Part shown: piece by piece, positions 1 to 64,000 of the stretch
Numbering within the stretch: the stretch's first letter is position 1
Layout of the letters: every line of letters starts with the position of its first letter
Source: Alphaproteobacteria bacterium
GTDB lineage: Bacteria; Pseudomonadota; Alphaproteobacteria; Micavibrionales; UBA2020
DNA: 64,000 bases
Reading direction: 5' to 3'
Assembly: GCA_016794125.1 (NCBI GenBank)
Contig: JAEUKT010000002.1
Coordinates: 1,031,396 to 1,095,395, forward strand
Translations under genes and position numbers: made by a program
The notes under the pieces: generated by a model
The model's input: only the letters and a program-made list of their open reading frames with translations
Database searches by the model: none
What the model was told of the DNA's origin: nothing

Positions 1-2
1 AA

Positions 3-404
3 GCCATGCCGGAATTGCAGATCGTGATCGATTGCGATGTGATTCAGGCCGATGGCGGCACGCGTACGGCGGCCATCACCGGTTCCTACGTCGCGCTCCA
101 GCAGGCTTGCGCGCATCTGCAAAAAATCGGCGCGGTGAAGGAAAACCCAATTATTGATTCCGTGGCCGCCGTTTCCTGCGGCCTTTATAAAGGCGAAGCG
201 GTGCTGGATCTCGATTACATCGAGGATTCCGGCGCTGAAGCTGACGCCAATTTCGTCATGACCGGCAGCGGCGGACTGGTCGAAGTGCAGGGCACGGCCG
301 AACACCGCGCCTTCACCGAGGAACAATTCCTCAGCCTGATGGGTTTGGCGCGCAAAGGAATTGCCGAGTTGATTTCCCACCAGAAAAATGCTTTAAACAA
401 ATAA
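3..404 (+). CDS. rph: Ribonuclease PH, C-terminal part (5' end outside window)
   Basis: This is the C-terminal 133 codons of RNase PH, the phosphate-dependent 3'-5' exoribonuclease that trims tRNA 3' ends. The reading frame is open to the left edge, so the methionine at base 6 is internal and not a start. Family features seen are [20 protein letters not shown], the SVAAVSCG segment and the [17 protein letters not shown] block, which belong to the PH-domain core. The C-terminus ([14 protein letters not shown]) is typical, so the gene ends normally at a TAA. In alphaproteobacteria rph is usually followed directly by rdgB and hemW. Here the same order is kept but two ankyrin genes sit in between. 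Confidence 0.95.
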
Positions 405-495
405 ATCAGTAATTTAGGGCAGTGTGTAGAATTTGGCATAATACGCGGAAACGCGTAGGATGTCTTGCGATTCCAACCTTTTGGAGGACATTGCC

Positions 496-1659
496 ATGGC
501 TGCCAACACCCCGAAGAAAGACATGAAGGATACGCTGCGCTACAAGCACATGGTCGCGCGCCTTCAGAATTTGCTGCCGCACCAGAAGGAAGCGGCGCTG
601 CTTCAGGAAATTTCCAAGGGCCTGCAATGGCGGATTGATGCCGCGATCGAAGCGGTCGAAAAGAAACCCGATGACTGGCAATTGATCGATACCGCAGGCG
701 TGCTGAAACACGCGGCGATGTTTGGCCGTCTGGCAACCGTTGAAAAACTTTGCGACATGTTCGGCTATCCCGCCGGCACGCCCGTTGCGCCGCAGCCAAT
801 CGATGTTGCGTTCCAGACCGCCGTGCTGCATGGCCGTTTCCGCACCGCCGATGCGCTGGCGCTGCGTGGTGCGGGCATGAAACCTGTTCCGAATGGCAGC
901 CCGCTGCCCCCGCTTTTGCAGGCCGTGCTGCAGGAACAGACGCGCAGCATCGATTACCTTGTCAAAAAGGGCGCGGATAAAAACTTTCTTGCCTACCTTG
1001 CCGTCGGCGCGAATTCGATGAAATCGCTGCAGCATCTTGTCGAAAAGCGCGGCGCGGATGTGAATTACAGCACGCCGTCGGGTGATACGCCGCTGGATAT
1101 GGCGGCACGCGTGAACAATCCCGTGCTGATGCAATACCTGATCGACCACGGCGCAAAACAGCCGCAACTGCTGGAAAAACCCGTCGCGCTCAGCAGCGAA
1201 GCATTCAAGGGCACGGCGTTCGAAGTGAATTTCGAAACCGCGTATCTGCCAATCATCCTGAAGGCATGGAAAGTGCCGACGATCACCAAGGAACTGAAAG
1301 ACGCGCTCGCCGCGCAAAACAGCGTCGTGAAAACCGATGCGGGTCTCGACTTTACGCTGAAAAACGGCCGCAAGATGGAATGGGCGGAAAACAGGAACGG
1401 CACCGAATTCATCGGCCGCAACCGCAACATCGAATTCGATACCTCGGATGCCCGCGCGATGGTCGCCGCCAGCAAGAGCCGCGGCTGGACCTCGGTCGAT
1501 GTACATGGCGATGATACGCAGCGCCAGAAATTGTGGCTGGAGGCAAAGCGCCAGGGTTTGGGCGTGACGAATTACACGCCGGACGCGGATAGCGATGCCG
1601 CCAAAATCTGGGCTGCGGAACAGCCGGTGAAAAAGCCACAAACCCCGCGCCCGAATTAA
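496..1659 (+). CDS. Ankyrin-repeat protein with LPD7-like C-terminal domain
   Basis: A 387-residue protein. An upstream in-frame ATG exists at 460, but the ATG at 496 is preferred because GGAGG lies at 483-487, 8 nt before it. Residues about 1-225 are helical and carry ankyrin-type repeats (for example HAAMFGRLATVEKLCDMFG and TPLDMAARVNNPVLMQYLID). There is no signal peptide or membrane segment, so it is probably cytoplasmic or exported by a non-Sec route. Residues about 290-365 (IEFDTSDARAMVAASKSRGW, then a WLEAKRQGLGV stretch) resemble the LPD7 domain found in relaxases and large polyvalent proteins of mobile elements; that match is from memory. The first half is clearly paralogous to the next gene. 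Its target and function are unknown. Confidence 0.8.
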   Translation: MAANTPKKDMKDTLRYKHMVARLQNLLPHQKEAALLQEISKGLQWRIDAAIEAVEKKPDDWQLIDTAGVLKHAAMFGRLATVEKLCDMFGYPAGTPVAPQPIDVAFQTAVLHGRFRTADALALRGAGMKPVPNGSPLPPLLQAVLQEQTRSIDYLVKKGADKNFLAYLAVGANSMKSLQHLVEKRGADVNYSTPSGDTPLDMAARVNNPVLMQYLIDHGAKQPQLLEKPVALSSEAFKGTAFEVNFETAYLPIILKAWKVPTITKELKDALAAQNSVVKTDAGLDFTLKNGRKMEWAENRNGTEFIGRNRNIEFDTSDARAMVAASKSRGWTSVDVHGDDTQRQKLWLEAKRQGLGVTNYTPDADSDAAKIWAAEQPVKKPQTPRPN

Positions 1660-1764
1660 TCTTTTTGCTAATTATTACAATACGTTAGCGTTGTCCATTT
1701 AGATTGACATAACGTGACTTTCTGCTATTCTCGGCGCGCATTTATTCAAAAGGAATTCTGCGCC

Positions 1765-2826
1765 ATGACTGCCCTGAAAGACATGAAAAAAACGCTGCGC
1801 TATAAACACATGATTGCGCGCCTGTCCGCGCTGCCGCCCTATAAAAAAGAAGCGCAACTGAAAAAAGAAATCGTCGGCGGCAAACAATGGCGCATCGATG
1901 CGGCGATAGAAGCGATCAACGCAAAACCGGTGGACTGGAACTACGTCAACACGACCGAAGTGATGAAACTGGCCGCCAGCTTCGGCCGCCTGCAGACACT
2001 CGAAAAAATCTGCGACATCATGGAATGGAACCCCGGGGCGCGCGTCGCGCAGAGCGGCGTTCAGGCGGCATTCCATGTCGCGTCGCTGCACGGGCATTAC
2101 CGTACAGCGGATGCGATGGCGAAACGCGGCGCAGGCCCGATGTATGAAGCGCAGGGCACGCCTGCCGCGATGTACATGGCGATCAACGACGCCGATTTCC
2201 GCAAGATCGATTACCTGCTGAAACGCGGCGCGAACAAGGATTACCTCGTCAATATTGCCTCCACCTCCGAACAATACATGGCGGTCACCAAATATCTCGT
2301 CGAGGAAAAACAATCCGGCGTGAATTTCGCGTCGCAGGGGTTCTGGACACCGTTCCTGAACGCCGTGAAATACGGCCGAAACGACCTTGCGCTCTACCTG
2401 CTGGAGCACGGTGCGACACCGCAATTCGACAAAAGCGCGGGCGAGGCGCTTTACAGCGCGGTCGGCAGCGGCAATGTGACGATGATCAACACGATGTTGG
2501 ATATCGGCTTCAAGGTCGATATGCAGACTGTCCATCACGCGATTTTCGAAGGCCAGGTTGATGCCGCGAAAATCCTGCTGGCGCGCGGCGGCGTAAACAT
2601 CAACGAAGGAAAGCAGGAAACCCTGCTGCTGGCGATTGCCGCACAGAAAAACGCGCCTCAGATGATCGCCCTCGCGCTGGAGAACGGCGCGGATGCTGCA
2701 GCAGCATTGGCGGCGCTCAAAAAGGACCCCGAACTTTACCGCCACAGCAGTCGCGCCAAAATGGAAAAATACCTGGAAGATTACCTTGCACCCAAGGCGC
2801 CGAAATCCCCGGGGTTTAACCTGTGA
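1765..2826 (+). CDS. Ankyrin-repeat protein, paralogue of preceding gene
   Basis: A 353-residue ankyrin-repeat protein. The ATG at 1765 follows AAAAGGAA (1748-1755), which makes it a better start than the upstream GTG at 1714. Its N-terminus (KDMKKTLRYKHMIARL, then QWRIDAAIEAI) is nearly superimposable on that of the gene at 496, showing a tandem duplication. Several 30-33-residue repeats are visible, including TPFLNAVKYGRNDLALYLLE, ALYSAVGSGNVTMINTMLD and TVHHAIFEGQVDAAKILLA. It lacks the LPD7-like tail of its neighbour and ends instead in a short lysine/proline-rich stretch. The stop overlaps the GTG start of rdgB by 4 bp, so this accessory gene is translationally coupled to a housekeeping gene. 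Ankyrin repeats mediate protein-protein contacts; the partner cannot be inferred. Confidence 0.8.
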   Translation: MTALKDMKKTLRYKHMIARLSALPPYKKEAQLKKEIVGGKQWRIDAAIEAINAKPVDWNYVNTTEVMKLAASFGRLQTLEKICDIMEWNPGARVAQSGVQAAFHVASLHGHYRTADAMAKRGAGPMYEAQGTPAAMYMAINDADFRKIDYLLKRGANKDYLVNIASTSEQYMAVTKYLVEEKQSGVNFASQGFWTPFLNAVKYGRNDLALYLLEHGATPQFDKSAGEALYSAVGSGNVTMINTMLDIGFKVDMQTVHHAIFEGQVDAAKILLARGGVNINEGKQETLLLAIAAQKNAPQMIALALENGADAAAALAALKKDPELYRHSSRAKMEKYLEDYLAPKAPKSPGFNL

Positions 2827-3452
2827 GCGCGGAATTGAAGGAAAAACAGCCAGCCCGCAAATTTACCGGCGACGAGTTGGTGGTGGCGACGCACAACAAC
2901 GGCAAGCTGCGCGAATTGCGCGAAATGTTTGGCAACCGCATCGCAAAGCTGACAAGCGCCGCCGAATACGGCGTGGAATCGCCCGAAGAAACCGGCACGA
3001 CATTTGTCGAGAATGCGCTGATCAAGGCGCAAGTGGTGGCGAAGGCAACCGGCAAGCCCGCGCTTGCCGATGACAGCGGCCTCTGCGTCAGCGCGCTGAA
3101 CGGCGCGCCCGGCGTTTATTCCGCAGACTGGGCGGAGGAACCGGGCCGTCCGCGCGATTTCTACATGGCGATGGAACGTGTGCAGAATGAAATGGGGAAT
3201 AATCCCGATCGTTCCGCCTATTTTGTGTCCTGCCTTGTGCTGGCATGGCCCGACGGCCACTATGAAACGGTCGAGGGCTATGTGCATGGCACGCTGCAAT
3301 TCCCGCCGCGCGGCGATAAGGGCCACGGATATGATCCGGTATTCGTGCCCAACGGTGAAACGCGCAGCTATGGCGAGATGACGCAGGACGAAAAAGAAAA
3401 ATCCAGCCATCGCGGCGACTCGTTCAGAAAAATGCTGGCGAAATGCTTCTAA
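2823..3452 (+). CDS. rdgB: RdgB/HAM1 family dITP/XTP pyrophosphatase
   Basis: Non-canonical purine NTP pyrophosphatase that hydrolyses dITP, ITP and XTP to monophosphates, keeping deaminated purines out of DNA and RNA. The 209-residue length is normal. Family motifs are VVATHNNGKLRELREMF near residue 20, the ETGTTFVENALIKA segment, PALADDSGLCVSALNGAPGV, GHGYDPVF near 165 and the final SHRGDSFRKML. The start is a GTG overlapping the stop of the upstream ankyrin gene (GTGA). It overlaps hemW by 10 bp, so the three are probably co-transcribed. The order rph...rdgB-hemW is an alphaproteobacterial hallmark. Confidence 0.95.
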   Translation: MSAELKEKQPARKFTGDELVVATHNNGKLRELREMFGNRIAKLTSAAEYGVESPEETGTTFVENALIKAQVVAKATGKPALADDSGLCVSALNGAPGVYSADWAEEPGRPRDFYMAMERVQNEMGNNPDRSAYFVSCLVLAWPDGHYETVEGYVHGTLQFPPRGDKGHGYDPVFVPNGETRSYGEMTQDEKEKSSHRGDSFRKMLAKCF

Positions 3453-4633
3453 GCAAAAAAAATGAACCGGCGGAACTACAAGGGCTTGCGGTCTATATCC
3501 ACTGGCCGTTCTGCAAGTTCAAATGCCATTACTGCGATTTCAACAGCCATGTGCGCGAACAGGTCGAGCACAAGGACTGGGCGTCGGCATACCTGCGCGA
3601 ATTGCGCCATTACCGCGACCTGACCGGCCCGCGCCAGATTGAATCCATCTTCTTCGGCGGCGGCACGCCGTCGCTGATGGAGCCCGCAACGGTCGAAGCG
3701 GTGATCGATGCCGTGCATGACTTGTGGGGCGTGCCGCAGGGCACCGAAGTGACGCTGGAGGCCAACCCCACATCTACCGAAGCGGAAAAGCTGAAAGGCT
3801 TCAAAGCCGCAGGCGTGAACCGCGTATCGCTCGGCGTGCAGTCGCTGCGCGATGCCGACCTGAAACAGCTGACCCGCCAGCATTCTGCGGCCGAAGGGCT
3901 GGCTGCCGTGAAAACCGCCGCTTCCGTTTTCGACCGTTATTCCTTCGACATCATCTATGCACGCCCCGACCAGACTGTCGATAGCTGGAAAGAAGAACTC
4001 GCCGAGGCTTTGCAGTACGCGCGCGGCCATATGTCGCTTTACCAACTGACGATCGAGGAAGGCACGAAATTCCACACGCTGCATGAACGCGGGGAACTTA
4101 CCGTGCCCGATGGCGATACCGGCGCATCGTTCTATGAGGCGACGCAGGAAATGATGCAGAAGGCCGGCATGCCGGCCTATGAAATTTCCAATCACGCAAA
4201 GCCCGGCGATGAATCGCGGCACAACATGGTTTATTGGCGCTATGGCGATTACGCGGGCATCGGCCCCGGTGCGCATGGCCGCCTGACGATTGACGGCGTG
4301 AAACAGGCGACCCGTGCCCATCGTGCGCCCGAATTATGGATGGAGCGCGTGAACCGTCACGGTCACGGCGCGCATGACATGGAAACGGTCGATGCCGCGG
4401 GCCGCGGGCGGGAAATGCTGATGATGGGTCTCCGTCTTATGGAAGGTGTCGATCTTGTTAAATTCCAGAATGAAGCGCAGAAATATTTTTCAGCATTTGT
4501 TAACGCAAAAAGGCTCACAATGCTGGTAGAAGAGGGGCTTCTCGAAGTCTCGCCTTCGCGCCTCACGGCAACGCCCAAGGGACGCCAGCGGCTCAACGCC
4601 GTTCTCGGCTATTTGTTATCCGGACAGGAATGA
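3443..4633 (+). CDS. hemW: HemW-like radical SAM heme chaperone
   Basis: A 396-residue radical SAM protein of the HemN/HemW group. The CX3CX2C cluster motif appears as KFKCHYCDFNSHV near residue 30, after YIHWPFC. Other family marks are FFGGGTPSLM, EANPTS, RVSLGVQSL and the C-terminal HemN domain (YWRYGDYAGIGPGAHGR). HemW lacks the extended N-terminus of true oxygen-independent coproporphyrinogen oxidase and is a heme-binding chaperone that delivers heme to acceptor proteins. The short N-terminus here fits HemW. It overlaps rdgB upstream (10 bp) and the GNAT gene downstream (4 bp), implying a single transcript. Confidence 0.93.
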   Translation: MLLSKKNEPAELQGLAVYIHWPFCKFKCHYCDFNSHVREQVEHKDWASAYLRELRHYRDLTGPRQIESIFFGGGTPSLMEPATVEAVIDAVHDLWGVPQGTEVTLEANPTSTEAEKLKGFKAAGVNRVSLGVQSLRDADLKQLTRQHSAAEGLAAVKTAASVFDRYSFDIIYARPDQTVDSWKEELAEALQYARGHMSLYQLTIEEGTKFHTLHERGELTVPDGDTGASFYEATQEMMQKAGMPAYEISNHAKPGDESRHNMVYWRYGDYAGIGPGAHGRLTIDGVKQATRAHRAPELWMERVNRHGHGAHDMETVDAAGRGREMLMMGLRLMEGVDLVKFQNEAQKYFSAFVNAKRLTMLVEEGLLEVSPSRLTATPKGRQRLNAVLGYLLSGQE

Positions 4634-5490
4634 TGCAAACCGTATTCGAAACCAAAGCCGCCGAATTTTTGAAGAAGCACGGCGAATATTTAGAAAGCCG
4701 CGAGGCGGAGCATAACCTGATCCTGTCGCTTTCCTATGCCGCGCTGGCCAAGCAGGAAAAGGGCGAAAAGACCGATGTGCGTTTCGCCGCGCTGATGAAT
4801 GATGACGAGCTGGTCGTGGCCGCCGTGCAGACGCCGCCGCATAACCTGGTTTTAAGCCGCGCAACGACGCCTGAAATCGAGCCGCTCGCCGAGGCGCTGG
4901 GGGAAGCAGGCTGGATGTTCCCGGGCATCGTCGGGCCGGCGGGCGAGGCCTCGACATTCTCCGACCGCTGGGCGGTGAAGGCAAAGCAGAAATCCGTCGA
5001 ATACATGGACCAGATCATTTACTCCCTGAAGCAGGTTTTGCTGCCGCCGATGGCGGAAGGGAAAAGCCGGTTGGCGAAAGCGGGCGAAGAAAAGCTGCTC
5101 GCGTCATGGCTTGTGAAATTCGCGCAGGACGCGCTGCCGAAATCGGAACAACTGACCGAGGCCGAAGCTGCCAAGAAAGCGGCGGAACTGATCGCCGCAG
5201 AACGGCTGATGGTCTGGGATGTCGGCGGCACGCCGCGCGCGCAGGCGGGTTTTTCCGGCACGGCGAATGTCGCGCGCATCAACATGGTTTATACACCGCC
5301 GGAAGAACGCGGTCGCGGCTATGCCAGCGCGGTGGTGGCCGATATCAGCCAGCGACAGCTGGATGCGGGCAAGAAGATGTGCTGCCTCTACGCGGATGCG
5401 CGCAACCCCGTATCGAATTCCATCTACCGCAAGATCGGGTATGAATTCGTCGGGCGCTCCAGCCTTTACGTGCTGGAAAAGAAATCCTGA
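4630..5490 (+). CDS. GNAT family N-acetyltransferase
   Basis: A 286-residue protein whose C-terminal third is a GNAT acetyltransferase fold. The acetyl-CoA-binding signature is EERGRGYASAVVADISQRQL near residues 223-242, followed by NPVSNSIYRKIGYEFVG, the usual last strand-helix element. The N-terminal ~180 residues are less conserved and helical. They match the layout of predicted acetyltransferases that carry a second degenerate GNAT-like half. The ATG overlaps the hemW stop (ATGA), so it is probably the last gene of the rdgB-hemW operon. The acceptor substrate is unknown. Confidence 0.85.
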   Translation: MMQTVFETKAAEFLKKHGEYLESREAEHNLILSLSYAALAKQEKGEKTDVRFAALMNDDELVVAAVQTPPHNLVLSRATTPEIEPLAEALGEAGWMFPGIVGPAGEASTFSDRWAVKAKQKSVEYMDQIIYSLKQVLLPPMAEGKSRLAKAGEEKLLASWLVKFAQDALPKSEQLTEAEAAKKAAELIAAERLMVWDVGGTPRAQAGFSGTANVARINMVYTPPEERGRGYASAVVADISQRQLDAGKKMCCLYADARNPVSNSIYRKIGYEFVGRSSLYVLEKKS

Positions 5491-5493
5491 AAA

Positions 5494-6195
5494 TTAAAGG
5501 TCGAATGACCTCGGTGGCGTATGCGGACGCCGCGGGCGCGGCAGTTCCGGCAGGTTGTCCAGCTGCGCCTTGAAGACCGGCATGGTTTCGGCATAGGCAT
5601 CCAGCAAGTAATTGAAGGACAAAATGGTCTGCTTGCGCAGATCCACAAGATCGCGCTGTGGCACGGCCGGCGCGCCGTTGCCGGTTTTCACGGCATCAAA
5701 AATTTTTTGCAGCTGCGCGGCATCCGCATCGCTGCCGAAAGCCTGCGACGGGTTTGAATTGGCAATCTTCTGCGTGATTTTTACCTTGCTGGTGTCAAGG
5801 TCGGCCAGCAAAGCCTCGCTCAGGCGCGCTGCCCAAAATACTGCTTCCTCGTGGCCGTTTTGAAAAAACGGCATATCGAATTCCTGCGCCTCGTATGTCG
5901 GCGGCTTCACGCCCAGCGTCTTGGCGAGGCTCGAATTGCGCAAGCTTGCTTTTTCGATTGCGCCGGATATTGATCCGGCTTCGCCGCCGGGCGCGCCGTC
6001 TTTCAGGTGCTGGATGCCATGTGCCAGCAAACGCCATGTTTCGCGTTTGGCATCGTTCGCGGCTGCGGTGGGCGAAAGGGAATGAAGGTCTGTGACAATT
6101 GACAGCGGCAGGGCATCGGCCTGCTGTTTGGCCAACAGCAACATGCGGTCATAGGCCGTGTTGCGCTCTTTGATGTGCTGTGCATCTTCGGTCAC
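5494..6195 (-). CDS. Hypothetical protein, helical, soluble
   Basis: A 233-residue protein that I do not recognise. The start is GTG at 6195, chosen because GGAG lies 7 nt upstream and a good promoter (6225-6253) lies just before it. The sequence has no signal peptide or membrane segment, looks mostly helical and ends in a proline/arginine-rich tail (LPELPRPRRPHTPPRSF). It converges on the GNAT gene with only 3 bp between stop codons and no visible terminator. The reading frame is supported by normal codon use and the absence of a better frame. Confidence 0.65.
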   Translation of the reverse strand: MTEDAQHIKERNTAYDRMLLLAKQQADALPLSIVTDLHSLSPTAAANDAKRETWRLLAHGIQHLKDGAPGGEAGSISGAIEKASLRNSSLAKTLGVKPPTYEAQEFDMPFFQNGHEEAVFWAARLSEALLADLDTSKVKITQKIANSNPSQAFGSDADAAQLQKIFDAVKTGNGAPAVPQRDLVDLRKQTILSFNYLLDAYAETMPVFKAQLDNLPELPRPRRPHTPPRSFDL

Positions 6196-6224
6196 GTGAA
6201 TCTCCGGCTTTAAATGCTGATTTT

Positions 6225-6253
6225 ACCTTATCGCAAATCGGGTGGAATTTCAA
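6225..6253 (-). promoter_or_regulatory. Sigma70-type promoter for gene 5494-6195
   Basis: On the minus strand a -35 box TTGAAA (6248-6253) and a -10 box TAAGGT (6225-6230) are separated by exactly 17 bp. Transcription would begin near 6218, about 22 nt before the GTG start at 6195, leaving room for the GGAG ribosome-binding site. It lies just downstream of the terminator of the preceding gene, so the gene appears to be its own transcription unit. Confidence 0.5.
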
Positions 6254-6294
6254 CAATATTACATAATATTTCAAATTCGCGACATAAAATTAGC

Positions 6295-6329
6295 AAAAAA
6301 AGAAGCGGCCCGTTTGACGGGGCCGCTTC
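6295..6329 (-). terminator. Rho-independent terminator of gene 6353-7987
   Basis: A perfect 10-bp stem (GAAGCGGCCC at 6302-6311 against GGGCCGCTTC at 6320-6329) with an 8-nt loop is followed, on the minus strand, by seven T residues (complement of 6295-6301). It lies 24 bp past the stop codon of the secreted protein gene. Confidence 0.9.
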
Positions 6330-6352
6330 CTTGATTGTTTTATCCGCTGTTC

Positions 6353-7987
6353 TTAGGGAACGGGGTTGGGCACACCACCCGGGATGTTGCCACCCGGCAC
6401 CAGCGCGTTCAGCGGGGTGCCGTTCAGCGTCGCATTGCCGGAGGGATCAACCGCCAGCACCAGCTTGCGCAGAGAACGGCCATCGGCCGCTTTCTCAGGC
6501 TTGGTGTAGCCCTGCACCATCGCAAGGCCGGAAGCATAGCCTGCCAGCTTGGGGTTCGGGTTTGCGCCTTGAGACGCGGCCTGCAGTTTCAGCACAGCTT
6601 CATCCACGCCGGTCAGTGCCAGCGTCATGCTGCCTTCGGTCATGACCGAAGATTGCGCACTTGCCTTGAACTGGCCGTCCAGCGCCGATGACAGGTCGGG
6701 CGCATTGGTAAAGGTGTTGCGCACCGAAATGGTGGTGCCGGCATTGACCAGCTGCTGGGGCAGCGTCGTCATCAGCATCATCATCTGCATCTGCGCCTGT
6801 TGCTGGATCTCCGCCTGTTTTGCGGGATCTACCTGACCGCCGCCAACGCCCACAAGCGAGCTCATGAAGCTGTTGACCGCAGACGAAATGCTGCTGCCCA
6901 GATCGCGCATCGGCAGGTTTTCGACGAACACTTCAAAGCTGGTCTGGGTCGGGATCATGCCCTTCACGCCGGGATCAGTTTCGTTCACGTTCAGACCGTC
7001 GAGGTGGATTTTCACCGTGGTCGAACCCTTGGGCTGCAGCATGCCTTTCACATCAAACACGAAGCCGAGTTTCGCCAGCGTCGCGCTGAAATCGGGGGTC
7101 GTCGCGGGTGCGTTCGGCTGAGCGGGGGCGGCCGATTTCATCACAACAGCGACATCCTTCAGTTCAATATCGCTGCCCATGCCGTCCAGATAGCCTCCCA
7201 GCTGGCTCATGACGGATGTCATCATTTCGCCGGCCTGATCGGGTGTGGTGGGGCTGGTTTGCGATTTTTTCAGCGTTTCGCCGACGGTATCCTGCATTTT
7301 CTTGCGGGCCTTCAGGTCGATCTTGTCATACGACGAATTGGCCGCCATCGAACCGATGGTGACATCCGCTGTGCTGCCCTTGTTGAAGGCAAGCTTTATG
7401 CCGGAGCCGCCAAAACCATAAGGGCCCGACCAGGTGCCGTCGCTGTTGGGCGTCAGGTTCATGGTGGAGGTCAGCGAAGTAACGGTCGCCGTAAACTCGC
7501 CGGGCGTCAGCGAATTAGCAGTCACATCGCGGTATTCCGCATCGACTTTGGTAAAGGTGCCAAGATCGGGAAGCCAGGTGCCGTTGAACCGCTGGCTGCC
7601 GATCTTGATTTCAGCGATCGGTTTTGCTGTCTCGTCGAATGCCTTCATGGTCTGGGGTAGGGCGACCGCGACGTTCAGCGCACCGCCATCGGTCGGTGTC
7701 ACGTTCGCGATCAACGTGCCCATATCGAATTTGAAGCCGTAATTGGTCACGATTGTCGCGCCCGGCATCTTCACTTCGTAATATTCACCCTTGGGTGTTA
7801 CTTCGACCGCGCCAGACAGGGTCAGGCCGTCGCCTTGTGTCTTGGCAAGGTCCATCGGGAAGGCGAGCGCATCTTCCACCTGTTTCTTGATGCCGGCAGC
7901 GCCTTCGGGCGTTGCGGTATCGGCGTAGCAAAGGTGGCTGGTCGCCATGAAGGCGAGGGCGAAAACGGCGGGCAAAAGTTTGCGCAT
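6353..7987 (-). CDS. Secreted protein of unknown function (544 aa)
   Basis: A large exported protein. Residues 1-22 form a Sec signal peptide (MRKLLPAVFALAFMATSHLC followed by YADT, with likely cleavage after the alanine). The ATG has AAGGATG just upstream. The mature part is rich in Thr, Val, Gly and Asp and looks beta-rich with amphipathic stretches. There is no lipobox, no transmembrane helix after the signal peptide and few cysteines. Methionine/glutamine-rich segments (QQQAQMQMMMLMTTLPQQL) occur near residues 392-412. The overall style recalls periplasmic DUF945/DUF2125-type proteins, but I could not confirm either. It has its own terminator and is divergent from the Rap1a-like gene. Confidence 0.75.
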   Translation of the reverse strand: MRKLLPAVFALAFMATSHLCYADTATPEGAAGIKKQVEDALAFPMDLAKTQGDGLTLSGAVEVTPKGEYYEVKMPGATIVTNYGFKFDMGTLIANVTPTDGGALNVAVALPQTMKAFDETAKPIAEIKIGSQRFNGTWLPDLGTFTKVDAEYRDVTANSLTPGEFTATVTSLTSTMNLTPNSDGTWSGPYGFGGSGIKLAFNKGSTADVTIGSMAANSSYDKIDLKARKKMQDTVGETLKKSQTSPTTPDQAGEMMTSVMSQLGGYLDGMGSDIELKDVAVVMKSAAPAQPNAPATTPDFSATLAKLGFVFDVKGMLQPKGSTTVKIHLDGLNVNETDPGVKGMIPTQTSFEVFVENLPMRDLGSSISSAVNSFMSSLVGVGGGQVDPAKQAEIQQQAQMQMMMLMTTLPQQLVNAGTTISVRNTFTNAPDLSSALDGQFKASAQSSVMTEGSMTLALTGVDEAVLKLQAASQGANPNPKLAGYASGLAMVQGYTKPEKAADGRSLRKLVLAVDPSGNATLNGTPLNALVPGGNIPGGVPNPVP

Positions 7988-8148
7988 CGGTACATCCTTG
8001 AAAAAATGAAGGTCTTTCGTCTCGACAATTGTTAGAGAACGCCTTGAAACTATGCAAGAAATTCCTTAAATAAAGGTTATTGCGTTGGTCATAAAACAGG
8101 TTTAAAACTGGTTTTTAGTATTCCCGAAAAGGATGCCCGACGGACGCC

Positions 8149-8532
8149 ATGAAACAGGCACTTGCCGCATTGCTGCTGACCTTCTGCCTGCTCGCGCCCC
8201 TGCGTGGCGCGGACGCGCAATATGTGGCGACCAAAGACCTCGCGCGCGAATGCCTGAGCGAGAAACGGGAGCTGATGGCGGCCTGCATCGGCTATGTCGC
8301 TGGTGTCATCGATTACCATGTGCTGATGCAGTCCTTCGGCACCGCACCCACCATTGATTTTTGCATTCCGGAAGATATATCCAAGGAGCAGGCTGCCATC
8401 ATCGTCATGGCCTATCTGCGGGGTGAAACCCAGCATGACGAATTCACGGCTGCCGCGACCATTCCCTTGGCCCTCAACAAGGTCTTCCCCTGCCGCGAAA
8501 TGCGGGCGACCCGGAAAAAGAAGCGTTCATGA
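8149..8532 (+). CDS. Rap1a/Tai-family immunity-like protein, secreted
   Basis: A 127-residue exported protein with signal peptide ([20 protein letters not shown] then ADA-QY). The mature region fits the Rap1a/Tai pattern: a [20 protein letters not shown] block, a central [20 protein letters not shown] segment and a final ALNKVFPC. Spaced cysteines could form disulfides in the periplasm. Known Rap1a proteins neutralise type VI secretion effectors, but many family members are orphans with no known effector. No effector or T6SS gene is nearby. The gene overlaps uvrB by 4 bp, so it probably shares its transcript. The C-terminus ends in a basic RKKKR tail. Confidence 0.75.
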
Positions 8533-10592
8533 CCGCTCAAGCGGAAAAAAAGACCGAAGCGAAGCCCGGAAAACTTTTTGATCTGGTGACCGATTTCAAG
8601 CCGGCGGGCGACCAGCCGACGGCGATTGCCGATTTGCTGGCGGGCATCAACGCGAACGAAAAAAACCAGGTACTGCTGGGCGTGACGGGGTCGGGCAAGA
8701 CCTTTACCGCCGCGCATGTCATCGCGCACCTCAACCGCCCCACCATCATCCTTGCGCCGAACAAGACGCTCGCGGCGCAGCTGTTCGGCGAGATGAAGGA
8801 ATTCTTCCCGAACAACGCGGTCGAGTATTTCGTGTCCTATTACGATTACTACCAGCCCGAAGCCTATGTGCCGAAAACCGATACCTTCATTGAAAAAGAC
8901 AGTTCCATCAACGAACAGATCGACCGCCTGCGCCACTCCGCCACCCGCGCGCTGATGGAGCGCCGCGACTGCATCGTGGTCGCATCCGTTTCCTGCATTT
9001 ACGGCATCGGCGACGTTGAAACCTATCGCGGGATGATTTTCGACATCAATGTGGGCGAAAACATTGACCGCAACGCGCTGGTCAAGAAACTGATCGAGCT
9101 GCATTACGAGCGTAACGACATCGATTTCTCGCGCGGCACGTTCCGCGTCCGCGGCGATGTGCTGGAACTGTTCCCCGCCCACTTGTCGGATGCCGCATGG
9201 CGCATTTCGATGTTCGGCGACGAGATCGAAAGCATTACCGAAGTCGATGCGCTGACCGGCGAAAAAATGGACAGTTTCGAAACCGTGCGCGTCTATGCCA
9301 ACAGCCACTATGTAACGCCGAAACCGACGATGCAGCAGGCGATCAAGCAGATCAAGGCGGACCTGCATACGCGCCTTGCCGAATTCCGCGCGGCGGGCAA
9401 GCTTCTGGAAGAACAGCGCCTTGCGCAGCGCACATCGTTCGATATCGAAATGCTGGAGGCGACGGGCATGTGCGCCGGCATCGAAAACTATTCGCGTTAC
9501 CTGACCGGCCGCGCGCCCGGCGCGCCGCCGCCCACATTGTTTGAATACCTGCCCGAAGACGCGCTGCTGATCGTTGATGAAAGCCACGTGATGGTCCCCC
9601 AGCTGCACGGCATGTACAAGGGCGACCGCGCACGTAAGGTGACGCTGTCCGACTATGGTTTCCGCCTGCCGGCCTGCCTTGATAACCGCCCGCTGATGTT
9701 CGATGAATGGGACAAAATGCGCCCGCAGACGGTGTTCGTCTCGGCGACGCCCGGAGATTGGGAATTGCAGCAGACCGGCGGCGTGTTTGCCGAACAGGTC
9801 GTAAGGCCGACGGGTTTGACCGACCCTCCCGTTATCATCCGCCCCACCGAAAAACAGGTCGATGACCTGCTGGCCGAATGCCGCGATGTGGTGGCCAAGG
9901 GCTACCGCGTGCTGGTGACAACGCTGACCAAGCGCATGGCGGAAGACCTGACGACTTATATGACCGAAACGGGGCTGAAGGTACGCTACCTGCATTCCGA
10001 CGTCGATACGCTGGAGCGGATCGAAATTATCCGCGACCTGCGTTTGGGCGTATTCGATGTGCTGATCGGCATCAACCTGCTGCGCGAAGGCCTCGATATC
10101 CCGGAATGTGCGCTGGTCGCCATTCTGGATGCCGATAAGGAAGGTTACTTGCGGTCGCGCACCTCGCTTATCCAGACGATTGGCCGCGCGGCGCGTAACG
10201 TCGATGCGCGCGCGATTTTGTATGCCGATAAAATCACCGGCAGCATGAAACAGGCGCTGGAGGAAACCGGCCGCCGCCGCGAAAAACAGCTGAAATACAA
10301 CGCCGAAAACGGCATCACGCCCGCAACCGTGCGCAGCAAGATTTCCGATATCCTCGCCAGTGTCTTTGAAAAGGGCGACCATGTGGATGTGAAGGCGGGG
10401 GCTGCGACCGACGGACATATGGTCGGCAAGGACCTGAAATCCTATATGGCCGGCCTTGAAAAACGCATGAAGCAGGCCGCCGCCAATCTGGAATTCGAGG
10501 AAGCCGCGCGCCTGCGTGACGAATTGCGCAGGCTGGAGGCGGCGGAGCTGACCTATCTGGGCGCGGCGGCGGCAGACGCGGCGGTCCAGTAA
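8529..10592 (+). CDS. uvrB: UvrABC system protein B
   Basis: The damage-verification helicase subunit of nucleotide excision repair, 687 residues, normal for the family. Walker A is [16 protein letters not shown] near residue 50, and the beta-hairpin/[12 protein letters not shown] region follows at about 100-115. The DEAD-like box is DESHVMV near 352. Helicase motifs V and VI ([22 protein letters not shown]) are intact, and a C-terminal UVR motif ([17 protein letters not shown]) is present for UvrC contact. The ATG overlaps the upstream Rap1a-like gene by 4 bp. uvrB converges on the next minus-strand gene with no gap and no obvious hairpin between. Confidence 0.97.
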
Positions 10593-10910
10593 TCAGCGGA
10601 TCAATTTCATGGATCTTGCGGTGGCATGCAGTACGCCCGCCGCTTCATCAAGGTCGCGCATCGAATAAATGCTGCCCTTGTTGATTTCCGACGCGGTTTC
10701 CACCAGCTTCAGTTTCAAATAGTTTTCTTCGTCGTCATTGAATTGTGGCACAACCGCCAAGCCTGTCATTTCCGTGAACAGGTCTTCCGCATGGCCCAAC
10801 GGGTTGCCGTCGCGCGGCGGCATGCGTGCGGACAGGTTGAAGCAGGTGGCAAGCCGTTTTGCCTCCAGCCCTACTTTTGCCTCGTCGAAAAACCCGATCT
10901 CCAGCGACAT
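10593..10910 (-). CDS. Hypothetical protein (105 aa)
   Basis: A small soluble protein with no recognised domain. Its ATG overlaps the stop of the upstream gene (TAATG), so the two are translationally coupled and probably act together. The sequence is mixed helical and acidic in the middle (FNDDEENYLKLKLVETA), with no signal peptide, membrane helix or metal-binding motif. The stop abuts that of uvrB. Confidence 0.6.
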   Translation of the reverse strand: MSLEIGFFDEAKVGLEAKRLATCFNLSARMPPRDGNPLGHAEDLFTEMTGLAVVPQFNDDEENYLKLKLVETASEINKGSIYSMRDLDEAAGVLHATARSMKLIR

Positions 10911-11539
10911 TATGCCGTGGGGGCTTTGGGCGTACGGGGCTTTTTCGGTTTTGCGGGCTTCTTTTCTTCCGCCGCAGGCGCAGCGGGAGCTGCCGGGGGT
11001 TCCTGCACGTCTTTCGCGCGCTTCAGGAATTCCTGTACGCGCACCAGCTCGTCCTGGGAACGGCCGGCGAGCGAGGTGAAGAATTTGCCGACGCCGCGAA
11101 GCGACAGGTCGGGCGACTGGATTTCCGTCATCGGCATGTTCAGCACGTCCTGGATGTCGGGATCGGCGAACAGCGCGCGGGTCCAGCCCAGCGTGCCTTT
11201 GATGTCTTTCGAGAACTTGCCTTCGTTGCGCTCTTCGGATTTCGCGATGATTTCTTCCAGCACGTTGATCATCGGCTTGCCCTTGGTGTCGATTTCCAGC
11301 TTGGATGCGACGGCGAGTGTCAGCACTTTCACTTCAAGGATGATCGGCAGGACATCATATGCCGTCATGATTGCGCCCTTGCCGGGATCCGACAAGACTT
11401 CTTTCTGGCGGCGCAGCGCATCGCCGAGATCCTTCGTCAGCAGGTCGGGGTTGTTGGAATGCAGTAGTTTCGGGCCATGATCGCGCGCCATTTTTGCGAA
11501 GATGAAGGCGAGCTTTAAATTCGGGGGGATCAAGGCCAT
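10910..11539 (-). CDS. Hypothetical protein with Pro/Ala/Lys-rich tail (209 aa)
   Basis: An unrecognised protein, first gene of a two-gene operon. AAAGGGAA precedes the ATG. Residues 1-170 look helical and globular (MALIPPNLKLAFIFAKMARD and onward). Residues about 175-209 form a low-complexity tail of Pro, Ala, Lys and Glu (EEKKPAKPKKPRTPKAP), similar in style to the tail of the protein at 23215. Such basic tails bind DNA or polyanions in PhaF-type phasins and histone H1-like proteins; that parallel is inference only. Confidence 0.65.
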   Translation of the reverse strand: MALIPPNLKLAFIFAKMARDHGPKLLHSNNPDLLTKDLGDALRRQKEVLSDPGKGAIMTAYDVLPIILEVKVLTLAVASKLEIDTKGKPMINVLEEIIAKSEERNEGKFSKDIKGTLGWTRALFADPDIQDVLNMPMTEIQSPDLSLRGVGKFFTSLAGRSQDELVRVQEFLKRAKDVQEPPAAPAAPAAEEKKPAKPKKPRTPKAPTA

Positions 11540-11821
11540 CTGTGGTTCCCTTTCAAAGATTCTAAATAGCGTGTGTAATGCATTCTTTTGTTAACATAAG
11601 CCCCCTATAGGGTCAACGAAAGTTGCGCCCAAAATTAACGATTTTACTTACCATAATACAAGGATGGCGATTTTTTCTGAAACTAAAAATCCCAGATACA
11701 TGAGTCGGTTAAATTTAATAACGAATTGGAAAGCAAAAACGCATCAAATGCAATCCTGTACTAATTGTTAATTCTGCCATACAGTAATGTTGTGGGTGTT
11801 TAGTTACGGGGAGATGGTTTA
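11540..11821. other. Longest intergenic region (282 bp), divergent promoters
   Basis: An AT-rich spacer between two divergently transcribed genes, so it should hold at least two promoters. A 10-bp palindrome CCCTATAGGG lies at 11603-11612. The histidine kinase start is preceded by GGGGAG at 11808-11813. No ORF or RNA gene is recognisable here. Confidence 0.5.
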
Positions 11822-13846
11822 ATGCCGGACAGGCGCAAGTCCGCACATCCGAAAACCGATCAGGACATGATGCGCTGCGTCGTGGACGCGAAAGGCGATC
11901 TCGTGTTCATCAGCCCTGCGCTTGGCTGGGCGCTCGGGCAGGGTGCGACCGCGCTTTTGAACAAGCCCCTCCATTCTCTGATTCGTATCGTGGCTGCGCT
12001 CGACAGCACGCATCAAAGCCTTGATCTTGCCGACCTGCAATCCGGATTTTATGAAGTGGCGCTGTTGCGCAGCGAACGCGATCCCGTCGTCGTGCAGGCG
12101 CGCATCGACCGCGTCGATGCCGCAGGCGGCCGCCGCTTCATCGTTATCTGGCTCGACCCCGAAGATAAGCTCAAGAAACAGAAGCAGCAGGGCGATTTCA
12201 ACCTTGTGGCCAAGGAATTCGCGGCCTTTATCGCCGAAAACAACGACAAGCATGAAACTGAAAATACAGCTGCGGAACGCAAGCCGGACTTGACCCATAT
12301 TTCCAAGGCAGACGGCGAACTGCGGCACTTCCTGAACCTGTCGAACGATTTGCTGGGTGTTTATCGCCGCGATATGTCCTTTGTGCGCGTGAACTTCGCG
12401 TTCAACCGCGTGCTTGGATTCAGCGACCCCGAATTGAAACTGTTCCCCTTTATCGACTTGATTCACCCGGAAGAGCGCGACCATATCGTGCAGGTGATGC
12501 AAAAGGTCATCCATGCGCCGCTCGATACCGAAACGCGCGTCGATTTCGAATGCCGCGCGCGCTGCAAGGACGGCTCGTACCGCTGGATCGAATGGATCCA
12601 CAAAGCAGGCGGCGAGCATATCTACATCGTCGGCCGCGACGTGACCGAGATCAAGCAGCACGAGATCGAGCTGCAGCGCCGCGAAGCGCAGCTGTCCGAA
12701 GCGCAGAAGATCGGCCGCATGGGCCATTGGTACTGGGAAGCTGGGCAGTCCGGCATCGAATGGTCGGAACAGATCTACACCACTTTCGGCGTTGATCCGG
12801 ACAAATATAAACCCACAATCGACAATGTCAGCGCGATGCTGCTGAAGCGCGATCTGGGCCGCATCATGCGCGTGTTCCAGCGCGCGCTTATCCGCAAGCG
12901 CGATTACGCGCTGGAATTCAGCGTGCGCCGCCCGACGGGCGGGATCAGATATGTGCGCTGCGAAGGCCGCTGCAAGGTCAATATGAAGACCGGCGAGGTC
13001 GAGGCGCTATACGGCATCATGCAGGATATCACGGAGCGCACGCAGCACGAAAAACAACTGCGCGAGGCGAAGGAAGCGGCAGAAAGCGCGTACGCGTCCA
13101 AAACCCGCTTCCTTGCCAACATGTCCCACGAATTGCGCACGCCGCTGAACGCCATCATCGGCTTCTCCGAAATGATCCAGCGCCAGCTGCTGGGGCCGAT
13201 GGGCAATGCGCGGTACCTCGATTACATCAGCGGCATCCGCCAGTCGGGCGAACACCTTCTCGACCTTATCAACGATATTCTCGATATGTCGAAGATCGAG
13301 GTTGGCAAGTATGAACTGTATGTCGAAGAACTGAACGTCGGCAAAATCATCCGCCTTGCCATCCACATGGTCGAAGGGCGCGCGCACGAACAGCAGGTGA
13401 AACTGGTCGCCGACGACATTCCTGACGACATCCACATCATGGCCGACCGTCGGGCGGTCATGCAGATCCTCCTGAACCTGATGTCCAATGCCATCAAGTT
13501 CACCAAGGCGGGCGGCACGGTCGATGTGCGCTGCTTCCCTGAGCTGGGCGGTGTCGCCATGGTCGTGTCCGATACCGGCGTCGGCATCCCGCGCGAAAAA
13601 CTGGATGTTGTGACGCTGCCGTTCGAACAGGTGTCTTCCGAATTCACGCGCAATCATGAAGGTTCGGGCCTCGGATTAGCGATTACCAAAGACCTGGTGG
13701 AACTGCATGGCGGCACCATCGACATCGACAGCGAAGTGGGCGTCGGCACCATCGTGACGGTCGTGCTGCCCGAAAAAGTGCCAGAAGGCAAAAAAGTGCA
13801 GGCCGCCGAAAACGCCGCCCGCCGCGAACTCGAAACCGCGGGATAA
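11822..13846 (+). CDS. Multi-PAS sensor histidine kinase
   Basis: A 674-residue cytoplasmic histidine kinase with no transmembrane segment. The N-terminus has a PAS-like region (about 15-110), then two PAS/PAC modules (about 160-280 and 290-400, the latter ending YGIMQDITERTQ). HisKA follows with the phospho-acceptor His436 in MSHELRTPLNAIIGFSEMI, and the HATPase_c domain shows N box NLMSNAIKFTKAGG, G1 VSDTGVGIP and G2 EGSGLGLAITKDL. This architecture matches DivJ/PleC-like alphaproteobacterial kinases. No response regulator is adjacent, so it is an orphan kinase. GGGGAG lies 8 nt before the ATG. Confidence 0.92.
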   Translation: MPDRRKSAHPKTDQDMMRCVVDAKGDLVFISPALGWALGQGATALLNKPLHSLIRIVAALDSTHQSLDLADLQSGFYEVALLRSERDPVVVQARIDRVDAAGGRRFIVIWLDPEDKLKKQKQQGDFNLVAKEFAAFIAENNDKHETENTAAERKPDLTHISKADGELRHFLNLSNDLLGVYRRDMSFVRVNFAFNRVLGFSDPELKLFPFIDLIHPEERDHIVQVMQKVIHAPLDTETRVDFECRARCKDGSYRWIEWIHKAGGEHIYIVGRDVTEIKQHEIELQRREAQLSEAQKIGRMGHWYWEAGQSGIEWSEQIYTTFGVDPDKYKPTIDNVSAMLLKRDLGRIMRVFQRALIRKRDYALEFSVRRPTGGIRYVRCEGRCKVNMKTGEVEALYGIMQDITERTQHEKQLREAKEAAESAYASKTRFLANMSHELRTPLNAIIGFSEMIQRQLLGPMGNARYLDYISGIRQSGEHLLDLINDILDMSKIEVGKYELYVEELNVGKIIRLAIHMVEGRAHEQQVKLVADDIPDDIHIMADRRAVMQILLNLMSNAIKFTKAGGTVDVRCFPELGGVAMVVSDTGVGIPREKLDVVTLPFEQVSSEFTRNHEGSGLGLAITKDLVELHGGTIDIDSEVGVGTIVTVVLPEKVPEGKKVQAAENAARRELETAG

Positions 13847-13852
13847 TTCTTC

Positions 13853-14860
13853 ATGAAACGCCACGGCATTATCGTCAGCCCCGCGGGGGATCTTGGCGCA
13901 ACCTTTAATCCGGCCGCCGCGAAACTTGATGACGGCCGTTATGTATTGCTGGTGCGGTCGGTGCCTGCGGGATACGAAAAAATCGGGCCTGTGAATTCCT
14001 TTACCGGCAATTACACTTCGCATATCAGCCTGTGGGACGCGCAGGCGCCGGCAGGCCCGTTCAAGCTGCTGGATGAAAAGGCGATTGCGCCCGACCAGCC
14101 GTTTGACCGTTATGGCGCGGAAGACCCGCGCATCACAAAGGTCGGCGACACCTATTACATTTTCTACACCTCGATCGCAAAACCGCTTGACCAGCCTGAT
14201 GCGGGCGACGGCATCCGCATCGCCATGGCCAGCACGAAAGATTTCAAGGCATTCGAAAAACACGGCACCATTGGCCCCGACCGTCGCTGCAAGGCAGGAC
14301 TGGTTTTTGAGAGCGTCGGCAACCTGTTTTTCATGTGGAAAGACGAGCAGGTGCATGAACGCACCATGCTGACGCCGCTGCCGAAGAATTTCGACATCAA
14401 GGACACGAAGGCTTGGGAGAGTTTCTGGGAGGGGCGTGATATCGAGAAAGACCTGCTGCTGGGAGCGGGCGGCAAGCATGAGGGTCTGGGTGTCGAGCCT
14501 GGCGCGCCACCCATCGAAATCGAAGAAGGCCTGTTGCTGGCCTATTCCAGCATCTCGTCCGATTTCAACTGGACGATCAGCCTTCTGCTGCTCGACAAGA
14601 ACGACCCCACCAAGATATTTGCGAAGTCGGACAAACCGATGCTGCGCCCTGAGATGGATTACGAATTAAAGGGTGACGTGAACAATGTCGTTTTCCCTTG
14701 CGGTGCGGTGATCGATAACGGCCGCCTGTATGTGTATTACGGCGGTGCGGATAAAATCTGCGCGGTTGCGTCGGAAGGCATGGACGAGGTCAGGAACCAG
14801 CTGGGATTGAACGCGGGCAAGGAGGCATCGCCGAAACCGCCCATACAAGGAAGGATGTAA
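13853..14860 (+). CDS. GH130-type glycosidase / glycoside phosphorylase
   Basis: A 335-residue protein with the five-bladed beta-propeller pattern of GH130 beta-mannoside phosphorylases and related glycosidases. Marks seen are the early ATFNPAAAKLDDGRYVLLVR segment, RYGAEDPRITKVGDTYYIFY (the family D-P-R block), a central EPGAPPIEIEEGLLLAYSS stretch and the late VFPCGAVIDNGRLYVYYGGA strand. There is no signal peptide, suggesting action on an imported oligosaccharide. It starts 6 bp after the kinase stop and ends 1 bp before the next ATG, so the three genes probably form an operon. The exact substrate cannot be read from sequence. Confidence 0.75.
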   Translation: MKRHGIIVSPAGDLGATFNPAAAKLDDGRYVLLVRSVPAGYEKIGPVNSFTGNYTSHISLWDAQAPAGPFKLLDEKAIAPDQPFDRYGAEDPRITKVGDTYYIFYTSIAKPLDQPDAGDGIRIAMASTKDFKAFEKHGTIGPDRRCKAGLVFESVGNLFFMWKDEQVHERTMLTPLPKNFDIKDTKAWESFWEGRDIEKDLLLGAGGKHEGLGVEPGAPPIEIEEGLLLAYSSISSDFNWTISLLLLDKNDPTKIFAKSDKPMLRPEMDYELKGDVNNVVFPCGAVIDNGRLYVYYGGADKICAVASEGMDEVRNQLGLNAGKEASPKPPIQGRM

Positions 14861-14861
14861 A

Positions 14862-15311
14862 ATGAAAAAAATCATGATCGCCGCGGTTTGCGCCGCAATT
14901 GCACTGGCATCGCCCGCGCTGGCTAAAAATAACGGTAACGGCCATGGCAACGGTCAGGGCAAATCGAAGGCGAAATGGGAAAACAGCGAAAGCTATGATC
15001 ACGGCAGTCGTAAAGGCGTGCGCGGTGACCGCGACATCTTGCGCGATTATGTGCTGGGTCATTACCGCAAAAACTGCCCGCCCGGCCTTGCCAAGAAAAA
15101 CCCGCCCTGCATCCCGCCTGGCCAGGCGAAAAAATTCGGCGTTGGCGAATATCTGCCGAAGGGGGGCTACGAGCCGCTGCCGGATTACATCATCGACCAG
15201 TTGACCCCTCGCAACGGCAGCTATGTGCGCGTTGACCGTAATGTGTACCTGATCGCGGAAGGTACGCGCAAAGTGCTGGATGCGATCGAGCTGTTTTCGG
15301 CGGTCGAGTAA
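14862..15311 (+). CDS. Small secreted protein, RcnB/DUF1236-like
   Basis: A 149-residue exported protein with signal peptide (MKKIMIAAVCAAIALASPAL-AK). AAGGAAGG sits inside the end of the upstream gene, a strong ribosome-binding site. The mature protein starts with a low-complexity Asn/Gly/His/Lys segment (NNGNGHGNGQGKSKAKW). A Pro/Cys part follows (CPPGLAKKNPPCIPPGQAKK), then a short C-terminal fold (YVRVDRNVYLIAEGTRKVLD) of the kind that ends RcnB and DUF1236 periplasmic proteins. The C-terminus resembles that of the gene at 21304. It may bind metal through its His/Cys residues, but that is inference. Confidence 0.7.
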   Translation: MKKIMIAAVCAAIALASPALAKNNGNGHGNGQGKSKAKWENSESYDHGSRKGVRGDRDILRDYVLGHYRKNCPPGLAKKNPPCIPPGQAKKFGVGEYLPKGGYEPLPDYIIDQLTPRNGSYVRVDRNVYLIAEGTRKVLDAIELFSAVE

Positions 15312-16283
15312 TTATTTACCGGCGGATTGTTCGTTGTCTTCAAATTTCAGGAAGGCGGCCGTATCGTCGTCGATTTCAAGGCAGTCTTGCAGGCCGGAGC
15401 GGAAATCGGGGTGCAGCAGCGTAACGCCCAACTCGTTCTTCAGCCGGTCGTTCTTGATGCGCTTGTTGTCTTTGTAAAAGCTGCGCACGATGGGCGCCAT
15501 TTCGGTCTGCTCGAATTCCGTCATAGGCGGCGCGTCGATGCCGATCAGGTTGCAGGCGAAGGTGACAACCTCGTGGCTCGGCGACGGCGTGTCGTCGGAC
15601 AGGTTGTAAATCGCGCCGGGATTTGGCTTGTTAATTGATGCGATCAGCGCCTGCACGATGTCGTCGACATGGATGCGGTTGAACACATGGCCCGGCTTGT
15701 CGATGCGGCGCGCCGTGCCCGCGCGTACGGAGTCAATCGCGCTGCGGCCGGGGCCGTAAATGCCCGACAGGCGGAAGATATGAAGCGGCAGCCCGTCGTT
15801 CAGGTGCAGGAAATTCCATTGCTGTTCCGCCCGCAGGCGCAAAGACCCGCGGCGGCTGGTCGGTTCCGGCGTCGCTTTCTCGTCGATCCAGTTGCCGTCC
15901 TGGTTGCCGTATACGCCGGTCGTGGAAAGGTAACCCACCCATTCGATATTCGGCATGCTGGCAAGATCGAACCCATGCGCATCGACGACAAGGTCGCCAT
16001 CCGCGCCCGGCGGAATGGAAATCAGCACATGCGTGACATCGGCAAATGTCTCGAACGGATCCATGATGGTATGCGTCTGGTCGTAGAGCGTTGCATCGAT
16101 TCCCGATTTCTTCAGGAAGGCGCGCTTATCCGGGTCTGTCGTCGTGCCCGCGATTTTCCAGCCGAATTCGCGCAGGCGCTCGCCCAGAAAACTGGCGGTA
16201 TAGCCGTAACCGAAACAGAAAAGCTTCTTGTCGCGCATGGCGGGCTGGATGGGTTCGATCTTGTCGCGCATGCCGTCCACCAT
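15312..16283 (-). CDS. NAD(P)-dependent epimerase/dehydratase-like SDR
   Basis: A 323-residue extended short-chain dehydrogenase-like protein. The nucleotide-binding loop reads CFGYGYTASFLGERL rather than the usual GxxGxxG, as in the atypical SDR (YeeZ/SDR_a5-like) group. The active-site region has YLSTTGVYGNQDG, with Ser/Thr and Tyr, but the Lys expected four residues after the Tyr is not evident. FNRIHVDDIVQAL is the typical late motif. The start is uncertain: ATG at 16283, 16271 and 16235 are in frame, and 16271 has a GGTGG-like sequence before it. It is the last gene of the minus-strand aroQ-accBC operon; the substrate is unknown. Confidence 0.8.
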   Translation of the reverse strand: MVDGMRDKIEPIQPAMRDKKLFCFGYGYTASFLGERLREFGWKIAGTTTDPDKRAFLKKSGIDATLYDQTHTIMDPFETFADVTHVLISIPPGADGDLVVDAHGFDLASMPNIEWVGYLSTTGVYGNQDGNWIDEKATPEPTSRRGSLRLRAEQQWNFLHLNDGLPLHIFRLSGIYGPGRSAIDSVRAGTARRIDKPGHVFNRIHVDDIVQALIASINKPNPGAIYNLSDDTPSPSHEVVTFACNLIGIDAPPMTEFEQTEMAPIVRSFYKDNKRIKNDRLKNELGVTLLHPDFRSGLQDCLEIDDDTAAFLKFEDNEQSAGK

Positions 16284-16291
16284 CCAGTTGA

Positions 16292-16960
16292 TCAGAAATC
16301 AAGGTTCTGATAATGGCTGGGCGGGGAGAAGCCCGGAATGCTGTCATCCAGCAGCGGCTTGAACGACGGGCGCGACTTGATGCGCACATACCAGTCCTTC
16401 GCGGCCTTGTGCTCTTCCCAAGGCACATCGCCGATATAGTCGATGGCCGAAAGATGCGCGGCGGCTGTGACATCGGCCAGCGAAATATCGTCTCCCGCAA
16501 GCCAGCGGCGGCGCTCCGTCAAAAAGCCGATGTAGTCGAGGTGGTAATGGATGTTCGCATGACCGGCGCGGATCGACGGGCCATGCGGCTCACCCATTTT
16601 CAGGAAGCGTTTCATCATCTTTTCGCCGACCAGGTTTTCGGTCACTTCGGCGTTGAATTTCTGGTCGAACCAGGCGACAAGGCGGCGGGTTTCCGCGCGC
16701 TGCAGCGGGTCGCGGCCCATCAGGTCGATTGTATTGTAAACCTCGTTCAAATATTCGCAGATGACCTGGCTGTCGGTCAGGATCGTGCCGTCGGGCTCGA
16801 TCAACACGGGCACATCGCCCGCCGGGTTGAGGGCGAGGAATTCGGTGCGGCGTTCCCAGATTTTTTCGATCTTCAGGTCAAAGTCGAGCTTCTTCTCGGC
16901 AAGCGCGATGCGCACTTTCCGCGAAGATGGATGCAGCCATAGGTGATAGAGCGTCCTCAT
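16292..16960 (-). CDS. Glutathione S-transferase family protein
   Basis: A 222-residue protein with an N-terminal thioredoxin-like domain (MRTLYHLWLHPSSRKVRIAL). The PV-L element (GDVPVLIEPDGTILTDSQVI) and the helical C-terminal domain (WLAGDDISLADVTAAAHLS, the N-capping motif region) follow. The Ser pair in HPSSRKVRIAL sits where the catalytic Ser/Cys of bacterial GSTs is expected. The ATG at 16960 was chosen because it begins the first beta strand; a TTG at 16996 would add 12 non-family residues. It lies 8 bp before the SDR gene in the same operon. Probable role: glutathione-dependent detoxification. Confidence 0.88.
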   Translation of the reverse strand: MRTLYHLWLHPSSRKVRIALAEKKLDFDLKIEKIWERRTEFLALNPAGDVPVLIEPDGTILTDSQVICEYLNEVYNTIDLMGRDPLQRAETRRLVAWFDQKFNAEVTENLVGEKMMKRFLKMGEPHGPSIRAGHANIHYHLDYIGFLTERRRWLAGDDISLADVTAAAHLSAIDYIGDVPWEEHKAAKDWYVRIKSRPSFKPLLDDSIPGFSPPSHYQNLDF

Positions 16961-17034
16961 TCCATTGAATTTAAAGAACGAATCGCTCCGCGACAATTGT
17001 AAAATCGGAAAGGCGTTTTGGCCTTCGTTTGTTC

Positions 17035-17640
17035 TTATTTTGCGGCGGTCGCCGTCAGCTTCACATCCACGGCAATTTCATTTGCAATAACGCTGGGATC
17101 GGCCCAATCGCCTGTTCCAAGAGCGAATTTGGAGCGGTCGAGCGTCACTTTGCCGTTCATCACGGCAGTGTCTTTGCCAGAGTCCTTGGTGTCGATGGCA
17201 AGAGTGAAGGGCAGCTCGATCTGCTGAACCGTGCCATGCAGCGTCAGCGTCGCTTCGGCGACATAGCTGCCGTCGTCTTTTTTGAGTATCTTCTGCGTCT
17301 CGAATCGCGCCTTGGGGAACTGGGCGATATCCAGCCAGTCGCTGCCGAACAGGCTCTTGTTGCGGTCGGTGTCGCGCGCGTCGATGGTTGTCAGGTCGAT
17401 ATCGACAGTGACTTTCGACTGGTCAAGATGCGCGTCATCGAAATAGATGGAGGGGGTGAAGCTGCGGATGTCGCCGTCGAAATCCTTGCCCATCTGCTTA
17501 CCCTTAAATGTGATGCTGCTGTCTTTTTCCACCATCTTCCATTCGCGGGCGGCGGACGGGGCGGATGCGGGCGCTGCGTCCTCGGCGTTTGCCGCAACGG
17601 GCAGTAAGGAGAGGAGAAGGGCGAACAGGATCTGTTTCAT
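17035..17640 (-). CDS. YceI family periplasmic protein (copy 2)
   Basis: A 201-residue exported YceI protein with signal peptide MKQILFALLLSLLPVAANA-ED. The YceI lipocalin-like barrel binds polyisoprenoid or quinone-like lipids. The domain runs from about residue 35 (MVEKDSSITFKGKQMGK) through RNKSLFGSDWLDIAQFPKA and TLTLHGTVQQIELPF to DRSKFALGTGDW. It starts 2 bp after the cytochrome b561 stop, and a second YceI gene lies on the other side of that cytochrome. The pairing suggests a shared electron- or quinone-related envelope function. Confidence 0.9.
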   Translation of the reverse strand: MKQILFALLLSLLPVAANAEDAAPASAPSAAREWKMVEKDSSITFKGKQMGKDFDGDIRSFTPSIYFDDAHLDQSKVTVDIDLTTIDARDTDRNKSLFGSDWLDIAQFPKARFETQKILKKDDGSYVAEATLTLHGTVQQIELPFTLAIDTKDSGKDTAVMNGKVTLDRSKFALGTGDWADPSVIANEIAVDVKLTATAAK

Positions 17641-17642
17641 GG

Positions 17643-18194
17643 TCAGGGTTTTCCGAAGGGCAGCATGCGTTTAAGGGTGGCGTCTTTGGAAATGAAATGA
17701 TGCTTCAGCGCGGCCGCCGCATGCAGCAAGATCATGCCGATCAGCGCATAGGCCAGATATTCATGAACTTCGCCGAGGGTTTCCGCAAGTTCGGGGTTGG
17801 GCCGGACAAAATCGGGAAGCTGGGCAAGGCCGAAGAGCTTGACCGAACGGCCAAAGGCCGACGACATCAGCCAGCCCGACAGCGGCATGCCCAGCATGCA
17901 GATATAAAGGAAGAAATGCCCCGCATGCGCAGCGGCGCGTTCCCATGCCGCCATGCCGCCCACCAGCGGCGGTTTCTTCGAATAGACATGCCAGAGCACG
18001 CGGAAGAACGTCGCGGTCAGCACAAGGATGCCAAATGATTTGTGCAGGCCGTAAATCTGGAACAGCGCAGGGCCTTTTTCCGCGCGCACCATGTAAAGGC
18101 CGATGCCCAGCAGGCAGATGACGGTAATGCCGGTCAGCCAGTGAAATGCTTTCGTGACAGCGCCGTACTTTTCCGGAGAATTCTTGAGCTGCAT
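17643..18194 (-). CDS. Cytochrome b561 family membrane protein
   Basis: A 183-residue inner-membrane diheme cytochrome b561 of the CybB/YodB type. Four transmembrane helices are visible at about residues 17-36, 50-69, 88-107 and 145-165. Histidines suitable as heme ligands are His18 (KAFHWLTGITV), His51 (LHKSFGI), a pair near 90 (AAHAGHFFLYICMLGMPL) and His157 (LLHAAAALKHH). Members pass electrons between quinones and periplasmic acceptors. It lies between two yceI genes with gaps of 2 and 8 bp, like the E. coli yceJ-yceI pair. Confidence 0.92.
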   Translation of the reverse strand: MQLKNSPEKYGAVTKAFHWLTGITVICLLGIGLYMVRAEKGPALFQIYGLHKSFGILVLTATFFRVLWHVYSKKPPLVGGMAAWERAAAHAGHFFLYICMLGMPLSGWLMSSAFGRSVKLFGLAQLPDFVRPNPELAETLGEVHEYLAYALIGMILLHAAAALKHHFISKDATLKRMLPFGKP

Positions 18195-18202
18195 TCTAGA
18201 TC

Positions 18203-18802
18203 CTATTTCGCGTTGATGCCTTCGAAATCCTGGCGGATACCCTCGACCTCGATCGTGATCGCCACCTCGTCGCCGACATCGGGGATGTATTTGGACATGC
18301 CGAAGTCCGACCGTTTTAACGTAGCGGAAGCCGAAAACCCTGCGAGATGATTTTTGGTATAGGGGTGATTTCCGGATTTATTATATGTGACATCCAGCGT
18401 CACGGGTTTGGTCACGCCCAGCAGGGTCAGATCGCCAGTCACCGTGCCCGTTTTTTCGCCCGTTTTCGTGACGGATCTGCTTTTAAAGGTCATTTTCGGG
18501 AATTTGGCAGCGTTCAGCAGCGCCTCCGCCCTGACCGCGTCATCCCATTCCTTCGAGCCCATATCGACGCTGGCGGTATCGACCGTCACGTCGATGGTCG
18601 AGGATGCGGGGTTCTTTTTATCGAAGGTGAATGATCCGCCGAAGGTGTTGAAACGGCCATGCGAATGGGAAAAACCCAGATGGCTGACAGAAAACAGGAT
18701 CTGCGTGTGTGCGGGGTCGAAGCTGTATTTATCCGGCGCGGCAGCGGCGGGTGTCGCCGCCAGCAGCAAAGCGACAAAACCGAAACCCGCGCGCGTGATC
18801 AT
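18203..18802 (-). CDS. YceI family periplasmic protein (copy 1)
   Basis: A 199-residue YceI protein. The ATG at 18802 overlaps the accC stop (ATGA). An upstream start at 18853 would lie inside accC and lengthen the signal peptide without support. Signal peptide: [21 protein letters not shown]. The mature domain begins [20 protein letters not shown], the canonical YceI opening. It continues through [31 protein letters not shown] and [19 protein letters not shown] to [19 protein letters not shown]. It is closer to the family consensus than copy 2. It is the junction between the fatty-acid genes and the redox genes of this operon. Confidence 0.93.
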
Positions 18803-20163
18803 GACGCCTTCTTGGCGGCTGCCTGCGTACCTGCCAGGAATTTTTCCAGCCAATGGATGTTGAATTCACCCTTGCGGAAGTCCGGCTGCGACAATATCAG
18901 CTGTTGCAGCGGGATATTGGTCTGGATGCCCTCGATGACCGTTTCGCCCAGCGCGCGTTCCATGCGCTTCATCGCTTCTTCGCGCGTCTGCGCATGCACG
19001 ATCAGCTTGGCGACAAGGCTGTCATAGGTGGGCGGCACGGAATATCCGTCATAAATCGCGCTGTCGACGCGCACACCAAGCCCGCCAGGCGCGTGGTAGC
19101 GTGTGATCTTGCCGGGCGACGGCACGAAGGTTTCGGGGTGTTCGGCGTTGATGCGCGCTTCGAAAGCCCAGCCGTTGAATTTAATGTCTTCCTGTTTGTA
19201 CGACAGGGGCAGGCCGGCCGCGACGCGGATTTGCTCGCGCACAAGGTCGACACCGGTGATCATTTCGGTGATCGGGTGCTCGACCTGCAGCCGGGTGTTC
19301 ATTTCCATGAAATAGAACTTGCCGTCTTCGAACAGCATTTCGATCGTGCCGACGCCGCGATAGCCCATGCGCTTGACGACGCTGGCGGCCAACTCGCCCG
19401 CGAATTTGCGCTGTTCGGGCGTCAGGCCGGGGGAGGGGCATTCCTCCAGCACCTTCTGGTGGCGGCGCTGGATGGAGCAGTCGCGCTCGCCCAAATGGAT
19501 GGCGTTGCCGTGCGTGTCGCCGATCAGCTGGATTTCGATATGGCGCGGCGCTGTCAGGTATTTCTCCATATACAGGTCGCCGTTGTTGAAGGCATTCTTG
19601 GCTTCGGTCGATGCCATGGAATAGGCGGATTTGAAGTCATCCTCGCCATGCGCGACCTTCATGCCCTTGCCGCCGCCGCCCGCTACCGCCTTGAGCAGCA
19701 CGGGGAAGCCGATTTTTTTGGCAAGCTCGAGTCCTTCCTCGGGGCTTTTCAGGATGCCGTCCGATCCGGGGACGACCGGCAGGCCCAGCGCCTTCACGGT
19801 GTCTTTCGCGACCGCCTTGTCGCCCATCTTGGCGATATGGTCGGGGGTGGGGCCGATGAAGGTAAAGCCATGTTCCTCGACCATGCGGGCGAACTGTTCG
19901 TTCTCCGACAAAAATCCGATGCCGGGATGGACAGCGTCCGCACCGGTGATCGTGGCGGCCGACAGGATCGCGGGGATGTTGAGATAGCTCTGGCGCGACG
20001 GCGCGGGGCCGATGCAGACAGATTCATCGGCCATGCGCACGGCCATGCCGTTCGCGTCGGCGGTCGAATGCACGACCACGCTGGCGATACCCATTTCCTT
20101 GCAGGCGCGCACGATGCGGAGCGCGATTTCGCCGCGGTTGGCGATCAGGATTTTCTTGAACAT
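18799..20163 (-). CDS. accC: Acetyl-CoA carboxylase biotin carboxylase subunit
   Basis: ATP-grasp enzyme that carboxylates biotin on AccB in the first committed step of fatty acid synthesis. The 454-residue length is normal. Motifs: [20 protein letters not shown] at the N-terminus, [14 protein letters not shown] (ATP-binding glycine loop), [20 protein letters not shown] and [19 protein letters not shown] with the catalytic Arg and Glu. It lies 19 bp after accB. The stop overlaps the following yceI start by 4 bp. Confidence 0.97.
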
Positions 20164-20182
20164 GATGTTACCTGTTGAAAGG

Positions 20183-20683
20183 TTACTCGATGATGACCAG
20201 CACCTGGCCGAATTCGACGGGCTGCGCGTCGTCGATCAGGACATCGGTGACCGTGCCGCCCTTTTCCGCCTTGATCGGGTTCATGACCTTCATCGCTTCG
20301 ATGATGCAGATAGTGTCGCCCGCCTTGATTTTCGCGCCTTTCGACACGAATTTGGGCGCGCCGGGTTCCGATTGCAGGTAAGCAGTGCCGACCATCGGCG
20401 ATTTCACCGCACCGGGATGGTTGTCGGCCGAAATGGCGGAAACGGAAGCGGCGGGCGCTGCCAGTGCGGGCGCCGAAGCGGCGGGCGCATAATTGCCGGC
20501 AGGAGCCGCCGCATAGCTGACATTCACGGATTTGCTCACGCGCAGGCTCTTGTCGCCTTCGGTGATCTCGATCTCGGTCAGGCCGGTTTCGTTGAGCAGG
20601 CCTGCGAGTTTCTTGATCGCGTCGTGGTCGATCGTCATGGGGGGCATGGGTTCGTTCCTCTCCAGTTTTTTTGTATTTGCCAT
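20183..20683 (-). CDS. accB: Biotin carboxyl carrier protein of acetyl-CoA carboxylase
   Basis: A 166-residue BCCP. An N-terminal helical part is followed by an Ala/Pro-rich flexible linker (about residues 55-85). The C-terminal biotinyl domain carries [18 protein letters not shown] and the biotin attachment site [14 protein letters not shown]. The usual attachment motif is EAMKM; the Val after the Lys here is a conservative change. It lies 6 bp after aroQ and directly before accC, the standard alphaproteobacterial aroQ-accB-accC order. Confidence 0.96.
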
Positions 20684-20689
20684 GTCTTG

Positions 20690-21175
20690 TTATCCTTCGT
20701 CGTCAAGCAGGGAGCGCAGGGCGTTCAGCGCCAGAATATACCCATGCCCGCCGAAGCCGCAGATCGTGCCCTTGGCGACGGGGGAGATATATGAATGATG
20801 GCGGAAGGCCTCCCGCGCCTGCGGGTTGCTGAGATGCACCTCGATCACCGGCATCTCGAGAATTTTGAGCGCGTCGTGGATCGCGATGGAAGTATGGGTG
20901 TATGCACCGGCATTGATGACCACGCCGGAAAACGCGCCGCGCGCCTGCTGGATAAAGGTCACCAGTTCGCCCTCGCTGTTGCTCTGGCGGAAATCGATGG
21001 TGAAGCCCAGCTCGCCCGCATATTCCTCGCAGTCGTTCGCGATGTCGGTGAGCGTCTGGATACCGTAGATTTCGGGTTCGCGGCTGCCCAGCATGTTCAG
21101 GTTGGGGCCGTTCAAAATCAGAATGTTATGGCGCTGTTTTGGCAAGCCAATCCTCGTGAGCGGTGATACCGGCAT
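20690..21175 (-). CDS. aroQ: Type II 3-dehydroquinate dehydratase
   Basis: Dodecameric shikimate-pathway enzyme converting 3-dehydroquinate to 3-dehydroshikimate. The 161-residue sequence has all type II marks: ILILNGPNLNMLGSREPEIY with the catalytic Tyr, FRQSNSEGELV, INAGAYTHTSIAIHDAL, EVHLSNPQAREAFRHHSYIS with the catalytic His, and KGTICGFGGHGY. The N-terminus is about 15 residues longer than many homologues, so a downstream start is possible, but no closer ATG is present. First gene of the long minus-strand operon. Confidence 0.96.
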   Translation of the reverse strand: MPVSPLTRIGLPKQRHNILILNGPNLNMLGSREPEIYGIQTLTDIANDCEEYAGELGFTIDFRQSNSEGELVTFIQQARGAFSGVVINAGAYTHTSIAIHDALKILEMPVIEVHLSNPQAREAFRHHSYISPVAKGTICGFGGHGYILALNALRSLLDDEG

Positions 21176-21221
21176 TCAAGCGGCGACTATATAACGCCCT
21201 GATTATGGCTGCGAGTCGAAA

Positions 21222-21238
21222 ATGATTAACATAATCAT
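21222..21238. promoter_or_regulatory. 7+3+7 inverted repeat in divergent intergenic region
   Basis: ATGATTA (21222-21228) and TAATCAT (21232-21238) form a perfect inverted repeat separated by ACA. It lies between the divergent aroQ and the small secreted protein gene, where promoters for both should lie. Size and symmetry fit a dimeric regulator's operator. No regulator can be named. Confidence 0.4.
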
Positions 21239-21303
21239 AGGAACTGCGCAGGCTGCGCATCCGTTTGGCATTCAGGACTTTAACGCTGCTGGAGGGTAAT
21301 ACC

Positions 21304-21711
21304 ATGAAAAATATGATCTTTTCTTTGTCGATCGCTGCGCTGTGCGTAAGTGCTGCCCTGGTGCCCCCCGTTTATGCCCAGCAGACCTATGAACAGTCCA
21401 CCTACACCATCCCCGAAAACGGCCGTTCCGCCCTGCGCGCCTTTATCGAGGACGAGCGCGAACGTGCCTGCGACGCGGCGGAAGGCGGCAGCCCCAAGCC
21501 CTGCGTCACGCCCGAACAGCAGGTGAGTATCGTGCAGCCGGGAGCGATCCTGCCGCCGGAAGTGAATATCGTGCCGGTGCCCGATACCGTGACCGGCCGC
21601 ATCCCCGATGCGCCGAACCTGACGAAATACGTCTATGCGGCCAGCAACGTGTACCTCATCGACATCAACACGCGCCGCGTGATTGATGTGGTGACGCTGC
21701 CCGCGCCCTGA
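21304..21711 (+). CDS. Small secreted protein, DUF1236/RcnB-like
   Basis: A 135-residue exported protein. The ATG at 21304 has GGAGGG at 21290-21295; an in-frame upstream start at 21265 lacks this. Signal peptide: MKNMIFSLSIAALCVSAALV to PVYA-QQ. The mature part contains two cysteines in a short span (ACDAAEGGSPKPC). It ends in KYVYAASNVYLIDINTRRVI, which matches the C-terminal strand pattern of DUF1236/RcnB-type proteins and of the protein at 14862. Probably periplasmic; function unknown. It is a single-gene unit between aroQ and the convergent oxygenase gene. Confidence 0.72.
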   Translation: MKNMIFSLSIAALCVSAALVPPVYAQQTYEQSTYTIPENGRSALRAFIEDERERACDAAEGGSPKPCVTPEQQVSIVQPGAILPPEVNIVPVPDTVTGRIPDAPNLTKYVYAASNVYLIDINTRRVIDVVTLPAP

Positions 21712-21719
21712 TGCGTTGA

Positions 21720-22865
21720 TTATTTGCCGCCGGCGATATTCACGGCGAGTGATTTGTCTTCCAGAAACTGCTGGTTTTCCGCGCGGATCTTCGCGGCGGC
21801 CTCGTCATACAGGAACGGCAGGAACGCATAGCGCTTGCCTTTCGTGACGGGCGTGACCGCGTGCAGCAGGGCGCAGGAAAACACGACCGCGCCGCCGGGC
21901 GGCGGCTTGAAGGTGCGCGGGCCGTATTCGGGGAAGTTCAATTCCCCGCCTTCGAAATCATTATTCAGGTTGATGGTGACGGCAAAACGGCGATGCGCCG
22001 TGCCCTTGGTCGTATGGTCGCGGTGCGGGCGGAAGAAACCGCCATTCGCGCCGTCATAGCAGGCGACGATAAACCGCTCGATACGCGACGCATGAAAGAA
22101 ATGGACTTTCTCGATCTCCGGTACCAGCCGTTTTTTCAGGCGTGCGCGGAGTTCCACCAGAAGGTTTTCATCGTCCAGCACCACATCGCTGCGGCGTTTC
22201 AAGCCGTAATCCACGATGCCGACGGTCTTGCCGCCCACGTCGCGCATAAAGCCGCTTTCTTGTCCGCCCTGTGTTTCATAGATATCGATCAGGCGCTGGC
22301 ACAGTTCAGGCTCGAACACGTTCGGCAGGTAAATGACAGGCGCCTGCAGCGTGATGCCGGAAAATTTTTCGACGGCTGGCAGCGATTTCAGGAATGCCGA
22401 CAGTTCTGCGCCGTGGTTGGGGTTGCCATCCATGTTGATCGTTTTCATGATGCGCATGGTGGGATCGAGAACATACCACACGCGGCGCGCGGCAATTTTT
22501 CCGTCCGTGCCCTTCTTGAAGTTACGCGCCACAGAACCGTACAGCTTGCTGACCGCAAGGTCGGTATCCCAGAACCAGCGGATGCCGGGCAGTTCCGTCT
22601 TCAGGCGCCCCTGCTTTTCGTCGTTCGGGTCGATGCTGATGCCAAAAAAAGCGATATGATTGTCATCGAACAGGGCGCGGTTTTCACGCGCGACCGCCAA
22701 TGCTTCCTGCCCTGCGGGGCTGTTCGCGCTGGCGAAAAATCCCAGCACGATATAGCGGCCGGCGGCGGTGTCGAAACGGTATTCGGGGTTGCTGCAGCCG
22801 CGCGCTGTGAACCACGGCGCAGGGTCGCCGGTGCCGAGGCGGATATATTCCAGCCCGCCCGCCAT
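21720..22865 (-). CDS. Peroxiredoxin-like domain fused to 2OG-Fe(II) oxygenase
   Basis: A 381-residue two-domain protein. Residues about 8-165 have an AhpC/TSA (peroxiredoxin) fold pattern: GDPAPWFTARG, then YIVLGFFASANSPAGQEAL, then FFGISIDPNDEKQG. The position normally held by the peroxidatic Cys (TPxC) is Ala in SANSPAGQEA, so peroxidase activity is unlikely. Residues about 170-365 form a prolyl-4-hydroxylase-type dioxygenase. It has the iron ligands in FFRPHRDHTTKG (HxD), NNDFEGGELNFPEYG, and the distal His and Arg in LLHAVTPVTKGKRYAF. The ATG overlaps the upstream stop by 1 bp (TAATG). The substrate is unknown. Confidence 0.85.
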   Translation of the reverse strand: MAGGLEYIRLGTGDPAPWFTARGCSNPEYRFDTAAGRYIVLGFFASANSPAGQEALAVARENRALFDDNHIAFFGISIDPNDEKQGRLKTELPGIRWFWDTDLAVSKLYGSVARNFKKGTDGKIAARRVWYVLDPTMRIMKTINMDGNPNHGAELSAFLKSLPAVEKFSGITLQAPVIYLPNVFEPELCQRLIDIYETQGGQESGFMRDVGGKTVGIVDYGLKRRSDVVLDDENLLVELRARLKKRLVPEIEKVHFFHASRIERFIVACYDGANGGFFRPHRDHTTKGTAHRRFAVTINLNNDFEGGELNFPEYGPRTFKPPPGGAVVFSCALLHAVTPVTKGKRYAFLPFLYDEAAAKIRAENQQFLEDKSLAVNIAGGK

Positions 22866-23068
22866 TACTGTGCAGGCCCCTTGGGCGCGTCGCCGTCTTT
22901 TTTGCGCTTGTCGCGACCCATCGTCGCCAGCTTGTCTTCCAGCGCATTCACGATCCTGACCTTGCCTTCTTCCAGCTTGTCGTCCAGCGCGGTGACTTTT
23001 TCGACGGCGGTGTTAAATGCCTCGCCCGCGAGCTTTTTGCCGTCTTTCAGCTTCTGTTTCCAGTCCAT
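22865..23068 (-). CDS. Small charged helical protein (67 aa)
   Basis: A very small soluble protein, start ATG at 23068 preceded by GGAGCG. A longer version from 23134 would add 22 residues that look like upstream non-coding sequence. The sequence is almost entirely charged helix (MDWKQKLKDGKKLAGEAF, DDKLEEGKVRIVNALEDKLA) with a lysine-rich C-terminus. It is coupled to the oxygenase gene by a 1-bp overlap. It resembles in composition the helical protein at 23215, but shares no clear alignment with it. Confidence 0.6.
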   Translation of the reverse strand: MDWKQKLKDGKKLAGEAFNTAVEKVTALDDKLEEGKVRIVNALEDKLATMGRDKRKKDGDAPKGPAQ

Positions 23069-23142
23069 CTGCGCGCTCCTTAAAACATGTGAATTTTGTG
23101 GGGAAAGGGTACGAAACGAGGGGGCTTGCGTCAAGTTTGCAG

Positions 23143-23177
23143 AAAAAAAGGGCTGCCTCTTGCGAAGCAGCCCTTTT
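23143..23177 (-). terminator. Rho-independent terminator of gene 23215-23652
   Basis: An 11-bp stem (AAAAGGGCTGC at 23146-23156 and GCAGCCCTTTT at 23167-23177) with a 10-nt loop. On the minus strand it is followed by a run of T (complement of A at 23143-23149), 38 bp after the stop codon. The symmetric A/T ends could make it work in both directions. Confidence 0.88.
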
Positions 23178-23214
23178 AGGGAAGATAGAGAGTGTGAATC
23201 CCTATTTTATCGAG

Positions 23215-23652
23215 TTATTTAGGAGCCTTGGGGGCTGCGGGTTTTTTCTTTGCAGCGGCTTTCGGCGCGGCGGGTTTTTTCGCGGCTTTCGGGGCTTTCG
23301 GCGCAGCTGCTTTTTCTTCTTTTGCAGCGGGTGCGGGTGCAGCTTCTTCTTTCGGGGCCTGGAACACGGGCTTGTCCAGCGTCGTGGTCGGCTGCACTTT
23401 TTGCTGTTGCGCGCGTGGGTTGAATTGTTGTTCGAGGTCGGTCAGCAGCAGGTCAACAGTCGTGACGACGCCGGCGACGACATCTTCGAGCTGTTCGCGT
23501 TTCTTGTTGATGGCGGTTGCGGCTTTGTTTGCTTTTTCATCCAGCTTGCGGCCGACTTGCTCGCGCTTGGTTTCCAGTGCGTCGAGACCGGTGGTCAGCG
23601 CTTCTTCTGCGACGGCGGCGGCGATCTTTGCGAAATCTCTAAAAAGGCTCAT
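23215..23652 (-). CDS. Helical protein with Ala/Lys/Pro histone H1-like tail
   Basis: A 145-residue protein. ATG at 23652 is chosen because GAGG lies 9 nt upstream; the ATG at 23661 would directly abut the same GAGG. Residues 1-75 are predicted amphipathic coiled helix (LFRDFAKIAAAVAEEALTTG, NKKREQLEDVVAGVVTTVDL). Residues about 95-145 are almost only Ala, Lys and Pro (KAPKAAKKPAAPKAAAKKKP). This two-part design matches PhaF-type phasins and bacterial H1-like nucleoid proteins, but the N-terminus is not clearly a phasin domain. It has its own promoter and strong terminator, suggesting abundant monocistronic expression. Confidence 0.72.
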   Translation of the reverse strand: MSLFRDFAKIAAAVAEEALTTGLDALETKREQVGRKLDEKANKAATAINKKREQLEDVVAGVVTTVDLLLTDLEQQFNPRAQQQKVQPTTTLDKPVFQAPKEEAAPAPAAKEEKAAAPKAPKAAKKPAAPKAAAKKKPAAPKAPK

Positions 23653-23781
23653 CTTGGTCATCCTCTATATGTGCTGTTTTTGAAAAGGTATCCGGCGTTT
23701 GTCGCCGGTCGTCTTCTTGTTGCTTCGTGTCGTTTCCGTGGTGGTAAAACTTGATCGCTGCGTTGTCATAAGCGTGGAAGT

Positions 23782-23811
23782 TTAATAGCAAGCAACGCAA
23801 GCTATTGTCAA
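23782..23811 (-). promoter_or_regulatory. Sigma70-type promoter for gene 23215-23652
   Basis: On the minus strand a perfect -35 TTGACA (23806-23811) and a -10 TATTAA (23782-23787) are 18 bp apart. The spacer carries a GCTTGC direct repeat. The predicted 5' untranslated region is about 120 nt. An AT-rich stretch (23815-23845) lies immediately upstream and could act as an UP element. Confidence 0.55.
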
Positions 23812-23844
23812 GATTATGTATAAATATTTTTTAAATATTTAATA

Positions 23845-23869
23845 AAAACAGCCCGTTATATGCTGTTTT
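23845..23869 (-). terminator. Terminator of the def-fmt-truA operon
   Basis: On the minus strand an 8-bp stem (AAAACAGC and GCTGTTTT, 23845-23852 with 23862-23869) with a 9-nt loop is followed by T-rich sequence. The stem begins inside the truA stop codon. It is AU-rich apart from its GC base, so it is weaker than the terminators at 6295 and 23143. Confidence 0.6.
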
Positions 23870-24668
23870 ACAGAAGTGAATCGACGCCTTTTACAAAGGC
23901 ATTTTCATCATAATCGACGCGCATGAAATACAACCCGTCGGGCGGCGCGGTGGGGCCCGCTTTTGCGCGTTCGCGGGCATCCAGCGCGGCCTTTACGTCA
24001 TCCGGCTGCCACTTGCCTTCACCCACCAATTTCAGCGTGCCGACCATGTTGCGGATCTGGTGGTGCAGGAACGACCGCGCCTCCGCCCACAATTCCAGAT
24101 GCGTGCCGAAGGCGAGCGCGGATTTGTTTTCAATGAATTCCAGACGGTCGAGCGAGCGGATCGGCGATTTCGCCTGGCATTCGCTGGCACGGAAACTGGT
24201 GAAGTCGTGCTCGCCCAGCAGATGCTTTGCGGCCTTGTTCATGCGCGCCACATCTAGGTCGATATTCACATGCCATGCGCGCCCGGCATCGATAATCGGT
24301 TCCGCGCGCCGGCCGGTGATGATTTTGTAGCAGTAATATCTTTTCATCGCACCGAAGCGGGCGTGGAATTCCTGTGATACAGGCTCGGCCTTCACGATCG
24401 CAACCTTGTGCGGGCGCATGTGGAAATTGATCGCGTCGCGCACGGCTTTTACATCGGTTTCTTTTTCCAAATCGATATGTGCGACCTGACCGACAGCGTG
24501 AACGCCCGCATCGGTGCGGCCCGCCACATGCGCGGTCACGTCTTCGCCGCAGAAACCCTTTATGCCGCGTTCCAATACTTCCTGCACGGACAGAGCATTT
24601 TCCTGCCGCTGCCAGCCCGCGAATTCCGCGCCGTCATATTCAATGGTCAGTTTCCAGCGCTGCGTCAT
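23868..24668 (-). CDS. truA: tRNA pseudouridine(38-40) synthase TruA
   Basis: Modifies uridines 38-40 in the tRNA anticodon arm. 266 residues, normal. Motifs: [16 protein letters not shown] at the N-terminus, [18 protein letters not shown] with the catalytic Asp, [36 protein letters not shown] and [13 protein letters not shown]. It overlaps fmt by 4 bp and is the last gene of the operon. Confidence 0.97.
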
Positions 24669-25597
24669 GTCAGCACATCGCCGATATTCAGGTGCGTGCC
24701 GTTCATGAAGGAAAGCCCGTCCATGGCCTTGCGGTCCTGCGGCTGGATGGTCGTGAGTTTCAATGCGCCCTCGCCGCAGGCCACGATCAAATGACGGTCG
24801 AGAATTTCACCTGGCTTGCCTGTGCCCTCGGCCACTTCCGCCGCCAGCACCTTCAGCCGGTGTTCGCCCTGCATGCACCAGACGCCCGGCCACGGGGTCA
24901 GGGCGCGCATCTGGCGTTCAATCTCCGCCGCCGGTTTCGTCCAGTCGATGCGGCCGTCGTCCTTCGTCAGCATATGGGCATAGGTAACGCCCTCTTCCGG
25001 CTGCGTTTGCGGCTTCAGCGGCGTGCCTGCCGCAATTTGCGCCAGCGTATCGACAATCAATTCACCGCCTTGTTTTGCCAGCGCGTCATGCAGCGATTGT
25101 GCGGTGGTGGTATTCGTGATCGGCACAACACCGCGCATCAGCACGGGGCCGGTGTCCAGTCCTTCCTCCATCTGCATGATGCAGATGCCCGAGGCCGCAT
25201 CGCCCGCCATGATCGCCCGCTGGATCGGCGCCGCCCCGCGCCAGCGCGGCAGCAGTGACGCATGGATGTTCAGGCAGCCGTGTTTCGGCGCGTCCAGCGT
25301 TTCCTTCGGCAGGATCAGGCCATAGGCCGCTACCACGGCAATATCAAGGTTCAGCGCCGCAAATTCTGCCCGCGCCGTCGCATCTTTCTTCAGGCTTTTC
25401 GGATGCCGCACCGGCAGTCCCAATTCCTCCGCCCGTTTCTGCACGGCGGATGGCTGCAATTTATGCCCGCGTCCCGCCGGTCGCGGCGGTTGCGAATAGA
25501 CCGCCAAAATATCATGCCCCGCTTCATGCAGCGCGTTCAGCGACGCGACGGCGAAATCGGGCGTGCCCATAAAAGCGATGCGGAGTTTATTCGGCAT
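24665..25597 (-). CDS. fmt: Methionyl-tRNA formyltransferase
   Basis: Formylates initiator Met-tRNA. 310 residues. The N-terminal catalytic domain begins [19 protein letters not shown] and carries the hallmark [20 protein letters not shown] (catalytic Asn and His) and [11 protein letters not shown]-terminal OB-like domain (from about residue 205) has the usual LTPWPGVW segment. The ATG overlaps the end of the upstream membrane-protein gene by 11 bp. In most bacteria fmt directly follows def; here a membrane protein is inserted between them. Confidence 0.96.
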
Positions 25598-26135
25598 GTT
25601 CGTTTTTCGTTACGTTCAAATAATGCAAATCATTTATCATTTGTCTTGTTATTTCAAGATTGAACACGCCGAAAAGCATAGCGGCTGGCAATAGCCAATA
25701 AAAAAAGTTTCCGACAAATATAAATTGAAGATCCTCTTTGTCCCAAAAAATCCAAACTAAAAACAAACCAATCGCGAGTATCAGTACCCCATACATTGCG
25801 CCCGAGAAATAGAGAAATTTTTCTGATGAAGTGATGACATACAGTTTTTGTCTTAATAGGAGATTCCCGATAATCAATATTCCGAAAAAATTCGGGATAA
25901 AGAAAAATGAGAACGTATAGAAAGCAATAAAAATTCCCGGAAATATGCATGTCATGAAAAAAGCGGTTGTCGATAGAGCCACGCCACCTTGGGCGAAGGC
26001 ATCGATTCCATTGCTGATTGCAAATGCTATCGCCGCAAATAGCCCAGCTATAGCGCATCCGCTCGCGCAAACCTCTAGGCATGGCAAAACCGCTAAACTT
26101 TGTTTCTCAGAAGGAGCTTTAACCTCAGAGGACAT
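25587..26135 (-). CDS. AT-rich integral membrane protein of unknown function
   Basis: A 182-residue protein with four likely transmembrane helices at about residues 24-43, 53-85 (possibly two), 108-130 and 139-160 (for example [35 protein letters not shown]). The N-terminus has a Cys pair ([10 protein letters not shown]). Base composition is clearly more AT-rich than every neighbour, with many AAA/AAT/TTT codons. It overlaps both def (11 bp) and fmt (11 bp), so it is translated as part of the operon. I do not recognise the family. The composition suggests recent acquisition into a conserved operon. Confidence 0.7.
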
Positions 26136-26700
26136 GCGTCTTCTGGAGTTCTTCCAGATTTTCTTTGGTGAATTTTTTCAGCTTGCGCATCACCATGTCG
26201 CGTTTCAGCGATGACAGGTGGTCGGTGAACAGCACGCCGTTCAGGTGGTCGATCTCGTGCTGCAGGCAGGTGGCGAACAGTCCGTCGGCTTCGACCTCGA
26301 ATTGCTTGCCGTTCTGGTCGAGCGCTTTCACGCGCACGATTTTCGGGCGCTCCACCTCGGCATACTGGCCGGGGATCGACAGGCAGCCTTCGTCATAGAC
26401 GTTCATTTCTTCGGACGACCACAGCAGTTCGGGGTTGATGAACACCTGCGGCTTGCCGCGGCGTTTTTCAACGGGCAGTTCTTCGTCTTCATTTTCGGCG
26501 CGCGGCTGGTCGACATCCAGCACCAAAATACGCATCGACTGGCCGATCTGCGGCGCGGCCAGACCGATGCCGGGCGCGGCATACATGGTGTCCAGCATGT
26601 TTTCGACCAGCTTGCGGTGGTCGTCGGTGATGTTGCTGACAGGGTCGGCCACGCGCTTCAGCACGGGATGCGGGACAACGTAAATGGGTAATGTGGCCAT
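26125..26700 (-). CDS. def: Peptide deformylase
   Basis: Fe(II)/Zn metallo-enzyme removing the formyl group from nascent proteins. 191 residues. All three motifs are present: GIGLAAPQIG near residue 45, EGCLSIPG (metal-ligand Cys) near 105, and QHEIDHLNGVLF (two His ligands and catalytic Glu) near 147. A charged insert (ENEDEELPVEKRRGK, about residues 69-83) is longer than in E. coli but occurs in alphaproteobacterial enzymes. First gene of the def-membrane protein-fmt-truA operon. Confidence 0.96.
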   Translation of the reverse strand: MATLPIYVVPHPVLKRVADPVSNITDDHRKLVENMLDTMYAAPGIGLAAPQIGQSMRILVLDVDQPRAENEDEELPVEKRRGKPQVFINPELLWSSEEMNVYDEGCLSIPGQYAEVERPKIVRVKALDQNGKQFEVEADGLFATCLQHEIDHLNGVLFTDHLSSLKRDMVMRKLKKFTKENLEELQKTHVL

Positions 26701-26758
26701 GGAAAACGCCCTTTCGTTATACCTTAGATAAAGAGGGGCTGCGCGCGAGTCAAGAAAC

Positions 26759-28108
26759 TCAGTCTTTTTGTGCTTTTTTCAACGGGTTATCGTTGTCACC
26801 CTCGATCAGCGTCAGGTCGGGCGATGATGCGGGCGTGGCCTCGATCTGCATCATGTCGGGCAGTTTCTCGTCGGCATGCAAATGCTGCAGCTTCTGGAAG
26901 TCGCGCGCCGAGGGGATGACGCGGGAAGTATAAGATCCCATCGCCTTGTTGTAATTCTCGACCGCGCCGTTCAGACCCTTGCCGACCTTATCCAGATGGT
27001 TGCTGAAGGTGCAAAGGCGTTTATAAAGCTCCGCCCCCATCTCCGAAATCTCCCGCGCATTGGCGGCGAGTTTTTCCTGCTGCCAGCCATAGGCTACCGC
27101 CTTGAGCAGCGAGATCAGCGTGGTGGGGGATGACGGAATGACTTTCTGATCGACACCCGCTTCCAGCAATCCGGGATCACGCTCCAGCGCAGCGCTGTAA
27201 TAGCTTTCACCGGGCAGGAACATGATGACGAATTCGGGCGTATCGAATTTTTCCCAATAGGCCTTGCTACCCAGCTGCTTGATATGCTCGCGCACATGGC
27301 GGGCATGACGGTCGAGCGCGGCGGCACGGTCGGTTTCGGTCACGCCGTCCTTGATTGAATCCAGATAGGCCTCGATCGGCGCCTTCGCGTCGATGATAAT
27401 CACTTTGCCGCCCGGCAGCTTCACGACCACATCAGGGCGCTGGTTCTCGACGGCGACCTGTTCTTCGTAATGGATACCTTCGACCAGCCCCGCCATTTCC
27501 AGCGTGCGTTTCAGCTGCATTTCGCCCCATTGTCCGCGCGTGGCGGGGGAGCGTAGCGCCTGCACAAGGCTGCCGGTTTCAAGGCGCAATTTATCCTGAT
27601 CGGTCTTCATCGCCTTCAGGTGTTCGCGCAGTTCGCCATAGGCACCGTGGCGTTCTTTTTCCAGCAGCGTCACTTTCTCGTCCATCATCTTCAGCGTATG
27701 GGCGAGGGGGGTGACGGTTTCCTTCATATTCGTGTGTGCTGCGGTCTGCAGCTGCGTGAAACGCTCCTGCGCGATCGATAGGAAGTTTTCGCGGCTGGCG
27801 TTCAGCGCCTCAAGGCTCATCGCCTTGAAGTCCGCCGTCATCTGCGCCTTGGTCGTTTCAATTAGTTTAAGCTGCTGCTGCAGCGCCTCGGCTTCTTTCT
27901 CCAGCTCGCTTTCCAGCTTTGCGGATTTTTGCAGCAATTCGCGGTTCTGGATTTCCAGCGACTCGGCCTTGGCGGCGAGGTGCGTTTCGAGCGTCGAGGT
28001 GCCTTTTCTGAATACGGCAAATCCCAGCAGCAAACCGGCGATCAGCCCAGCTGCTAAAGACATAACATCGAAAACATGTGTCGTGATGTCGAAAGGAGGC
28101 ATGTTCAT
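26759..28108 (-). CDS. rmuC: RmuC family DNA recombination protein
   Basis: A 449-residue protein with an N-terminal membrane anchor (about residues 13-31, FDVMSLAAGLIAGLLLGFAV). A long coiled coil (about 45-180) precedes the RmuC nuclease-like domain. Domain marks: LRSPATRGQWGEMQLKRTLE, YEEQVAVENQRPDVVVKLPG, VIIIDAKAPIEAYL (PD-(D/E)XK-like core), FVIMFLPGESYYSAAL and SPTTLISLLKAVAYGWQQE. RmuC limits inversions at short inverted repeats in E. coli. It stands alone, 58 bp before def in the same direction with no terminator seen between. Confidence 0.94.
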   Translation of the reverse strand: MNMPPFDITTHVFDVMSLAAGLIAGLLLGFAVFRKGTSTLETHLAAKAESLEIQNRELLQKSAKLESELEKEAEALQQQLKLIETTKAQMTADFKAMSLEALNASRENFLSIAQERFTQLQTAAHTNMKETVTPLAHTLKMMDEKVTLLEKERHGAYGELREHLKAMKTDQDKLRLETGSLVQALRSPATRGQWGEMQLKRTLEMAGLVEGIHYEEQVAVENQRPDVVVKLPGGKVIIIDAKAPIEAYLDSIKDGVTETDRAAALDRHARHVREHIKQLGSKAYWEKFDTPEFVIMFLPGESYYSAALERDPGLLEAGVDQKVIPSSPTTLISLLKAVAYGWQQEKLAANAREISEMGAELYKRLCTFSNHLDKVGKGLNGAVENYNKAMGSYTSRVIPSARDFQKLQHLHADEKLPDMMQIEATPASSPDLTLIEGDNDNPLKKAQKD

Positions 28109-28307
28109 GCGCCAAAACTAGTCGGAATACGGGGAGAATCGCAAGGCCGGACTATAGGCCATCAAGAATCGGAATCCTAGGGGGGCGCGAAGAAAAAAAC
28201 AGCAAAGCTATGACAAACCGAAGTCGAATAGCAATAGCGAACAGGTGTTCTATCAATTAAATTAGCTTCTTGCGGTAAGAGGGGAAACAATAAAATACCG
28301 TTCAGGC

Positions 28308-28321
28308 TTGTTATGTAACAA
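28308..28321. promoter_or_regulatory. 6+2+6 inverted repeat before the AAA+ ATPase gene
   Basis: TTGTTA and TAACAA separated by TG lie 36 bp before the ATG at 28358, inside a 249-bp AT-rich spacer divergent from rmuC. It could be an operator or an mRNA leader hairpin. No -35/-10 pair stands out clearly around it. Confidence 0.3.
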
Positions 28322-28357
28322 AGTTACGCAAGCCCATCTTTGCAAGGGGGCACTATC

Positions 28358-29791
28358 ATGGCTGCTGAATTCACCAAACACCTTATCGTTGACCTAAAAA
28401 CAGGCTACGCCTTCGGCATCAAGCTGGATTCGGAAGGCAACTGCAAAGCTGTGCAGCCGCTCAACACCGCCATCGAATCGCTCGACGGCCGTCCGGTCAA
28501 CAAGTTCGGCCCGCTGGTTGGCGCTGCCAACCCCGATAAAGCGCCGACGCTGCCCTATGCGCAAACCACCTATTGCGTCGAAATGACCGCTGACGGCAAG
28601 ACCGGCCAGCTGTTCACGCTCGTCTGGCCGAAAAAAGAAGACGGCGACAAAGGCGTGCTGCCCATCGTCGCGCGCAAGGAAATGCCCGAAAACCTGATGG
28701 AAGCCGGCATCGCCGCGATCCCGAAGGCATTGAAAGACGTCAAAGGCGGCGGCGTGAACGATGAAGAGACGCTGAAAAAGGCGCTCGGCAACATCGACAA
28801 CATGATCGGCCTCGATACCGCCAAGCGCGACATCAAGCAGAACATCGCGGTCGCCCGTTTCAACCAGACCAAAAAAGACCTCGGCCTTTCGACCAAGCCG
28901 ATTTCGCGCCACATGGTCTTCACCGGCAACCCCGGCACGGGCAAAACCACCTTCGCCCGCGAAGTCGCCAAGGTTTATCACGCGCTGGGTTTCATCGATA
29001 AACCTGTCGTTCACGAAGTGAAGCGCGAAGACCTGGTCGCCGGTTTCGTCGGCCAGACCGCGCTGAAGACGAAAGAGCAGATCGAAAAAGCCAAGGGCGG
29101 CATTCTCTTTATCGACGAGGCATACGCCCTGTCGCGCGAAGCGGGCCCCGGCTCTGATTCCAAAGACTTCGGCCGTGAAGCGATCGATACGCTGGTCGCG
29201 GCGATGGAAAACATGCGCGAAGACCTGATCGTGATCGTGGCCGGCTACACCGACCCGATGAAGAAATTCATCGATGCGAACGAAGGCCTGAAATCGCGTT
29301 TCATGACATATATCAATTTCGACGACTACACCATGCCGCAGCTCGGCAAGATCATGGACTTCATGCTCGAAGAACGCGGCTACAAGATGTCGCAGGAAGC
29401 GCGCGAGGTCGCCATGGAAAAGCTGGAGACGGAAGCGAAGCGCGCGAAAAACTCCTTCGGCAACGGCCGTACCGTGCGTAACCTTGTCGAAAAAGCGGAA
29501 AAAGAACTGGCGCTGCGCCTTGAAAACGAAGGCGTGCTGAACAAGACCGGCAATACTCGCACGCCGGAGGAGATGAAAGCGGCGCTGACCACGCTCACGC
29601 TCGCCGACATCAACAAGGTGAACCTGAATGGCCTGACCGCAAAAGGCCCGACGGACCGCCCGATCGGCTTCGACCAGGAACTCAACAAGCCCTTCAGCCG
29701 TGCGGCGAACGACGACCGCGCGTCGCCGAACGGCCTGGAAAGCGTGCCGAAACCCGCTGCCAAAAAACAAGGCAACGGATTCGCGCCGTAA
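28358..29791 (+). CDS. CbxX/CfqX-type AAA+ ATPase
   Basis: A 477-residue AAA+ protein. The ATG at 28358 follows AAGGGGG (28344-28350). Residues about 1-140 are an unrecognised N-terminal domain. The AAA module carries MVFTGNPGTGKTTFAREVAK (Walker A, about 189-196), GGILFIDEAYALSRE (Walker B, about 247-255), EDLIVIVAGYTDPM (sensor 1) and GLKSRFMTYINF (arginine finger region). A C-terminal lid with FGNGRTVRNLVEKAEKE (sensor 2) follows. This is the CbxX/CfqX/EccA group, which includes the red-type rubisco activase, but no rubisco or type VII secretion gene is nearby. The tail is Asn/Lys/Pro-rich. It is followed by a strong terminator, so it is monocistronic. Confidence 0.9.
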   Translation: MAAEFTKHLIVDLKTGYAFGIKLDSEGNCKAVQPLNTAIESLDGRPVNKFGPLVGAANPDKAPTLPYAQTTYCVEMTADGKTGQLFTLVWPKKEDGDKGVLPIVARKEMPENLMEAGIAAIPKALKDVKGGGVNDEETLKKALGNIDNMIGLDTAKRDIKQNIAVARFNQTKKDLGLSTKPISRHMVFTGNPGTGKTTFAREVAKVYHALGFIDKPVVHEVKREDLVAGFVGQTALKTKEQIEKAKGGILFIDEAYALSREAGPGSDSKDFGREAIDTLVAAMENMREDLIVIVAGYTDPMKKFIDANEGLKSRFMTYINFDDYTMPQLGKIMDFMLEERGYKMSQEAREVAMEKLETEAKRAKNSFGNGRTVRNLVEKAEKELALRLENEGVLNKTGNTRTPEEMKAALTTLTLADINKVNLNGLTAKGPTDRPIGFDQELNKPFSRAANDDRASPNGLESVPKPAAKKQGNGFAP

Positions 29792-29812
29792 TATCAAAGG
29801 TATAAAGATCAG

Positions 29813-29839
29813 GGGCGGTCCGGTCGGGCCGCCCTTTTT
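29813..29839 (+). terminator. Rho-independent terminator of the AAA+ gene
   Basis: A GC-rich hairpin (GGGCGGTCC pairing with GGGCCGCCC, 29813-29834, one G-U pair) is followed by TTTTT (29835-29839), 21 bp past the stop codon. Confidence 0.9.
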
Positions 29840-29871
29840 CTTTGTGCCAAATCCTTGCGGTATTATGGGGA

Positions 29872-29891
29872 ATAGGGTTGAGAATCCCTAT
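29872..29891. promoter_or_regulatory. Inverted repeat upstream of cysD
   Basis: ATAGGG (29872-29877) and CCCTAT (29886-29891) form a perfect inverted repeat with 8 nt between, 52 bp before the cysD ATG. A weak promoter-like pair overlaps it (TTGAGA 29878-29883, TACTTT 29901-29906, 17-bp spacing). It would be a sensible operator position for a sulfur-responsive regulator, but this is inference. Confidence 0.35.
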
Positions 29892-29942
29892 ATATCCTGC
29901 TACTTTCCGCCGCAGCAGAGTCATTTAATATAAAGGCGCGTT

Positions 29943-30746
29943 ATGCAGCAGCAGGATTATCTCGACGACCTCGAATCCAAAACCATCTACATCCTCCGCG
30001 AGGCCTATAACCGCATCAAGCCGCTCGGCATGCTGTGGTCTATCGGCAAGGATTCAACCGCGCTGCTGTGGATGATCCGCAAGGCTTTCTTCGGCAAGAT
30101 CCCGTTCCCGATGATCCAGCTGGATACCAACATGGAACTGCAGGAGGTCTATGATTTCCGCGACATGCTGATCAAGGAATGGGGTTTCGAATTCCACGCC
30201 GAAATGTGCCCGCCCGAAGAAGACATGGACCAGACCCTGCCGCCCGCGACGCGCGCAGCGTCCCGCAAGACGGAAGGGCTCAAGAACCTGATGACCCGCG
30301 ACAAATACAAGGGCATCATCGTCGGCATCCGCCGCGACGAACAATCGATGCGCGCGAAGGAACGCGTGTTCAGCCCGCGCAGCTTCGACGGCGTGTGGGA
30401 TTACAAGGACCAGCCCGCCGAATTCTGGGATCAGTACAAAACCGAATTCCCCGAAGGCACCCATGTGCGGATCCATCCGATCCTGCATTGGCGCGAAATC
30501 GACATCTGGCGCTATACGCTGCGCGAAAACATTCCCTATGTGCCGCTGTACCTGTCGCAAAACGGCATGCGTTACCGCTCGCTTGGTGAAAAAAACATCA
30601 CCACGCCGATCCAGAGCAACGCGTCCAGCCTTGAAGAAATCATCGCGGAACTGGAGACGACGAAATCGTCGGAACGCGCCGGCCGCACGATGGATCATGA
30701 TTCCGAAGACAGCTTCGAGCGCCTGCGCCGCAGCGGATATATGTAA
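29943..30746 (+). CDS. cysD: Sulfate adenylyltransferase subunit 2
   Basis: The small subunit of ATP sulfurylase, which forms APS from sulfate and ATP. 267 residues. It is a PP-loop enzyme: the signature SIGKDSTALLWMIRKAF is at residues about 30-46. Other family blocks are FPMIQLDTNMELQEVYDFRD, GIIVGIRRDEQSMRAKERVF and VRIHPILHWREIDIWRY. The C-terminus ends in the usual ERAGRTMDHDSEDSFERLRR. The gene is 12 bp from the cysNC start, forming a cysD-cysNC-cysQ operon. Confidence 0.97.
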   Translation: MQQQDYLDDLESKTIYILREAYNRIKPLGMLWSIGKDSTALLWMIRKAFFGKIPFPMIQLDTNMELQEVYDFRDMLIKEWGFEFHAEMCPPEEDMDQTLPPATRAASRKTEGLKNLMTRDKYKGIIVGIRRDEQSMRAKERVFSPRSFDGVWDYKDQPAEFWDQYKTEFPEGTHVRIHPILHWREIDIWRYTLRENIPYVPLYLSQNGMRYRSLGEKNITTPIQSNASSLEEIIAELETTKSSERAGRTMDHDSEDSFERLRRSGYM

Positions 30747-30758
30747 GGATTGAAAACA

Positions 30759-32657
30759 ATGTCATTCGATAAACTGCAAAAACTCGGCGTTGTGATCGTC
30801 GGCCATGTCGACCACGGCAAATCCACCCTGATCGGGCGCCTGCTGCACGATACCGGCAGCTTCATGGACGGCAAGCTGGAAGAATTAAAAGCCGTCTGCG
30901 AACGCCGCAACGTGCCCTTCGAATGGTCGTTCCTGCTCGATGCGTTCCAGGCGGAGCGCGATCAGGCCGTGACGATTGACACCACGCAAATCTGGTTCAA
31001 GACGAAAAAACGCAACTGCGTCATCATCGACGCGCCCGGCCACCGCGAATTCCTGAAGAACATGATTTCAGGCGCGGCTTTCGCCGATGCCGCGATCCTT
31101 GTGGTCGATGCGAAAGAAGGCGTGAAGGAACAGACGAAACGCCACGCATACCTGCTCCACCTGCTGGGCCTGCAGCAGATCCTTGTCGTCATCAACAAAA
31201 TGGATCTGGTCGATTATTCCGAAACGCGCTTCCGCGAAGTATCGGCGGAAATCACCGCTTATCTGGCGGGCATCAACGTCAAGCCGCATTCGATCATCCC
31301 GATCGCCGCGCGCAACGGCGAAAACATCGCGGCGCGCGCCGACAGCATGACGTGGCACAAGGGCCGCATCCTGCTCGAAACGCTCGACACGTTTGAACCT
31401 GTCGCCGCCCCTGTGGAACGCGCGCTGCGTTTCCCCGTGCAGGACGTCTATCGCTGGGATGAAACCCGCATCATCGCGGGCCGCATTGAATCGGGCGTTA
31501 TCCGCAAGGGTGACGTGCTGACTTTCTCCCCCTCCAACCGTCAGGCGACCGTGGTTTCCATCGAAAAATGGAATTCGCCGTCGGAAATCCTGTCGGCGCA
31601 GGCAGGTGACAGCATCGGCATCACGCTCGACCAGCCTATTTTCGTCGCGCGCGGCGATGTGGCCAGCCACGAGCAAAAAGCTCCCGTGCTGTCGAACGTC
31701 TTCCGCGCCAACGTATTTTGGCTCGGCAAGAAACCGCTCAAGGTCGGCAACCATTACAAGATCAAGCTTGCGACCTATGAAGCGACCGTGCTGGTGCAAA
31801 GCATAGACCGCGTGATTAACACCGACGACTTGTCGCGCAGCGAAAAAGACACCGTCGAGATCAACGAAATGGCCGAAGTCACCTTCCGCAGCCGCGAAGT
31901 GCTGGCGCTCGACAGCTATCAGGACAGCCTGAAAATGGGCCGCGTCGTGATCGTCGAAAATCACGATGTTGTCGGCGGCGGCATCATCGGCTCGGAAGGC
32001 CTGATCGACCAGCGCCAGCTGCTGGCGAAGCCGCGCGAAAACATCCACGCGGTTGATCATATGCTGACCAATGTCGCGCGCACCGCGCGCAACGGGCACA
32101 AGGGCGCGGTGATCTGGCTGACCGGCCTTTCCGGTTCGGGCAAATCGACGCTCGCCATGCGTGTCGAACATGCGCTATTTAACCGCGGCATGCAGACTTA
32201 CGTGCTGGACGGCGACAACGTGCGCAAGGGCCTCTGCGCGGATCTCGGCTTCTCGCCCGAAGAACGCACGGAAAACATCCGCCGGATCGGCCATGTGGCC
32301 GCGCTGATGGGCGATGCGGGGCTGATCTCGATCACCGCCTTTATCTCCCCCTACCGCGCCGACCGCCGCAAGGCGCGTGAGGCTGCGGGCGACCTGTTCC
32401 ATGAAATCTATGTGAAGGCCGACCTTTCCACCTGCGAAAAGCGCGACCCGAAAGGCCTTTATAAAAAGGCGCGCAAGGGCGAGATCAAGGACTTCACCGG
32501 CATTTCCTCGCCTTATGAAGAGCCCGAAAATGCCGATCTCGTCGTCGATACGTCGGCGCAGGGCATCGATGCCTGCGTCGAAATGATCGTCGATTATATC
32601 CTGCAGCGTACGCAGGCGGGTCACGGCAACGTCACCAGCATCGCGGCAAGGAAATAA
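30759..32657 (+). CDS. cysNC: Bifunctional sulfate adenylyltransferase subunit 1 / APS kinase
   Basis: A 632-residue CysN-CysC fusion (NodQ type). ATG at 30759 has AAGGA 9 nt upstream; the TTG at 30750 does not. The CysN GTPase half shows [18 protein letters not shown] (G1), [14 protein letters not shown] (G3) and [11 protein letters not shown] (G4), then EF-Tu-like beta barrels. The CysC half starts near residue 440 with [20 protein letters not shown] (P-loop), then [18 protein letters not shown] and [13 protein letters not shown]. Together with CysD it makes APS and then PAPS, for reductive assimilation or sulfation. Confidence 0.97.
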
Positions 32658-32662
32658 ATAGA

Positions 32663-33430
32663 ATGGATTACCTCGACCTCGCGCGGCAACTGATCCCTGT
32701 CGTCCGTGCTGCCGGTGATATCGAACTCAAATATTACCGTGAAGGCGCGGAAGTGATCGACAAGGCCGACGGATCGCCCGTCACGCTCGCCGATCAGGAA
32801 GCCGAAGCGCTGATTGTCGAGGCTCTGAAAAAAATTGCGCCGCAGATCCCGATGGTGGGCGAGGAATCCGTGGCCGGCGGCACGATCCCCGATATTTCGT
32901 CAGGCACGTTCTTCCTTGTCGATCCGCTGGACGGCACCAAGGAATTCATCACTGGCGGCGGCGATTTTACCGTCAATATCGGCCTGATGGTCGATTTCAA
33001 GCCTGTGATGGGCATTATCTTCGCGCCTGTATCCGGCGAGCTGTATTACGGCGCGGCAGGCGAAGCCTTCATGAGCGTGAACGGCGGCGCAGAGGAAAAA
33101 ATCAGCGTGCGTAAGCCGCCCGCCGAAGGCATCACGGTCGTCGCATCGAAACGCCACGGCGACCCCGAGCGACTCAACGAATTCCTGAAGGATAAAAAAG
33201 TAGGCGCGCTGTTCAACCGCTCCAGCTCGCTGAAATTCTGCGCGCTGGCGGCGGGGCAGGCGGATTATTATCCACGACTTGGTCCCACTTCCGAATGGGA
33301 CACGGCGGCAGGGGAGGCGATTTTGCGCGCGGCCGGCGGCGAGGTCACGATGATCGACGGATCGCCCTTCGTCTATGGCAAGGCCGACAAAAAATTTCTG
33401 AACCCCGAATTCGTCGCATTTATTCCCTGA
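32663..33430 (+). CDS. cysQ: 3'(2'),5'-bisphosphate nucleotidase CysQ
   Basis: An inositol-monophosphatase superfamily enzyme that hydrolyses PAP, a by-product of PAPS use. 255 residues. Metal-binding motifs: MVGEESVAG (first Glu), VDPLDGTKEFITGGGDFTVN (second motif) and SEWDTAAGEAILRAAGG (third motif). It starts 5 bp after the cysNC stop, so it is in the same operon, which makes metabolic sense. Confidence 0.95.
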   Translation: MDYLDLARQLIPVVRAAGDIELKYYREGAEVIDKADGSPVTLADQEAEALIVEALKKIAPQIPMVGEESVAGGTIPDISSGTFFLVDPLDGTKEFITGGGDFTVNIGLMVDFKPVMGIIFAPVSGELYYGAAGEAFMSVNGGAEEKISVRKPPAEGITVVASKRHGDPERLNEFLKDKKVGALFNRSSSLKFCALAAGQADYYPRLGPTSEWDTAAGEAILRAAGGEVTMIDGSPFVYGKADKKFLNPEFVAFIP

Positions 33431-33468
33431 TGTGCATACAAGAGTATGTTTGACACGCGCTAATTTTA

Positions 33469-33505
33469 CCTCCCCTTCATTTACCAGCCTTAAAATAAGG
33501 GGAGG
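33469..33505 (+). promoter_or_regulatory. Hairpin that would sequester the ribosome-binding site of gene 33517
   Basis: CCTCCCCTT (33469-33477) is the exact reverse complement of AAGGGGAGG (33497-33505). The right arm contains the Shine-Dalgarno sequence (GGAGG within 33501-33505, extended by GGG) of the gene starting at 33517. If transcription starts upstream of 33469, for example by read-through from cysQ, this 9-bp, 19-nt-loop hairpin would block translation. Confidence 0.5.
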
Positions 33506-33516
33506 GGGAATCTGCC

Positions 33517-34746
33517 ATGTCGATGGGCCAGCACGAAGTGCCGCAGGATAATTTCGACGATATCATCGCCGAAAAATCCGTGGTGGCGCACACACTGGAC
33601 CTGAAAACCGTATTGCCCGATCTTTTTATCAACACGCAGCGCGTGCCGCGTCTGGTGGCACAGGCATGGCGCGCCGCTGCCGATTCCGCGCTGGATGAAA
33701 CACCGGGAGTTTACACCTATCGCGGCGGCACATTGATCGATATCGCGTTTTTCTTGTTGCCGGCGGCGGCAGCGCGTGTGCGGTTGCGTGATATCGGCCA
33801 GTCTCTCGCGGCGTCGGTCAGCCCGCCGCATGATAAGCATAAAGCCGATATGGCAGCGCCCGCCGCGAAAACATCCGCCAGAGTCCTGCTGATGAAGGAA
33901 CTGGTCGCGCAGATGGAAAGCGAAATCCACAAGCTGAACCGCGAAGGCCTCGGCCAGAATCCCGGCGATGAAATGGTGCGGCTGTGGGCCGCGCGCGCGA
34001 TGCACGACATGTATCACAGCCGCCGCAATATCCCGCTGCTGCCGCAGATGATGGACATGGTCGCGCAGTCGGATATTTCCTATGTGCCGTTCTTCGACGG
34101 TGAAACGGCGGCAATCGGCGGCGCTTGCTGCGGCATCGCCAGCCCCGTCCCGCCCGACAAATACAACACCGGTGAAATCATGCGTCAGGACCTTGCCATG
34201 CTGTTTGGCGCGGCCGTGCAGGTTTATTACCTGCGCTCGCGCCTTCAGGAATCCAGCATCATCGTGCCACTGCGCCTGCAGACGGCGGCGGAATTCGACG
34301 TGGCGCAGCTTTACACCGGTTTCCTTGCGCGCGTCGCGCCGGATGTGGCCGCCAGCCTGATGGTCGAGGTATCGGGGCTGCCTGCCGAAAACGCGCCGCA
34401 GGCTGTGGCGGAAAGCATCAACGCGATTTCAAACGGCGTGCGTTCCTGCCTGCTGGATATGGCGACGGATCACAACGGATGTGGCGTGCTGCGCAATCCG
34501 CTCGCGCAGTTTCCCGTGCTCCATGGCTGCGGCTTTTCGCTGAAAGGCGCGGCGTCCGGCAACTGGCACCGTGCCGCGAAAAATTTTGTCGCCTACTATC
34601 GCGATCTGGGGCTGAAGACTTATATCAAGGATGTTTCGGTGCCTGCGGATATCGAGGCGGCCAAAACCATCGGATTTACATACATCATTGGCGATGCGCT
34701 GGGGCAGGCGCAGCGGATACCCATGCTTGCAAATAAAAGCATTTGA
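33517..34746 (+). CDS. Protein of unknown function, possible degenerate EAL-like domain
   Basis: A 409-residue soluble protein. A very strong SD (GGGGAGGGGG at 33499-33508) is 8 nt before the ATG. Residues 1-110 are unrecognised. A helical linker follows (about 125-190). Residues about 225-405 have the rhythm of an EAL phosphodiesterase barrel: IIVPLRLQTAAEF, SLMVEVSGLPAENAPQAVAE, FPVLHGCGFSLKGAASG and AAKTIGFTYIIGDALGQ. The EAL triplet and most metal ligands are not visible, so any relationship implies loss of c-di-GMP hydrolysis. It is 58 bp upstream of the tetR start and may be unrelated to the efflux operon. Confidence 0.7.
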   Translation: MSMGQHEVPQDNFDDIIAEKSVVAHTLDLKTVLPDLFINTQRVPRLVAQAWRAAADSALDETPGVYTYRGGTLIDIAFFLLPAAAARVRLRDIGQSLAASVSPPHDKHKADMAAPAAKTSARVLLMKELVAQMESEIHKLNREGLGQNPGDEMVRLWAARAMHDMYHSRRNIPLLPQMMDMVAQSDISYVPFFDGETAAIGGACCGIASPVPPDKYNTGEIMRQDLAMLFGAAVQVYYLRSRLQESSIIVPLRLQTAAEFDVAQLYTGFLARVAPDVAASLMVEVSGLPAENAPQAVAESINAISNGVRSCLLDMATDHNGCGVLRNPLAQFPVLHGCGFSLKGAASGNWHRAAKNFVAYYRDLGLKTYIKDVSVPADIEAAKTIGFTYIIGDALGQAQRIPMLANKSI

Positions 34747-34769
34747 AATCAATCAATTGCATGATTTTC

Positions 34770-34798
34770 TTGACACCCGACCGATCGGTCGGTATTTT
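34770..34798 (+). promoter_or_regulatory. tetR-efflux promoter with embedded 16-bp palindromic operator
   Basis: A consensus -35 TTGACA (34770-34775) and a -10 TATTTT (34793-34798) are exactly 17 bp apart. The spacer contains a perfect 16-bp palindrome CCGACCGATCGGTCGG (34777-34792), a typical TetR-family operator. A TetR dimer here would exclude RNA polymerase, so the regulator should repress itself and the downstream efflux genes. The -10 box ends 6 bp before the tetR ATG, so the transcript should start at or next to the A of that ATG. Confidence 0.8.
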
Positions 34799-34804
34799 AT
34801 CCAC

Positions 34805-35443
34805 ATGTTTAGATGCAAACGCAAAGAATCGCCGACAAGAGACCATCTGGTACAGGCCGCCGCAGGGCTCCTGATGCGCCAGTCTTTTGGCGCGGTCAGC
34901 GTGGATGATATTGCGAGCGCCGCCGGCATCAAAAAGGGCACGTTTTACCACCATTTCAGCTCTAAAACCGACCTTGCGCTCGCCGCCTATGACCATATGT
35001 GGGCGGAGGGCAAACGCGTGCTGGATGCCGCCTTTTCGCCCACGATCCCTGCTGAAAAACGCCTCGGCGTTTATGCCGAAAGCTGCTTTAACTGGCAAAA
35101 AGAACTATATGAAAAAGAAGGGAAAATCTACGGCTGCCCGTTGGCATCTGCAGGTTCCGAACTCGGCGCGCAGGATGAACGCGTGCGCGAAAAGCTGAAG
35201 GAAATTTTCGACGGCCATTGCGCCTATTTCGAAAGCGTGTTGCGCGATCTTCCCGCTTTTGACGGCGTGTCGCGCCCCGAAATCAACAAACGCGCCTGCG
35301 AGATGTTTTCGTACGCGATGGGCATTCTCTATCAGGCCAAGGTCGTCAATGACCCTGCGGTCATCCAGCGCGATCTTCTGGCAGGTCTCAACAGGTTTTT
35401 AATCCCCCTACCGCTTGGTCGGGAAAAGGAAAAGGTATCATGA
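34805..35443 (+). CDS. TetR/AcrR family transcriptional regulator
   Basis: A 212-residue repressor. The N-terminal HTH has LVQAAAGLLMRQSFGAVSVD and then DIASAAGIKKGTFYHHFSSK (recognition helix). The C-terminal ligand domain contains two cysteines of interest (ESCFNWQ, YGCPLAS), as in AcrR/NemR-like regulators. ATG at 34805 is chosen because it begins the domain and lies at the predicted transcription start; in-frame upstream codons would extend it through the promoter. The stop overlaps the adaptor gene start (ATGA), making it the first gene of the efflux operon. Confidence 0.92.
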   Translation: MFRCKRKESPTRDHLVQAAAGLLMRQSFGAVSVDDIASAAGIKKGTFYHHFSSKTDLALAAYDHMWAEGKRVLDAAFSPTIPAEKRLGVYAESCFNWQKELYEKEGKIYGCPLASAGSELGAQDERVREKLKEIFDGHCAYFESVLRDLPAFDGVSRPEINKRACEMFSYAMGILYQAKVVNDPAVIQRDLLAGLNRFLIPLPLGREKEKVS

Positions 35444-36648
35444 AAAACTATCTTCTCTCCGGTATTGCCGCGCTCGCGCTCGGCGCAGTCGTTGTCGCCG
35501 CATGGCCGCAGGACGGCTACAGCATGGACGCGCCGCAGGGCCCGATGCCGGTCAGCGTCGCGGTCGTCATGCAAAAAGAAATCACCCGCTGGGCCGAATT
35601 TTCCGGCCGCCTGCGCGCGGTGGAGGATGTCGAAGTACGCCCCCGCGTGAGCGGCATCATCGACGAAGTGCATTTCAAGGAAGGCGACACCGTGAAAAAG
35701 GGCGATCCCCTGTTCACCATCGACATGCGTCCCTTCAAGGCGGCATTGGCGCAGGCCGAGGCCGAACTGGCTTCCGCACAGGCACGCGCGGCGCTTGCGG
35801 GCAGCACGGCGGAGCGCGCCGAGAAGCTGTTCAAGCAAAAGGCGCTGTCGCAGCGCGAATACGATGAACGCATGAACGGCAACAAGGAAGCGCAGGCGGC
35901 GATCAAGGCCGCCGAAGCCGCGCTAACGCTCGCGCAGCTGAACGTCGAATATGCCGAAGTGCGCGCGCCCATCACAGGCCGCGTCGGCCGCCCCGACATC
36001 ACTGTCGGCAACACGGTCGGCGCCGGCATGGTCGTGCTGACGACGATCCAGTCGGTCGATCCCGTTTATGCTGATTTCGACATTGACGAACAAACATATC
36101 TGCGCGCGATGAAATCGGTGCGCGAAGGCCGCGCAGCCGACATGCCCGTTTATATGGCGCTGGCCGATGAAACCGAATTCAAGCGCGAAGGCAAGATCCG
36201 GTCGTTCGACAACCAGTTGAGCGGCGATTCCGGCACGATGCGCGTGCGCGCCGAATTCGCGAACACCGACGGCGTCCTGACGCCCGGCCTGTTCGCTCGC
36301 ATCCGTCTTGGCACCGCCGATAAAACATCCGCGGTGCTGGTGAACGATTCTGCCGTCAACACCGACCAGGACCGCAAATACGTCTATGCTGTCGATGACA
36401 AGGGCATGGTCGGTTACCGCCCCGTGCAGATCGGCACGCTGGAAAACGGGCTGCGCGTGGTCGATAGCGGCCTTGCCGCCGGCGAAAAGATCGTCGTGAA
36501 CGGGTTGCAGCGCGTGCGCCCCGGCATGCCCGTCCAGCCCGTCATCGTCTCGATGGAAACACTGAAACCCGAAGGCGCGCCTGCGTCCGAAGGCCAGCCT
36601 GCTGCACAAGAACCCGCTAAAGAAGAAGCCCCCCAAGAAGGCAAATAA
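35440..36648 (+). CDS. RND efflux periplasmic adaptor subunit (MexE type)
   Basis: A 402-residue membrane fusion protein linking the inner-membrane pump to the outer-membrane channel. The N-terminal hydrophobic segment (MKNYLLSGIAALALGAVVVA) is an export signal without a lipobox. The domains follow in order: barrel-sandwich/lipoyl half (VEVRPRVSGIIDEVHFKEGD), alpha-hairpin (about 100-170, AEAELASAQARAALAGS), second lipoyl half (YAEVRAPITGRVGRPDI), beta barrel and membrane-proximal domain. The C-terminus is an Ala/Glu/Pro-rich tail. It resembles MexE/BpeE adaptors. It overlaps tetR by 4 bp and is 2 bp from the pump gene. Confidence 0.94.
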   Translation: MKNYLLSGIAALALGAVVVAAWPQDGYSMDAPQGPMPVSVAVVMQKEITRWAEFSGRLRAVEDVEVRPRVSGIIDEVHFKEGDTVKKGDPLFTIDMRPFKAALAQAEAELASAQARAALAGSTAERAEKLFKQKALSQREYDERMNGNKEAQAAIKAAEAALTLAQLNVEYAEVRAPITGRVGRPDITVGNTVGAGMVVLTTIQSVDPVYADFDIDEQTYLRAMKSVREGRAADMPVYMALADETEFKREGKIRSFDNQLSGDSGTMRVRAEFANTDGVLTPGLFARIRLGTADKTSAVLVNDSAVNTDQDRKYVYAVDDKGMVGYRPVQIGTLENGLRVVDSGLAAGEKIVVNGLQRVRPGMPVQPVIVSMETLKPEGAPASEGQPAAQEPAKEEAPQEGK

Positions 36649-36650
36649 AA

Positions 36651-39600
36651 ATGAACTTCGCCAAATTTTTCGTCGATCGCCCGATTTTCGCGGGCGTGTT
36701 GTCCCTGCTGGTTCTGCTGGGCGGTCTTGTGTCTATGCCTTTGCTGCCGATCTCGGAATATCCCGAAGTCGCGCCGCCGTCCATCGTCGTACGCGCCAGC
36801 TATCCCGGCGCAAACCCGAAAGTGATCGCCGAAACCGTGGCGACCCCGCTCGAGGAACAGGTCAACGGTGTCGAGGGGATGCTGTATATCAACTCGCAAT
36901 CCACCGCCGACGGCCAGATGGCGATGACCGTCACCTTCAAACTGGGCACCGACCCCGACAAGGCGCAGCAGCTGGTGCAGAACCGCGTCAGTCAGGCTTT
37001 GCCGCGCCTGCCCGATATCGTGCGCCAGATCGGCGTCAGCACAGTCAAAAGCTCCAACAACATCACGCTGGTCATTCACCTGACCTCGCCCGACGGACGC
37101 TATGACACTACGTATCTGCGCAATTTCGGCGCGCTCAACATCCGCGACCGCATGGCGCGGCTCAAAGGTGCCGGCGAAGTATTGATGTTTGGCGGCGGCG
37201 ATTATGCGATGCGCATCTGGCTCGACCCTACCAAAATCGCGGCGCTCGGCCTGACCGCGAACGACGTGGCCAATGCGGTGCGCGAGCAAAACGTGCAGGT
37301 CGCAGGCGGCGTCGTGGGCGGCCAGCCGCATGAAGGCACGGCGGCGTTCGAGCTGCTGGTGAACGCGCAGGGCCGCCTGCAAAGCGAGGACCAGTTCCGC
37401 GACATTATCCTGAAAACCTCCGCGACCGGCGGCATCACGCGCCTTGGCGACGTTGCGCGCGTCGAGCTTGGGCCGAACGCCTATGCGCTTCGTTCCCTGT
37501 TGAACAATAAACAGGCGGCGGCGATCGCCATTTTCCAGGCACCGGAATCGAACGCCATCCAGCTGTCGAACGATGCGCGGGCGGTGATGAAGGAATTGAA
37601 GGAAACCTTCCCCGAAGGCATCGATTATTCCATCGTCTATGACCCGACCCGTTTCGTGCAATCCTCCATCGACAGCGTGATCCACACGCTGCTCGAGGCC
37701 ATCGCGCTGGTCGTGCTTGTGGTCATCGTGTTCCTGCAGACATGGCGCGCGTCGATCATTCCGCTGCTTGCCGTGCCCGTATCGGTCATCGGCACATTCG
37801 CGGTCATGCACCTGTTCGGATTCTCCATCAACAACCTGACGCTATTCGGCCTTGTCCTGTCTATCGGTATCGTCGTCGATGACGCGATCGTCGTCGTCGA
37901 GAACGTGGAGCGTAACATCGAGGAAGGCCTTGCCCCTATTGACGCGGCGCACAAGGCGATGGACGAGGTGAGCGGGCCCATCATCGCCATCGCGCTGACG
38001 CTTTGCGCGGTGTTCGTGCCGCTCGCCTTCATCAGCGGGCTGACCGGGCAGTTCTATCGCCAGTTCGCGCTGACGATCGCCATCTCGACCGTTATTTCGG
38101 CCTTCAACTCGCTCACGCTCAGCCCGGCGCTGGCGGCAAAACTGCTGCACGCGCATGATGCCGAAGGCGACGCGTTCGAAAAATTCCTCAATAAAACGCT
38201 CGGCTGGTTCTTCAACGGCTTCAACCGTGTGTTCAAGGGTACGGCAAAGGGCTACAGCCGCGCGCTGCACCGCGTCACGCGCCTGAAGCCGCTGGTGCTG
38301 GTCGTCTATCTTGTCCTCGCTGGCGCTGCGGCCGGACTCGTCTATTGCATCCCCCATGGCTACATCCCGATGCAGGACAAGCAATACCTTGTATCCTTTG
38401 CGCAACTGCCGTCAGGCGCGTCGCTGGAGCGCACCGATGCGGTCATCCGCCGTATGGGCGAAATCGCGCTGGCGGAGCCGGGCGTGGAAAGCGCGGTTGC
38501 GTTCCCGGGGTTGTCGATTGCCGGCTTCTCCGCCAGCTCCAGCGCAGGCATTATCTTCATCACACTCGACCCGTTCGAGGAACGTAAAACGAAGGATCTC
38601 TATGGTCCAACGATTGCCGGAAAGCTGATGGGCAAGATGGCAGCAATTGAAGATGCGTTTGTTGCCGTCGTGCCGCCGCCGCCCGTTATGGGGCTTGGCA
38701 CCATCGGCGGCTTTAAGCTGCAGATCGAAGATCGCGCGGATCTGGGCTATGAAGCGCTGCAAAAGGCTGCGATGGATGTACAGATGGCGGCGTGGCAGAA
38801 CCCCGTTCTTTCCAGCGTTTTCTCCACCTTCCAGATCAACGTGCCGCAATTGTATGTCGATGTGGACCGCGAAAAGGCAAAACAGCTGGGCGTGTCGGTG
38901 ACCGATATTTTCAGCACGATGCAGATTTATCTCGGCTCTCTTTACATCAACGACTTCAACCGTTTTGGCCGCACCTATCAGGTGATCGCGCAGGCGGATG
39001 CGCCGTTCCGTGCGCAGGCGAACGATATCCTGCAGCTGAAAACCCGCAATGCGGCGGGCGAAATGGTGCCGCTGGGGTCGATGGTGACGGTCAAGCAAAG
39101 TTACGGGCCCGATGCCGCTACACGCTACAACCTTTATCGCACCGCCGACATCAACGGCGGCCCTGCGCCGGGCGTGCCGGCGGAGGTCGCGGAAAAGGCG
39201 ATGATCGACATCCTGAAGGCAAAACTGCCGGCGGGCATGGATTTCGAATGGACGGACCTTAAATACCAGCAGATTTTGGCTGGTAACACAGCGGTGTACA
39301 TCTTCCCGCTTTGCGTCTTCCTCGTCTTCCTCGTGCTGGCGGCGCAGTATGAAAGCCTGATCCTGCCGCTGGTCGTTATCATGATCGTGCCGATCGTGCT
39401 GCTCTGCGGCCTGTTCGGTGTCTTCGTGACGGGTGGCGATAACAACATCTTCACCCAGATCGGTCTTATCGTCCTTGTTGGCCTTGCCTGCAAGAACGCC
39501 ATCCTGATCGTTGAATTCGCGCGCGAGCTTGAATTCCAGGGGCAAGGCATCGTCGATGCCGCCATGAACGCCAGCCGCCTTCGTCTGCGTCCCATTCTGA

Positions 39601-39836
39601 TGACGTCATTCGCCTTCATCATGGGCGTGCTGCCGCTGGTCTATTCCAGCGGCGCGGGCGCAGAAATGCGCGCCGCGATCGGCATCACGGTGTTTTCGGG
39701 CATGCTTGGCGTTACGCTGCTCGGGATTTTCTTCACGCCCATCTTCTATGTCATCCTGCGCACGCTTGCGGGCGGCACGCTGACGGGCCATCATCATTCG
39801 GGCACAATTGCCTGCCCGGCAGAGGCTGGAAAATGA
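36651..39836 (+). CDS. RND multidrug efflux permease (MexF/AcrB family)
   Basis: A 1061-residue inner-membrane HAE-1 pump with twelve transmembrane helices and two large periplasmic loops. The N-terminus MNFAKFFVDRPIFAGVLSLL and the PISEYPEVAPP motif are classic. The proton-relay Asp pair is in LSIGIVVDDAIVVVENVERN (TM4), and the relay Lys is in LACKNAILIVEFARE (TM10). The first 250 residues resemble MexF/BpeF more than AcrB. Drug specificity cannot be told from sequence. It overlaps the outer-membrane gene by 4 bp. Confidence 0.96.
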   Translation: MNFAKFFVDRPIFAGVLSLLVLLGGLVSMPLLPISEYPEVAPPSIVVRASYPGANPKVIAETVATPLEEQVNGVEGMLYINSQSTADGQMAMTVTFKLGTDPDKAQQLVQNRVSQALPRLPDIVRQIGVSTVKSSNNITLVIHLTSPDGRYDTTYLRNFGALNIRDRMARLKGAGEVLMFGGGDYAMRIWLDPTKIAALGLTANDVANAVREQNVQVAGGVVGGQPHEGTAAFELLVNAQGRLQSEDQFRDIILKTSATGGITRLGDVARVELGPNAYALRSLLNNKQAAAIAIFQAPESNAIQLSNDARAVMKELKETFPEGIDYSIVYDPTRFVQSSIDSVIHTLLEAIALVVLVVIVFLQTWRASIIPLLAVPVSVIGTFAVMHLFGFSINNLTLFGLVLSIGIVVDDAIVVVENVERNIEEGLAPIDAAHKAMDEVSGPIIAIALTLCAVFVPLAFISGLTGQFYRQFALTIAISTVISAFNSLTLSPALAAKLLHAHDAEGDAFEKFLNKTLGWFFNGFNRVFKGTAKGYSRALHRVTRLKPLVLVVYLVLAGAAAGLVYCIPHGYIPMQDKQYLVSFAQLPSGASLERTDAVIRRMGEIALAEPGVESAVAFPGLSIAGFSASSSAGIIFITLDPFEERKTKDLYGPTIAGKLMGKMAAIEDAFVAVVPPPPVMGLGTIGGFKLQIEDRADLGYEALQKAAMDVQMAAWQNPVLSSVFSTFQINVPQLYVDVDREKAKQLGVSVTDIFSTMQIYLGSLYINDFNRFGRTYQVIAQADAPFRAQANDILQLKTRNAAGEMVPLGSMVTVKQSYGPDAATRYNLYRTADINGGPAPGVPAEVAEKAMIDILKAKLPAGMDFEWTDLKYQQILAGNTAVYIFPLCVFLVFLVLAAQYESLILPLVVIMIVPIVLLCGLFGVFVTGGDNNIFTQIGLIVLVGLACKNAILIVEFARELEFQGQGIVDAAMNASRLRLRPILMTSFAFIMGVLPLVYSSGAGAEMRAAIGITVFSGMLGVTLLGIFFTPIFYVILRTLAGGTLTGHHHSGTIACPAEAGK

Positions 39837-41341
39837 AAATAAAGCATCTCGTATCCCTGATTGCCATCACGGCTGCGCTGTCGGCGTGCAATATGGCGCC
39901 CGATTTTATCAAGCCGGAAGTCAGCAAGACCGAAGCCTTTAAGGAAGCGCCCACGGACAAGGAATTGTCGGCCAAGGAAATCGGCACATGGAAAGTGGCG
40001 GAGCCCTCGGCAGCGCTCCCCCGTGGCGAATGGTGGCGCGTGTTCGGCGACGAAAAACTGAACGCACTGGTCGAGCAGGCGGTCGCTGGCAATGAAAACG
40101 TCAAGGTCTATGCCGCGCGTGTGAAACAGGCGCGGGCGACGGCGAAGGTGTCGCGCTCCTACCTGTTCCCGACCATCGACAACACCAGCAGTTTTACGCG
40201 CCGCCAGCCGAACGCGGTGGGGCGCGGCCTTGCGCCCGGTTCCGCGCTGGCGATTGAAAACGACGCGCTGACCAGCTTCGGTCTGAATTACGAACTGGAT
40301 GTGTTCGGCTCCGTGCGCGGCGGCTGGCTTGCGTCCCGCCTGGATGCGAAAGCGGCGGCGGCGACGTACCAGAGCGTCAAGCTGGCGCTGCAGGCGGATG
40401 TGGCCGATCTTTATTTCTCCCTGCGGGCGACCGACCGCGATATCGATATCCTGAACCGCGGGCTGAACCTGCGGCAGCAGAACGCGCGCATCCTCGAGAA
40501 AAAATCCGATGCCGGCGACATCACCGAACTGGATGTCGCGTCATCCGTCGTCGATCTTGAAAACACGCGCGCACAGCTGCACGCGGCGGAACAGCAGCGG
40601 TCCGAGCTAGAACACGCGCTGGCGCTGGCGCTCGGCAAGGCGCCGATGGATTTCACGTTTGAAAAAGAAAACATCGTCACCAAAATCCCCGTGATTCCGG
40701 CTGGCCTGCCGTCATCGCTGCTGGAACGCCGCCCCGATGTCACCGCCGCGCAAAAGGCGCTGGAAGCGTCGAACGAGCGTATTGGCGTCGCGCGCGCCGC
40801 ATTCTTCCCGTCATTGTTCCTGACAGGCTCGGGCGGATTTGAATCCGATGTGCTGGGCAGCCTGTTTAACTGGTCGAGCCGCAGCTGGGCGATCGGCCCG
40901 CTCATGACCGTGCCGATCTTCGGCGGCGGCCGTGCGGTTGCCAATCTGGACCGCAGCAAGGCGCAGTACGAAGAAGCCGTGCATATCTATCGCGGTCAGG
41001 TGCTGGAATCCTTCCGCGACGTGGAGGACAGCCTTTCACGCCTGCGCATGCTGTCGCGTCAGGCGAATGCGCAATACCGCGCTGAACACGCATCCAAACG
41101 CGCGGCGCAGATCGCCAAGCTGCGCTATGACGAAGGCGACCTTGGCTATCTTGAAAGCATCACCGCCCGGCGCGAAGCATTGGAATCCGAACGCTCCGGT
41201 GTCGAAATCAAGCGCGCTCGCTTGTCTGCCACGGTACAGCTGATCCGCGCTCTGGGCGGTGGCTGGGACGCGCCGGCGGCGAAGCCGGAAACGCCCGCCG
41301 CGCCTGCAACGCCCGCCAAGGCGGAGAAAAAGAATGGCTGA
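39833..41341 (+). CDS. Outer-membrane efflux lipoprotein (OprN/NodT family)
   Basis: A 502-residue outer-membrane factor. Signal peptide with lipobox LSAC at residues 16-19 (lipidated Cys19). The two TolC-like repeats are present (EWWRVFGDEKLNALVEQAV for the first; SLLERRPDVTAAQKALEASN, IGVARAAFFPSLFLTGSGGF and IGPLMTVPIFGGGRAVANLD for the second). An Ala/Pro/Lys-rich tail ends the protein. It completes a MexEF-OprN-like tripartite pump and overlaps the next gene by 8 bp. Confidence 0.95.
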   Translation: MKIKHLVSLIAITAALSACNMAPDFIKPEVSKTEAFKEAPTDKELSAKEIGTWKVAEPSAALPRGEWWRVFGDEKLNALVEQAVAGNENVKVYAARVKQARATAKVSRSYLFPTIDNTSSFTRRQPNAVGRGLAPGSALAIENDALTSFGLNYELDVFGSVRGGWLASRLDAKAAAATYQSVKLALQADVADLYFSLRATDRDIDILNRGLNLRQQNARILEKKSDAGDITELDVASSVVDLENTRAQLHAAEQQRSELEHALALALGKAPMDFTFEKENIVTKIPVIPAGLPSSLLERRPDVTAAQKALEASNERIGVARAAFFPSLFLTGSGGFESDVLGSLFNWSSRSWAIGPLMTVPIFGGGRAVANLDRSKAQYEEAVHIYRGQVLESFRDVEDSLSRLRMLSRQANAQYRAEHASKRAAQIAKLRYDEGDLGYLESITARREALESERSGVEIKRARLSATVQLIRALGGGWDAPAAKPETPAAPATPAKAEKKNG

Positions 41342-41960
41342 TACCCGCAGCGACGCTGAAATACAGGCAAGCCTGCAAAAACCGGGCGCGGGCGTGCCGC
41401 TGCATCATAAGCTGCTGATGCGATATGCCGTGAAACCGATGGTGATCGGCACTTCGACATGGGAAAAAGACAGCGAAGGCTTCGGGCGCGTCGCCGGAAA
41501 AATCATCGCCGATTACGAATCATTAAGGGAGGAACAGCGCACAAAACGCGTGCTGGTGCCGCCTCAATTCGGGCTGGAGGACAGTTCGCGCTACTGGTCT
41601 GCCGCGATGCTGCTTGAACATATGCTAATCGTCACGCAGGGCATCGCGTCGCTGGTGGTGCCGCTATCCAAGGGTATTGTGCCGGATTACGAAGTTGAAA
41701 TGGCGCGGGTCAAACCCAAAGGCAACATGACCGCGCAGGAAGCGCTGACGAAATTTCGCGCCTATGCCGCGACCGCGATGGCAGAGCTGGACAAGGCTGT
41801 GGGGGACCGCAACAGCAAGGCCGCTTTGTTGCATCCGTGGTTCGGCCCCTTCACCGCGCGGCAATGGCATTGGCTGATGACCGCCCATGCGGTCGTGCAT
41901 CTTAACCAATTGCGCGCGATTTGCTGGCGATTGAATCCTCCAAAAACGCATTCGAAATAA
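41334..41960 (+). CDS. DinB-like/DUF1569 family protein
   Basis: A 208-residue protein with a four-helix-bundle DinB-superfamily pattern. SRYWSAAMLLEHMLIVTQGI (His on helix 2) and HPWFGPFTARQWHWLMTAHA followed by VVHLNQL carry the three His residues expected as metal ligands. GGAG lies before the ATG at 41334, inside the end of the outer-membrane gene. Relatives include thiol-dependent metal enzymes, but this member's function is unknown. As the last gene of the efflux operon it could modify a toxic compound or thiol adduct. Its 3' end overlaps the convergent FAD gene by 59 bp. Confidence 0.75.
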   Translation: MADTRSDAEIQASLQKPGAGVPLHHKLLMRYAVKPMVIGTSTWEKDSEGFGRVAGKIIADYESLREEQRTKRVLVPPQFGLEDSSRYWSAAMLLEHMLIVTQGIASLVVPLSKGIVPDYEVEMARVKPKGNMTAQEALTKFRAYAATAMAELDKAVGDRNSKAALLHPWFGPFTARQWHWLMTAHAVVHLNQLRAICWRLNPPKTHSK

Positions 41961-43251
41961 GCTTCGCCTGCATGCGCAGCTCCGGCACCGCCGTCGTTTC
42001 GAACAGCGCCCCGAACAGCGGCGCGCCCAGCGCGTACATTTCGCAGGGGCGGTCGCGGTAAACCAGCATGTTATCCGATGCGCGGATACCGTAATCATTT
42101 CCCGACGGCTTCGCCAGTCCTTTCGCCAGGATGTTTTTCAGCAGCGGGTTATGATCGGTCCTGTAATCCACGCCCGTGCAGCGGAAGGCCAGGTCAAAAC
42201 CCGCCGCCGTTTTTACGCCATTCTTTGTCGCCAGCTCCAGCATCACGCCGTCCGGCGTTTGCGCGGCAGATGCCACACGCGCTTTCACCATCTTCAACTG
42301 CCCGCTTTTTTGTGCGGCTTCGATGCGCGCCGCGATATGCGGGGCGTAGCGGTGGCGGTGGATGTTCCACAGGTTGAAATATTTCCGCACCAGCCGCTCG
42401 CGGTCGGTAGCGCTCAATGACCGCCAGATATCCTGTGTCAGCGGGCGCAGGCTGTCGATGACGTAGTGCCATTCGCGCGCGCCGGATTTTATTTCCCGCC
42501 GCAGCGCCTGCATGATGCTGGACAGGCGCTGTGAAATATACTGGTCGGGCGGCAGCGCAATACGGTTGGCCGCGTCATACTCCGCCAGATGCGCGCGGGG
42601 CAGGGCGGCATGGCCGGAATAGCAGGTGATCTCGCCCTGCCAACCGGTGTCGAGGATGCTGATGATGATATCCGCCGCCGTGAGACCGCTGCCGATCAGT
42701 GCGATTTTTTTCTGGGTGGGCGACAACGTCTTGAAATCGAATTTCCAGGGTTGGTCGATGACAGGTCCCGCATCGCCCTTGTGTAGCGCGTTGCCGATTG
42801 CCAGCACCACCACGCGCGCATCGATGCCGTCGCTGCCCGAGCGGATGGACAGGTATTCCGCATGATCCTCGATATCCTCCGCTTCGCCCTGAAACCAGTC
42901 GAGGCGGATGCCCTTGTCGCGCGCAGTCACCTGCGTCGCATCAAGGACGGATTGCAGGTATTGCGCATATAGTTTACGCGGCAGGTAATCGCCGGGCGTG
43001 GCGGTGATTCCTTGCGCCTCTACCCATTCGAAAAAATGCCGGTGATTGTCGGCGAAGAGCCCCATATTCGCGGCGGGCACGTTTAGCAGGTGTTCATCGC
43101 GCGGCGTGGCATAGGCGGGGCCGAATACGCCGCGCGCATCGCGCGAGACGACAGCAATCGCAATCGGTTTCGTGGCATCACGCACGATATTCGCGATGGT
43201 CGCAACGCCGGAAAATCCGCCGCCAACAACGGCGATGTCGTACCAGCCCAT
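41902..43251 (-). CDS. FAD/NAD(P)-binding oxidoreductase
   Basis: A 449-residue flavoprotein of the NAD_binding_9/Pyr_redox type (YdhS-like). The FAD-binding Rossmann motif is DIAVVGGGFSGVATIANIV at the N-terminus. GPAYATPRDEHLLNVPAANM is a family signature, and a second nucleotide site appears at KKIALIGSGLTAADIIISIL near residue 190. DLAFRCTGVDYRT is the third element. No membrane helix is present. It lies 2 bp after the DUF6356 gene. The role is unknown; neighbours (Rrf2, cysE) hint at redox or sulfur-stress control, which is inference. Confidence 0.85.
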   Translation of the reverse strand: MGWYDIAVVGGGFSGVATIANIVRDATKPIAIAVVSRDARGVFGPAYATPRDEHLLNVPAANMGLFADNHRHFFEWVEAQGITATPGDYLPRKLYAQYLQSVLDATQVTARDKGIRLDWFQGEAEDIEDHAEYLSIRSGSDGIDARVVVLAIGNALHKGDAGPVIDQPWKFDFKTLSPTQKKIALIGSGLTAADIIISILDTGWQGEITCYSGHAALPRAHLAEYDAANRIALPPDQYISQRLSSIMQALRREIKSGAREWHYVIDSLRPLTQDIWRSLSATDRERLVRKYFNLWNIHRHRYAPHIAARIEAAQKSGQLKMVKARVASAAQTPDGVMLELATKNGVKTAAGFDLAFRCTGVDYRTDHNPLLKNILAKGLAKPSGNDYGIRASDNMLVYRDRPCEMYALGAPLFGALFETTAVPELRMQAKLISNAFLEDSIASKSRAIG

Positions 43252-43253
43252 GG

Positions 43254-43505
43254 TCAGGCGGCTTTTTTATGCAGGGCGGCGACGTTGGTATCCGGGGCTT
43301 TGGCCGCGCGGGCGATGATGGTGGCGTTAAGGCGCTTGATATTCGCGCTGGCGGTCGTGGTGAAAAGGAAGGGCAGCAGGCCGTGGATGAAAATGGCAAA
43401 GCCGGAAAATAAAAGCGTCGCGGAAGTTTTAATCGTGAACCCCAAATGTTCGAAATACGTCTCGCCCGCCGCGTGACAATGATCGGTGAACAATTTGCGG
43501 ATCAT
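43254..43505 (-). CDS. DUF6356 family small membrane protein
   Basis: An 83-residue protein that fits the DUF6356 pattern: MIRKLFTDHCHAAGETYFEH at the N-terminus, a central hydrophobic helix pair (about 27-50, TSATLLFSGFAIFIHGLLPF) and the TASANIKRLN motif. His residues at the start of the helix region are conserved in this small alphaproteobacterial family. Probably an inner-membrane protein. It lies between the Rrf2 gene (11 bp) and the FAD oxidoreductase (2 bp), in the same operon. Confidence 0.75.
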   Translation of the reverse strand: MIRKLFTDHCHAAGETYFEHLGFTIKTSATLLFSGFAIFIHGLLPFLFTTTASANIKRLNATIIARAAKAPDTNVAALHKKAA

Positions 43506-43516
43506 GATAAATACTC

Positions 43517-43954
43517 CTACCAGAATAATTGCTGTTTTTTCTTGGGTGACATGTTGATCAGGTCCTCGAGCGACATGCCGTCCAGCACGTCGGCGATCTT
43601 GTTGCGCACCTCCGTCATCGCATGGCGGATGACGCAGATTTTTTCATCAACGCAGTCGTCGCATTTTTTATAGTAAAACGTGCTGGCGCAAGGGATGGGT
43701 GCCAGCATCCCGTCCATGGCCCGTACCACATGACCGATCATGATTTTTTCAGGTGCGCCTTTCAATTTATGCCCGCCATGCGCGCCGCGCTCCGATGTCA
43801 GCGCGTCGGCCTTGCGCAGGTCAGTCAAAATCGCCTCGAGGAATTTGGCCGGCACGCGCGCTTTTTGCGCAATCGCGCTTGAGGGCATTTTCGTGCCTTC
43901 GGCCGCCAGTACGACAAGCGCCTTCAGCGCATATTTGCATTTCATGGAGAGCAT
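43517..43954 (-). CDS. Rrf2 family transcriptional regulator
   Basis: A 145-residue winged-helix regulator. The N-terminal HTH starts KCKYALKALVVLAAEG, followed by AIAQKARVPAKFLEAILTDL (recognition helix) and the wing GAHGGHKLKG. Four cysteines at 89, 98, 101 and 107 form the cluster typical of Rrf2 sensors that bind a [2Fe-2S] or related cofactor (IscR, RsrR, NsrR relatives). The ATG has AGGA 8 nt before it, and an inverted repeat lies at the promoter. It is 68 bp downstream of cysE. CymR, the Bacillus cysteine regulator, belongs to the same family, so sulfur control is plausible. Confidence 0.92.
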   Translation of the reverse strand: MLSMKCKYALKALVVLAAEGTKMPSSAIAQKARVPAKFLEAILTDLRKADALTSERGAHGGHKLKGAPEKIMIGHVVRAMDGMLAPIPCASTFYYKKCDDCVDEKICVIRHAMTEVRNKIADVLDGMSLEDLINMSPKKKQQLFW

Positions 43955-43955
43955 G

Positions 43956-43973
43956 ATTCAATTCCTATTGAAT
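43956..43973 (-). promoter_or_regulatory. Inverted repeat at the Rrf2 gene start
   Basis: ATTCAAT (43956-43962) and ATTGAAT (43967-43973) form a perfect 7-bp inverted repeat with a 4-nt spacer, ending 2 bp before the Rrf2 start codon. The position overlaps the ribosome-binding site (AGGA). Autoregulation by the Rrf2 protein is a reasonable guess. Confidence 0.45.
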
Positions 43974-44022
43974 TTATATGAATTAATGACCGGCGGTGCA
44001 AGCGTAAAATTAACCGCTTGAA

Positions 44023-44778
44023 TTAGTTTATTATTTTCGCAGGGGTGCCGGCAACAGTTTTGCCAGCGGGCACATCGTGAACGACCACGCTGCCGGCCGC
44101 AACCTTCGCGCCCGCGCCGATTTCGATATTGCCGATGATCGTGCAATGCGCGCCCAGCGTTGCGCCTTCGCGCACTTTCGGGTGGCGGTCGCCGGGTTCC
44201 TGGCTGCGGCTGCCCAGCGTCACGCCGTGCCAGAACAGCACGTCGTTTTCGACAACGGCGGTTTCGCCGATCACGATGCCGGTCGCATGGTCCATCATCA
44301 CGCCGCTGCCGATGCGGGCGGCGGGGTGGATATCGACGCCGAAAACATCCGAAATGCGGTTTTGCAGGAAGAGCGCCAGATGCTGGCGGTCTGCGCCCCA
44401 CAGGTAATGCGCAAGGCGGTTGGATTGCAAGGCGTGGAAGCCTTTGTAAAACAGGAAGGGTGCAACCCAGTCGCGCGCGGCGGGGTCATGCCCCGTGATC
44501 GCGTTCAGGTCGCGGCTGACCGTCTGCTCAAGATCGGCAACCGCATCGGCGAAATCGGCGAAGAGCTGCAAGATCAGGCCCTCGGGCAGGTGCTTCGCCG
44601 CCAGTTTTTCCGACAGCAAACGCCCCAACGCCTCGGGCAGTGTTTTGGCGGGCAGAATGACGCACTGCAGCAACGGCGCGAGCGCCGCATCGGTCGATGC
44701 CAGCTTTTCGGCTTCCGCCTTCAGGCTTTTCCAGCAGCTGGCATGCGTTGCGGATGTGATGCTATGCAGGTTCGTCAT
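44023..44778 (-). CDS. cysE: Serine O-acetyltransferase
   Basis: Forms O-acetylserine from serine and acetyl-CoA, the carbon acceptor for cysteine synthesis. 251 residues from ATG 44778; an upstream TTG at 44796 would add 6 residues. The N-terminal helical region contains VSRDLNAITGHDPAARDWVA and then PFLFYKGFHALQSNRLAHYL. The left-handed beta-helix hexapeptide repeats are VDIHPAARIGSGVMMDHATG, IVIGETAVVENDVLFWHGVT and GATLGAHCTIIGNIEIGAGA, with active-site Asp/His. It ends with TPAKIIN. It is divergent from the CBS-type gene across a 120-bp gap, so a shared regulatory region is likely. Confidence 0.95.
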   Translation of the reverse strand: MTNLHSITSATHASCWKSLKAEAEKLASTDAALAPLLQCVILPAKTLPEALGRLLSEKLAAKHLPEGLILQLFADFADAVADLEQTVSRDLNAITGHDPAARDWVAPFLFYKGFHALQSNRLAHYLWGADRQHLALFLQNRISDVFGVDIHPAARIGSGVMMDHATGIVIGETAVVENDVLFWHGVTLGSRSQEPGDRHPKVREGATLGAHCTIIGNIEIGAGAKVAAGSVVVHDVPAGKTVAGTPAKIIN

Positions 44779-44898
44779 ACCGCCATTTTTACCCAATTAA
44801 ACCCGCGAAGTCACGCCATTATGTTGCCGTTGCCTTTAATGCGGAAAAAGAATAGCATCAGCCCGATTTCGCTGAACATTTTTGGACAGGTGACAACC

Positions 44899-46278
44899 AT
44901 GAAGCAAAACGCTCCCGGCGTTATCCAGCTGATCGGCAACACGCCGATGGTGCAGATTTCCAGGCTTGATACCGGCCCGTGCCAGCTGTTCCTGAAAATG
45001 GAATCCCACAACCCCGGCGGTTCGATCAAGGACCGCATCGCACGCACGATGATCGAGGCGGCGGAGCAGGACGGGCGCCTGAAACCGGGCGGCACGATTG
45101 TGGAAGCAACAGCGGGCAATACCGGCCTTGGCCTTGCGCTCATCGGCGTGCTGAAAGGGTACAAGGTCATCCTCGTCGTGCCCGATAAAATGAGCCGCGA
45201 GAAAATTTTCCATTGCAAGGCGCTGGGCGCCGATGTGCGCACAGCACGGTCTGACGTTGTGAAAGGCCATCCCGAATATTATCAGGAAGTGGCGGAACGC
45301 ATCGCCCGTGAAACCGGCGGTTTTTACGCCAACCAGTTTTCCAACCCCGCCAATTCGCTGGCGCATGAAACATCGACCGCGCCCGAAATCTGGGAACAGA
45401 TGCAGCATGACGTCGATGCGATCGTCTGCGGCGTCGGCTCGGGCGGCACGATGGCTGGCATCGCGTCGTTCATCAACCGCGTCAGCCCCAAAACCGAAAT
45501 GGTGCTGGCGGATCCCGTCGGCTCCATCCTCGCCCCGCTGGTGAACGAAGGCAAGACCGTCACGCCCGGATCGTGGCTGGTCGAAGGCATCGGGGAAGAT
45601 TTCATCCCCGGCATTCTTGATATGAAAGTGATCAACAAGGCCTATGCCATTCCGGACGAGGAAAGCATCGGCACCGCGCGCCAGCTGCTGAAGAACGAAG
45701 GCATCCTTGCCGGAACATCTTCCGGCACGCTGATTGCCGCCGCGCTGCGCTATTGCCGCGAACAGAAAACGCCGAAACGCGTCGTGACCTTCGTCTGCGA
45801 CCGCGGCGACAAATACCTGTCGAAAGCGTTCAGCGATTCATGGATGACCGAACAGGGCTTTGCGCAGCGCACCAAGACGGGCACGGTCGAAGACCTGATC
45901 ATGCGCCGCCACGATACGGGCGATACCGTCGTCGTGCAAACGACCGATACGCTGCAAACGGCTTATAAACGCATGCGTTTCGCCGATGTGTCGCAGCTGC
46001 CCGTGCTGGATGGCAAAGGCCTGCTGGTCGGCATCGTCGATGAAAAAATGCTGCTCGACGGATTGACCCGCGACGGCAAGGTCGTGCCGCTTTCGGCCAC
46101 CGTCGGCGAAGTGATGCGCGAGCCCAAGCCCACACTGCCGCGTGAAACCCCGATTGCGCAGGCATCCGATTTCCTGCGCAACCACCCGCTCGTGATGGTG
46201 ACCGATAACGGCAAGCTGCTCGGCCTTATCACACGCGTCGATATGCTCAACCACTTCTACCTGAAAGGTGCCGCATGA
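44899..46278 (+). CDS. PLP-dependent cystathionine beta-synthase / cysteine synthase with CBS domains
   Basis: A 459-residue fold-type II PLP enzyme. ATG at 44899 has AGG 8 nt before it; in-frame upstream codons run through cysE and are not real. The catalytic domain (1-320) has the PLP Lys motif NPGGSIKDRIARTMIEAAE and the phosphate loop ATAGNTGLGLALIG and GVGSGGTMAG. Residues about 340-455 are a CBS pair (DTLQTAYKRMRFADVSQLPV, MLLDGL, PLVMVTDNGKLLGLITRVD). The CBS tail points to cystathionine beta-synthase rather than CysK. A coupled Cys/Met-metabolism lyase supports reverse transsulfuration, though an OAS sulfhydrylase role is not excluded. Confidence 0.92.
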   Translation: MKQNAPGVIQLIGNTPMVQISRLDTGPCQLFLKMESHNPGGSIKDRIARTMIEAAEQDGRLKPGGTIVEATAGNTGLGLALIGVLKGYKVILVVPDKMSREKIFHCKALGADVRTARSDVVKGHPEYYQEVAERIARETGGFYANQFSNPANSLAHETSTAPEIWEQMQHDVDAIVCGVGSGGTMAGIASFINRVSPKTEMVLADPVGSILAPLVNEGKTVTPGSWLVEGIGEDFIPGILDMKVINKAYAIPDEESIGTARQLLKNEGILAGTSSGTLIAAALRYCREQKTPKRVVTFVCDRGDKYLSKAFSDSWMTEQGFAQRTKTGTVEDLIMRRHDTGDTVVVQTTDTLQTAYKRMRFADVSQLPVLDGKGLLVGIVDEKMLLDGLTRDGKVVPLSATVGEVMREPKPTLPRETPIAQASDFLRNHPLVMVTDNGKLLGLITRVDMLNHFYLKGAA

Positions 46279-47438
46279 CCGGAGGCAAAAACCGCGCGTT
46301 TTCCACGCGCTGCATTCATGGCGGCCAGCAGCACGACCCCACCACGGGTGCGGTGAACGTGCCGATCTACCAGACCTCGACTTACGCGCAGGCTGCCCCC
46401 GGCGAGCATAAGGGGTACGTTTATGCGCGCGGCCATAACCCCACGCGCCATGCGTTCGAACGCGCGATGGCGGATCTTGAAGACGGCATTGCCGGTTTCG
46501 GTTTCGGGTCGGGCATGGCGGCGATGGATGCGATCCTCGACCTGCTGCCCGCGAACGCGCATATGATTGCGTCGGACGACCTGTACGGCGGCAGCTATCG
46601 CTTGTTCGAGCGCGTACGCAAGGGCACGACAGGCCTGACCGTTACTTACGTCGATATGTCGGACGTGAAAAATGTTTCCGATGCGATCAAGCCTGAAACG
46701 AAAATGATCTGGGTGGAAACGCCCACCAACCCGCTGTTGAAACTGACCGATATCGCGGCGGTTGCGGCGGTTGCGAAAAAACACAACCTGCTCTCGGTCA
46801 TCGATAATACCTTTGCGACGCCCGCGCTGCAGCGGCCGCTGACGCTGGGCATCGATATCGTCGTGCATTCGGCCACCAAATATATCGGCGGCCATAGCGA
46901 TGTGATCGGCGGCGTTGTCGTCGTCAATAATCAGGAACTCGCCGACAAGCTGAAATTCATCCAGAACGCGACCGGTGGTATCTTGGGCCCCTTCGACAGC
47001 TTCCTGGCCCTGCGCGGCGTGAAAACGCTGGATGTGCGTATGGAACGCCATTGCACCAGCGGCCTGAAGGTTGCGGCATGGCTGGAAAAACACCCCAAGA
47101 TCGAAAAGGTGTTCTATCCCGGCCTGCCGTCGCATCCGCAGCATGCGCTGGCGAAAAAACAGATGGCCGGTTTCGGCGGCATGATCACCGCCGTCATCAA
47201 GGGCGACCTTGAATCCTCGCGCCGCATGTTGTCGGCCTGCAAGGTGTTTACGCTGGCCGAAAGCCTCGGCGGCGTGGAAAGCCTGATCGAGCATCCGGCG
47301 ATCATGACCCATGCGTCGATCCCGAAAGAACAGCGCGAGGCGCTGGGCATCAGCGACGGCCTGATCCGCCTGTCGATCGGCATCGAAAGCGCCGACGACC
47401 TGATTTCCGACCTCGACGAGGCATTAAGCAAGGCATGA
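46275..47438 (+). CDS. Cystathionine gamma-lyase/gamma-synthase family enzyme
   Basis: A 387-residue fold-type I PLP enzyme of the Cys/Met metabolism family. The Schiff-base Lys lies in IVVHSATKYIGGHSDVIGGV. Other marks: TRCIHGGQQHDPTTGAVNVP at the N-terminus, YARGHNPTRHAFERAMADLE, GFGSGMAAMDAI and the late SLGGVESLIEHPAIMTHAS. It overlaps the CBS-type gene by 4 bp and glk by 4 bp. Paired with the CBS enzyme it fits cystathionine gamma-lyase (reverse transsulfuration); sequence alone does not exclude gamma-synthase. Confidence 0.92.
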   Translation: MTGGKNRAFSTRCIHGGQQHDPTTGAVNVPIYQTSTYAQAAPGEHKGYVYARGHNPTRHAFERAMADLEDGIAGFGFGSGMAAMDAILDLLPANAHMIASDDLYGGSYRLFERVRKGTTGLTVTYVDMSDVKNVSDAIKPETKMIWVETPTNPLLKLTDIAAVAAVAKKHNLLSVIDNTFATPALQRPLTLGIDIVVHSATKYIGGHSDVIGGVVVVNNQELADKLKFIQNATGGILGPFDSFLALRGVKTLDVRMERHCTSGLKVAAWLEKHPKIEKVFYPGLPSHPQHALAKKQMAGFGGMITAVIKGDLESSRRMLSACKVFTLAESLGGVESLIEHPAIMTHASIPKEQREALGISDGLIRLSIGIESADDLISDLDEALSKA

Positions 47439-48376
47439 CCAAGATCATCGCGGATATTGGCGGCACGAATGCGCGTTTTGCGCTGGTGGATGATGCGGGC
47501 AACATCAACAATATCGATGTGCTGCCCTGCGCCGATTACAAATCACCAGGTGATGCCGCGCTGACTTACCTGAAGCGCATCGGCGGCCAGCCGAAGACCG
47601 GCGCATTTGCGGTCGCAACCGCGCTGGACGGCACCGATGCGGTTACCATGACCAACCATGTCTGGAATTTCTCCATCAACGCCACCAAGGCCGATATCGG
47701 GTTGTCGTCGCTGCGCGTCGTCAACGATTTCGCGGCGCTCGCCTATGCCGTGCCGTATCTGGCGGAAAAAGACCGCTACCAGCTGGGCGGCGGCGAAGCG
47801 CAGAAAAACATGCCCATCGCCATCATCGGTCCCGGCACCGGCCTTGGCGTGGCGGGCGTGGTGTTCGATGACGCGGGCAAACCCATCGTTGTGACGGCGG
47901 AGGGCGGCCATGTGACGATGCCCGCCGATAACGCGCGCGAATTCGCACTGTTCGAATGGTTGAAAAATTCCAAATACCATCATATCTCGGCCGAACGCGT
48001 CGTTTCCGGCAAGGGTTTGGTGAATTTGTATCACGCGGTTTGCGGTGTCGATAAGCTCGACCTGCCGGAACTGACGCCCGCCGAAATCACGGCCAAGGCG
48101 CTCGATAAGTCATGCAAAGCCTGCGTCGAGGTGCTGGACCTGTTCTGTCATTTTCTGGGCGTGGTGTCGGGCAATCTTGCGCTGTCTTACGGCGCGAAGG
48201 GCGGCGTGTATATCGCGGGCGGCATCGTGCCGCAGCTGGGCGAATATTTCAAAACCTCGCGCTTCCGCGAAAGCTATCTTGCCAAGGGGCGTTTCTCCGA
48301 ATATGTCGGGCGCATCCCGACCTTTATCATCACGCATCCCTATCCGGGGCTGGAAGGCCTGAAGAATATCGCCTAA
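47435..48376 (+). CDS. glk: Glucokinase
   Basis: Phosphorylates glucose with ATP. 313 residues, the proteobacterial Glk (not ROK) family. Motifs: IIADIGGTNARFALVDDAG (phosphate loop), LRVVNDFAALAYAVP with catalytic Asp, IIGPGTGLGVAGVV, TAEGGHVTMPA and KGGVYIAGGIVPQLGEYF. It overlaps the upstream transsulfuration gene by 4 bp, an unusual operon partner. It lies near trehalase and alpha-glucosidase genes whose product is glucose. It converges on the next gene with a 4-bp overlap. Confidence 0.95.
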   Translation: MTKIIADIGGTNARFALVDDAGNINNIDVLPCADYKSPGDAALTYLKRIGGQPKTGAFAVATALDGTDAVTMTNHVWNFSINATKADIGLSSLRVVNDFAALAYAVPYLAEKDRYQLGGGEAQKNMPIAIIGPGTGLGVAGVVFDDAGKPIVVTAEGGHVTMPADNAREFALFEWLKNSKYHHISAERVVSGKGLVNLYHAVCGVDKLDLPELTPAEITAKALDKSCKACVEVLDLFCHFLGVVSGNLALSYGAKGGVYIAGGIVPQLGEYFKTSRFRESYLAKGRFSEYVGRIPTFIITHPYPGLEGLKNIA

Positions 48377-49353
48377 AGCGCGGGCAGGCGGGTCAGGTAA
48401 TCCTGCGCCCATATCTTGCCATAGGTGTCGCCGTCGATATTCGCGCCCGACAGGATGATCAGGATACGCTTGCCCTTGTTCCCCTCGCGCAGCCATTGAT
48501 GGGCGGCGGCCATGCCCAGCGCCGATGTCGGCTCGACTGTCACCTTCAGCAGATGCATCAGCCATTGGCTCCAGTACAGAATATCTTCTTCCTCCACCTC
48601 GAAAAATCCGTCCAGTTGCTGGATGTAATGAAACGTGCGCGGCGAAACGGAAAGCGTACGCACGCCGTCGGCAATCGTCTTGGGCATGTCGCTGAAACGC
48701 ACGATCTTGCCCGATTTGAATGATTGCGACGCATCGTTGGCGATCACGGGTTCGGCGGCGAACACTTCGGCATCCGGCGAAAAGAGGCGCGTCGCCATGA
48801 ATGTGCCGGAAATCAGCCCGCCGCCGCCGCAGGGCGCAAAAACCGCGTCGAATTTTTTATGTTCTTCCCATGCTTCATACGCCGCCGTGCCTTGCCCCGC
48901 GATCACATCGTCATGGTCATAGGGCGGCAGCAGGAACGATCCCTTTTCGGCGGCCGCCGCTTTTGCGCTTTCCTCCGCCTCCTGCCGCGTTTTCGTCACA
49001 TGCACATCCGCGCCATAGGCACGCGTGGCGGCGATTTTCACCTGCGACGATCCCTGCGGAATATAAATCGTGGATTTCAGGCCCAGGCGTTTCGCGGCCC
49101 AGGCGACCGCCGCCGCATGGTTGCCCGACGAATAGGCCACAACACGCTCCGGCAGCTGGTGTTTTTCCTGCAGGGACAGCAGCGTGTTCAGCGCGCCGCG
49201 CGCCTTGAAGGCGCCCACCTTTTGCGCGCCTTCGTATTTGAAAAAGATTTCACAGCCCAGAAAGCGGTCGAGCAGGCGCGAGGTTAGAACCGGCGTGCGC
49301 GTGATATGCGGCTTCAGGCGCATATAGGCGGCTTCGACGGCTTCGTTTTTCAT
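48373..49353 (-). CDS. Threonine/serine dehydratase-like PLP enzyme
   Basis: A 326-residue fold-type II PLP enzyme of the threonine dehydratase/serine racemase group. The PLP Lys is in KVGAFKARGALNTLLSL (usual FKxRGA). YSSGNHAAAVAWAAKRLGLK is the SxGNHxxxxA block, CGGGGLISG the phosphate loop, and VEPTSALGMAA the C-terminal motif. There is no ACT regulatory domain, so it is a catabolic or racemase-type form rather than biosynthetic IlvA. It lies 1 bp downstream of trehalase in the same direction. The exact substrate (Thr, Ser or hydroxyaspartate) is open. Confidence 0.88.
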   Translation of the reverse strand: MKNEAVEAAYMRLKPHITRTPVLTSRLLDRFLGCEIFFKYEGAQKVGAFKARGALNTLLSLQEKHQLPERVVAYSSGNHAAAVAWAAKRLGLKSTIYIPQGSSQVKIAATRAYGADVHVTKTRQEAEESAKAAAAEKGSFLLPPYDHDDVIAGQGTAAYEAWEEHKKFDAVFAPCGGGGLISGTFMATRLFSPDAEVFAAEPVIANDASQSFKSGKIVRFSDMPKTIADGVRTLSVSPRTFHYIQQLDGFFEVEEEDILYWSQWLMHLLKVTVEPTSALGMAAAHQWLREGNKGKRILIILSGANIDGDTYGKIWAQDYLTRLPAL

Positions 49354-49354
49354 G

Positions 49355-50797
49355 TCATATCTCCTGCGCCAGTTTCAATACGGCCGCCGTCCACAGGAAG
49401 GTGCCGCTTTCACTGACATTCGTGTTGTATCCATGCATAACGGCGACTTCGGCATTGCCGTCGCGCATATTGTATTTTTCAAACAACGCCGCGCGCGCCT
49501 CAAACACGCTCTGCGCCAGCGCCGCGAATTTTCCGGCGACCCGTTTGGCGGCATCCGTCTGCCCGTTGCGGCGCAGGCCTTCAAACGCAAAATACTGCAG
49601 CGGCGGCCATCCATAAGGAAAATCCCATTGGCTGCCGCTTTGCTCGGTCGATGTGATGATGCCGTGCGGTGTTTCCAGCAGCGCCAGCGCGGCATCCGCC
49701 GCGTGTTTCGCCGCGCCTGCGTCGCCGTCATAAAGCCCCGCCCAATGCGCATGGAAAAACGTCGCGAAAGGTTTCAAATTGCGCGCCCTCCGTGCCGTAT
49801 CATAATCGTGATAAATGCCGGTCGCGGGATCGACCATCACCTGCATCGCCGATTTGCGCTGCGCCTGTTTTGCGCGCCATGCTGCGCTGTCTTGCCCGAT
49901 AATGCCGGCGATTTCCGCCAGATCGCCCTCCATCTTGTACAACAGCGCGTTCAGGCAGGCGGGGGCGTGGAACAAACATTCCAGCGCGCCATATCCCCAA
50001 TGCACCGTGGGGTCAAAGCCCGATGCCCGCATCGCGCGGTCGGCACGGTAATACAGCGGCGTTAATGCGCTGTCCTTGTAAAACCGCTCATCCGGATGCT
50101 GTTTGAAATGATCGACGGCATGTTCGTAATGCCCCGGCTCGCCCAGCAATACTTCGGCGGCGATACCGTCGCCGTCATCCCAATAGCGCGCAAGGCCGGT
50201 ATCGCCTGCCTGACGCTCCGGCGCTGTCCAGTAGCCGTGATAGGTAACAAGGTCGGCATATGCGGCTGCCAGCCATGTTTTCGCATCGGCGTAAATCCCG
50301 TCAGGGTCAAATGCGCGCCAGTCGTGTTGTTGCGCCGCCTGCCAGACGCGCAACACCATCGCGGCGATCAGCGGCGGCTGCGAACGTGACAGGTAATAAG
50401 TGCGGTTGGCGTTCAAAACCTTGCCATAGGCGCGGATCTGGTAAAGCTGGTTATCCGCCTGTTCACGCATCAGGCGCGGATGCGTGTCCACCCATGCGAA
50501 AACGGGGAAAGCGGAATCCCAGCCATACATTTCATTAAACCGCCCGCCCGGCACAACATACGGATAGGGCAGGTACAGCAGCCCATGCACCGCATCCTGT
50601 TTCTGAAACCGCGCCATATCGCCGAGCGGCAATACGCGCACGGTATCGCCTGTGCGTGCCTTCGCCTTTTCGATATCGGCATCGACCGCATAGACAACAG
50701 GCGTTGTGCCCGTCATTTTCGGGTCCGGTGCGCTGTCGGCAAGGCTTTTGCGCAGCAGCAGTTCGGGCGTCGCGTCAATCACCTGCTGGAAGTTCAA
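49355..50797 (-). CDS. Trehalase (GH37)
   Basis: Hydrolyses alpha,alpha-trehalose to two glucose. 480 residues, slightly short of E. coli TreF/TreA. Both GH37 signatures are present: VVPGGRFNEMYGWDSAFPVF (residues about 81-100) and GSQWDFPYGWPPLQ (about 395). An acidic region RYWDDGDGIAAEVL fits the catalytic-acid loop. There is no signal peptide, so it is a cytoplasmic enzyme acting on imported or endogenous trehalose. It lies 2 bp after the GH13 gene. Confidence 0.92.
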   Translation of the reverse strand: MNFQQVIDATPELLLRKSLADSAPDPKMTGTTPVVYAVDADIEKAKARTGDTVRVLPLGDMARFQKQDAVHGLLYLPYPYVVPGGRFNEMYGWDSAFPVFAWVDTHPRLMREQADNQLYQIRAYGKVLNANRTYYLSRSQPPLIAAMVLRVWQAAQQHDWRAFDPDGIYADAKTWLAAAYADLVTYHGYWTAPERQAGDTGLARYWDDGDGIAAEVLLGEPGHYEHAVDHFKQHPDERFYKDSALTPLYYRADRAMRASGFDPTVHWGYGALECLFHAPACLNALLYKMEGDLAEIAGIIGQDSAAWRAKQAQRKSAMQVMVDPATGIYHDYDTARRARNLKPFATFFHAHWAGLYDGDAGAAKHAADAALALLETPHGIITSTEQSGSQWDFPYGWPPLQYFAFEGLRRNGQTDAAKRVAGKFAALAQSVFEARAALFEKYNMRDGNAEVAVMHGYNTNVSESGTFLWTAAVLKLAQEI

Positions 50798-50799
50798 GG

Positions 50800-52413
50800 T
50801 CAGGCAGCCTTCCTTGCAAAGAAACCGCCGAAGGCGGGAAGTTCCAGCGATTGACCCTTTGCTTCTCCCTGCAATCCGTAACCCGTAAGCGGCGTCCAGC
50901 CGCTTTGCAGCGCGACGGTAACGGGGGCGGGCTTCAGGTTAAAGGCGCAGAACAGCGTTTCGCCGTCCAGTTTGCGCGTGAAGACAACCACGTTGTCGTC
51001 CAGCGTTTCAAACGCCAGTTCGCCGCGCAGCAGCGCCGGATGCGTCTTGCGCCATTTCAGGAATTGGCGCGTGAAATTCAGCATCGATGCAGGGTCTTTT
51101 TCCTGCGCCGCGACGCTGGCGGCGGCATGTTCGGCGGGCACGGGCAGCCAGCCCTCGTTTGCGGATGTAAATCCGCCATTCCTTTTCGCGCCGTCCCACG
51201 GCATGGGCGTGCGGCAGCCGTCGCGGCCGGTGCCGGTCGAGCCGATGCCGGGATCCCGCCGTTTTTCGGGCGGGATGACCGCTTCGGTCAGCCCCAGTTC
51301 TTCGCCCTGATAGACGAAGGACGAACCGCGCAAGCTGCTCAGCATCGCCAGCAGCATTTTCGTCTGGCGCACATCCGGCTTGTCATCCACCGCCCAACGG
51401 GTAGCGACGCGGATGCTGTCATGGTTCGACAATGCCCAGCTTGGCCATGAATCATGCGGCGTGGCAAAGAATTCCTCCACCTTGCGGCGCAGGTATGATG
51501 CCGAATATTCATGCACCAGCAGCGAGAAGTCATAGGCCGTGTGCAGCATTTCGGGGCCGTTGGTATAGGAAATGGTGGTTTCCACCGTCTTGTCGTCATT
51601 TACCTCGGCCACCAGCATGCAATCCTTGTACTGGTCGGTCAGCGCGCGGAATTTCTTCAGGAAGGGGATCATTTCCGGCTGCGTTTTATCATAGGTATGC
51701 CATTGCATCGAATACGGGTGGATCACCGTCTTGCCGTCCGATTTCGGCACGGGGCGGGGCGGATTGTCGCGCAATTGCGCGTCATGGATGCAATGCGGCA
51801 GCGCGTCCATGCGGAAGCCGTCCACGCCGCGGTCCAGCCACCATTTCGCGGTCGCCAGCAGTTCATCCTGCACGACAGGGTTGCGGATGTTCAGGTCGGG
51901 CTGTTCTTTCAGGAACTGGTGATAGAAATACTGGCCGCGCTGAGGATCAAACTCCCATGACGACCCGCCGAAAACGGAGAGCCAGTTATTGGGCGGCGAT
52001 CCATCGGGCTTGGGGTCGGCCCAGACATACCAGTCGGCATATTTATTGGTCTTGTCCTTGCGGCTTTCGATGAACCACGGGTGTTGATCGGATGAATGGT
52101 TCAAAACGATGTCGATGACCAGTTTCAGCCCGCGCTTGTGCATTTCCGCGATCATTTCGTCGCAATCGGCAAGCGTGCCGAAGATCGGATCGACGCCTTT
52201 GTAATCCGCAACGTCATAACCGAAATCCGCCATGGGCGAGGTGAAGAAGGGTGACAGCCACACGCCGTCAACGCCCAGCGATGCGATGTAATCCAGCTTG
52301 GCCGTGATGCCCTTCAGGTCGCCGATGCCGTCGCCATTGCTGTCGAAAAAGCTGCGCGGATAGACCTGATAGATCACCGCGCCCCGCCACCATTCCTGTC
52401 CTTTAGCCATCAT
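50800..52413 (-). CDS. GH13 alpha-glucosidase (oligo-1,6-glucosidase type)
   Basis: A 537-residue alpha-amylase-superfamily enzyme. Conserved regions: VIYQVYPRSFFDSNGDGIGD at the N-terminus, KLVIDIVLNHSSDQHPWF (region I), VDGFRMDALPHCI (region II, nucleophile Asp), CMLVAEVND (region III, acid/base Glu) and WALSNHDSIRVATRW (region IV). The calcium-like DSNGDGIGD motif is characteristic of GH13_23/31 alpha-glucosidases. No signal peptide. With trehalase and glucokinase nearby it suggests cytoplasmic alpha-glucoside use. Confidence 0.93.
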   Translation of the reverse strand: MMAKGQEWWRGAVIYQVYPRSFFDSNGDGIGDLKGITAKLDYIASLGVDGVWLSPFFTSPMADFGYDVADYKGVDPIFGTLADCDEMIAEMHKRGLKLVIDIVLNHSSDQHPWFIESRKDKTNKYADWYVWADPKPDGSPPNNWLSVFGGSSWEFDPQRGQYFYHQFLKEQPDLNIRNPVVQDELLATAKWWLDRGVDGFRMDALPHCIHDAQLRDNPPRPVPKSDGKTVIHPYSMQWHTYDKTQPEMIPFLKKFRALTDQYKDCMLVAEVNDDKTVETTISYTNGPEMLHTAYDFSLLVHEYSASYLRRKVEEFFATPHDSWPSWALSNHDSIRVATRWAVDDKPDVRQTKMLLAMLSSLRGSSFVYQGEELGLTEAVIPPEKRRDPGIGSTGTGRDGCRTPMPWDGAKRNGGFTSANEGWLPVPAEHAAASVAAQEKDPASMLNFTRQFLKWRKTHPALLRGELAFETLDDNVVVFTRKLDGETLFCAFNLKPAPVTVALQSGWTPLTGYGLQGEAKGQSLELPAFGGFFARKAA

Positions 52414-52493
52414 TCCACTCCATGTTGCAGCGCAATAATATTACAAAAAAACGTTTCAAATTTAATAGGTTAACGCCGAACTGTTCAAAAGTA

Positions 52494-52521
52494 TTGATAT
52501 TGAAGGTATATTTAGTATTAT
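52494..52521 (+). promoter_or_regulatory. Sigma70-type promoter for gene 52554
   Basis: TTGATA (52494-52499) and TATTAT (52516-52521) are 16 bp apart in an AT-rich stretch. Transcription would start near 52528, about 26 nt before the proposed TTG start codon at 52554. This argues against the upstream ATG at 52422 that an ORF finder would choose. Confidence 0.6.
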
Positions 52522-52553
52522 ATTGCACCAATTGCATAATCAAGGTAATTAAG

Positions 52554-54248
52554 TTGCGAGCCAACCGTATATATTATGTACCTCCGCGCCTTGTGGGGTC
52601 GGTCGCCAACTGGTCGGGCAAAGATGCGCCCGATGGCGCTTCGTGGCTCGTCGATCATGCCAAAAGCATGAACTTCAATTCCATCTGGCTCAGCCCGTTT
52701 TTCGAAACCACACAGCTGAAGGCCGCCGTTCCCGAAGGCCATCCTGCGGACAATAGCCTATACGCCACCCGCAATCACGGGGTTTTTGACCCGGAATTCA
52801 GCGCGACGAAAATCGCCGGTGCGCGGACAGGCGAGACGTCCGAAACCCTTGCCACTATCGATGCGCTGGATAGCGCGCACCTGAAACACTTCACGGCGGA
52901 GGCCGGCAAAGCGGGCATCCGCGTCATGGCCGATCTGGTGTTCAACCAGTTCGCCGCCGACCATCCGCTGGTGCAGGATGAAAACGCGAAACTGGCCGCG
53001 ATTTTGAAAACCCTGCCGACAGGCGAAAAACCCGCGCTGCTGACCGCCGAAACCACGACGCTGACGGGCGGCAAGGATACCGAAGTGGTCGGTATTTCCT
53101 ACAAGGACAACGGTGTCCAGAAAGAATTCTATTTCAAATTCGCGCGCGACGAAGACCTGAATTGCCTCGACTGGCGTCTGGTGAAGGGTAACGAAACCGC
53201 GCAGATCAATTTCGCCTCGCCCGCCGCCCGCGAATTCTTTATCGACGGCACCGACGGCAAGCCCGGCTTTCTGAAGGGCGTGATGGACTGGTATCTGGAT
53301 CACGGCTTCAAGGATTTCCGCTGCGATATCGCCTACCGCCTGCCCGCCGACTGGTGGCAGGAACTGATCACTCATGCGCGCGGCCGCCTGCCCGATGCGG
53401 GTTTCATGGCGGAAACGCTGGGCGCCCCCGATGCGGCGATGAAGAAAATGACGCAGATCAAAACGGTCGATGCGAACGGCGTTGAGCGTCCCGGCTTCGA
53501 TCTTGGCATGGTCAGCAATTATTGGTGGAATTTCACCGATGACTGGCTGCCGCAGGGCGAGGCCGCGCGCCTGCGCGACATGGCGAAATTCGGCGGCGCT
53601 GCGTCGCCCGACAATCACGACACGCCCGAAACGCTGGCCGGCCAGTTCCAGAAAGCCTGCAAGGGTAAGGATAAATGCGATGAAAACGTCGCCGCGATTG
53701 CCGTGCGCAATTATGCCGTATCGACCTTTATCGCGAACGCCGTCTATATGCAGATGGGTTACGAATATAACAAAGAAAAACAGAACGGCGTGTTCAAGGA
53801 TCAGGTGACCACGCAGGACTGGGCCGATCTTGCCGTGCGCGCTGACACCCCTACCCACCCGCTCAACATCGCCGCGCGCATCAAGGGCATCAACGATTTG
53901 AAGGAAAGCCTTGGCGTTGAAAACTGCGTTGCACGCGTGAAAGAACACACCGCCATGCAGGACGGCCGGTTGATCAAGATTGCGGTCGAATTCCAGGATG
54001 CCGATACCGGCCGCAAAACCGCCGATGTGGTGATGATCCTGAACAAGAAACCCGAAAACGGCAGTGTCACGATTTTGGACAGCGCATTGCGCGATCTTGA
54101 AACAGGGCCGCTGAAACGCCTCGATTCATCGGGTGAAACGGCGGTATCGGTGCGCGATGTCGTGATCTATCACACGCCCGTCAGCGACGCGGTTGCGCCG
54201 AAGCCGGCATCCGTCCCGTCGCCGCGGATATTCAAACCGGCCGCTTAA
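52554..54248 (+). CDS. Atypical GH13 alpha-amylase-superfamily protein
   Basis: A 564-residue protein. TTG at 52554 is chosen: AAGG at 52542-52545 is 8 nt upstream and a promoter precedes it, while the region from 52422 is AT-rich and non-coding in character. GH13 elements: [16 protein letters not shown] (barrel strand), [15 protein letters not shown] (region I, with Gln in place of the usual His of D-x-V-x-N-H), [17 protein letters not shown] (region II nucleophile Asp), [10 protein letters not shown] (region III Glu) and [13 protein letters not shown] (region IV). The three catalytic acids are thus present. There is no signal peptide. An Ala/Pro-rich tail ends it. It may act on alpha-glucans or maltosides; substrate unknown. 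Confidence 0.8.
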
Positions 54249-55252
54249 GCCGCCTTCTTCATATACGCATCCAGTTTGCCCAGCAGCACATCCTTGGCCG
54301 CTTTATCAAGGAAGCTGGCATGGATGCTGTTGCGCGAAATGGTCAGCAGGTCGGTTTTATCAAGGTGCAGGCTGTCGGTTACGGCCTTGAAGTTTTCGTT
54401 CATGTATCCGCCGAAATAGGCAGGGTCGTCGGAATTGATCGTCGCCTTCAGGCCCAAATCCAGCATGCGTTTCAGCGGGTGGTCTTTCATGTCCTTCACC
54501 ACGCAGAGCTTCAGGTTCGATAGCGGGCAGACGGTCAGCGCCGTGCCGTCCTTCACCAGCCTTGCCACCAGTTTTTCATCCTCCAGCGACCGGTTGCCGT
54601 GGTCGATGCGGTCGACCTTCAGCATGTCGATCGCTTCCCACACATATTCGGGCGGGCCTTCTTCGCCGGCATGCGCCATGATCAGGAAGCCTTCTTTTTT
54701 TGCCTCCGCGAACACATTCTTGAATTTCGACGGCGGGTGGCCTTTTTCTGAACTGTCGAGGCCGACGCCAAGGATGCGGTGCTTGTAAGGTATCGCGCTT
54801 TCCAGCGTTTCAAACGCCGCATCTTCGCTCAGGTGGCGCAGGAAGCACATGATAAGGAACGATGACACGCCCAGTTTGCGGCGGCCATCGTCGAGCGCAC
54901 GGGTAATGCCGTCCAGTACCGTTTCAAACGCCACGCCGCGCTCGGTATGGCCCTGTGGGTCGAAGAAAATTTCCACGTGCATGACGTTCTGTTTCGCGAC
55001 ACGTTCCAGATATGCCCATGTCAGGTCGTAAAAATCCTGTTCCGTCTGCAGCACGTTCATGCCCTGGTAATAGATATCCAGAAAATCCTGCAAGTTGGAA
55101 AAATCATAAGCCTTGCGCACTTCATCGACCGATTTAAACGGGATCTGGATTTTGTTGCGCTGTGCGAGGGCGAACATCAGTTCCGGCTCCAGGCTGCCTT
55201 CGATGTGCAAATGCAGCTCCACTTTCGGCAGGCCTTCGATGAATGAGTCCAT
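54245..55252 (-). CDS. Adenine deaminase (adenosine deaminase family)
   Basis: A 335-residue zinc hydrolase. ATG at 55252 follows AAAGGAA; an upstream start at 55297 would add 15 residues. Motifs: [20 protein letters not shown] (HxH zinc ligands), [20 protein letters not shown] (His and catalytic Glu), [11 protein letters not shown] and [17 protein letters not shown] (Asp pair). The [20 protein letters not shown] and [16 protein letters not shown] segments match the bacterial subgroup shown to act on adenine rather than adenosine. The divergent xanthine dehydrogenase operon supports adenine to hypoxanthine conversion feeding purine oxidation. Confidence 0.9.
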
Positions 55253-55370
55253 GGTTGAAATTCCTTTCAAAACAAACGGCTTATCGGCTGCGCACATGCT
55301 AACATTTTGGATGACTCGTGCCTAGAAAAACGGTATCGTCTTGGAATTATTTCATAATTAGAAAAGCATC

Positions 55371-56810
55371 ATGTCAGACAGCATCCGATTTATCCTGAAC
55401 GGAAAACTGGTCGAGGTGGCAGGACTGCCGCCCACCACGACGCTGCTGCAATACCTGCGCACGCAAGAGCGCCTGACTGGCACCAAGGAAGGCTGCGCCG
55501 AGGGCGATTGCGGCGCCTGCACCGTCGCGGTCGGCAAACTGGTCAAGGGCAAGGTCGAATACCAGAGCATGAATGCCTGCATCCTGTTCCTGCCGACGCT
55601 CGACGGTCGCGAAGTGGTGACGGTGGAAAATCTGAAATCGGCCGCAGGCGCGCCCAATGCCGTGCAGCAGGCGATGGTGAAATGCCACGGATCGCAATGC
55701 GGTTTCTGCACGCCGGGTTTTGTCATGGCGCTGTCGACCATGGTGAACAACAAGAAAAACGCCAGCGACGACGATATTCAGGATGCAATCGCCGGCAACC
55801 TGTGCCGCTGCACCGGTTACCGCCCGATCGTCGATGCCGCGCGCATGGCGAATGAAACGCAGGACCGCGCGCTGCCGTCGCATCCGAAGGAACTGGCGGC
55901 GATCCAGCACAGTCGCATGGTCACATACGAAACGCCCGCCGGAAAATATTTCGCCCCCGTCAGCGCCGAAGATCTGGCGGTCGTGCTGGCCGCTTATCCC
56001 GATGCCACACTGCTGGCGGGCGGTACCGATGTGGGGCTGTGGGTCACGAAATTCCACATGGACCTGCCGGTCGTCATCTATACCGGCAATGTGGCGGAGT
56101 TGCGCGGCATCCGCGATGCGGGCGATGTGCTGGAAATCGGCGCGGCTGTGACCTATTCGGAAGCCTTCGACGCACTGGCGGCGTTTGATCCCAGCATGGA
56201 AGATTTGCTGAAACGCTTTTCGTCGCTGCATATCCGCAATGCGGGCACGGTGGGCGGCAATATCGCCAACGGATCGCCCATCGGCGACGGCCCGCCGCCG
56301 CTGATTGCCCTTGGCGCGAAGGTGGTGCTGCGGTCGAAAACCGGCACGCGCATGCTCGCGCTGGAAGATTTCTTCATCGCGTACAAGAAACAGGACCGCA
56401 AGCCCGGCGAATTCGTCGAAAAAATCATCGTGCCGAAAAAACCGGGCAATGTGCTGTTCCGCGTCTATAAACTGTCGAAGCGTTTCGATCAGGATATCTC
56501 GGCCGTTTGCGCCGCCTTCGCCGTCACGCTGGACGGTGACAAAGTGACGGGCGCACGCATCGCCTTCGGCGGCATGGCCGGCACGCCGCACCGCGCGCAT
56601 AAAACGGAAACGGCGCTGCTGGGCATGCCGTGGGATGAAACGACGCTGGATAACGCCATGGCCGCGCTGGATGCCGATTACGCGCCCATGACGGATGCGC
56701 GCGCCACCGCCGAATACCGCCGCACGACCGCGCGCAACCTGCTGAAGCGTTTTTATATCGAAACCACCGACCCTTCGGTGAAAACACGGCTGTACCGCTA
56801 TGCAGAATGA
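55371..56810 (+). CDS. xdhA: Xanthine dehydrogenase small subunit (Fe-S/FAD)
   Basis: A 479-residue subunit with two [2Fe-2S] clusters and FAD. Plant-type cluster: TKEGCAEGDCGACTVAV (Cys at about 43-51). Second cluster: SQCGFCTPGFVMAL and NLCRCTGYRPIVDAARMA. The FAD domain (about 180-355) has LLAGGTDVGLWVTK and GTVGGNIANGSPIGDGPP, followed by a CO dehydrogenase flavoprotein C-terminal domain. It overlaps xdhB by 11 bp. First gene of xdhA-xdhB-xdhC-nifS. Confidence 0.96.
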   Translation: MSDSIRFILNGKLVEVAGLPPTTTLLQYLRTQERLTGTKEGCAEGDCGACTVAVGKLVKGKVEYQSMNACILFLPTLDGREVVTVENLKSAAGAPNAVQQAMVKCHGSQCGFCTPGFVMALSTMVNNKKNASDDDIQDAIAGNLCRCTGYRPIVDAARMANETQDRALPSHPKELAAIQHSRMVTYETPAGKYFAPVSAEDLAVVLAAYPDATLLAGGTDVGLWVTKFHMDLPVVIYTGNVAELRGIRDAGDVLEIGAAVTYSEAFDALAAFDPSMEDLLKRFSSLHIRNAGTVGGNIANGSPIGDGPPPLIALGAKVVLRSKTGTRMLALEDFFIAYKKQDRKPGEFVEKIIVPKKPGNVLFRVYKLSKRFDQDISAVCAAFAVTLDGDKVTGARIAFGGMAGTPHRAHKTETALLGMPWDETTLDNAMAALDADYAPMTDARATAEYRRTTARNLLKRFYIETTDPSVKTRLYRYAE

Positions 56811-59115
56811 CGCGAAGAAAATCGACGGCGGCATGGGCGCTCCGAAAACGCATGACAGCGCGCATCTGCATGTGTCGGGCGAGGCGACCTATACCGACGA
56901 TGTGCTGGAACCTCATGGCTGCCTGCATGCCTGTGTGCTGAAAAGCCCGCATGCCCATGCGAAGATCACGAAAATCGATATTTCCGGCTGCTGCATACCG
57001 GGCGTGCATGCCGTGATGACAGCAAAGGATATTCCGGGCGTGAACGATGCCGCGCCCGTTTTTCCGGGCGACCCGATTTTCGCCGATGGCGTGGTGCTGT
57101 ATTACGGCCAATGCGTACTTGGCGTCGCGGCGGACAGCATCGAGATCGCGCGCCGCGCGGTCAAGCTGGCGGTCGTCGAATACGAACCGCTGCCCGCGAT
57201 ACTGAACGTGCATGACGCGATTGCCGCGCAGAAATTCGTCGGCGACCCCTATGAAATGGGGCAGGGCGATGCGCCTGCCGCGATTGCGGCTGCAAAAAAC
57301 AAAATTTCCGGCACGCTCGATATCGGCGGGCAGGACCATTTTTATCTGGAAGGCCAGATCGCGATGGCGACACCGCTCGAAAACGGCGAATTCCATTGCT
57401 GGTCATCGACCCAGCATCCGTCCGAGGTGCAACACCTGATCGCCAAAATGCTGAACCTGCATGATCATGCCGTGACGGTCGAAGTGCGCCGCATGGGCGG
57501 CGGCTTCGGCGGCAAGGAAAGCCAGGCATCGCTGATCGCCTGCGTCGCCTCTGCCCTTGCGTGGAAAACAAAACGCCCCGTCAAATTCCGCCTCGACCGC
57601 GACGACGACATGATCATGACGGGCAAACGGCACGACCTGAACGTGAAGTACAGCGTCGGCTTCAACGATGACGGGCTGATCGACGGCATCGAATACACCC
57701 ACGCCGTCAATTGCGGCATGAGCCCCGATTTGTCGAACGCGATTGCCGACCGCGCGATGTTCCATGCCGATAACGTCTATTATTTAAAGAATGCCAAAAT
57801 CACCAGTTACCGCTGCTTCACGAATAAAGTGTCCAACACCGCCTTCCGCGGCTTCGGCGGGCCGCAGGGCATGCTGGCGATGGAATATGTGATCGACGAT
57901 ATCGCGCGGCATCTGGGCAAAGACCCGCAGGAGGTGCGCAAGATAAACCTCTACGATGCCAAGGGCGAATTAAAAGACCGCTGCACCACCCATTACGGCA
58001 TGACTGTCGAGGATAACATTATCCGCGATATCTTCGCGCAGCTGGAAAAAACCGGCGACTATGCCGCGCGCCGCGCCGCGATTAAAAAATTCAATGCCGA
58101 AAACAAGATCCTGAAAAAAGGCCTCGCGCTCACCCCCGTCAAATTCGGCATCAGCTTTACATTGACGATGCTCAATCAGGCGGGCGCGCTGGTGCATGTG
58201 TATAAGGACGGCACGGTGCAGCTGAACCACGGCGGCACCGAAATGGGGCAGGGGTTGCACACCAAGGTCTGCCAGATCGTGGCCGATGTATTTCAAATTG
58301 ATTTTGATAAAGTACGCATCACCGCCACCAACACCAGCAAAGTGCCGAACACCTCGGCCACCGCCGCCTCCAGCGGTGCGGACCTAAACGGCAAGGCGGC
58401 AGAGGCTGCCGCGCGCGTCATCCGCGACCGTCTGGCCGATTTTGCGGCGTCGCAGTTCGACACCGATGCCAGCCTTGTCAAATTCGCGGGCGGCTATGTG
58501 CATGCGGGCGACAAAACGCTGTCATTCAAGGAACTGGTGCAGCTTGCCTATGCTGCGCGCGTGCAGCTGTCATCGACCGGATTTTATAAAACGCCGAAAA
58601 TCGCCTGGGACAGGCCGAAAGGCAAAGGCCGCCCGTTCTATTACTTCGCCTATGGCGCGGCGATCACCGAAGTCATCATCGACACGCTGACCGGCGAATA
58701 TAATATCCTGCGCGCCGATATTTTACATGACGCAGGTCAGTCGCTGAACCCCGCCATCGATATCGGGCAGGTCGAGGGCGGTTATGTGCAGGGCGTCGGC
58801 TGGCTGACATCGGAGGAATTGTGGTGGAACGACAAGGGCGAATTGAAAACCCATGCCCCCAGCACCTATAAAATCCCGACCGGCCGCGATGTGCCCAATG
58901 ATTTCCGCACCGCGTTGTTCGAAGGCATCAACCCCGAAGAAACCATTTACCGGTCCAAGGCCGTGGGCGAGCCTCCGCTGATGCTTGGCATTTCCGCCTT
59001 CCTTGCGTTGCGCGACGCGGTCGCGGCGACGGGCGATGCAAACTGTATCCCGCCGCTGCAGGCGCCAGCCACGCCCGAAAACGTGCTGAAAGCCATCGAA
59101 GCGGTGCGCAAATGA
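56800..59115 (+). CDS. xdhB: Xanthine dehydrogenase molybdopterin-binding subunit
   Basis: A 771-residue catalytic subunit. Moco and substrate motifs: VEVRRMGGGFGGKESQASLI (Gln near Mo), NTAFRGFGGPQGMLAMEYVI (substrate-binding Arg), LNHGGTEMGQGLHTKVCQI, and the catalytic Glu in KAVGEPPLMLGISAFLALRD. All key residues expected of a true purine-oxidising enzyme are present. It overlaps xdhA and xdhC (4 bp). Confidence 0.96.
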   Translation: MQNDAKKIDGGMGAPKTHDSAHLHVSGEATYTDDVLEPHGCLHACVLKSPHAHAKITKIDISGCCIPGVHAVMTAKDIPGVNDAAPVFPGDPIFADGVVLYYGQCVLGVAADSIEIARRAVKLAVVEYEPLPAILNVHDAIAAQKFVGDPYEMGQGDAPAAIAAAKNKISGTLDIGGQDHFYLEGQIAMATPLENGEFHCWSSTQHPSEVQHLIAKMLNLHDHAVTVEVRRMGGGFGGKESQASLIACVASALAWKTKRPVKFRLDRDDDMIMTGKRHDLNVKYSVGFNDDGLIDGIEYTHAVNCGMSPDLSNAIADRAMFHADNVYYLKNAKITSYRCFTNKVSNTAFRGFGGPQGMLAMEYVIDDIARHLGKDPQEVRKINLYDAKGELKDRCTTHYGMTVEDNIIRDIFAQLEKTGDYAARRAAIKKFNAENKILKKGLALTPVKFGISFTLTMLNQAGALVHVYKDGTVQLNHGGTEMGQGLHTKVCQIVADVFQIDFDKVRITATNTSKVPNTSATAASSGADLNGKAAEAAARVIRDRLADFAASQFDTDASLVKFAGGYVHAGDKTLSFKELVQLAYAARVQLSSTGFYKTPKIAWDRPKGKGRPFYYFAYGAAITEVIIDTLTGEYNILRADILHDAGQSLNPAIDIGQVEGGYVQGVGWLTSEELWWNDKGELKTHAPSTYKIPTGRDVPNDFRTALFEGINPEETIYRSKAVGEPPLMLGISAFLALRDAVAATGDANCIPPLQAPATPENVLKAIEAVRK

Positions 59116-59903
59116 CCAGCCCGCATGATTGGCTGCCCATCCTGACCGACCTGACCGATCGCGGCGAGCCCTGCGTGTTGATCACCGTGATGGAAGCAAA
59201 GGGATCGACGCCGCGCGAAGCGGGCGTAAAAATGATCGCAACCGCATCCGCGCAATTCGGCACCATTGGCGGCGGAAATCTGGAGTTTGAAGCCATCGCC
59301 GCCGCGCGCGAATTGCTGGCGGGCGCAGGCAAGCCGACCGTGAAGGATTATCCCCTCGGCCCGAAACTGGCGCAATGCTGCGGCGGCGCGGTGTCCGTGT
59401 TCCTTGAACCGTTCCTGCCGGTTGGCAAAACGCTCTACCTGTTCGGCGCGGGGCATGTGGGCAAGGAAGTGGTGAAGGTGCTGGACGGTTTGCCGCTGAA
59501 GGTGAAATGGATTGACGAACGGGCAAACGAATTCCCTGCGCTTCTGCCGAAAAACTGCGAAAAAATCATCACCTCCGCCCCCGCCGCCGAATTGCGCGCG
59601 GCGGATGACAACAGTTACATCGCCATCATGACGCATAACCATGACCTCGATTTCGATCTGGTGCGCGCGGCGTACAAGGGCAAATTCGCCTATCTTGGCC
59701 TGATCGGGTCGGACACCAAACGCGCGCGGTTTGATAAACGCCTCGCGGCCGACGGCGTGGAAAAAGAAAAACTGGTGCAGCTGCATTGCCCCATCGGTTT
59801 GGGCGATACCGGCAAGCATCCGCGCGAAATCGCGATTTCGATTGCCGCCGAACTGCTGACGTTTGGCATCTGCCGCGGCGCGGAACAGGAACAAGCGGCA
59901 TGA
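59112..59903 (+). CDS. xdhC: XdhC molybdenum cofactor insertion/maturation protein
   Basis: A 263-residue chaperone that binds Moco, protects it during sulfuration and inserts it into XdhB. The N-terminal CoxI/XdhC domain has CVLITVMEAKGSTPREAGVK and TIGGGNLEFEAI. The C-terminal Rossmann-like domain has TLYLFGAGHVGKEVVKVL and LGLIGSDTKRARFDKRL, ending GLGDTGKHPREIAISIAAEL. It is coupled by 4-bp overlaps to xdhB and the cysteine desulfurase. Confidence 0.95.
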   Translation: MTSPHDWLPILTDLTDRGEPCVLITVMEAKGSTPREAGVKMIATASAQFGTIGGGNLEFEAIAAARELLAGAGKPTVKDYPLGPKLAQCCGGAVSVFLEPFLPVGKTLYLFGAGHVGKEVVKVLDGLPLKVKWIDERANEFPALLPKNCEKIITSAPAAELRAADDNSYIAIMTHNHDLDFDLVRAAYKGKFAYLGLIGSDTKRARFDKRLAADGVEKEKLVQLHCPIGLGDTGKHPREIAISIAAELLTFGICRGAEQEQAA

Positions 59904-61048
59904 AAAAACCCGTCTATCTCGATTACCATTCCACCACGCCCTGCGATCCTGCGGTGATCGATGCGATGATGCCCTGCTTCGGCGCGGGCTTCGGCAATCC
60001 GGGCGCGAAATCGCATGCGCATGGCCGCAATGCCGCGCGCCAGCTGGAACAGGCGGTGGAGAAAATCGGCCGGCTGATCGGCGCGGGCGCGGAATGCATC
60101 ACACTGACGAGCGGTGCTACGGAATCCAACAACCTCGCCCTGCTGGGTTTGGCCGAACGCGCCACCGACCGCAAAGAAATCGTCATCACCGCGATCGAAC
60201 ACAATTGCGTATCCAACACCGCCGCATATCTGGCGACCAAGGGCTTCACGGTCAAGATTGTGCCGGTCGATGCGGATGGCGTCGTGCGGCTCGACGCATT
60301 GAAAACACTTGTCACGCCACAAACCCTCGTCGTTTCCGTCATCACCGCCAGCCACGAAATCGGCACGATCCAGCCGCTGAAGGAATGCGCCGGCATCGCC
60401 CGTGCTGCGGGTGCGCTGTTCCATACCGACGCCACGCAGGCGCTCGGCAAGATTGCGTTTGATGTGAACGATATTCAGGCCGACCTTGTCAGCTATTCCG
60501 CGCATAAAATTTACGGCCCCGTCGGCATCGGCGCGCTGTATGTGCGGCAAAAACCGCCGGTTGCCATCACCCGCGTGTTTTTCGGCGGCGCGCAGCAATC
60601 GCTCCGCCCCGGCTCCGTGCCGCTGGCGCTGGCGGTTGGTTTCGGCGCGGCCTGTGATATCGCGGCGCAGGGCCTTACAACCCATATCCCGCATATGCAG
60701 AAAATGACGGCGCTGCTGCTGGCCGAATTGCAGGCGCGCATCCCCGCGCTGAAACTCAACGGCGGCGGGCAGCGCCTGCCCGGGCTGCTCAACATCCGCC
60801 TGCCTGAGGTATCGGCGCAGGACATCATGCTGGAACTCGCGGATGATCTTTGCATGTCCACGGGCGCCGCCTGTTCATCGGCCAACCGCAAGCCCTCGCC
60901 GGTGCTGAAGGCCATCGGGTTGTCGGATACCGACATTGATTGCAGCCTGCGGCTGACGGTCGGGCGGCAATCCACGGCGGAGGAAATGAACTATGCCGCT
61001 AGCGTGCTTGCCGACGGTGTGCAGCCCCTTTCTCGCCGCGCTGCCTAA
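59900..61048 (+). CDS. Cysteine desulfurase, NifS-like, linked to xanthine dehydrogenase
   Basis: A 382-residue fold-type I PLP enzyme. VYLDYHSTTPCDPAVIDAMM opens the protein; the PLP Lys is in VSYSAHKIYGPVGIGALYVR. The catalytic Cys is in CMSTGAACSSANRKPSPVLK, a short loop as in class II desulfurases. It overlaps xdhC by 4 bp. In Rhodobacter capsulatus, NifS4 sulfurates the XdhC-bound cofactor, so the same job is likely here. No iscU or suf gene is adjacent, which argues against a general Fe-S role. Confidence 0.92.
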   Translation: MKKPVYLDYHSTTPCDPAVIDAMMPCFGAGFGNPGAKSHAHGRNAARQLEQAVEKIGRLIGAGAECITLTSGATESNNLALLGLAERATDRKEIVITAIEHNCVSNTAAYLATKGFTVKIVPVDADGVVRLDALKTLVTPQTLVVSVITASHEIGTIQPLKECAGIARAAGALFHTDATQALGKIAFDVNDIQADLVSYSAHKIYGPVGIGALYVRQKPPVAITRVFFGGAQQSLRPGSVPLALAVGFGAACDIAAQGLTTHIPHMQKMTALLLAELQARIPALKLNGGGQRLPGLLNIRLPEVSAQDIMLELADDLCMSTGAACSSANRKPSPVLKAIGLSDTDIDCSLRLTVGRQSTAEEMNYAASVLADGVQPLSRRAA

Positions 61049-61149
61049 TATTTACGAAAAATAAACCCCTTTTGCCCCAATATAGACTCATATGCCGTTT
61101 CACAGCTATGCTGGCAGCGCGTTTTCGTTCTTTTTGAAAGGTAACCGCT

Positions 61150-62136
61150 ATGGGGCTGATGAGTTTTATTTCCAAGCAATTTATCGACGTTATCCAGTGG
61201 ACCGATCCCGGCACCAATGTGCTGGCTTACCGCTTCCCCATGCAGGACCAGGAGATCCAGAACGGCGCGCAGCTGGTGGTGCGCGAGGCGCAGCAGGCCG
61301 TGTTCTTCAACGAAGGAAAATTCGGCGATAAATTCGGCCCCGGCACCTATACGCTGAACACGCAGACGCTGCCGATCCTGACCTACCTGAAAAACTGGGA
61401 CAAGGCGTTTGAATCGCCGTTCAAGTCGGATGTGTACTTCCTGTCGATGCGCGAATTCACCGACATGAAATGGGGCACACCGCAGCCCATCACGATCCGC
61501 GACAAGGAATTCGGCGCGCTGCGCATCCGCGCCTTCGGTAACTATTCGTTCAAGATCGGCGATATCGAGACGTTCTGGACGAAACTGTCCGGCGCTGCCG
61601 AAGTTTATACGGTCGATCAAATCGAAGGCCAGCTGCGCACCGCGATCATCGCGTCGATTTCCAGCTACCTTGCCAAATCCGGCATCGCGTTCATTGACAT
61701 GGCCGCAAGCCAGCTGGATTTCTCGACCAAGCTGCAGGAAGCTGTCGCCCCCGTGCTGAAGAATTACGGCCTCGAGCTGAAATCCTTCTGGGTGCAAAGC
61801 ATCTCGCTGCCCGAAGAAATGGAAAAGCAGCTTGATAAACTGTCCTCCATGGGCATGTTCGGCGATCTCAAAAAATACGCGACCTTCCAGTCGGCCGACA
61901 GCATTTCGGTCGCCGCCGCCAATCCGGGCGGCGTCGCCGGTGCGGGTGCCGGCATCGGCGCGGGCATGGCGATGGGCAATATGATGATGCAGTCGCTGGG
62001 GCAGGGGGGTGCCGCTGCGCCCGCCGAAGACCCGCTCGCGATGCTTGAAAAACTGGGCGAGCTGCAGAAAAAAGGCGTGCTGACGCAGGCCGAATTCGAT
62101 GCGAAAAAGGCGGAGCTTCTGGCCAAGATAAAATAG
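61150..62136 (+). CDS. SPFH-domain protein with C-terminal SHOCT motif
   Basis: A 328-residue protein of the SPFH/virion-core-like (YdjI) group. Residues about 15-240 are the SPFH/band-7-like region: DVIQWTDPGTNVLAYRFPMQ, QLVVREAQQAVFFNEGKFGD, ITIRDKEFGALRIRAFGNYS and LELKSFWVQSISLPEEMEKQ. There is no strong transmembrane helix. A Gly/Ala/Met-rich linker (about 255-290) leads to a SHOCT motif (EKLGELQKKGVLTQAEFDAK). AAAGG lies 9 nt before the ATG. It heads an operon with two DUF4178 proteins. Related SPFH proteins scaffold membrane-stress complexes. Confidence 0.88.
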   Translation: MGLMSFISKQFIDVIQWTDPGTNVLAYRFPMQDQEIQNGAQLVVREAQQAVFFNEGKFGDKFGPGTYTLNTQTLPILTYLKNWDKAFESPFKSDVYFLSMREFTDMKWGTPQPITIRDKEFGALRIRAFGNYSFKIGDIETFWTKLSGAAEVYTVDQIEGQLRTAIIASISSYLAKSGIAFIDMAASQLDFSTKLQEAVAPVLKNYGLELKSFWVQSISLPEEMEKQLDKLSSMGMFGDLKKYATFQSADSISVAAANPGGVAGAGAGIGAGMAMGNMMMQSLGQGGAAAPAEDPLAMLEKLGELQKKGVLTQAEFDAKKAELLAKIK

Positions 62137-62148
62137 GCGACCGCCCCG

Positions 62149-62838
62149 GTGAAAAAATATCCCTGTCCATCCTGCGGCGCGGAAATTCCGTTCCGCACCA
62201 GCGTCGCCAGCCACGGCATCTGCCCCTATTGTCGCACCATGGTCGTGCGCGACGACGATGCGCTTCGCAAAACCGGCGAGATGGCACAGCTGCCCGACGA
62301 CATGAGCCCGTTTCAGCTGGGCACCGAAGGCACGTTCAACGGTGTGCGTTTCGGAATCGTCGGCCGCATCCGCCAGAACTGGGAAGACGGCAGCTGGAAC
62401 GAATGGTTCATCGTATCGGACGACGCAAAGCGCGGCTGGCTCGCCGAAGCGCAGGGGTTTTATGCGCCCTGTTTCGAGGTGGAGAACCCGTCGGATGAAA
62501 CCCTGCACGCGATTGGCAAGATGCAGGAATGGGCGGGCGGCGATGTGGCGGGCGGCGACTGGGCGAAAAGCCCCGCAGGGCAGCGCATCAAAATCGAAAA
62601 CACGACCTATAAAATCGTCGATATCAAGAATGCCGAATGCGTGGCGGCAGAGGGTGAATTGCCCTTTGCGTCGCCGCAGGGGCGCAAAAGCGTTTCCATC
62701 GACTGTATCGCGGGCGACGGCAAATTCGCGTCGATCGATCTCGCCGATGGCCGCGCGCGCGTCTTTACCGGCGCCTATGTCGACTGGACGGCGCTGAACT
62801 GCCGTTATTACCGGACATTCGAGGGCTGGAAGCAATGA
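62149..62838 (+). CDS. Zinc-ribbon DUF4178 protein
   Basis: A 229-residue protein starting with GTG at 62149, 12 bp after the SPFH stop. The N-terminus is a treble-clef/zinc ribbon (KYPCPSCGAEIPFR and GICPYCRTMV, four Cys). The DUF4178 fold follows: FQLGTEGTFNGVRFGIVGRI, then DGSWNEWFIVSDD and GWLAEAQGFYAP. There is no membrane segment. It overlaps the next DUF4178 gene by 4 bp. The biochemical role of DUF4178 is not established. Confidence 0.85.
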   Translation: MKKYPCPSCGAEIPFRTSVASHGICPYCRTMVVRDDDALRKTGEMAQLPDDMSPFQLGTEGTFNGVRFGIVGRIRQNWEDGSWNEWFIVSDDAKRGWLAEAQGFYAPCFEVENPSDETLHAIGKMQEWAGGDVAGGDWAKSPAGQRIKIENTTYKIVDIKNAECVAAEGELPFASPQGRKSVSIDCIAGDGKFASIDLADGRARVFTGAYVDWTALNCRYYRTFEGWKQ

Positions 62839-64000
62839 CCGCCACCGATTTCGGCCCCAACCTGTTCGGCGAAGAACCTCCACCCGTCAAAAAAACGGCG
62901 ATACGCAAATTCAACTGCCCGTCCTGCGGCGGCGAAATCCAGATCCGCGCGGCCGGCCATACGCTGACCGCCGTCTGCGCGCATTGCGGGTCGGTCATCG
63001 ACGCGGCGGATGAACGGTTCACCATCATCGACGATGTGAAGACCAAGCTGCGCCCGACCCTGATCGAGATCGGCCAGCGCGGCGCGCTGGACGGCATCGA
63101 ATGGGAAGTGATCGGTTATGTGCTGAAAAGCGACCGCACGAAACAGTATTTCTGGGACGAATACCTGCTGTTCAACCCCTATCACGGCTTCCGCTTCCTG
63201 GTGCAGATGGACGGGCACTGGAATTTCGTGCGCGTCGTGAAGGAAGATTTCCAGCGCATGGGTTTCGTCACCACCGTCTGGCATCAGGAACATTCCTTCA
63301 GCCCGTTCCTGCGCGACCAGCCCATCGTGCAGTACGTCAAGGGCGAATTTTACTGGCGCATCCGGAAAGGCGACACGGCCACGACCGAAGATTACGTCGC
63401 GCCGCCCTATATGCTGTCGTTCGAAAAAGTGCCGGGCGAAGAAACCGCGTCGCTGTGCGAATACACGGAACCCGATGTGGTGCAGGCGGCTTTCGGCCTG
63501 CAGTCCATGCCGCGCCGCAAGGGCGTGGGGCCGAACCAGCCGTCGCCGTTCAATGTCGCCGCGCTGATGAAAACGGCATCGATGGCGGTTGTGACCGCCT
63601 TTGTCATCCACTTGGCTGCCGTCGCGGCATCGGCGTCGCAGATGGTCGTGACGATGAACAAGGTTTTCCAGCCGGGCGACCAGACGCGCGAATTCGTCAG
63701 CGAGCCCTTTACGCTGCCCAGACAATCGAATATCTACATCGAATCAAGCGCGCCTGTATCGAACGCCTGGGCGGAACTGGGCCTTACCTTCGTCAACGAA
63801 ACGACCAAGGAAGTGTTCGAGCTGACTCAAGGCATGGAATTCTATTACGGCTCCGATTCCGACGGCCCGTGGCGCGAAGGCAGCCCGACCGCCGACGGAT
63901 ATTTGTCGGGCGTGCCCGCCGGCACCTACCGTATGACCTATGACATCGAATCCGATGTGCTGGCGAAACAGCTGCCGCTGCAGGTGACGATGACGGCAAA
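62835..64000 (+). CDS. Zinc-ribbon DUF4178 membrane protein (3' end outside window)
   Basis: An open frame with ATG at 62835 (overlapping the upstream TGA) that runs without a stop to the window edge, 388 codons so far. The N-terminus has a zinc ribbon (KFNCPSCGGEIQIRAAGH and AVCAHCGSVID). A DUF4178 region follows (QRGALDGIEWEVIGYVLKSD, YFWDEYLLFNPYHGFRFLVQ). Near residues 245-265 a hydrophobic segment (TASMAVVTAFVIHLAAVAAS) should cross the membrane. The following part (about 270 on) looks like an extracytoplasmic beta-domain (PRQSNIYIESSAPVSNAWAE). It differs from the neighbour in having this membrane and sensor-like part. Confidence 0.85.
   Translation, partial: MTATDFGPNLFGEEPPPVKKTAIRKFNCPSCGGEIQIRAAGHTLTAVCAHCGSVIDAADERFTIIDDVKTKLRPTLIEIGQRGALDGIEWEVIGYVLKSDRTKQYFWDEYLLFNPYHGFRFLVQMDGHWNFVRVVKEDFQRMGFVTTVWHQEHSFSPFLRDQPIVQYVKGEFYWRIRKGDTATTEDYVAPPYMLSFEKVPGEETASLCEYTEPDVVQAAFGLQSMPRRKGVGPNQPSPFNVAALMKTASMAVVTAFVIHLAAVAASASQMVVTMNKVFQPGDQTREFVSEPFTLPRQSNIYIESSAPVSNAWAELGLTFVNETTKEVFELTQGMEFYYGSDSDGPWREGSPTADGYLSGVPAGTYRMTYDIESDVLAKQLPLQVTMTA

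Follow-up and report, generated by a model that had tools for sequence, protein, structure and literature searches.

An open reading frame in the window (the whole stretch of 64,000 nucleotides analysed here) encodes a protein that combines a peroxiredoxin (Prx) fold lacking its peroxidatic cysteine with a 2OG-Fe(II) oxygenase domain. The protein is probably an Fe(II)/2OG oxygenase of the P4H/PHD fold, most likely with a protein or peptide substrate, whose N-terminal domain is a pseudo-peroxiredoxin scaffold. Proteins of this kind form a widespread bacterial family that has apparently not been studied, and in most of them just one of the two joined enzymes retains its active site. The gene lies on the minus strand, with its ATG at 22865 and its stop codon at 21720. 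The features referred to below are as follows.

21720..22865, minus strand: whole ORF of 381 aa, pseudo-peroxiredoxin domain plus 2OG-Fe(II) oxygenase domain
22865..23068, minus strand: upstream ORF of 67 aa (MDWKQKLKDGKK...GPAQ), whose stop TAA shares one base with the fusion ATG (TAATG)
22368..22847, minus strand: N-terminal Prx-fold domain, about residues 7–166 (Pfam, structure model, profile against the PDB)
22710..22712, minus strand: codon of Gly52, at the column of the peroxidatic Cys (alignments with the genome's Prx and PDB 2ywn)
21798..22358, minus strand: C-terminal double-stranded β-helix 2OG-Fe(II) oxygenase domain, prolyl-hydroxylase-like, about residues 170–356 (Pfam and model)
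22017..22025, minus strand: HRD, the HxD iron-binding motif, H281/D283 (H and D in 118/118 members)
21831..21863, minus strand: distal iron-binding His335 to 2OG-binding Arg345 (in 117/118 and 118/118 members)

The N-terminal domain had been described in an earlier note on this DNA as AhpC/TSA-like, and on this the Pfam match and structure prediction agree. Pfam places an AhpC-TSA domain at residues 12–139 (E 1.2e-8, 35.4 bits, cut-off 26). The first structure model, based on an alignment of five sequences, has pLDDT mostly of 70–94 between residues 40 and 160, and the N-domain model matches BCP (9a4d, Z 17.3), M. tuberculosis AhpE (Z 16.6) and Bcp1 (3drn, Z 16.2). A profile built from 14 N domains finds almost exclusively Prx chains in the PDB.

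For the active site, the reference sequences in the alignment were three Prx from the same genome (AhpC-, PrxQ- and BCP-like), whose peroxidatic cysteines all align at Gly52. Across the PxxxTxxC motif, the fusion protein has Ala45 at the Pro, Ser49 at the Thr and Gly52 at the Cys. The earlier statement that Ala replaces the catalytic Cys is therefore right as to the missing cysteine, but alignment with Prx of the genome and the PDB gives the residue as Gly52, Ala51 being one residue off. The active-site Arg column of Prx is R128 here, and is Arg in 18 of the 118 family members. The protein thus has the fold and the active-site Arg of a catalytic peroxiredoxin, and lacks PxxxTxxC.

Peroxidase activity of the N domain by way of some other cysteine is highly improbable. 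The fold is intact, and two family members (L060 and L173) do have Cys at the right column, but PxxxTxxC is gone, and the only cysteine in the N domain of the window protein, Cys24, lies in a variable stretch and is Cys in 7/118 members. Cys24, which the earlier note had named as an example of a cysteine that would refute its reading if it aligned at the peroxidatic position, was rejected because the alignment puts it at a different column.

The C-terminal domain is matched by Pfam 2OG-FeII_Oxy_3 at residues 266–350 (E 6e-14, 53.2 bits, cut-off 27). In the five-sequence model this domain was unfolded (pLDDT 49.6), and it was remodelled with 2OG domains from other loci added, giving a second model with pLDDT 78.5 and pTM 0.68. 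The closest structures are an algal P4H (3gze, Z 20.3) and the P. putida PHD/EF-Tu complex (4iw3, PPHD, Z 19.3), followed by the Trichoplax PHD (18.1), PiuC-like proteins (18) and PHD2 (17.6); LH3 is also among the matches. The nearest 2OG-oxygenase folds are thus P4H, PPHD and a PHD, matches within 1 Z being treated as tied, with PiuC-like chains close behind. The HxD, distal His and Arg noted earlier are located at H281/D283, H335 and R345, and in the model these four residues are predicted to form the expected Fe/2OG site. Structure prediction thus confirms the folds assigned to both domains.

The family was surveyed with a match threshold of E 1e-20 among frames of at least 300 aa. Matches were found in 83/385 sampled genomes of Alphaproteobacteria (58/277 genera), with up to five in one genome, so that the survey of the fusion proposed earlier reveals a recurrent family. 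Among the carriers with a species or genus name are Micavibrio sp., Microvirga flocculans, Rhizobium leguminosarum and Niveispirillum cyanobacteriorum; the gene of R. leguminosarum WSM1325 is at NC_012853 478192-479334. In a phylum-wide sample 13/299 genomes matched, all 13 from the class of the window. In another class of the phylum (that of genome G450), which we take to be the Gammaproteobacteria, the fusion is rare: members that are clear by score and length occur in 3/274 genomes (L284, L285, L286), and more were found when the order to which genome G915 belongs was searched in greater depth. Phage matches are confined to the 2OG domain, none covering 80% of the query; IMG/VR holds one full-length member (L069). 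Two plasmid records carry such a gene, annotated only as "2OG-Fe(II) oxygenase" and with no neighbours in common. No curated family in Pfam or NCBIfam spans the fusion, and the openly licensed literature yielded no paper on it and no biochemical data for any member, nor any characterised homologue, in keeping with the earlier remark that the arrangement was not known to be characterised.

The N domain varies more than the C domain. The columns of H281, D283, H335 and R345 are kept in 118, 118, 117 and 118 of 118 distinct members, while the peroxidatic column contains A (28), G (19), S (13), V (9), L (9) and others, with Cys in only the two members noted above. The same state recurs across the 118 homologues, and loss of the peroxidatic Cys is therefore not a matter of chance. 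Mean pairwise identity is 37% for the N domain and 60% for the C domain. Comparison with the 94%-identical L003 gives dN/dS of 0.10 and 0.02 respectively: both domains are under purifying selection, the N domain being constrained, though freer than the C domain. In a tree of N domains, those sampled from fusions group together in a single clade, separate from the stand-alone Prx (100/99).

These values bear on the alternative that the N domain is a fossil of a bifunctional ancestor, serving as no more than an inert linker or solubility tag and with no present catalytic or binding role. Its faster evolution and the poor conservation of Prx-like sequence in many divergent members would fit such an explanation. 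We nevertheless consider it rather unlikely, in view of the dN/dS of 0.10, the retention of G36, D100 and R138 in 113, 113 and 101 of 118 members, and the lack of any sign of the domain being dropped among the surveyed frames of at least 300 aa. Among 51 members sharing the motifs of the window protein, the old catalytic loop has a new consensus, F-(F/L)-G-S-A (G in 36, S in 35, A in 29), a pattern that points to reuse of the loop more than to unconstrained drift.

According to the earlier note, the dead Prx domain may be a sensor, of redox state or by protein docking, that controls hydroxylation. A redox fold does adjoin an O2-using enzyme, and the window protein is one of those with Arg at the active-site Arg column. 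However, Cys reaches at most 24/118 members at any N-domain column, and 16/118 lack it throughout the N part. A thiol switch would need to differ from lineage to lineage. The near-invariant C189 (115/118) belongs to the 2OG domain, and a number of phage 2OG oxygenases have it too. With no conserved N-domain Cys a thiol-based sensor is unlikely, and redox sensing as a whole has little to recommend it, although there may be sensing of a non-thiol kind.

We prefer the scaffold reading, in which the C domain would bind iron via H281, D283 and H335 and 2OG via R345, and would hydroxylate a side chain. The N domain would no longer reduce peroxides, and most likely would be a non-catalytic scaffold that positions the substrate protein, sets the oligomeric state or keeps the catalytic domain folded. 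Catalytic activity, a protein substrate and the scaffold role are what we infer for the fusion. For the N domain, our best guess would be a module without catalytic function that serves in docking, assembly or stabilisation, and a docking role would be compatible with the kept fold, the purifying selection and the new consensus loop.

P4H-fold enzymes include some with small-molecule or unknown substrates, and the C domain could act on a free amino acid, an iron chelate or a lipid rather than on a protein. The closest NCBIfam group is indeed PKHD/PiuC/YbiX, and up to five matches per genome would suit varied metabolic roles. The best score against this group (PRK05467) is however only 40.8 bits, against a cut-off of 143, which places the domain outside it. 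The best structural matches of the C domain, apart from PiuC, are enzymes that hydroxylate peptides or proteins (3gze with (Ser-Pro)5, 4iw3 with EF-Tu, PHD2 and LH3), and there is no recurrent biosynthetic neighbourhood among 40 neighbourhoods. We therefore regard a small-molecule substrate as the less probable option, at perhaps one chance in five.

The genomic setting was also analysed. The source genome (3.16 Mb, four contigs) has a single full copy of the fusion gene, and several ordinary Prx-family proteins besides. The 67-aa ORF directly upstream is probably translationally coupled to it; this ORF also overlaps the fusion gene in L003, while L005 has a similar but non-overlapping ORF upstream. 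It is lysine-rich, and a Pfam search gave no family above cut-off. Further upstream (23215-23661, minus strand) is a protein of 148 aa whose tail is rich in Lys, Ala and Pro and resembles histone H1; the protein has a counterpart at the same place in L005 and likewise no Pfam family above cut-off. The flanking genes, named by eye from their sequences, are housekeeping genes (accC, accB and aroQ-like; truA, fmt and def-like).

When the ORFs of 40 family neighbourhoods were clustered, no conserved operon emerged, and no recurrent neighbour beyond one sub-branch (L169, L171, L173 and L175), which is found near folC-like and trx genes. No neighbouring gene is conserved across the family, and context therefore gives no pointer to a substrate or partner. 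Within this sub-branch L171, L173 and L175 lie between the folC-like and trx genes and have a BCP-like loop, PTQKDPG(A/C). L173 has the Cys and its two close relatives the Ala, a recent change of state; in the tree L173 is nested in a group with Ala relatives.

Two other loci are worth recording. Beside the R. leguminosarum plasmid copy (L280), on the opposite strand at 9535-12117, is a DoxX / DNA-binding / DUF692 / DUF2282 gene set, which to us resembles copper-related RiPP clusters; no DoxX/DUF692/DUF2282 set was seen near other family members. In L015, positions 1498-1599 (G019:C1:672677-672781) encode 35 residues with 69% identity to the C-terminal end of the fusion, within a 44-aa open frame, probably the remnant of a lost fusion copy in the same order.

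A group of members from one gammaproteobacterial order shows the opposite arrangement. L286, L295, L296 and L297 have Cys at the peroxidatic column, in the motifs PFCVEL, PFCLEL, AKCQEM and EKCQRL respectively, and the residues at H281, D283, H335 and R345 are all replaced. L286 and L295 are 75% identical and from one genus, and L296 and L297 come from two other genera. All four have intact reading frames and an Arg before a TFILD-like strand. In the Pfam scan L286, L296 and L297 each match AhpC-TSA, and none of these three matches a 2OG domain. Between L286 and L295 dN is 0.14 for the N domain and 0.19 for the C domain, with identities of 78% and 72% (dS is saturated), so that the N domain is here the better-kept one, opposite to the lineage of the window. 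The Thr of PxxxTxxC is replaced by His, Glu or Asn in the four, and peroxidase activity is therefore not implied. The genome of L297 (G972) also contains L298, a normal copy with a dead Prx and a live 2OG domain.

The four mirror-image N domains form one clade in the tree (100/99). The tree gives no firm order at its base, and an ancestor with both sites alive is thus at most plausible. A speculative scheme, to which we give perhaps one chance in four, is reciprocal loss from such a two-headed ancestor: most lineages would have lost the peroxidase and one gammaproteobacterial branch the iron/2OG ligands, and each dead head would persist because it regulates the live head or helps to assemble it. 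In G972 the two proteins might then act as a complementary pair.

Few bacterial protein hydroxylases have been described, among them YcfD, acting on L16, and PPHD, acting on EF-Tu (PMC4543633). The present family is of some significance in that roughly one in five of the Alphaproteobacteria sampled has a P4H-fold oxygenase that includes a pseudo-Prx module, at times in more than one copy, and with no described function. It is also a clear example from nature of a pseudoenzyme domain kept on the same chain as an active enzyme, and with the mirror-image branch the purpose of either dead domain can be tested directly.

Several known systems resemble parts of the fusion. For the N domain, BCP/PrxQ and AhpE share the fold (Z 15–17) and the Arg column, but the window protein lacks the peroxidatic Cys, Thr and Pro of their PxxxTxxC motif. 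The Prx-nitroreductase fusion (4eo3), likened here from the listing of structure matches, also joins a Prx domain to an unrelated oxidoreductase, although the partner enzyme is different. For the C domain, the algal P4H 3gze shares the fold, and PPHD and PHD2/EGLN1 share both the fold and the HxD...H...R pattern, but these last two have no Prx domain and are only 13–18% identical. PKHD-type PiuC/YbiX proteins (PRK05467; 3dkq, 9ghl) are the closest curated sequence family, with a similar fold (Z 17–18), but scores fall far below the curated cut-offs and the matches span the C domain only. A parallel to the proposed scaffold is collagen P4H, whose catalytic subunit depends on the PDI subunit for its solubility and competence (PMC9676403), a precedent, in trans, for support of a hydroxylase by a thioredoxin fold. 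There the partner of the α subunit is a separate PDI with CGHC motifs, whose cysteines make the disulfides seen in the structure (PMC9676403), whereas the window protein carries a Prx-type domain in cis, without the catalytic Cys.
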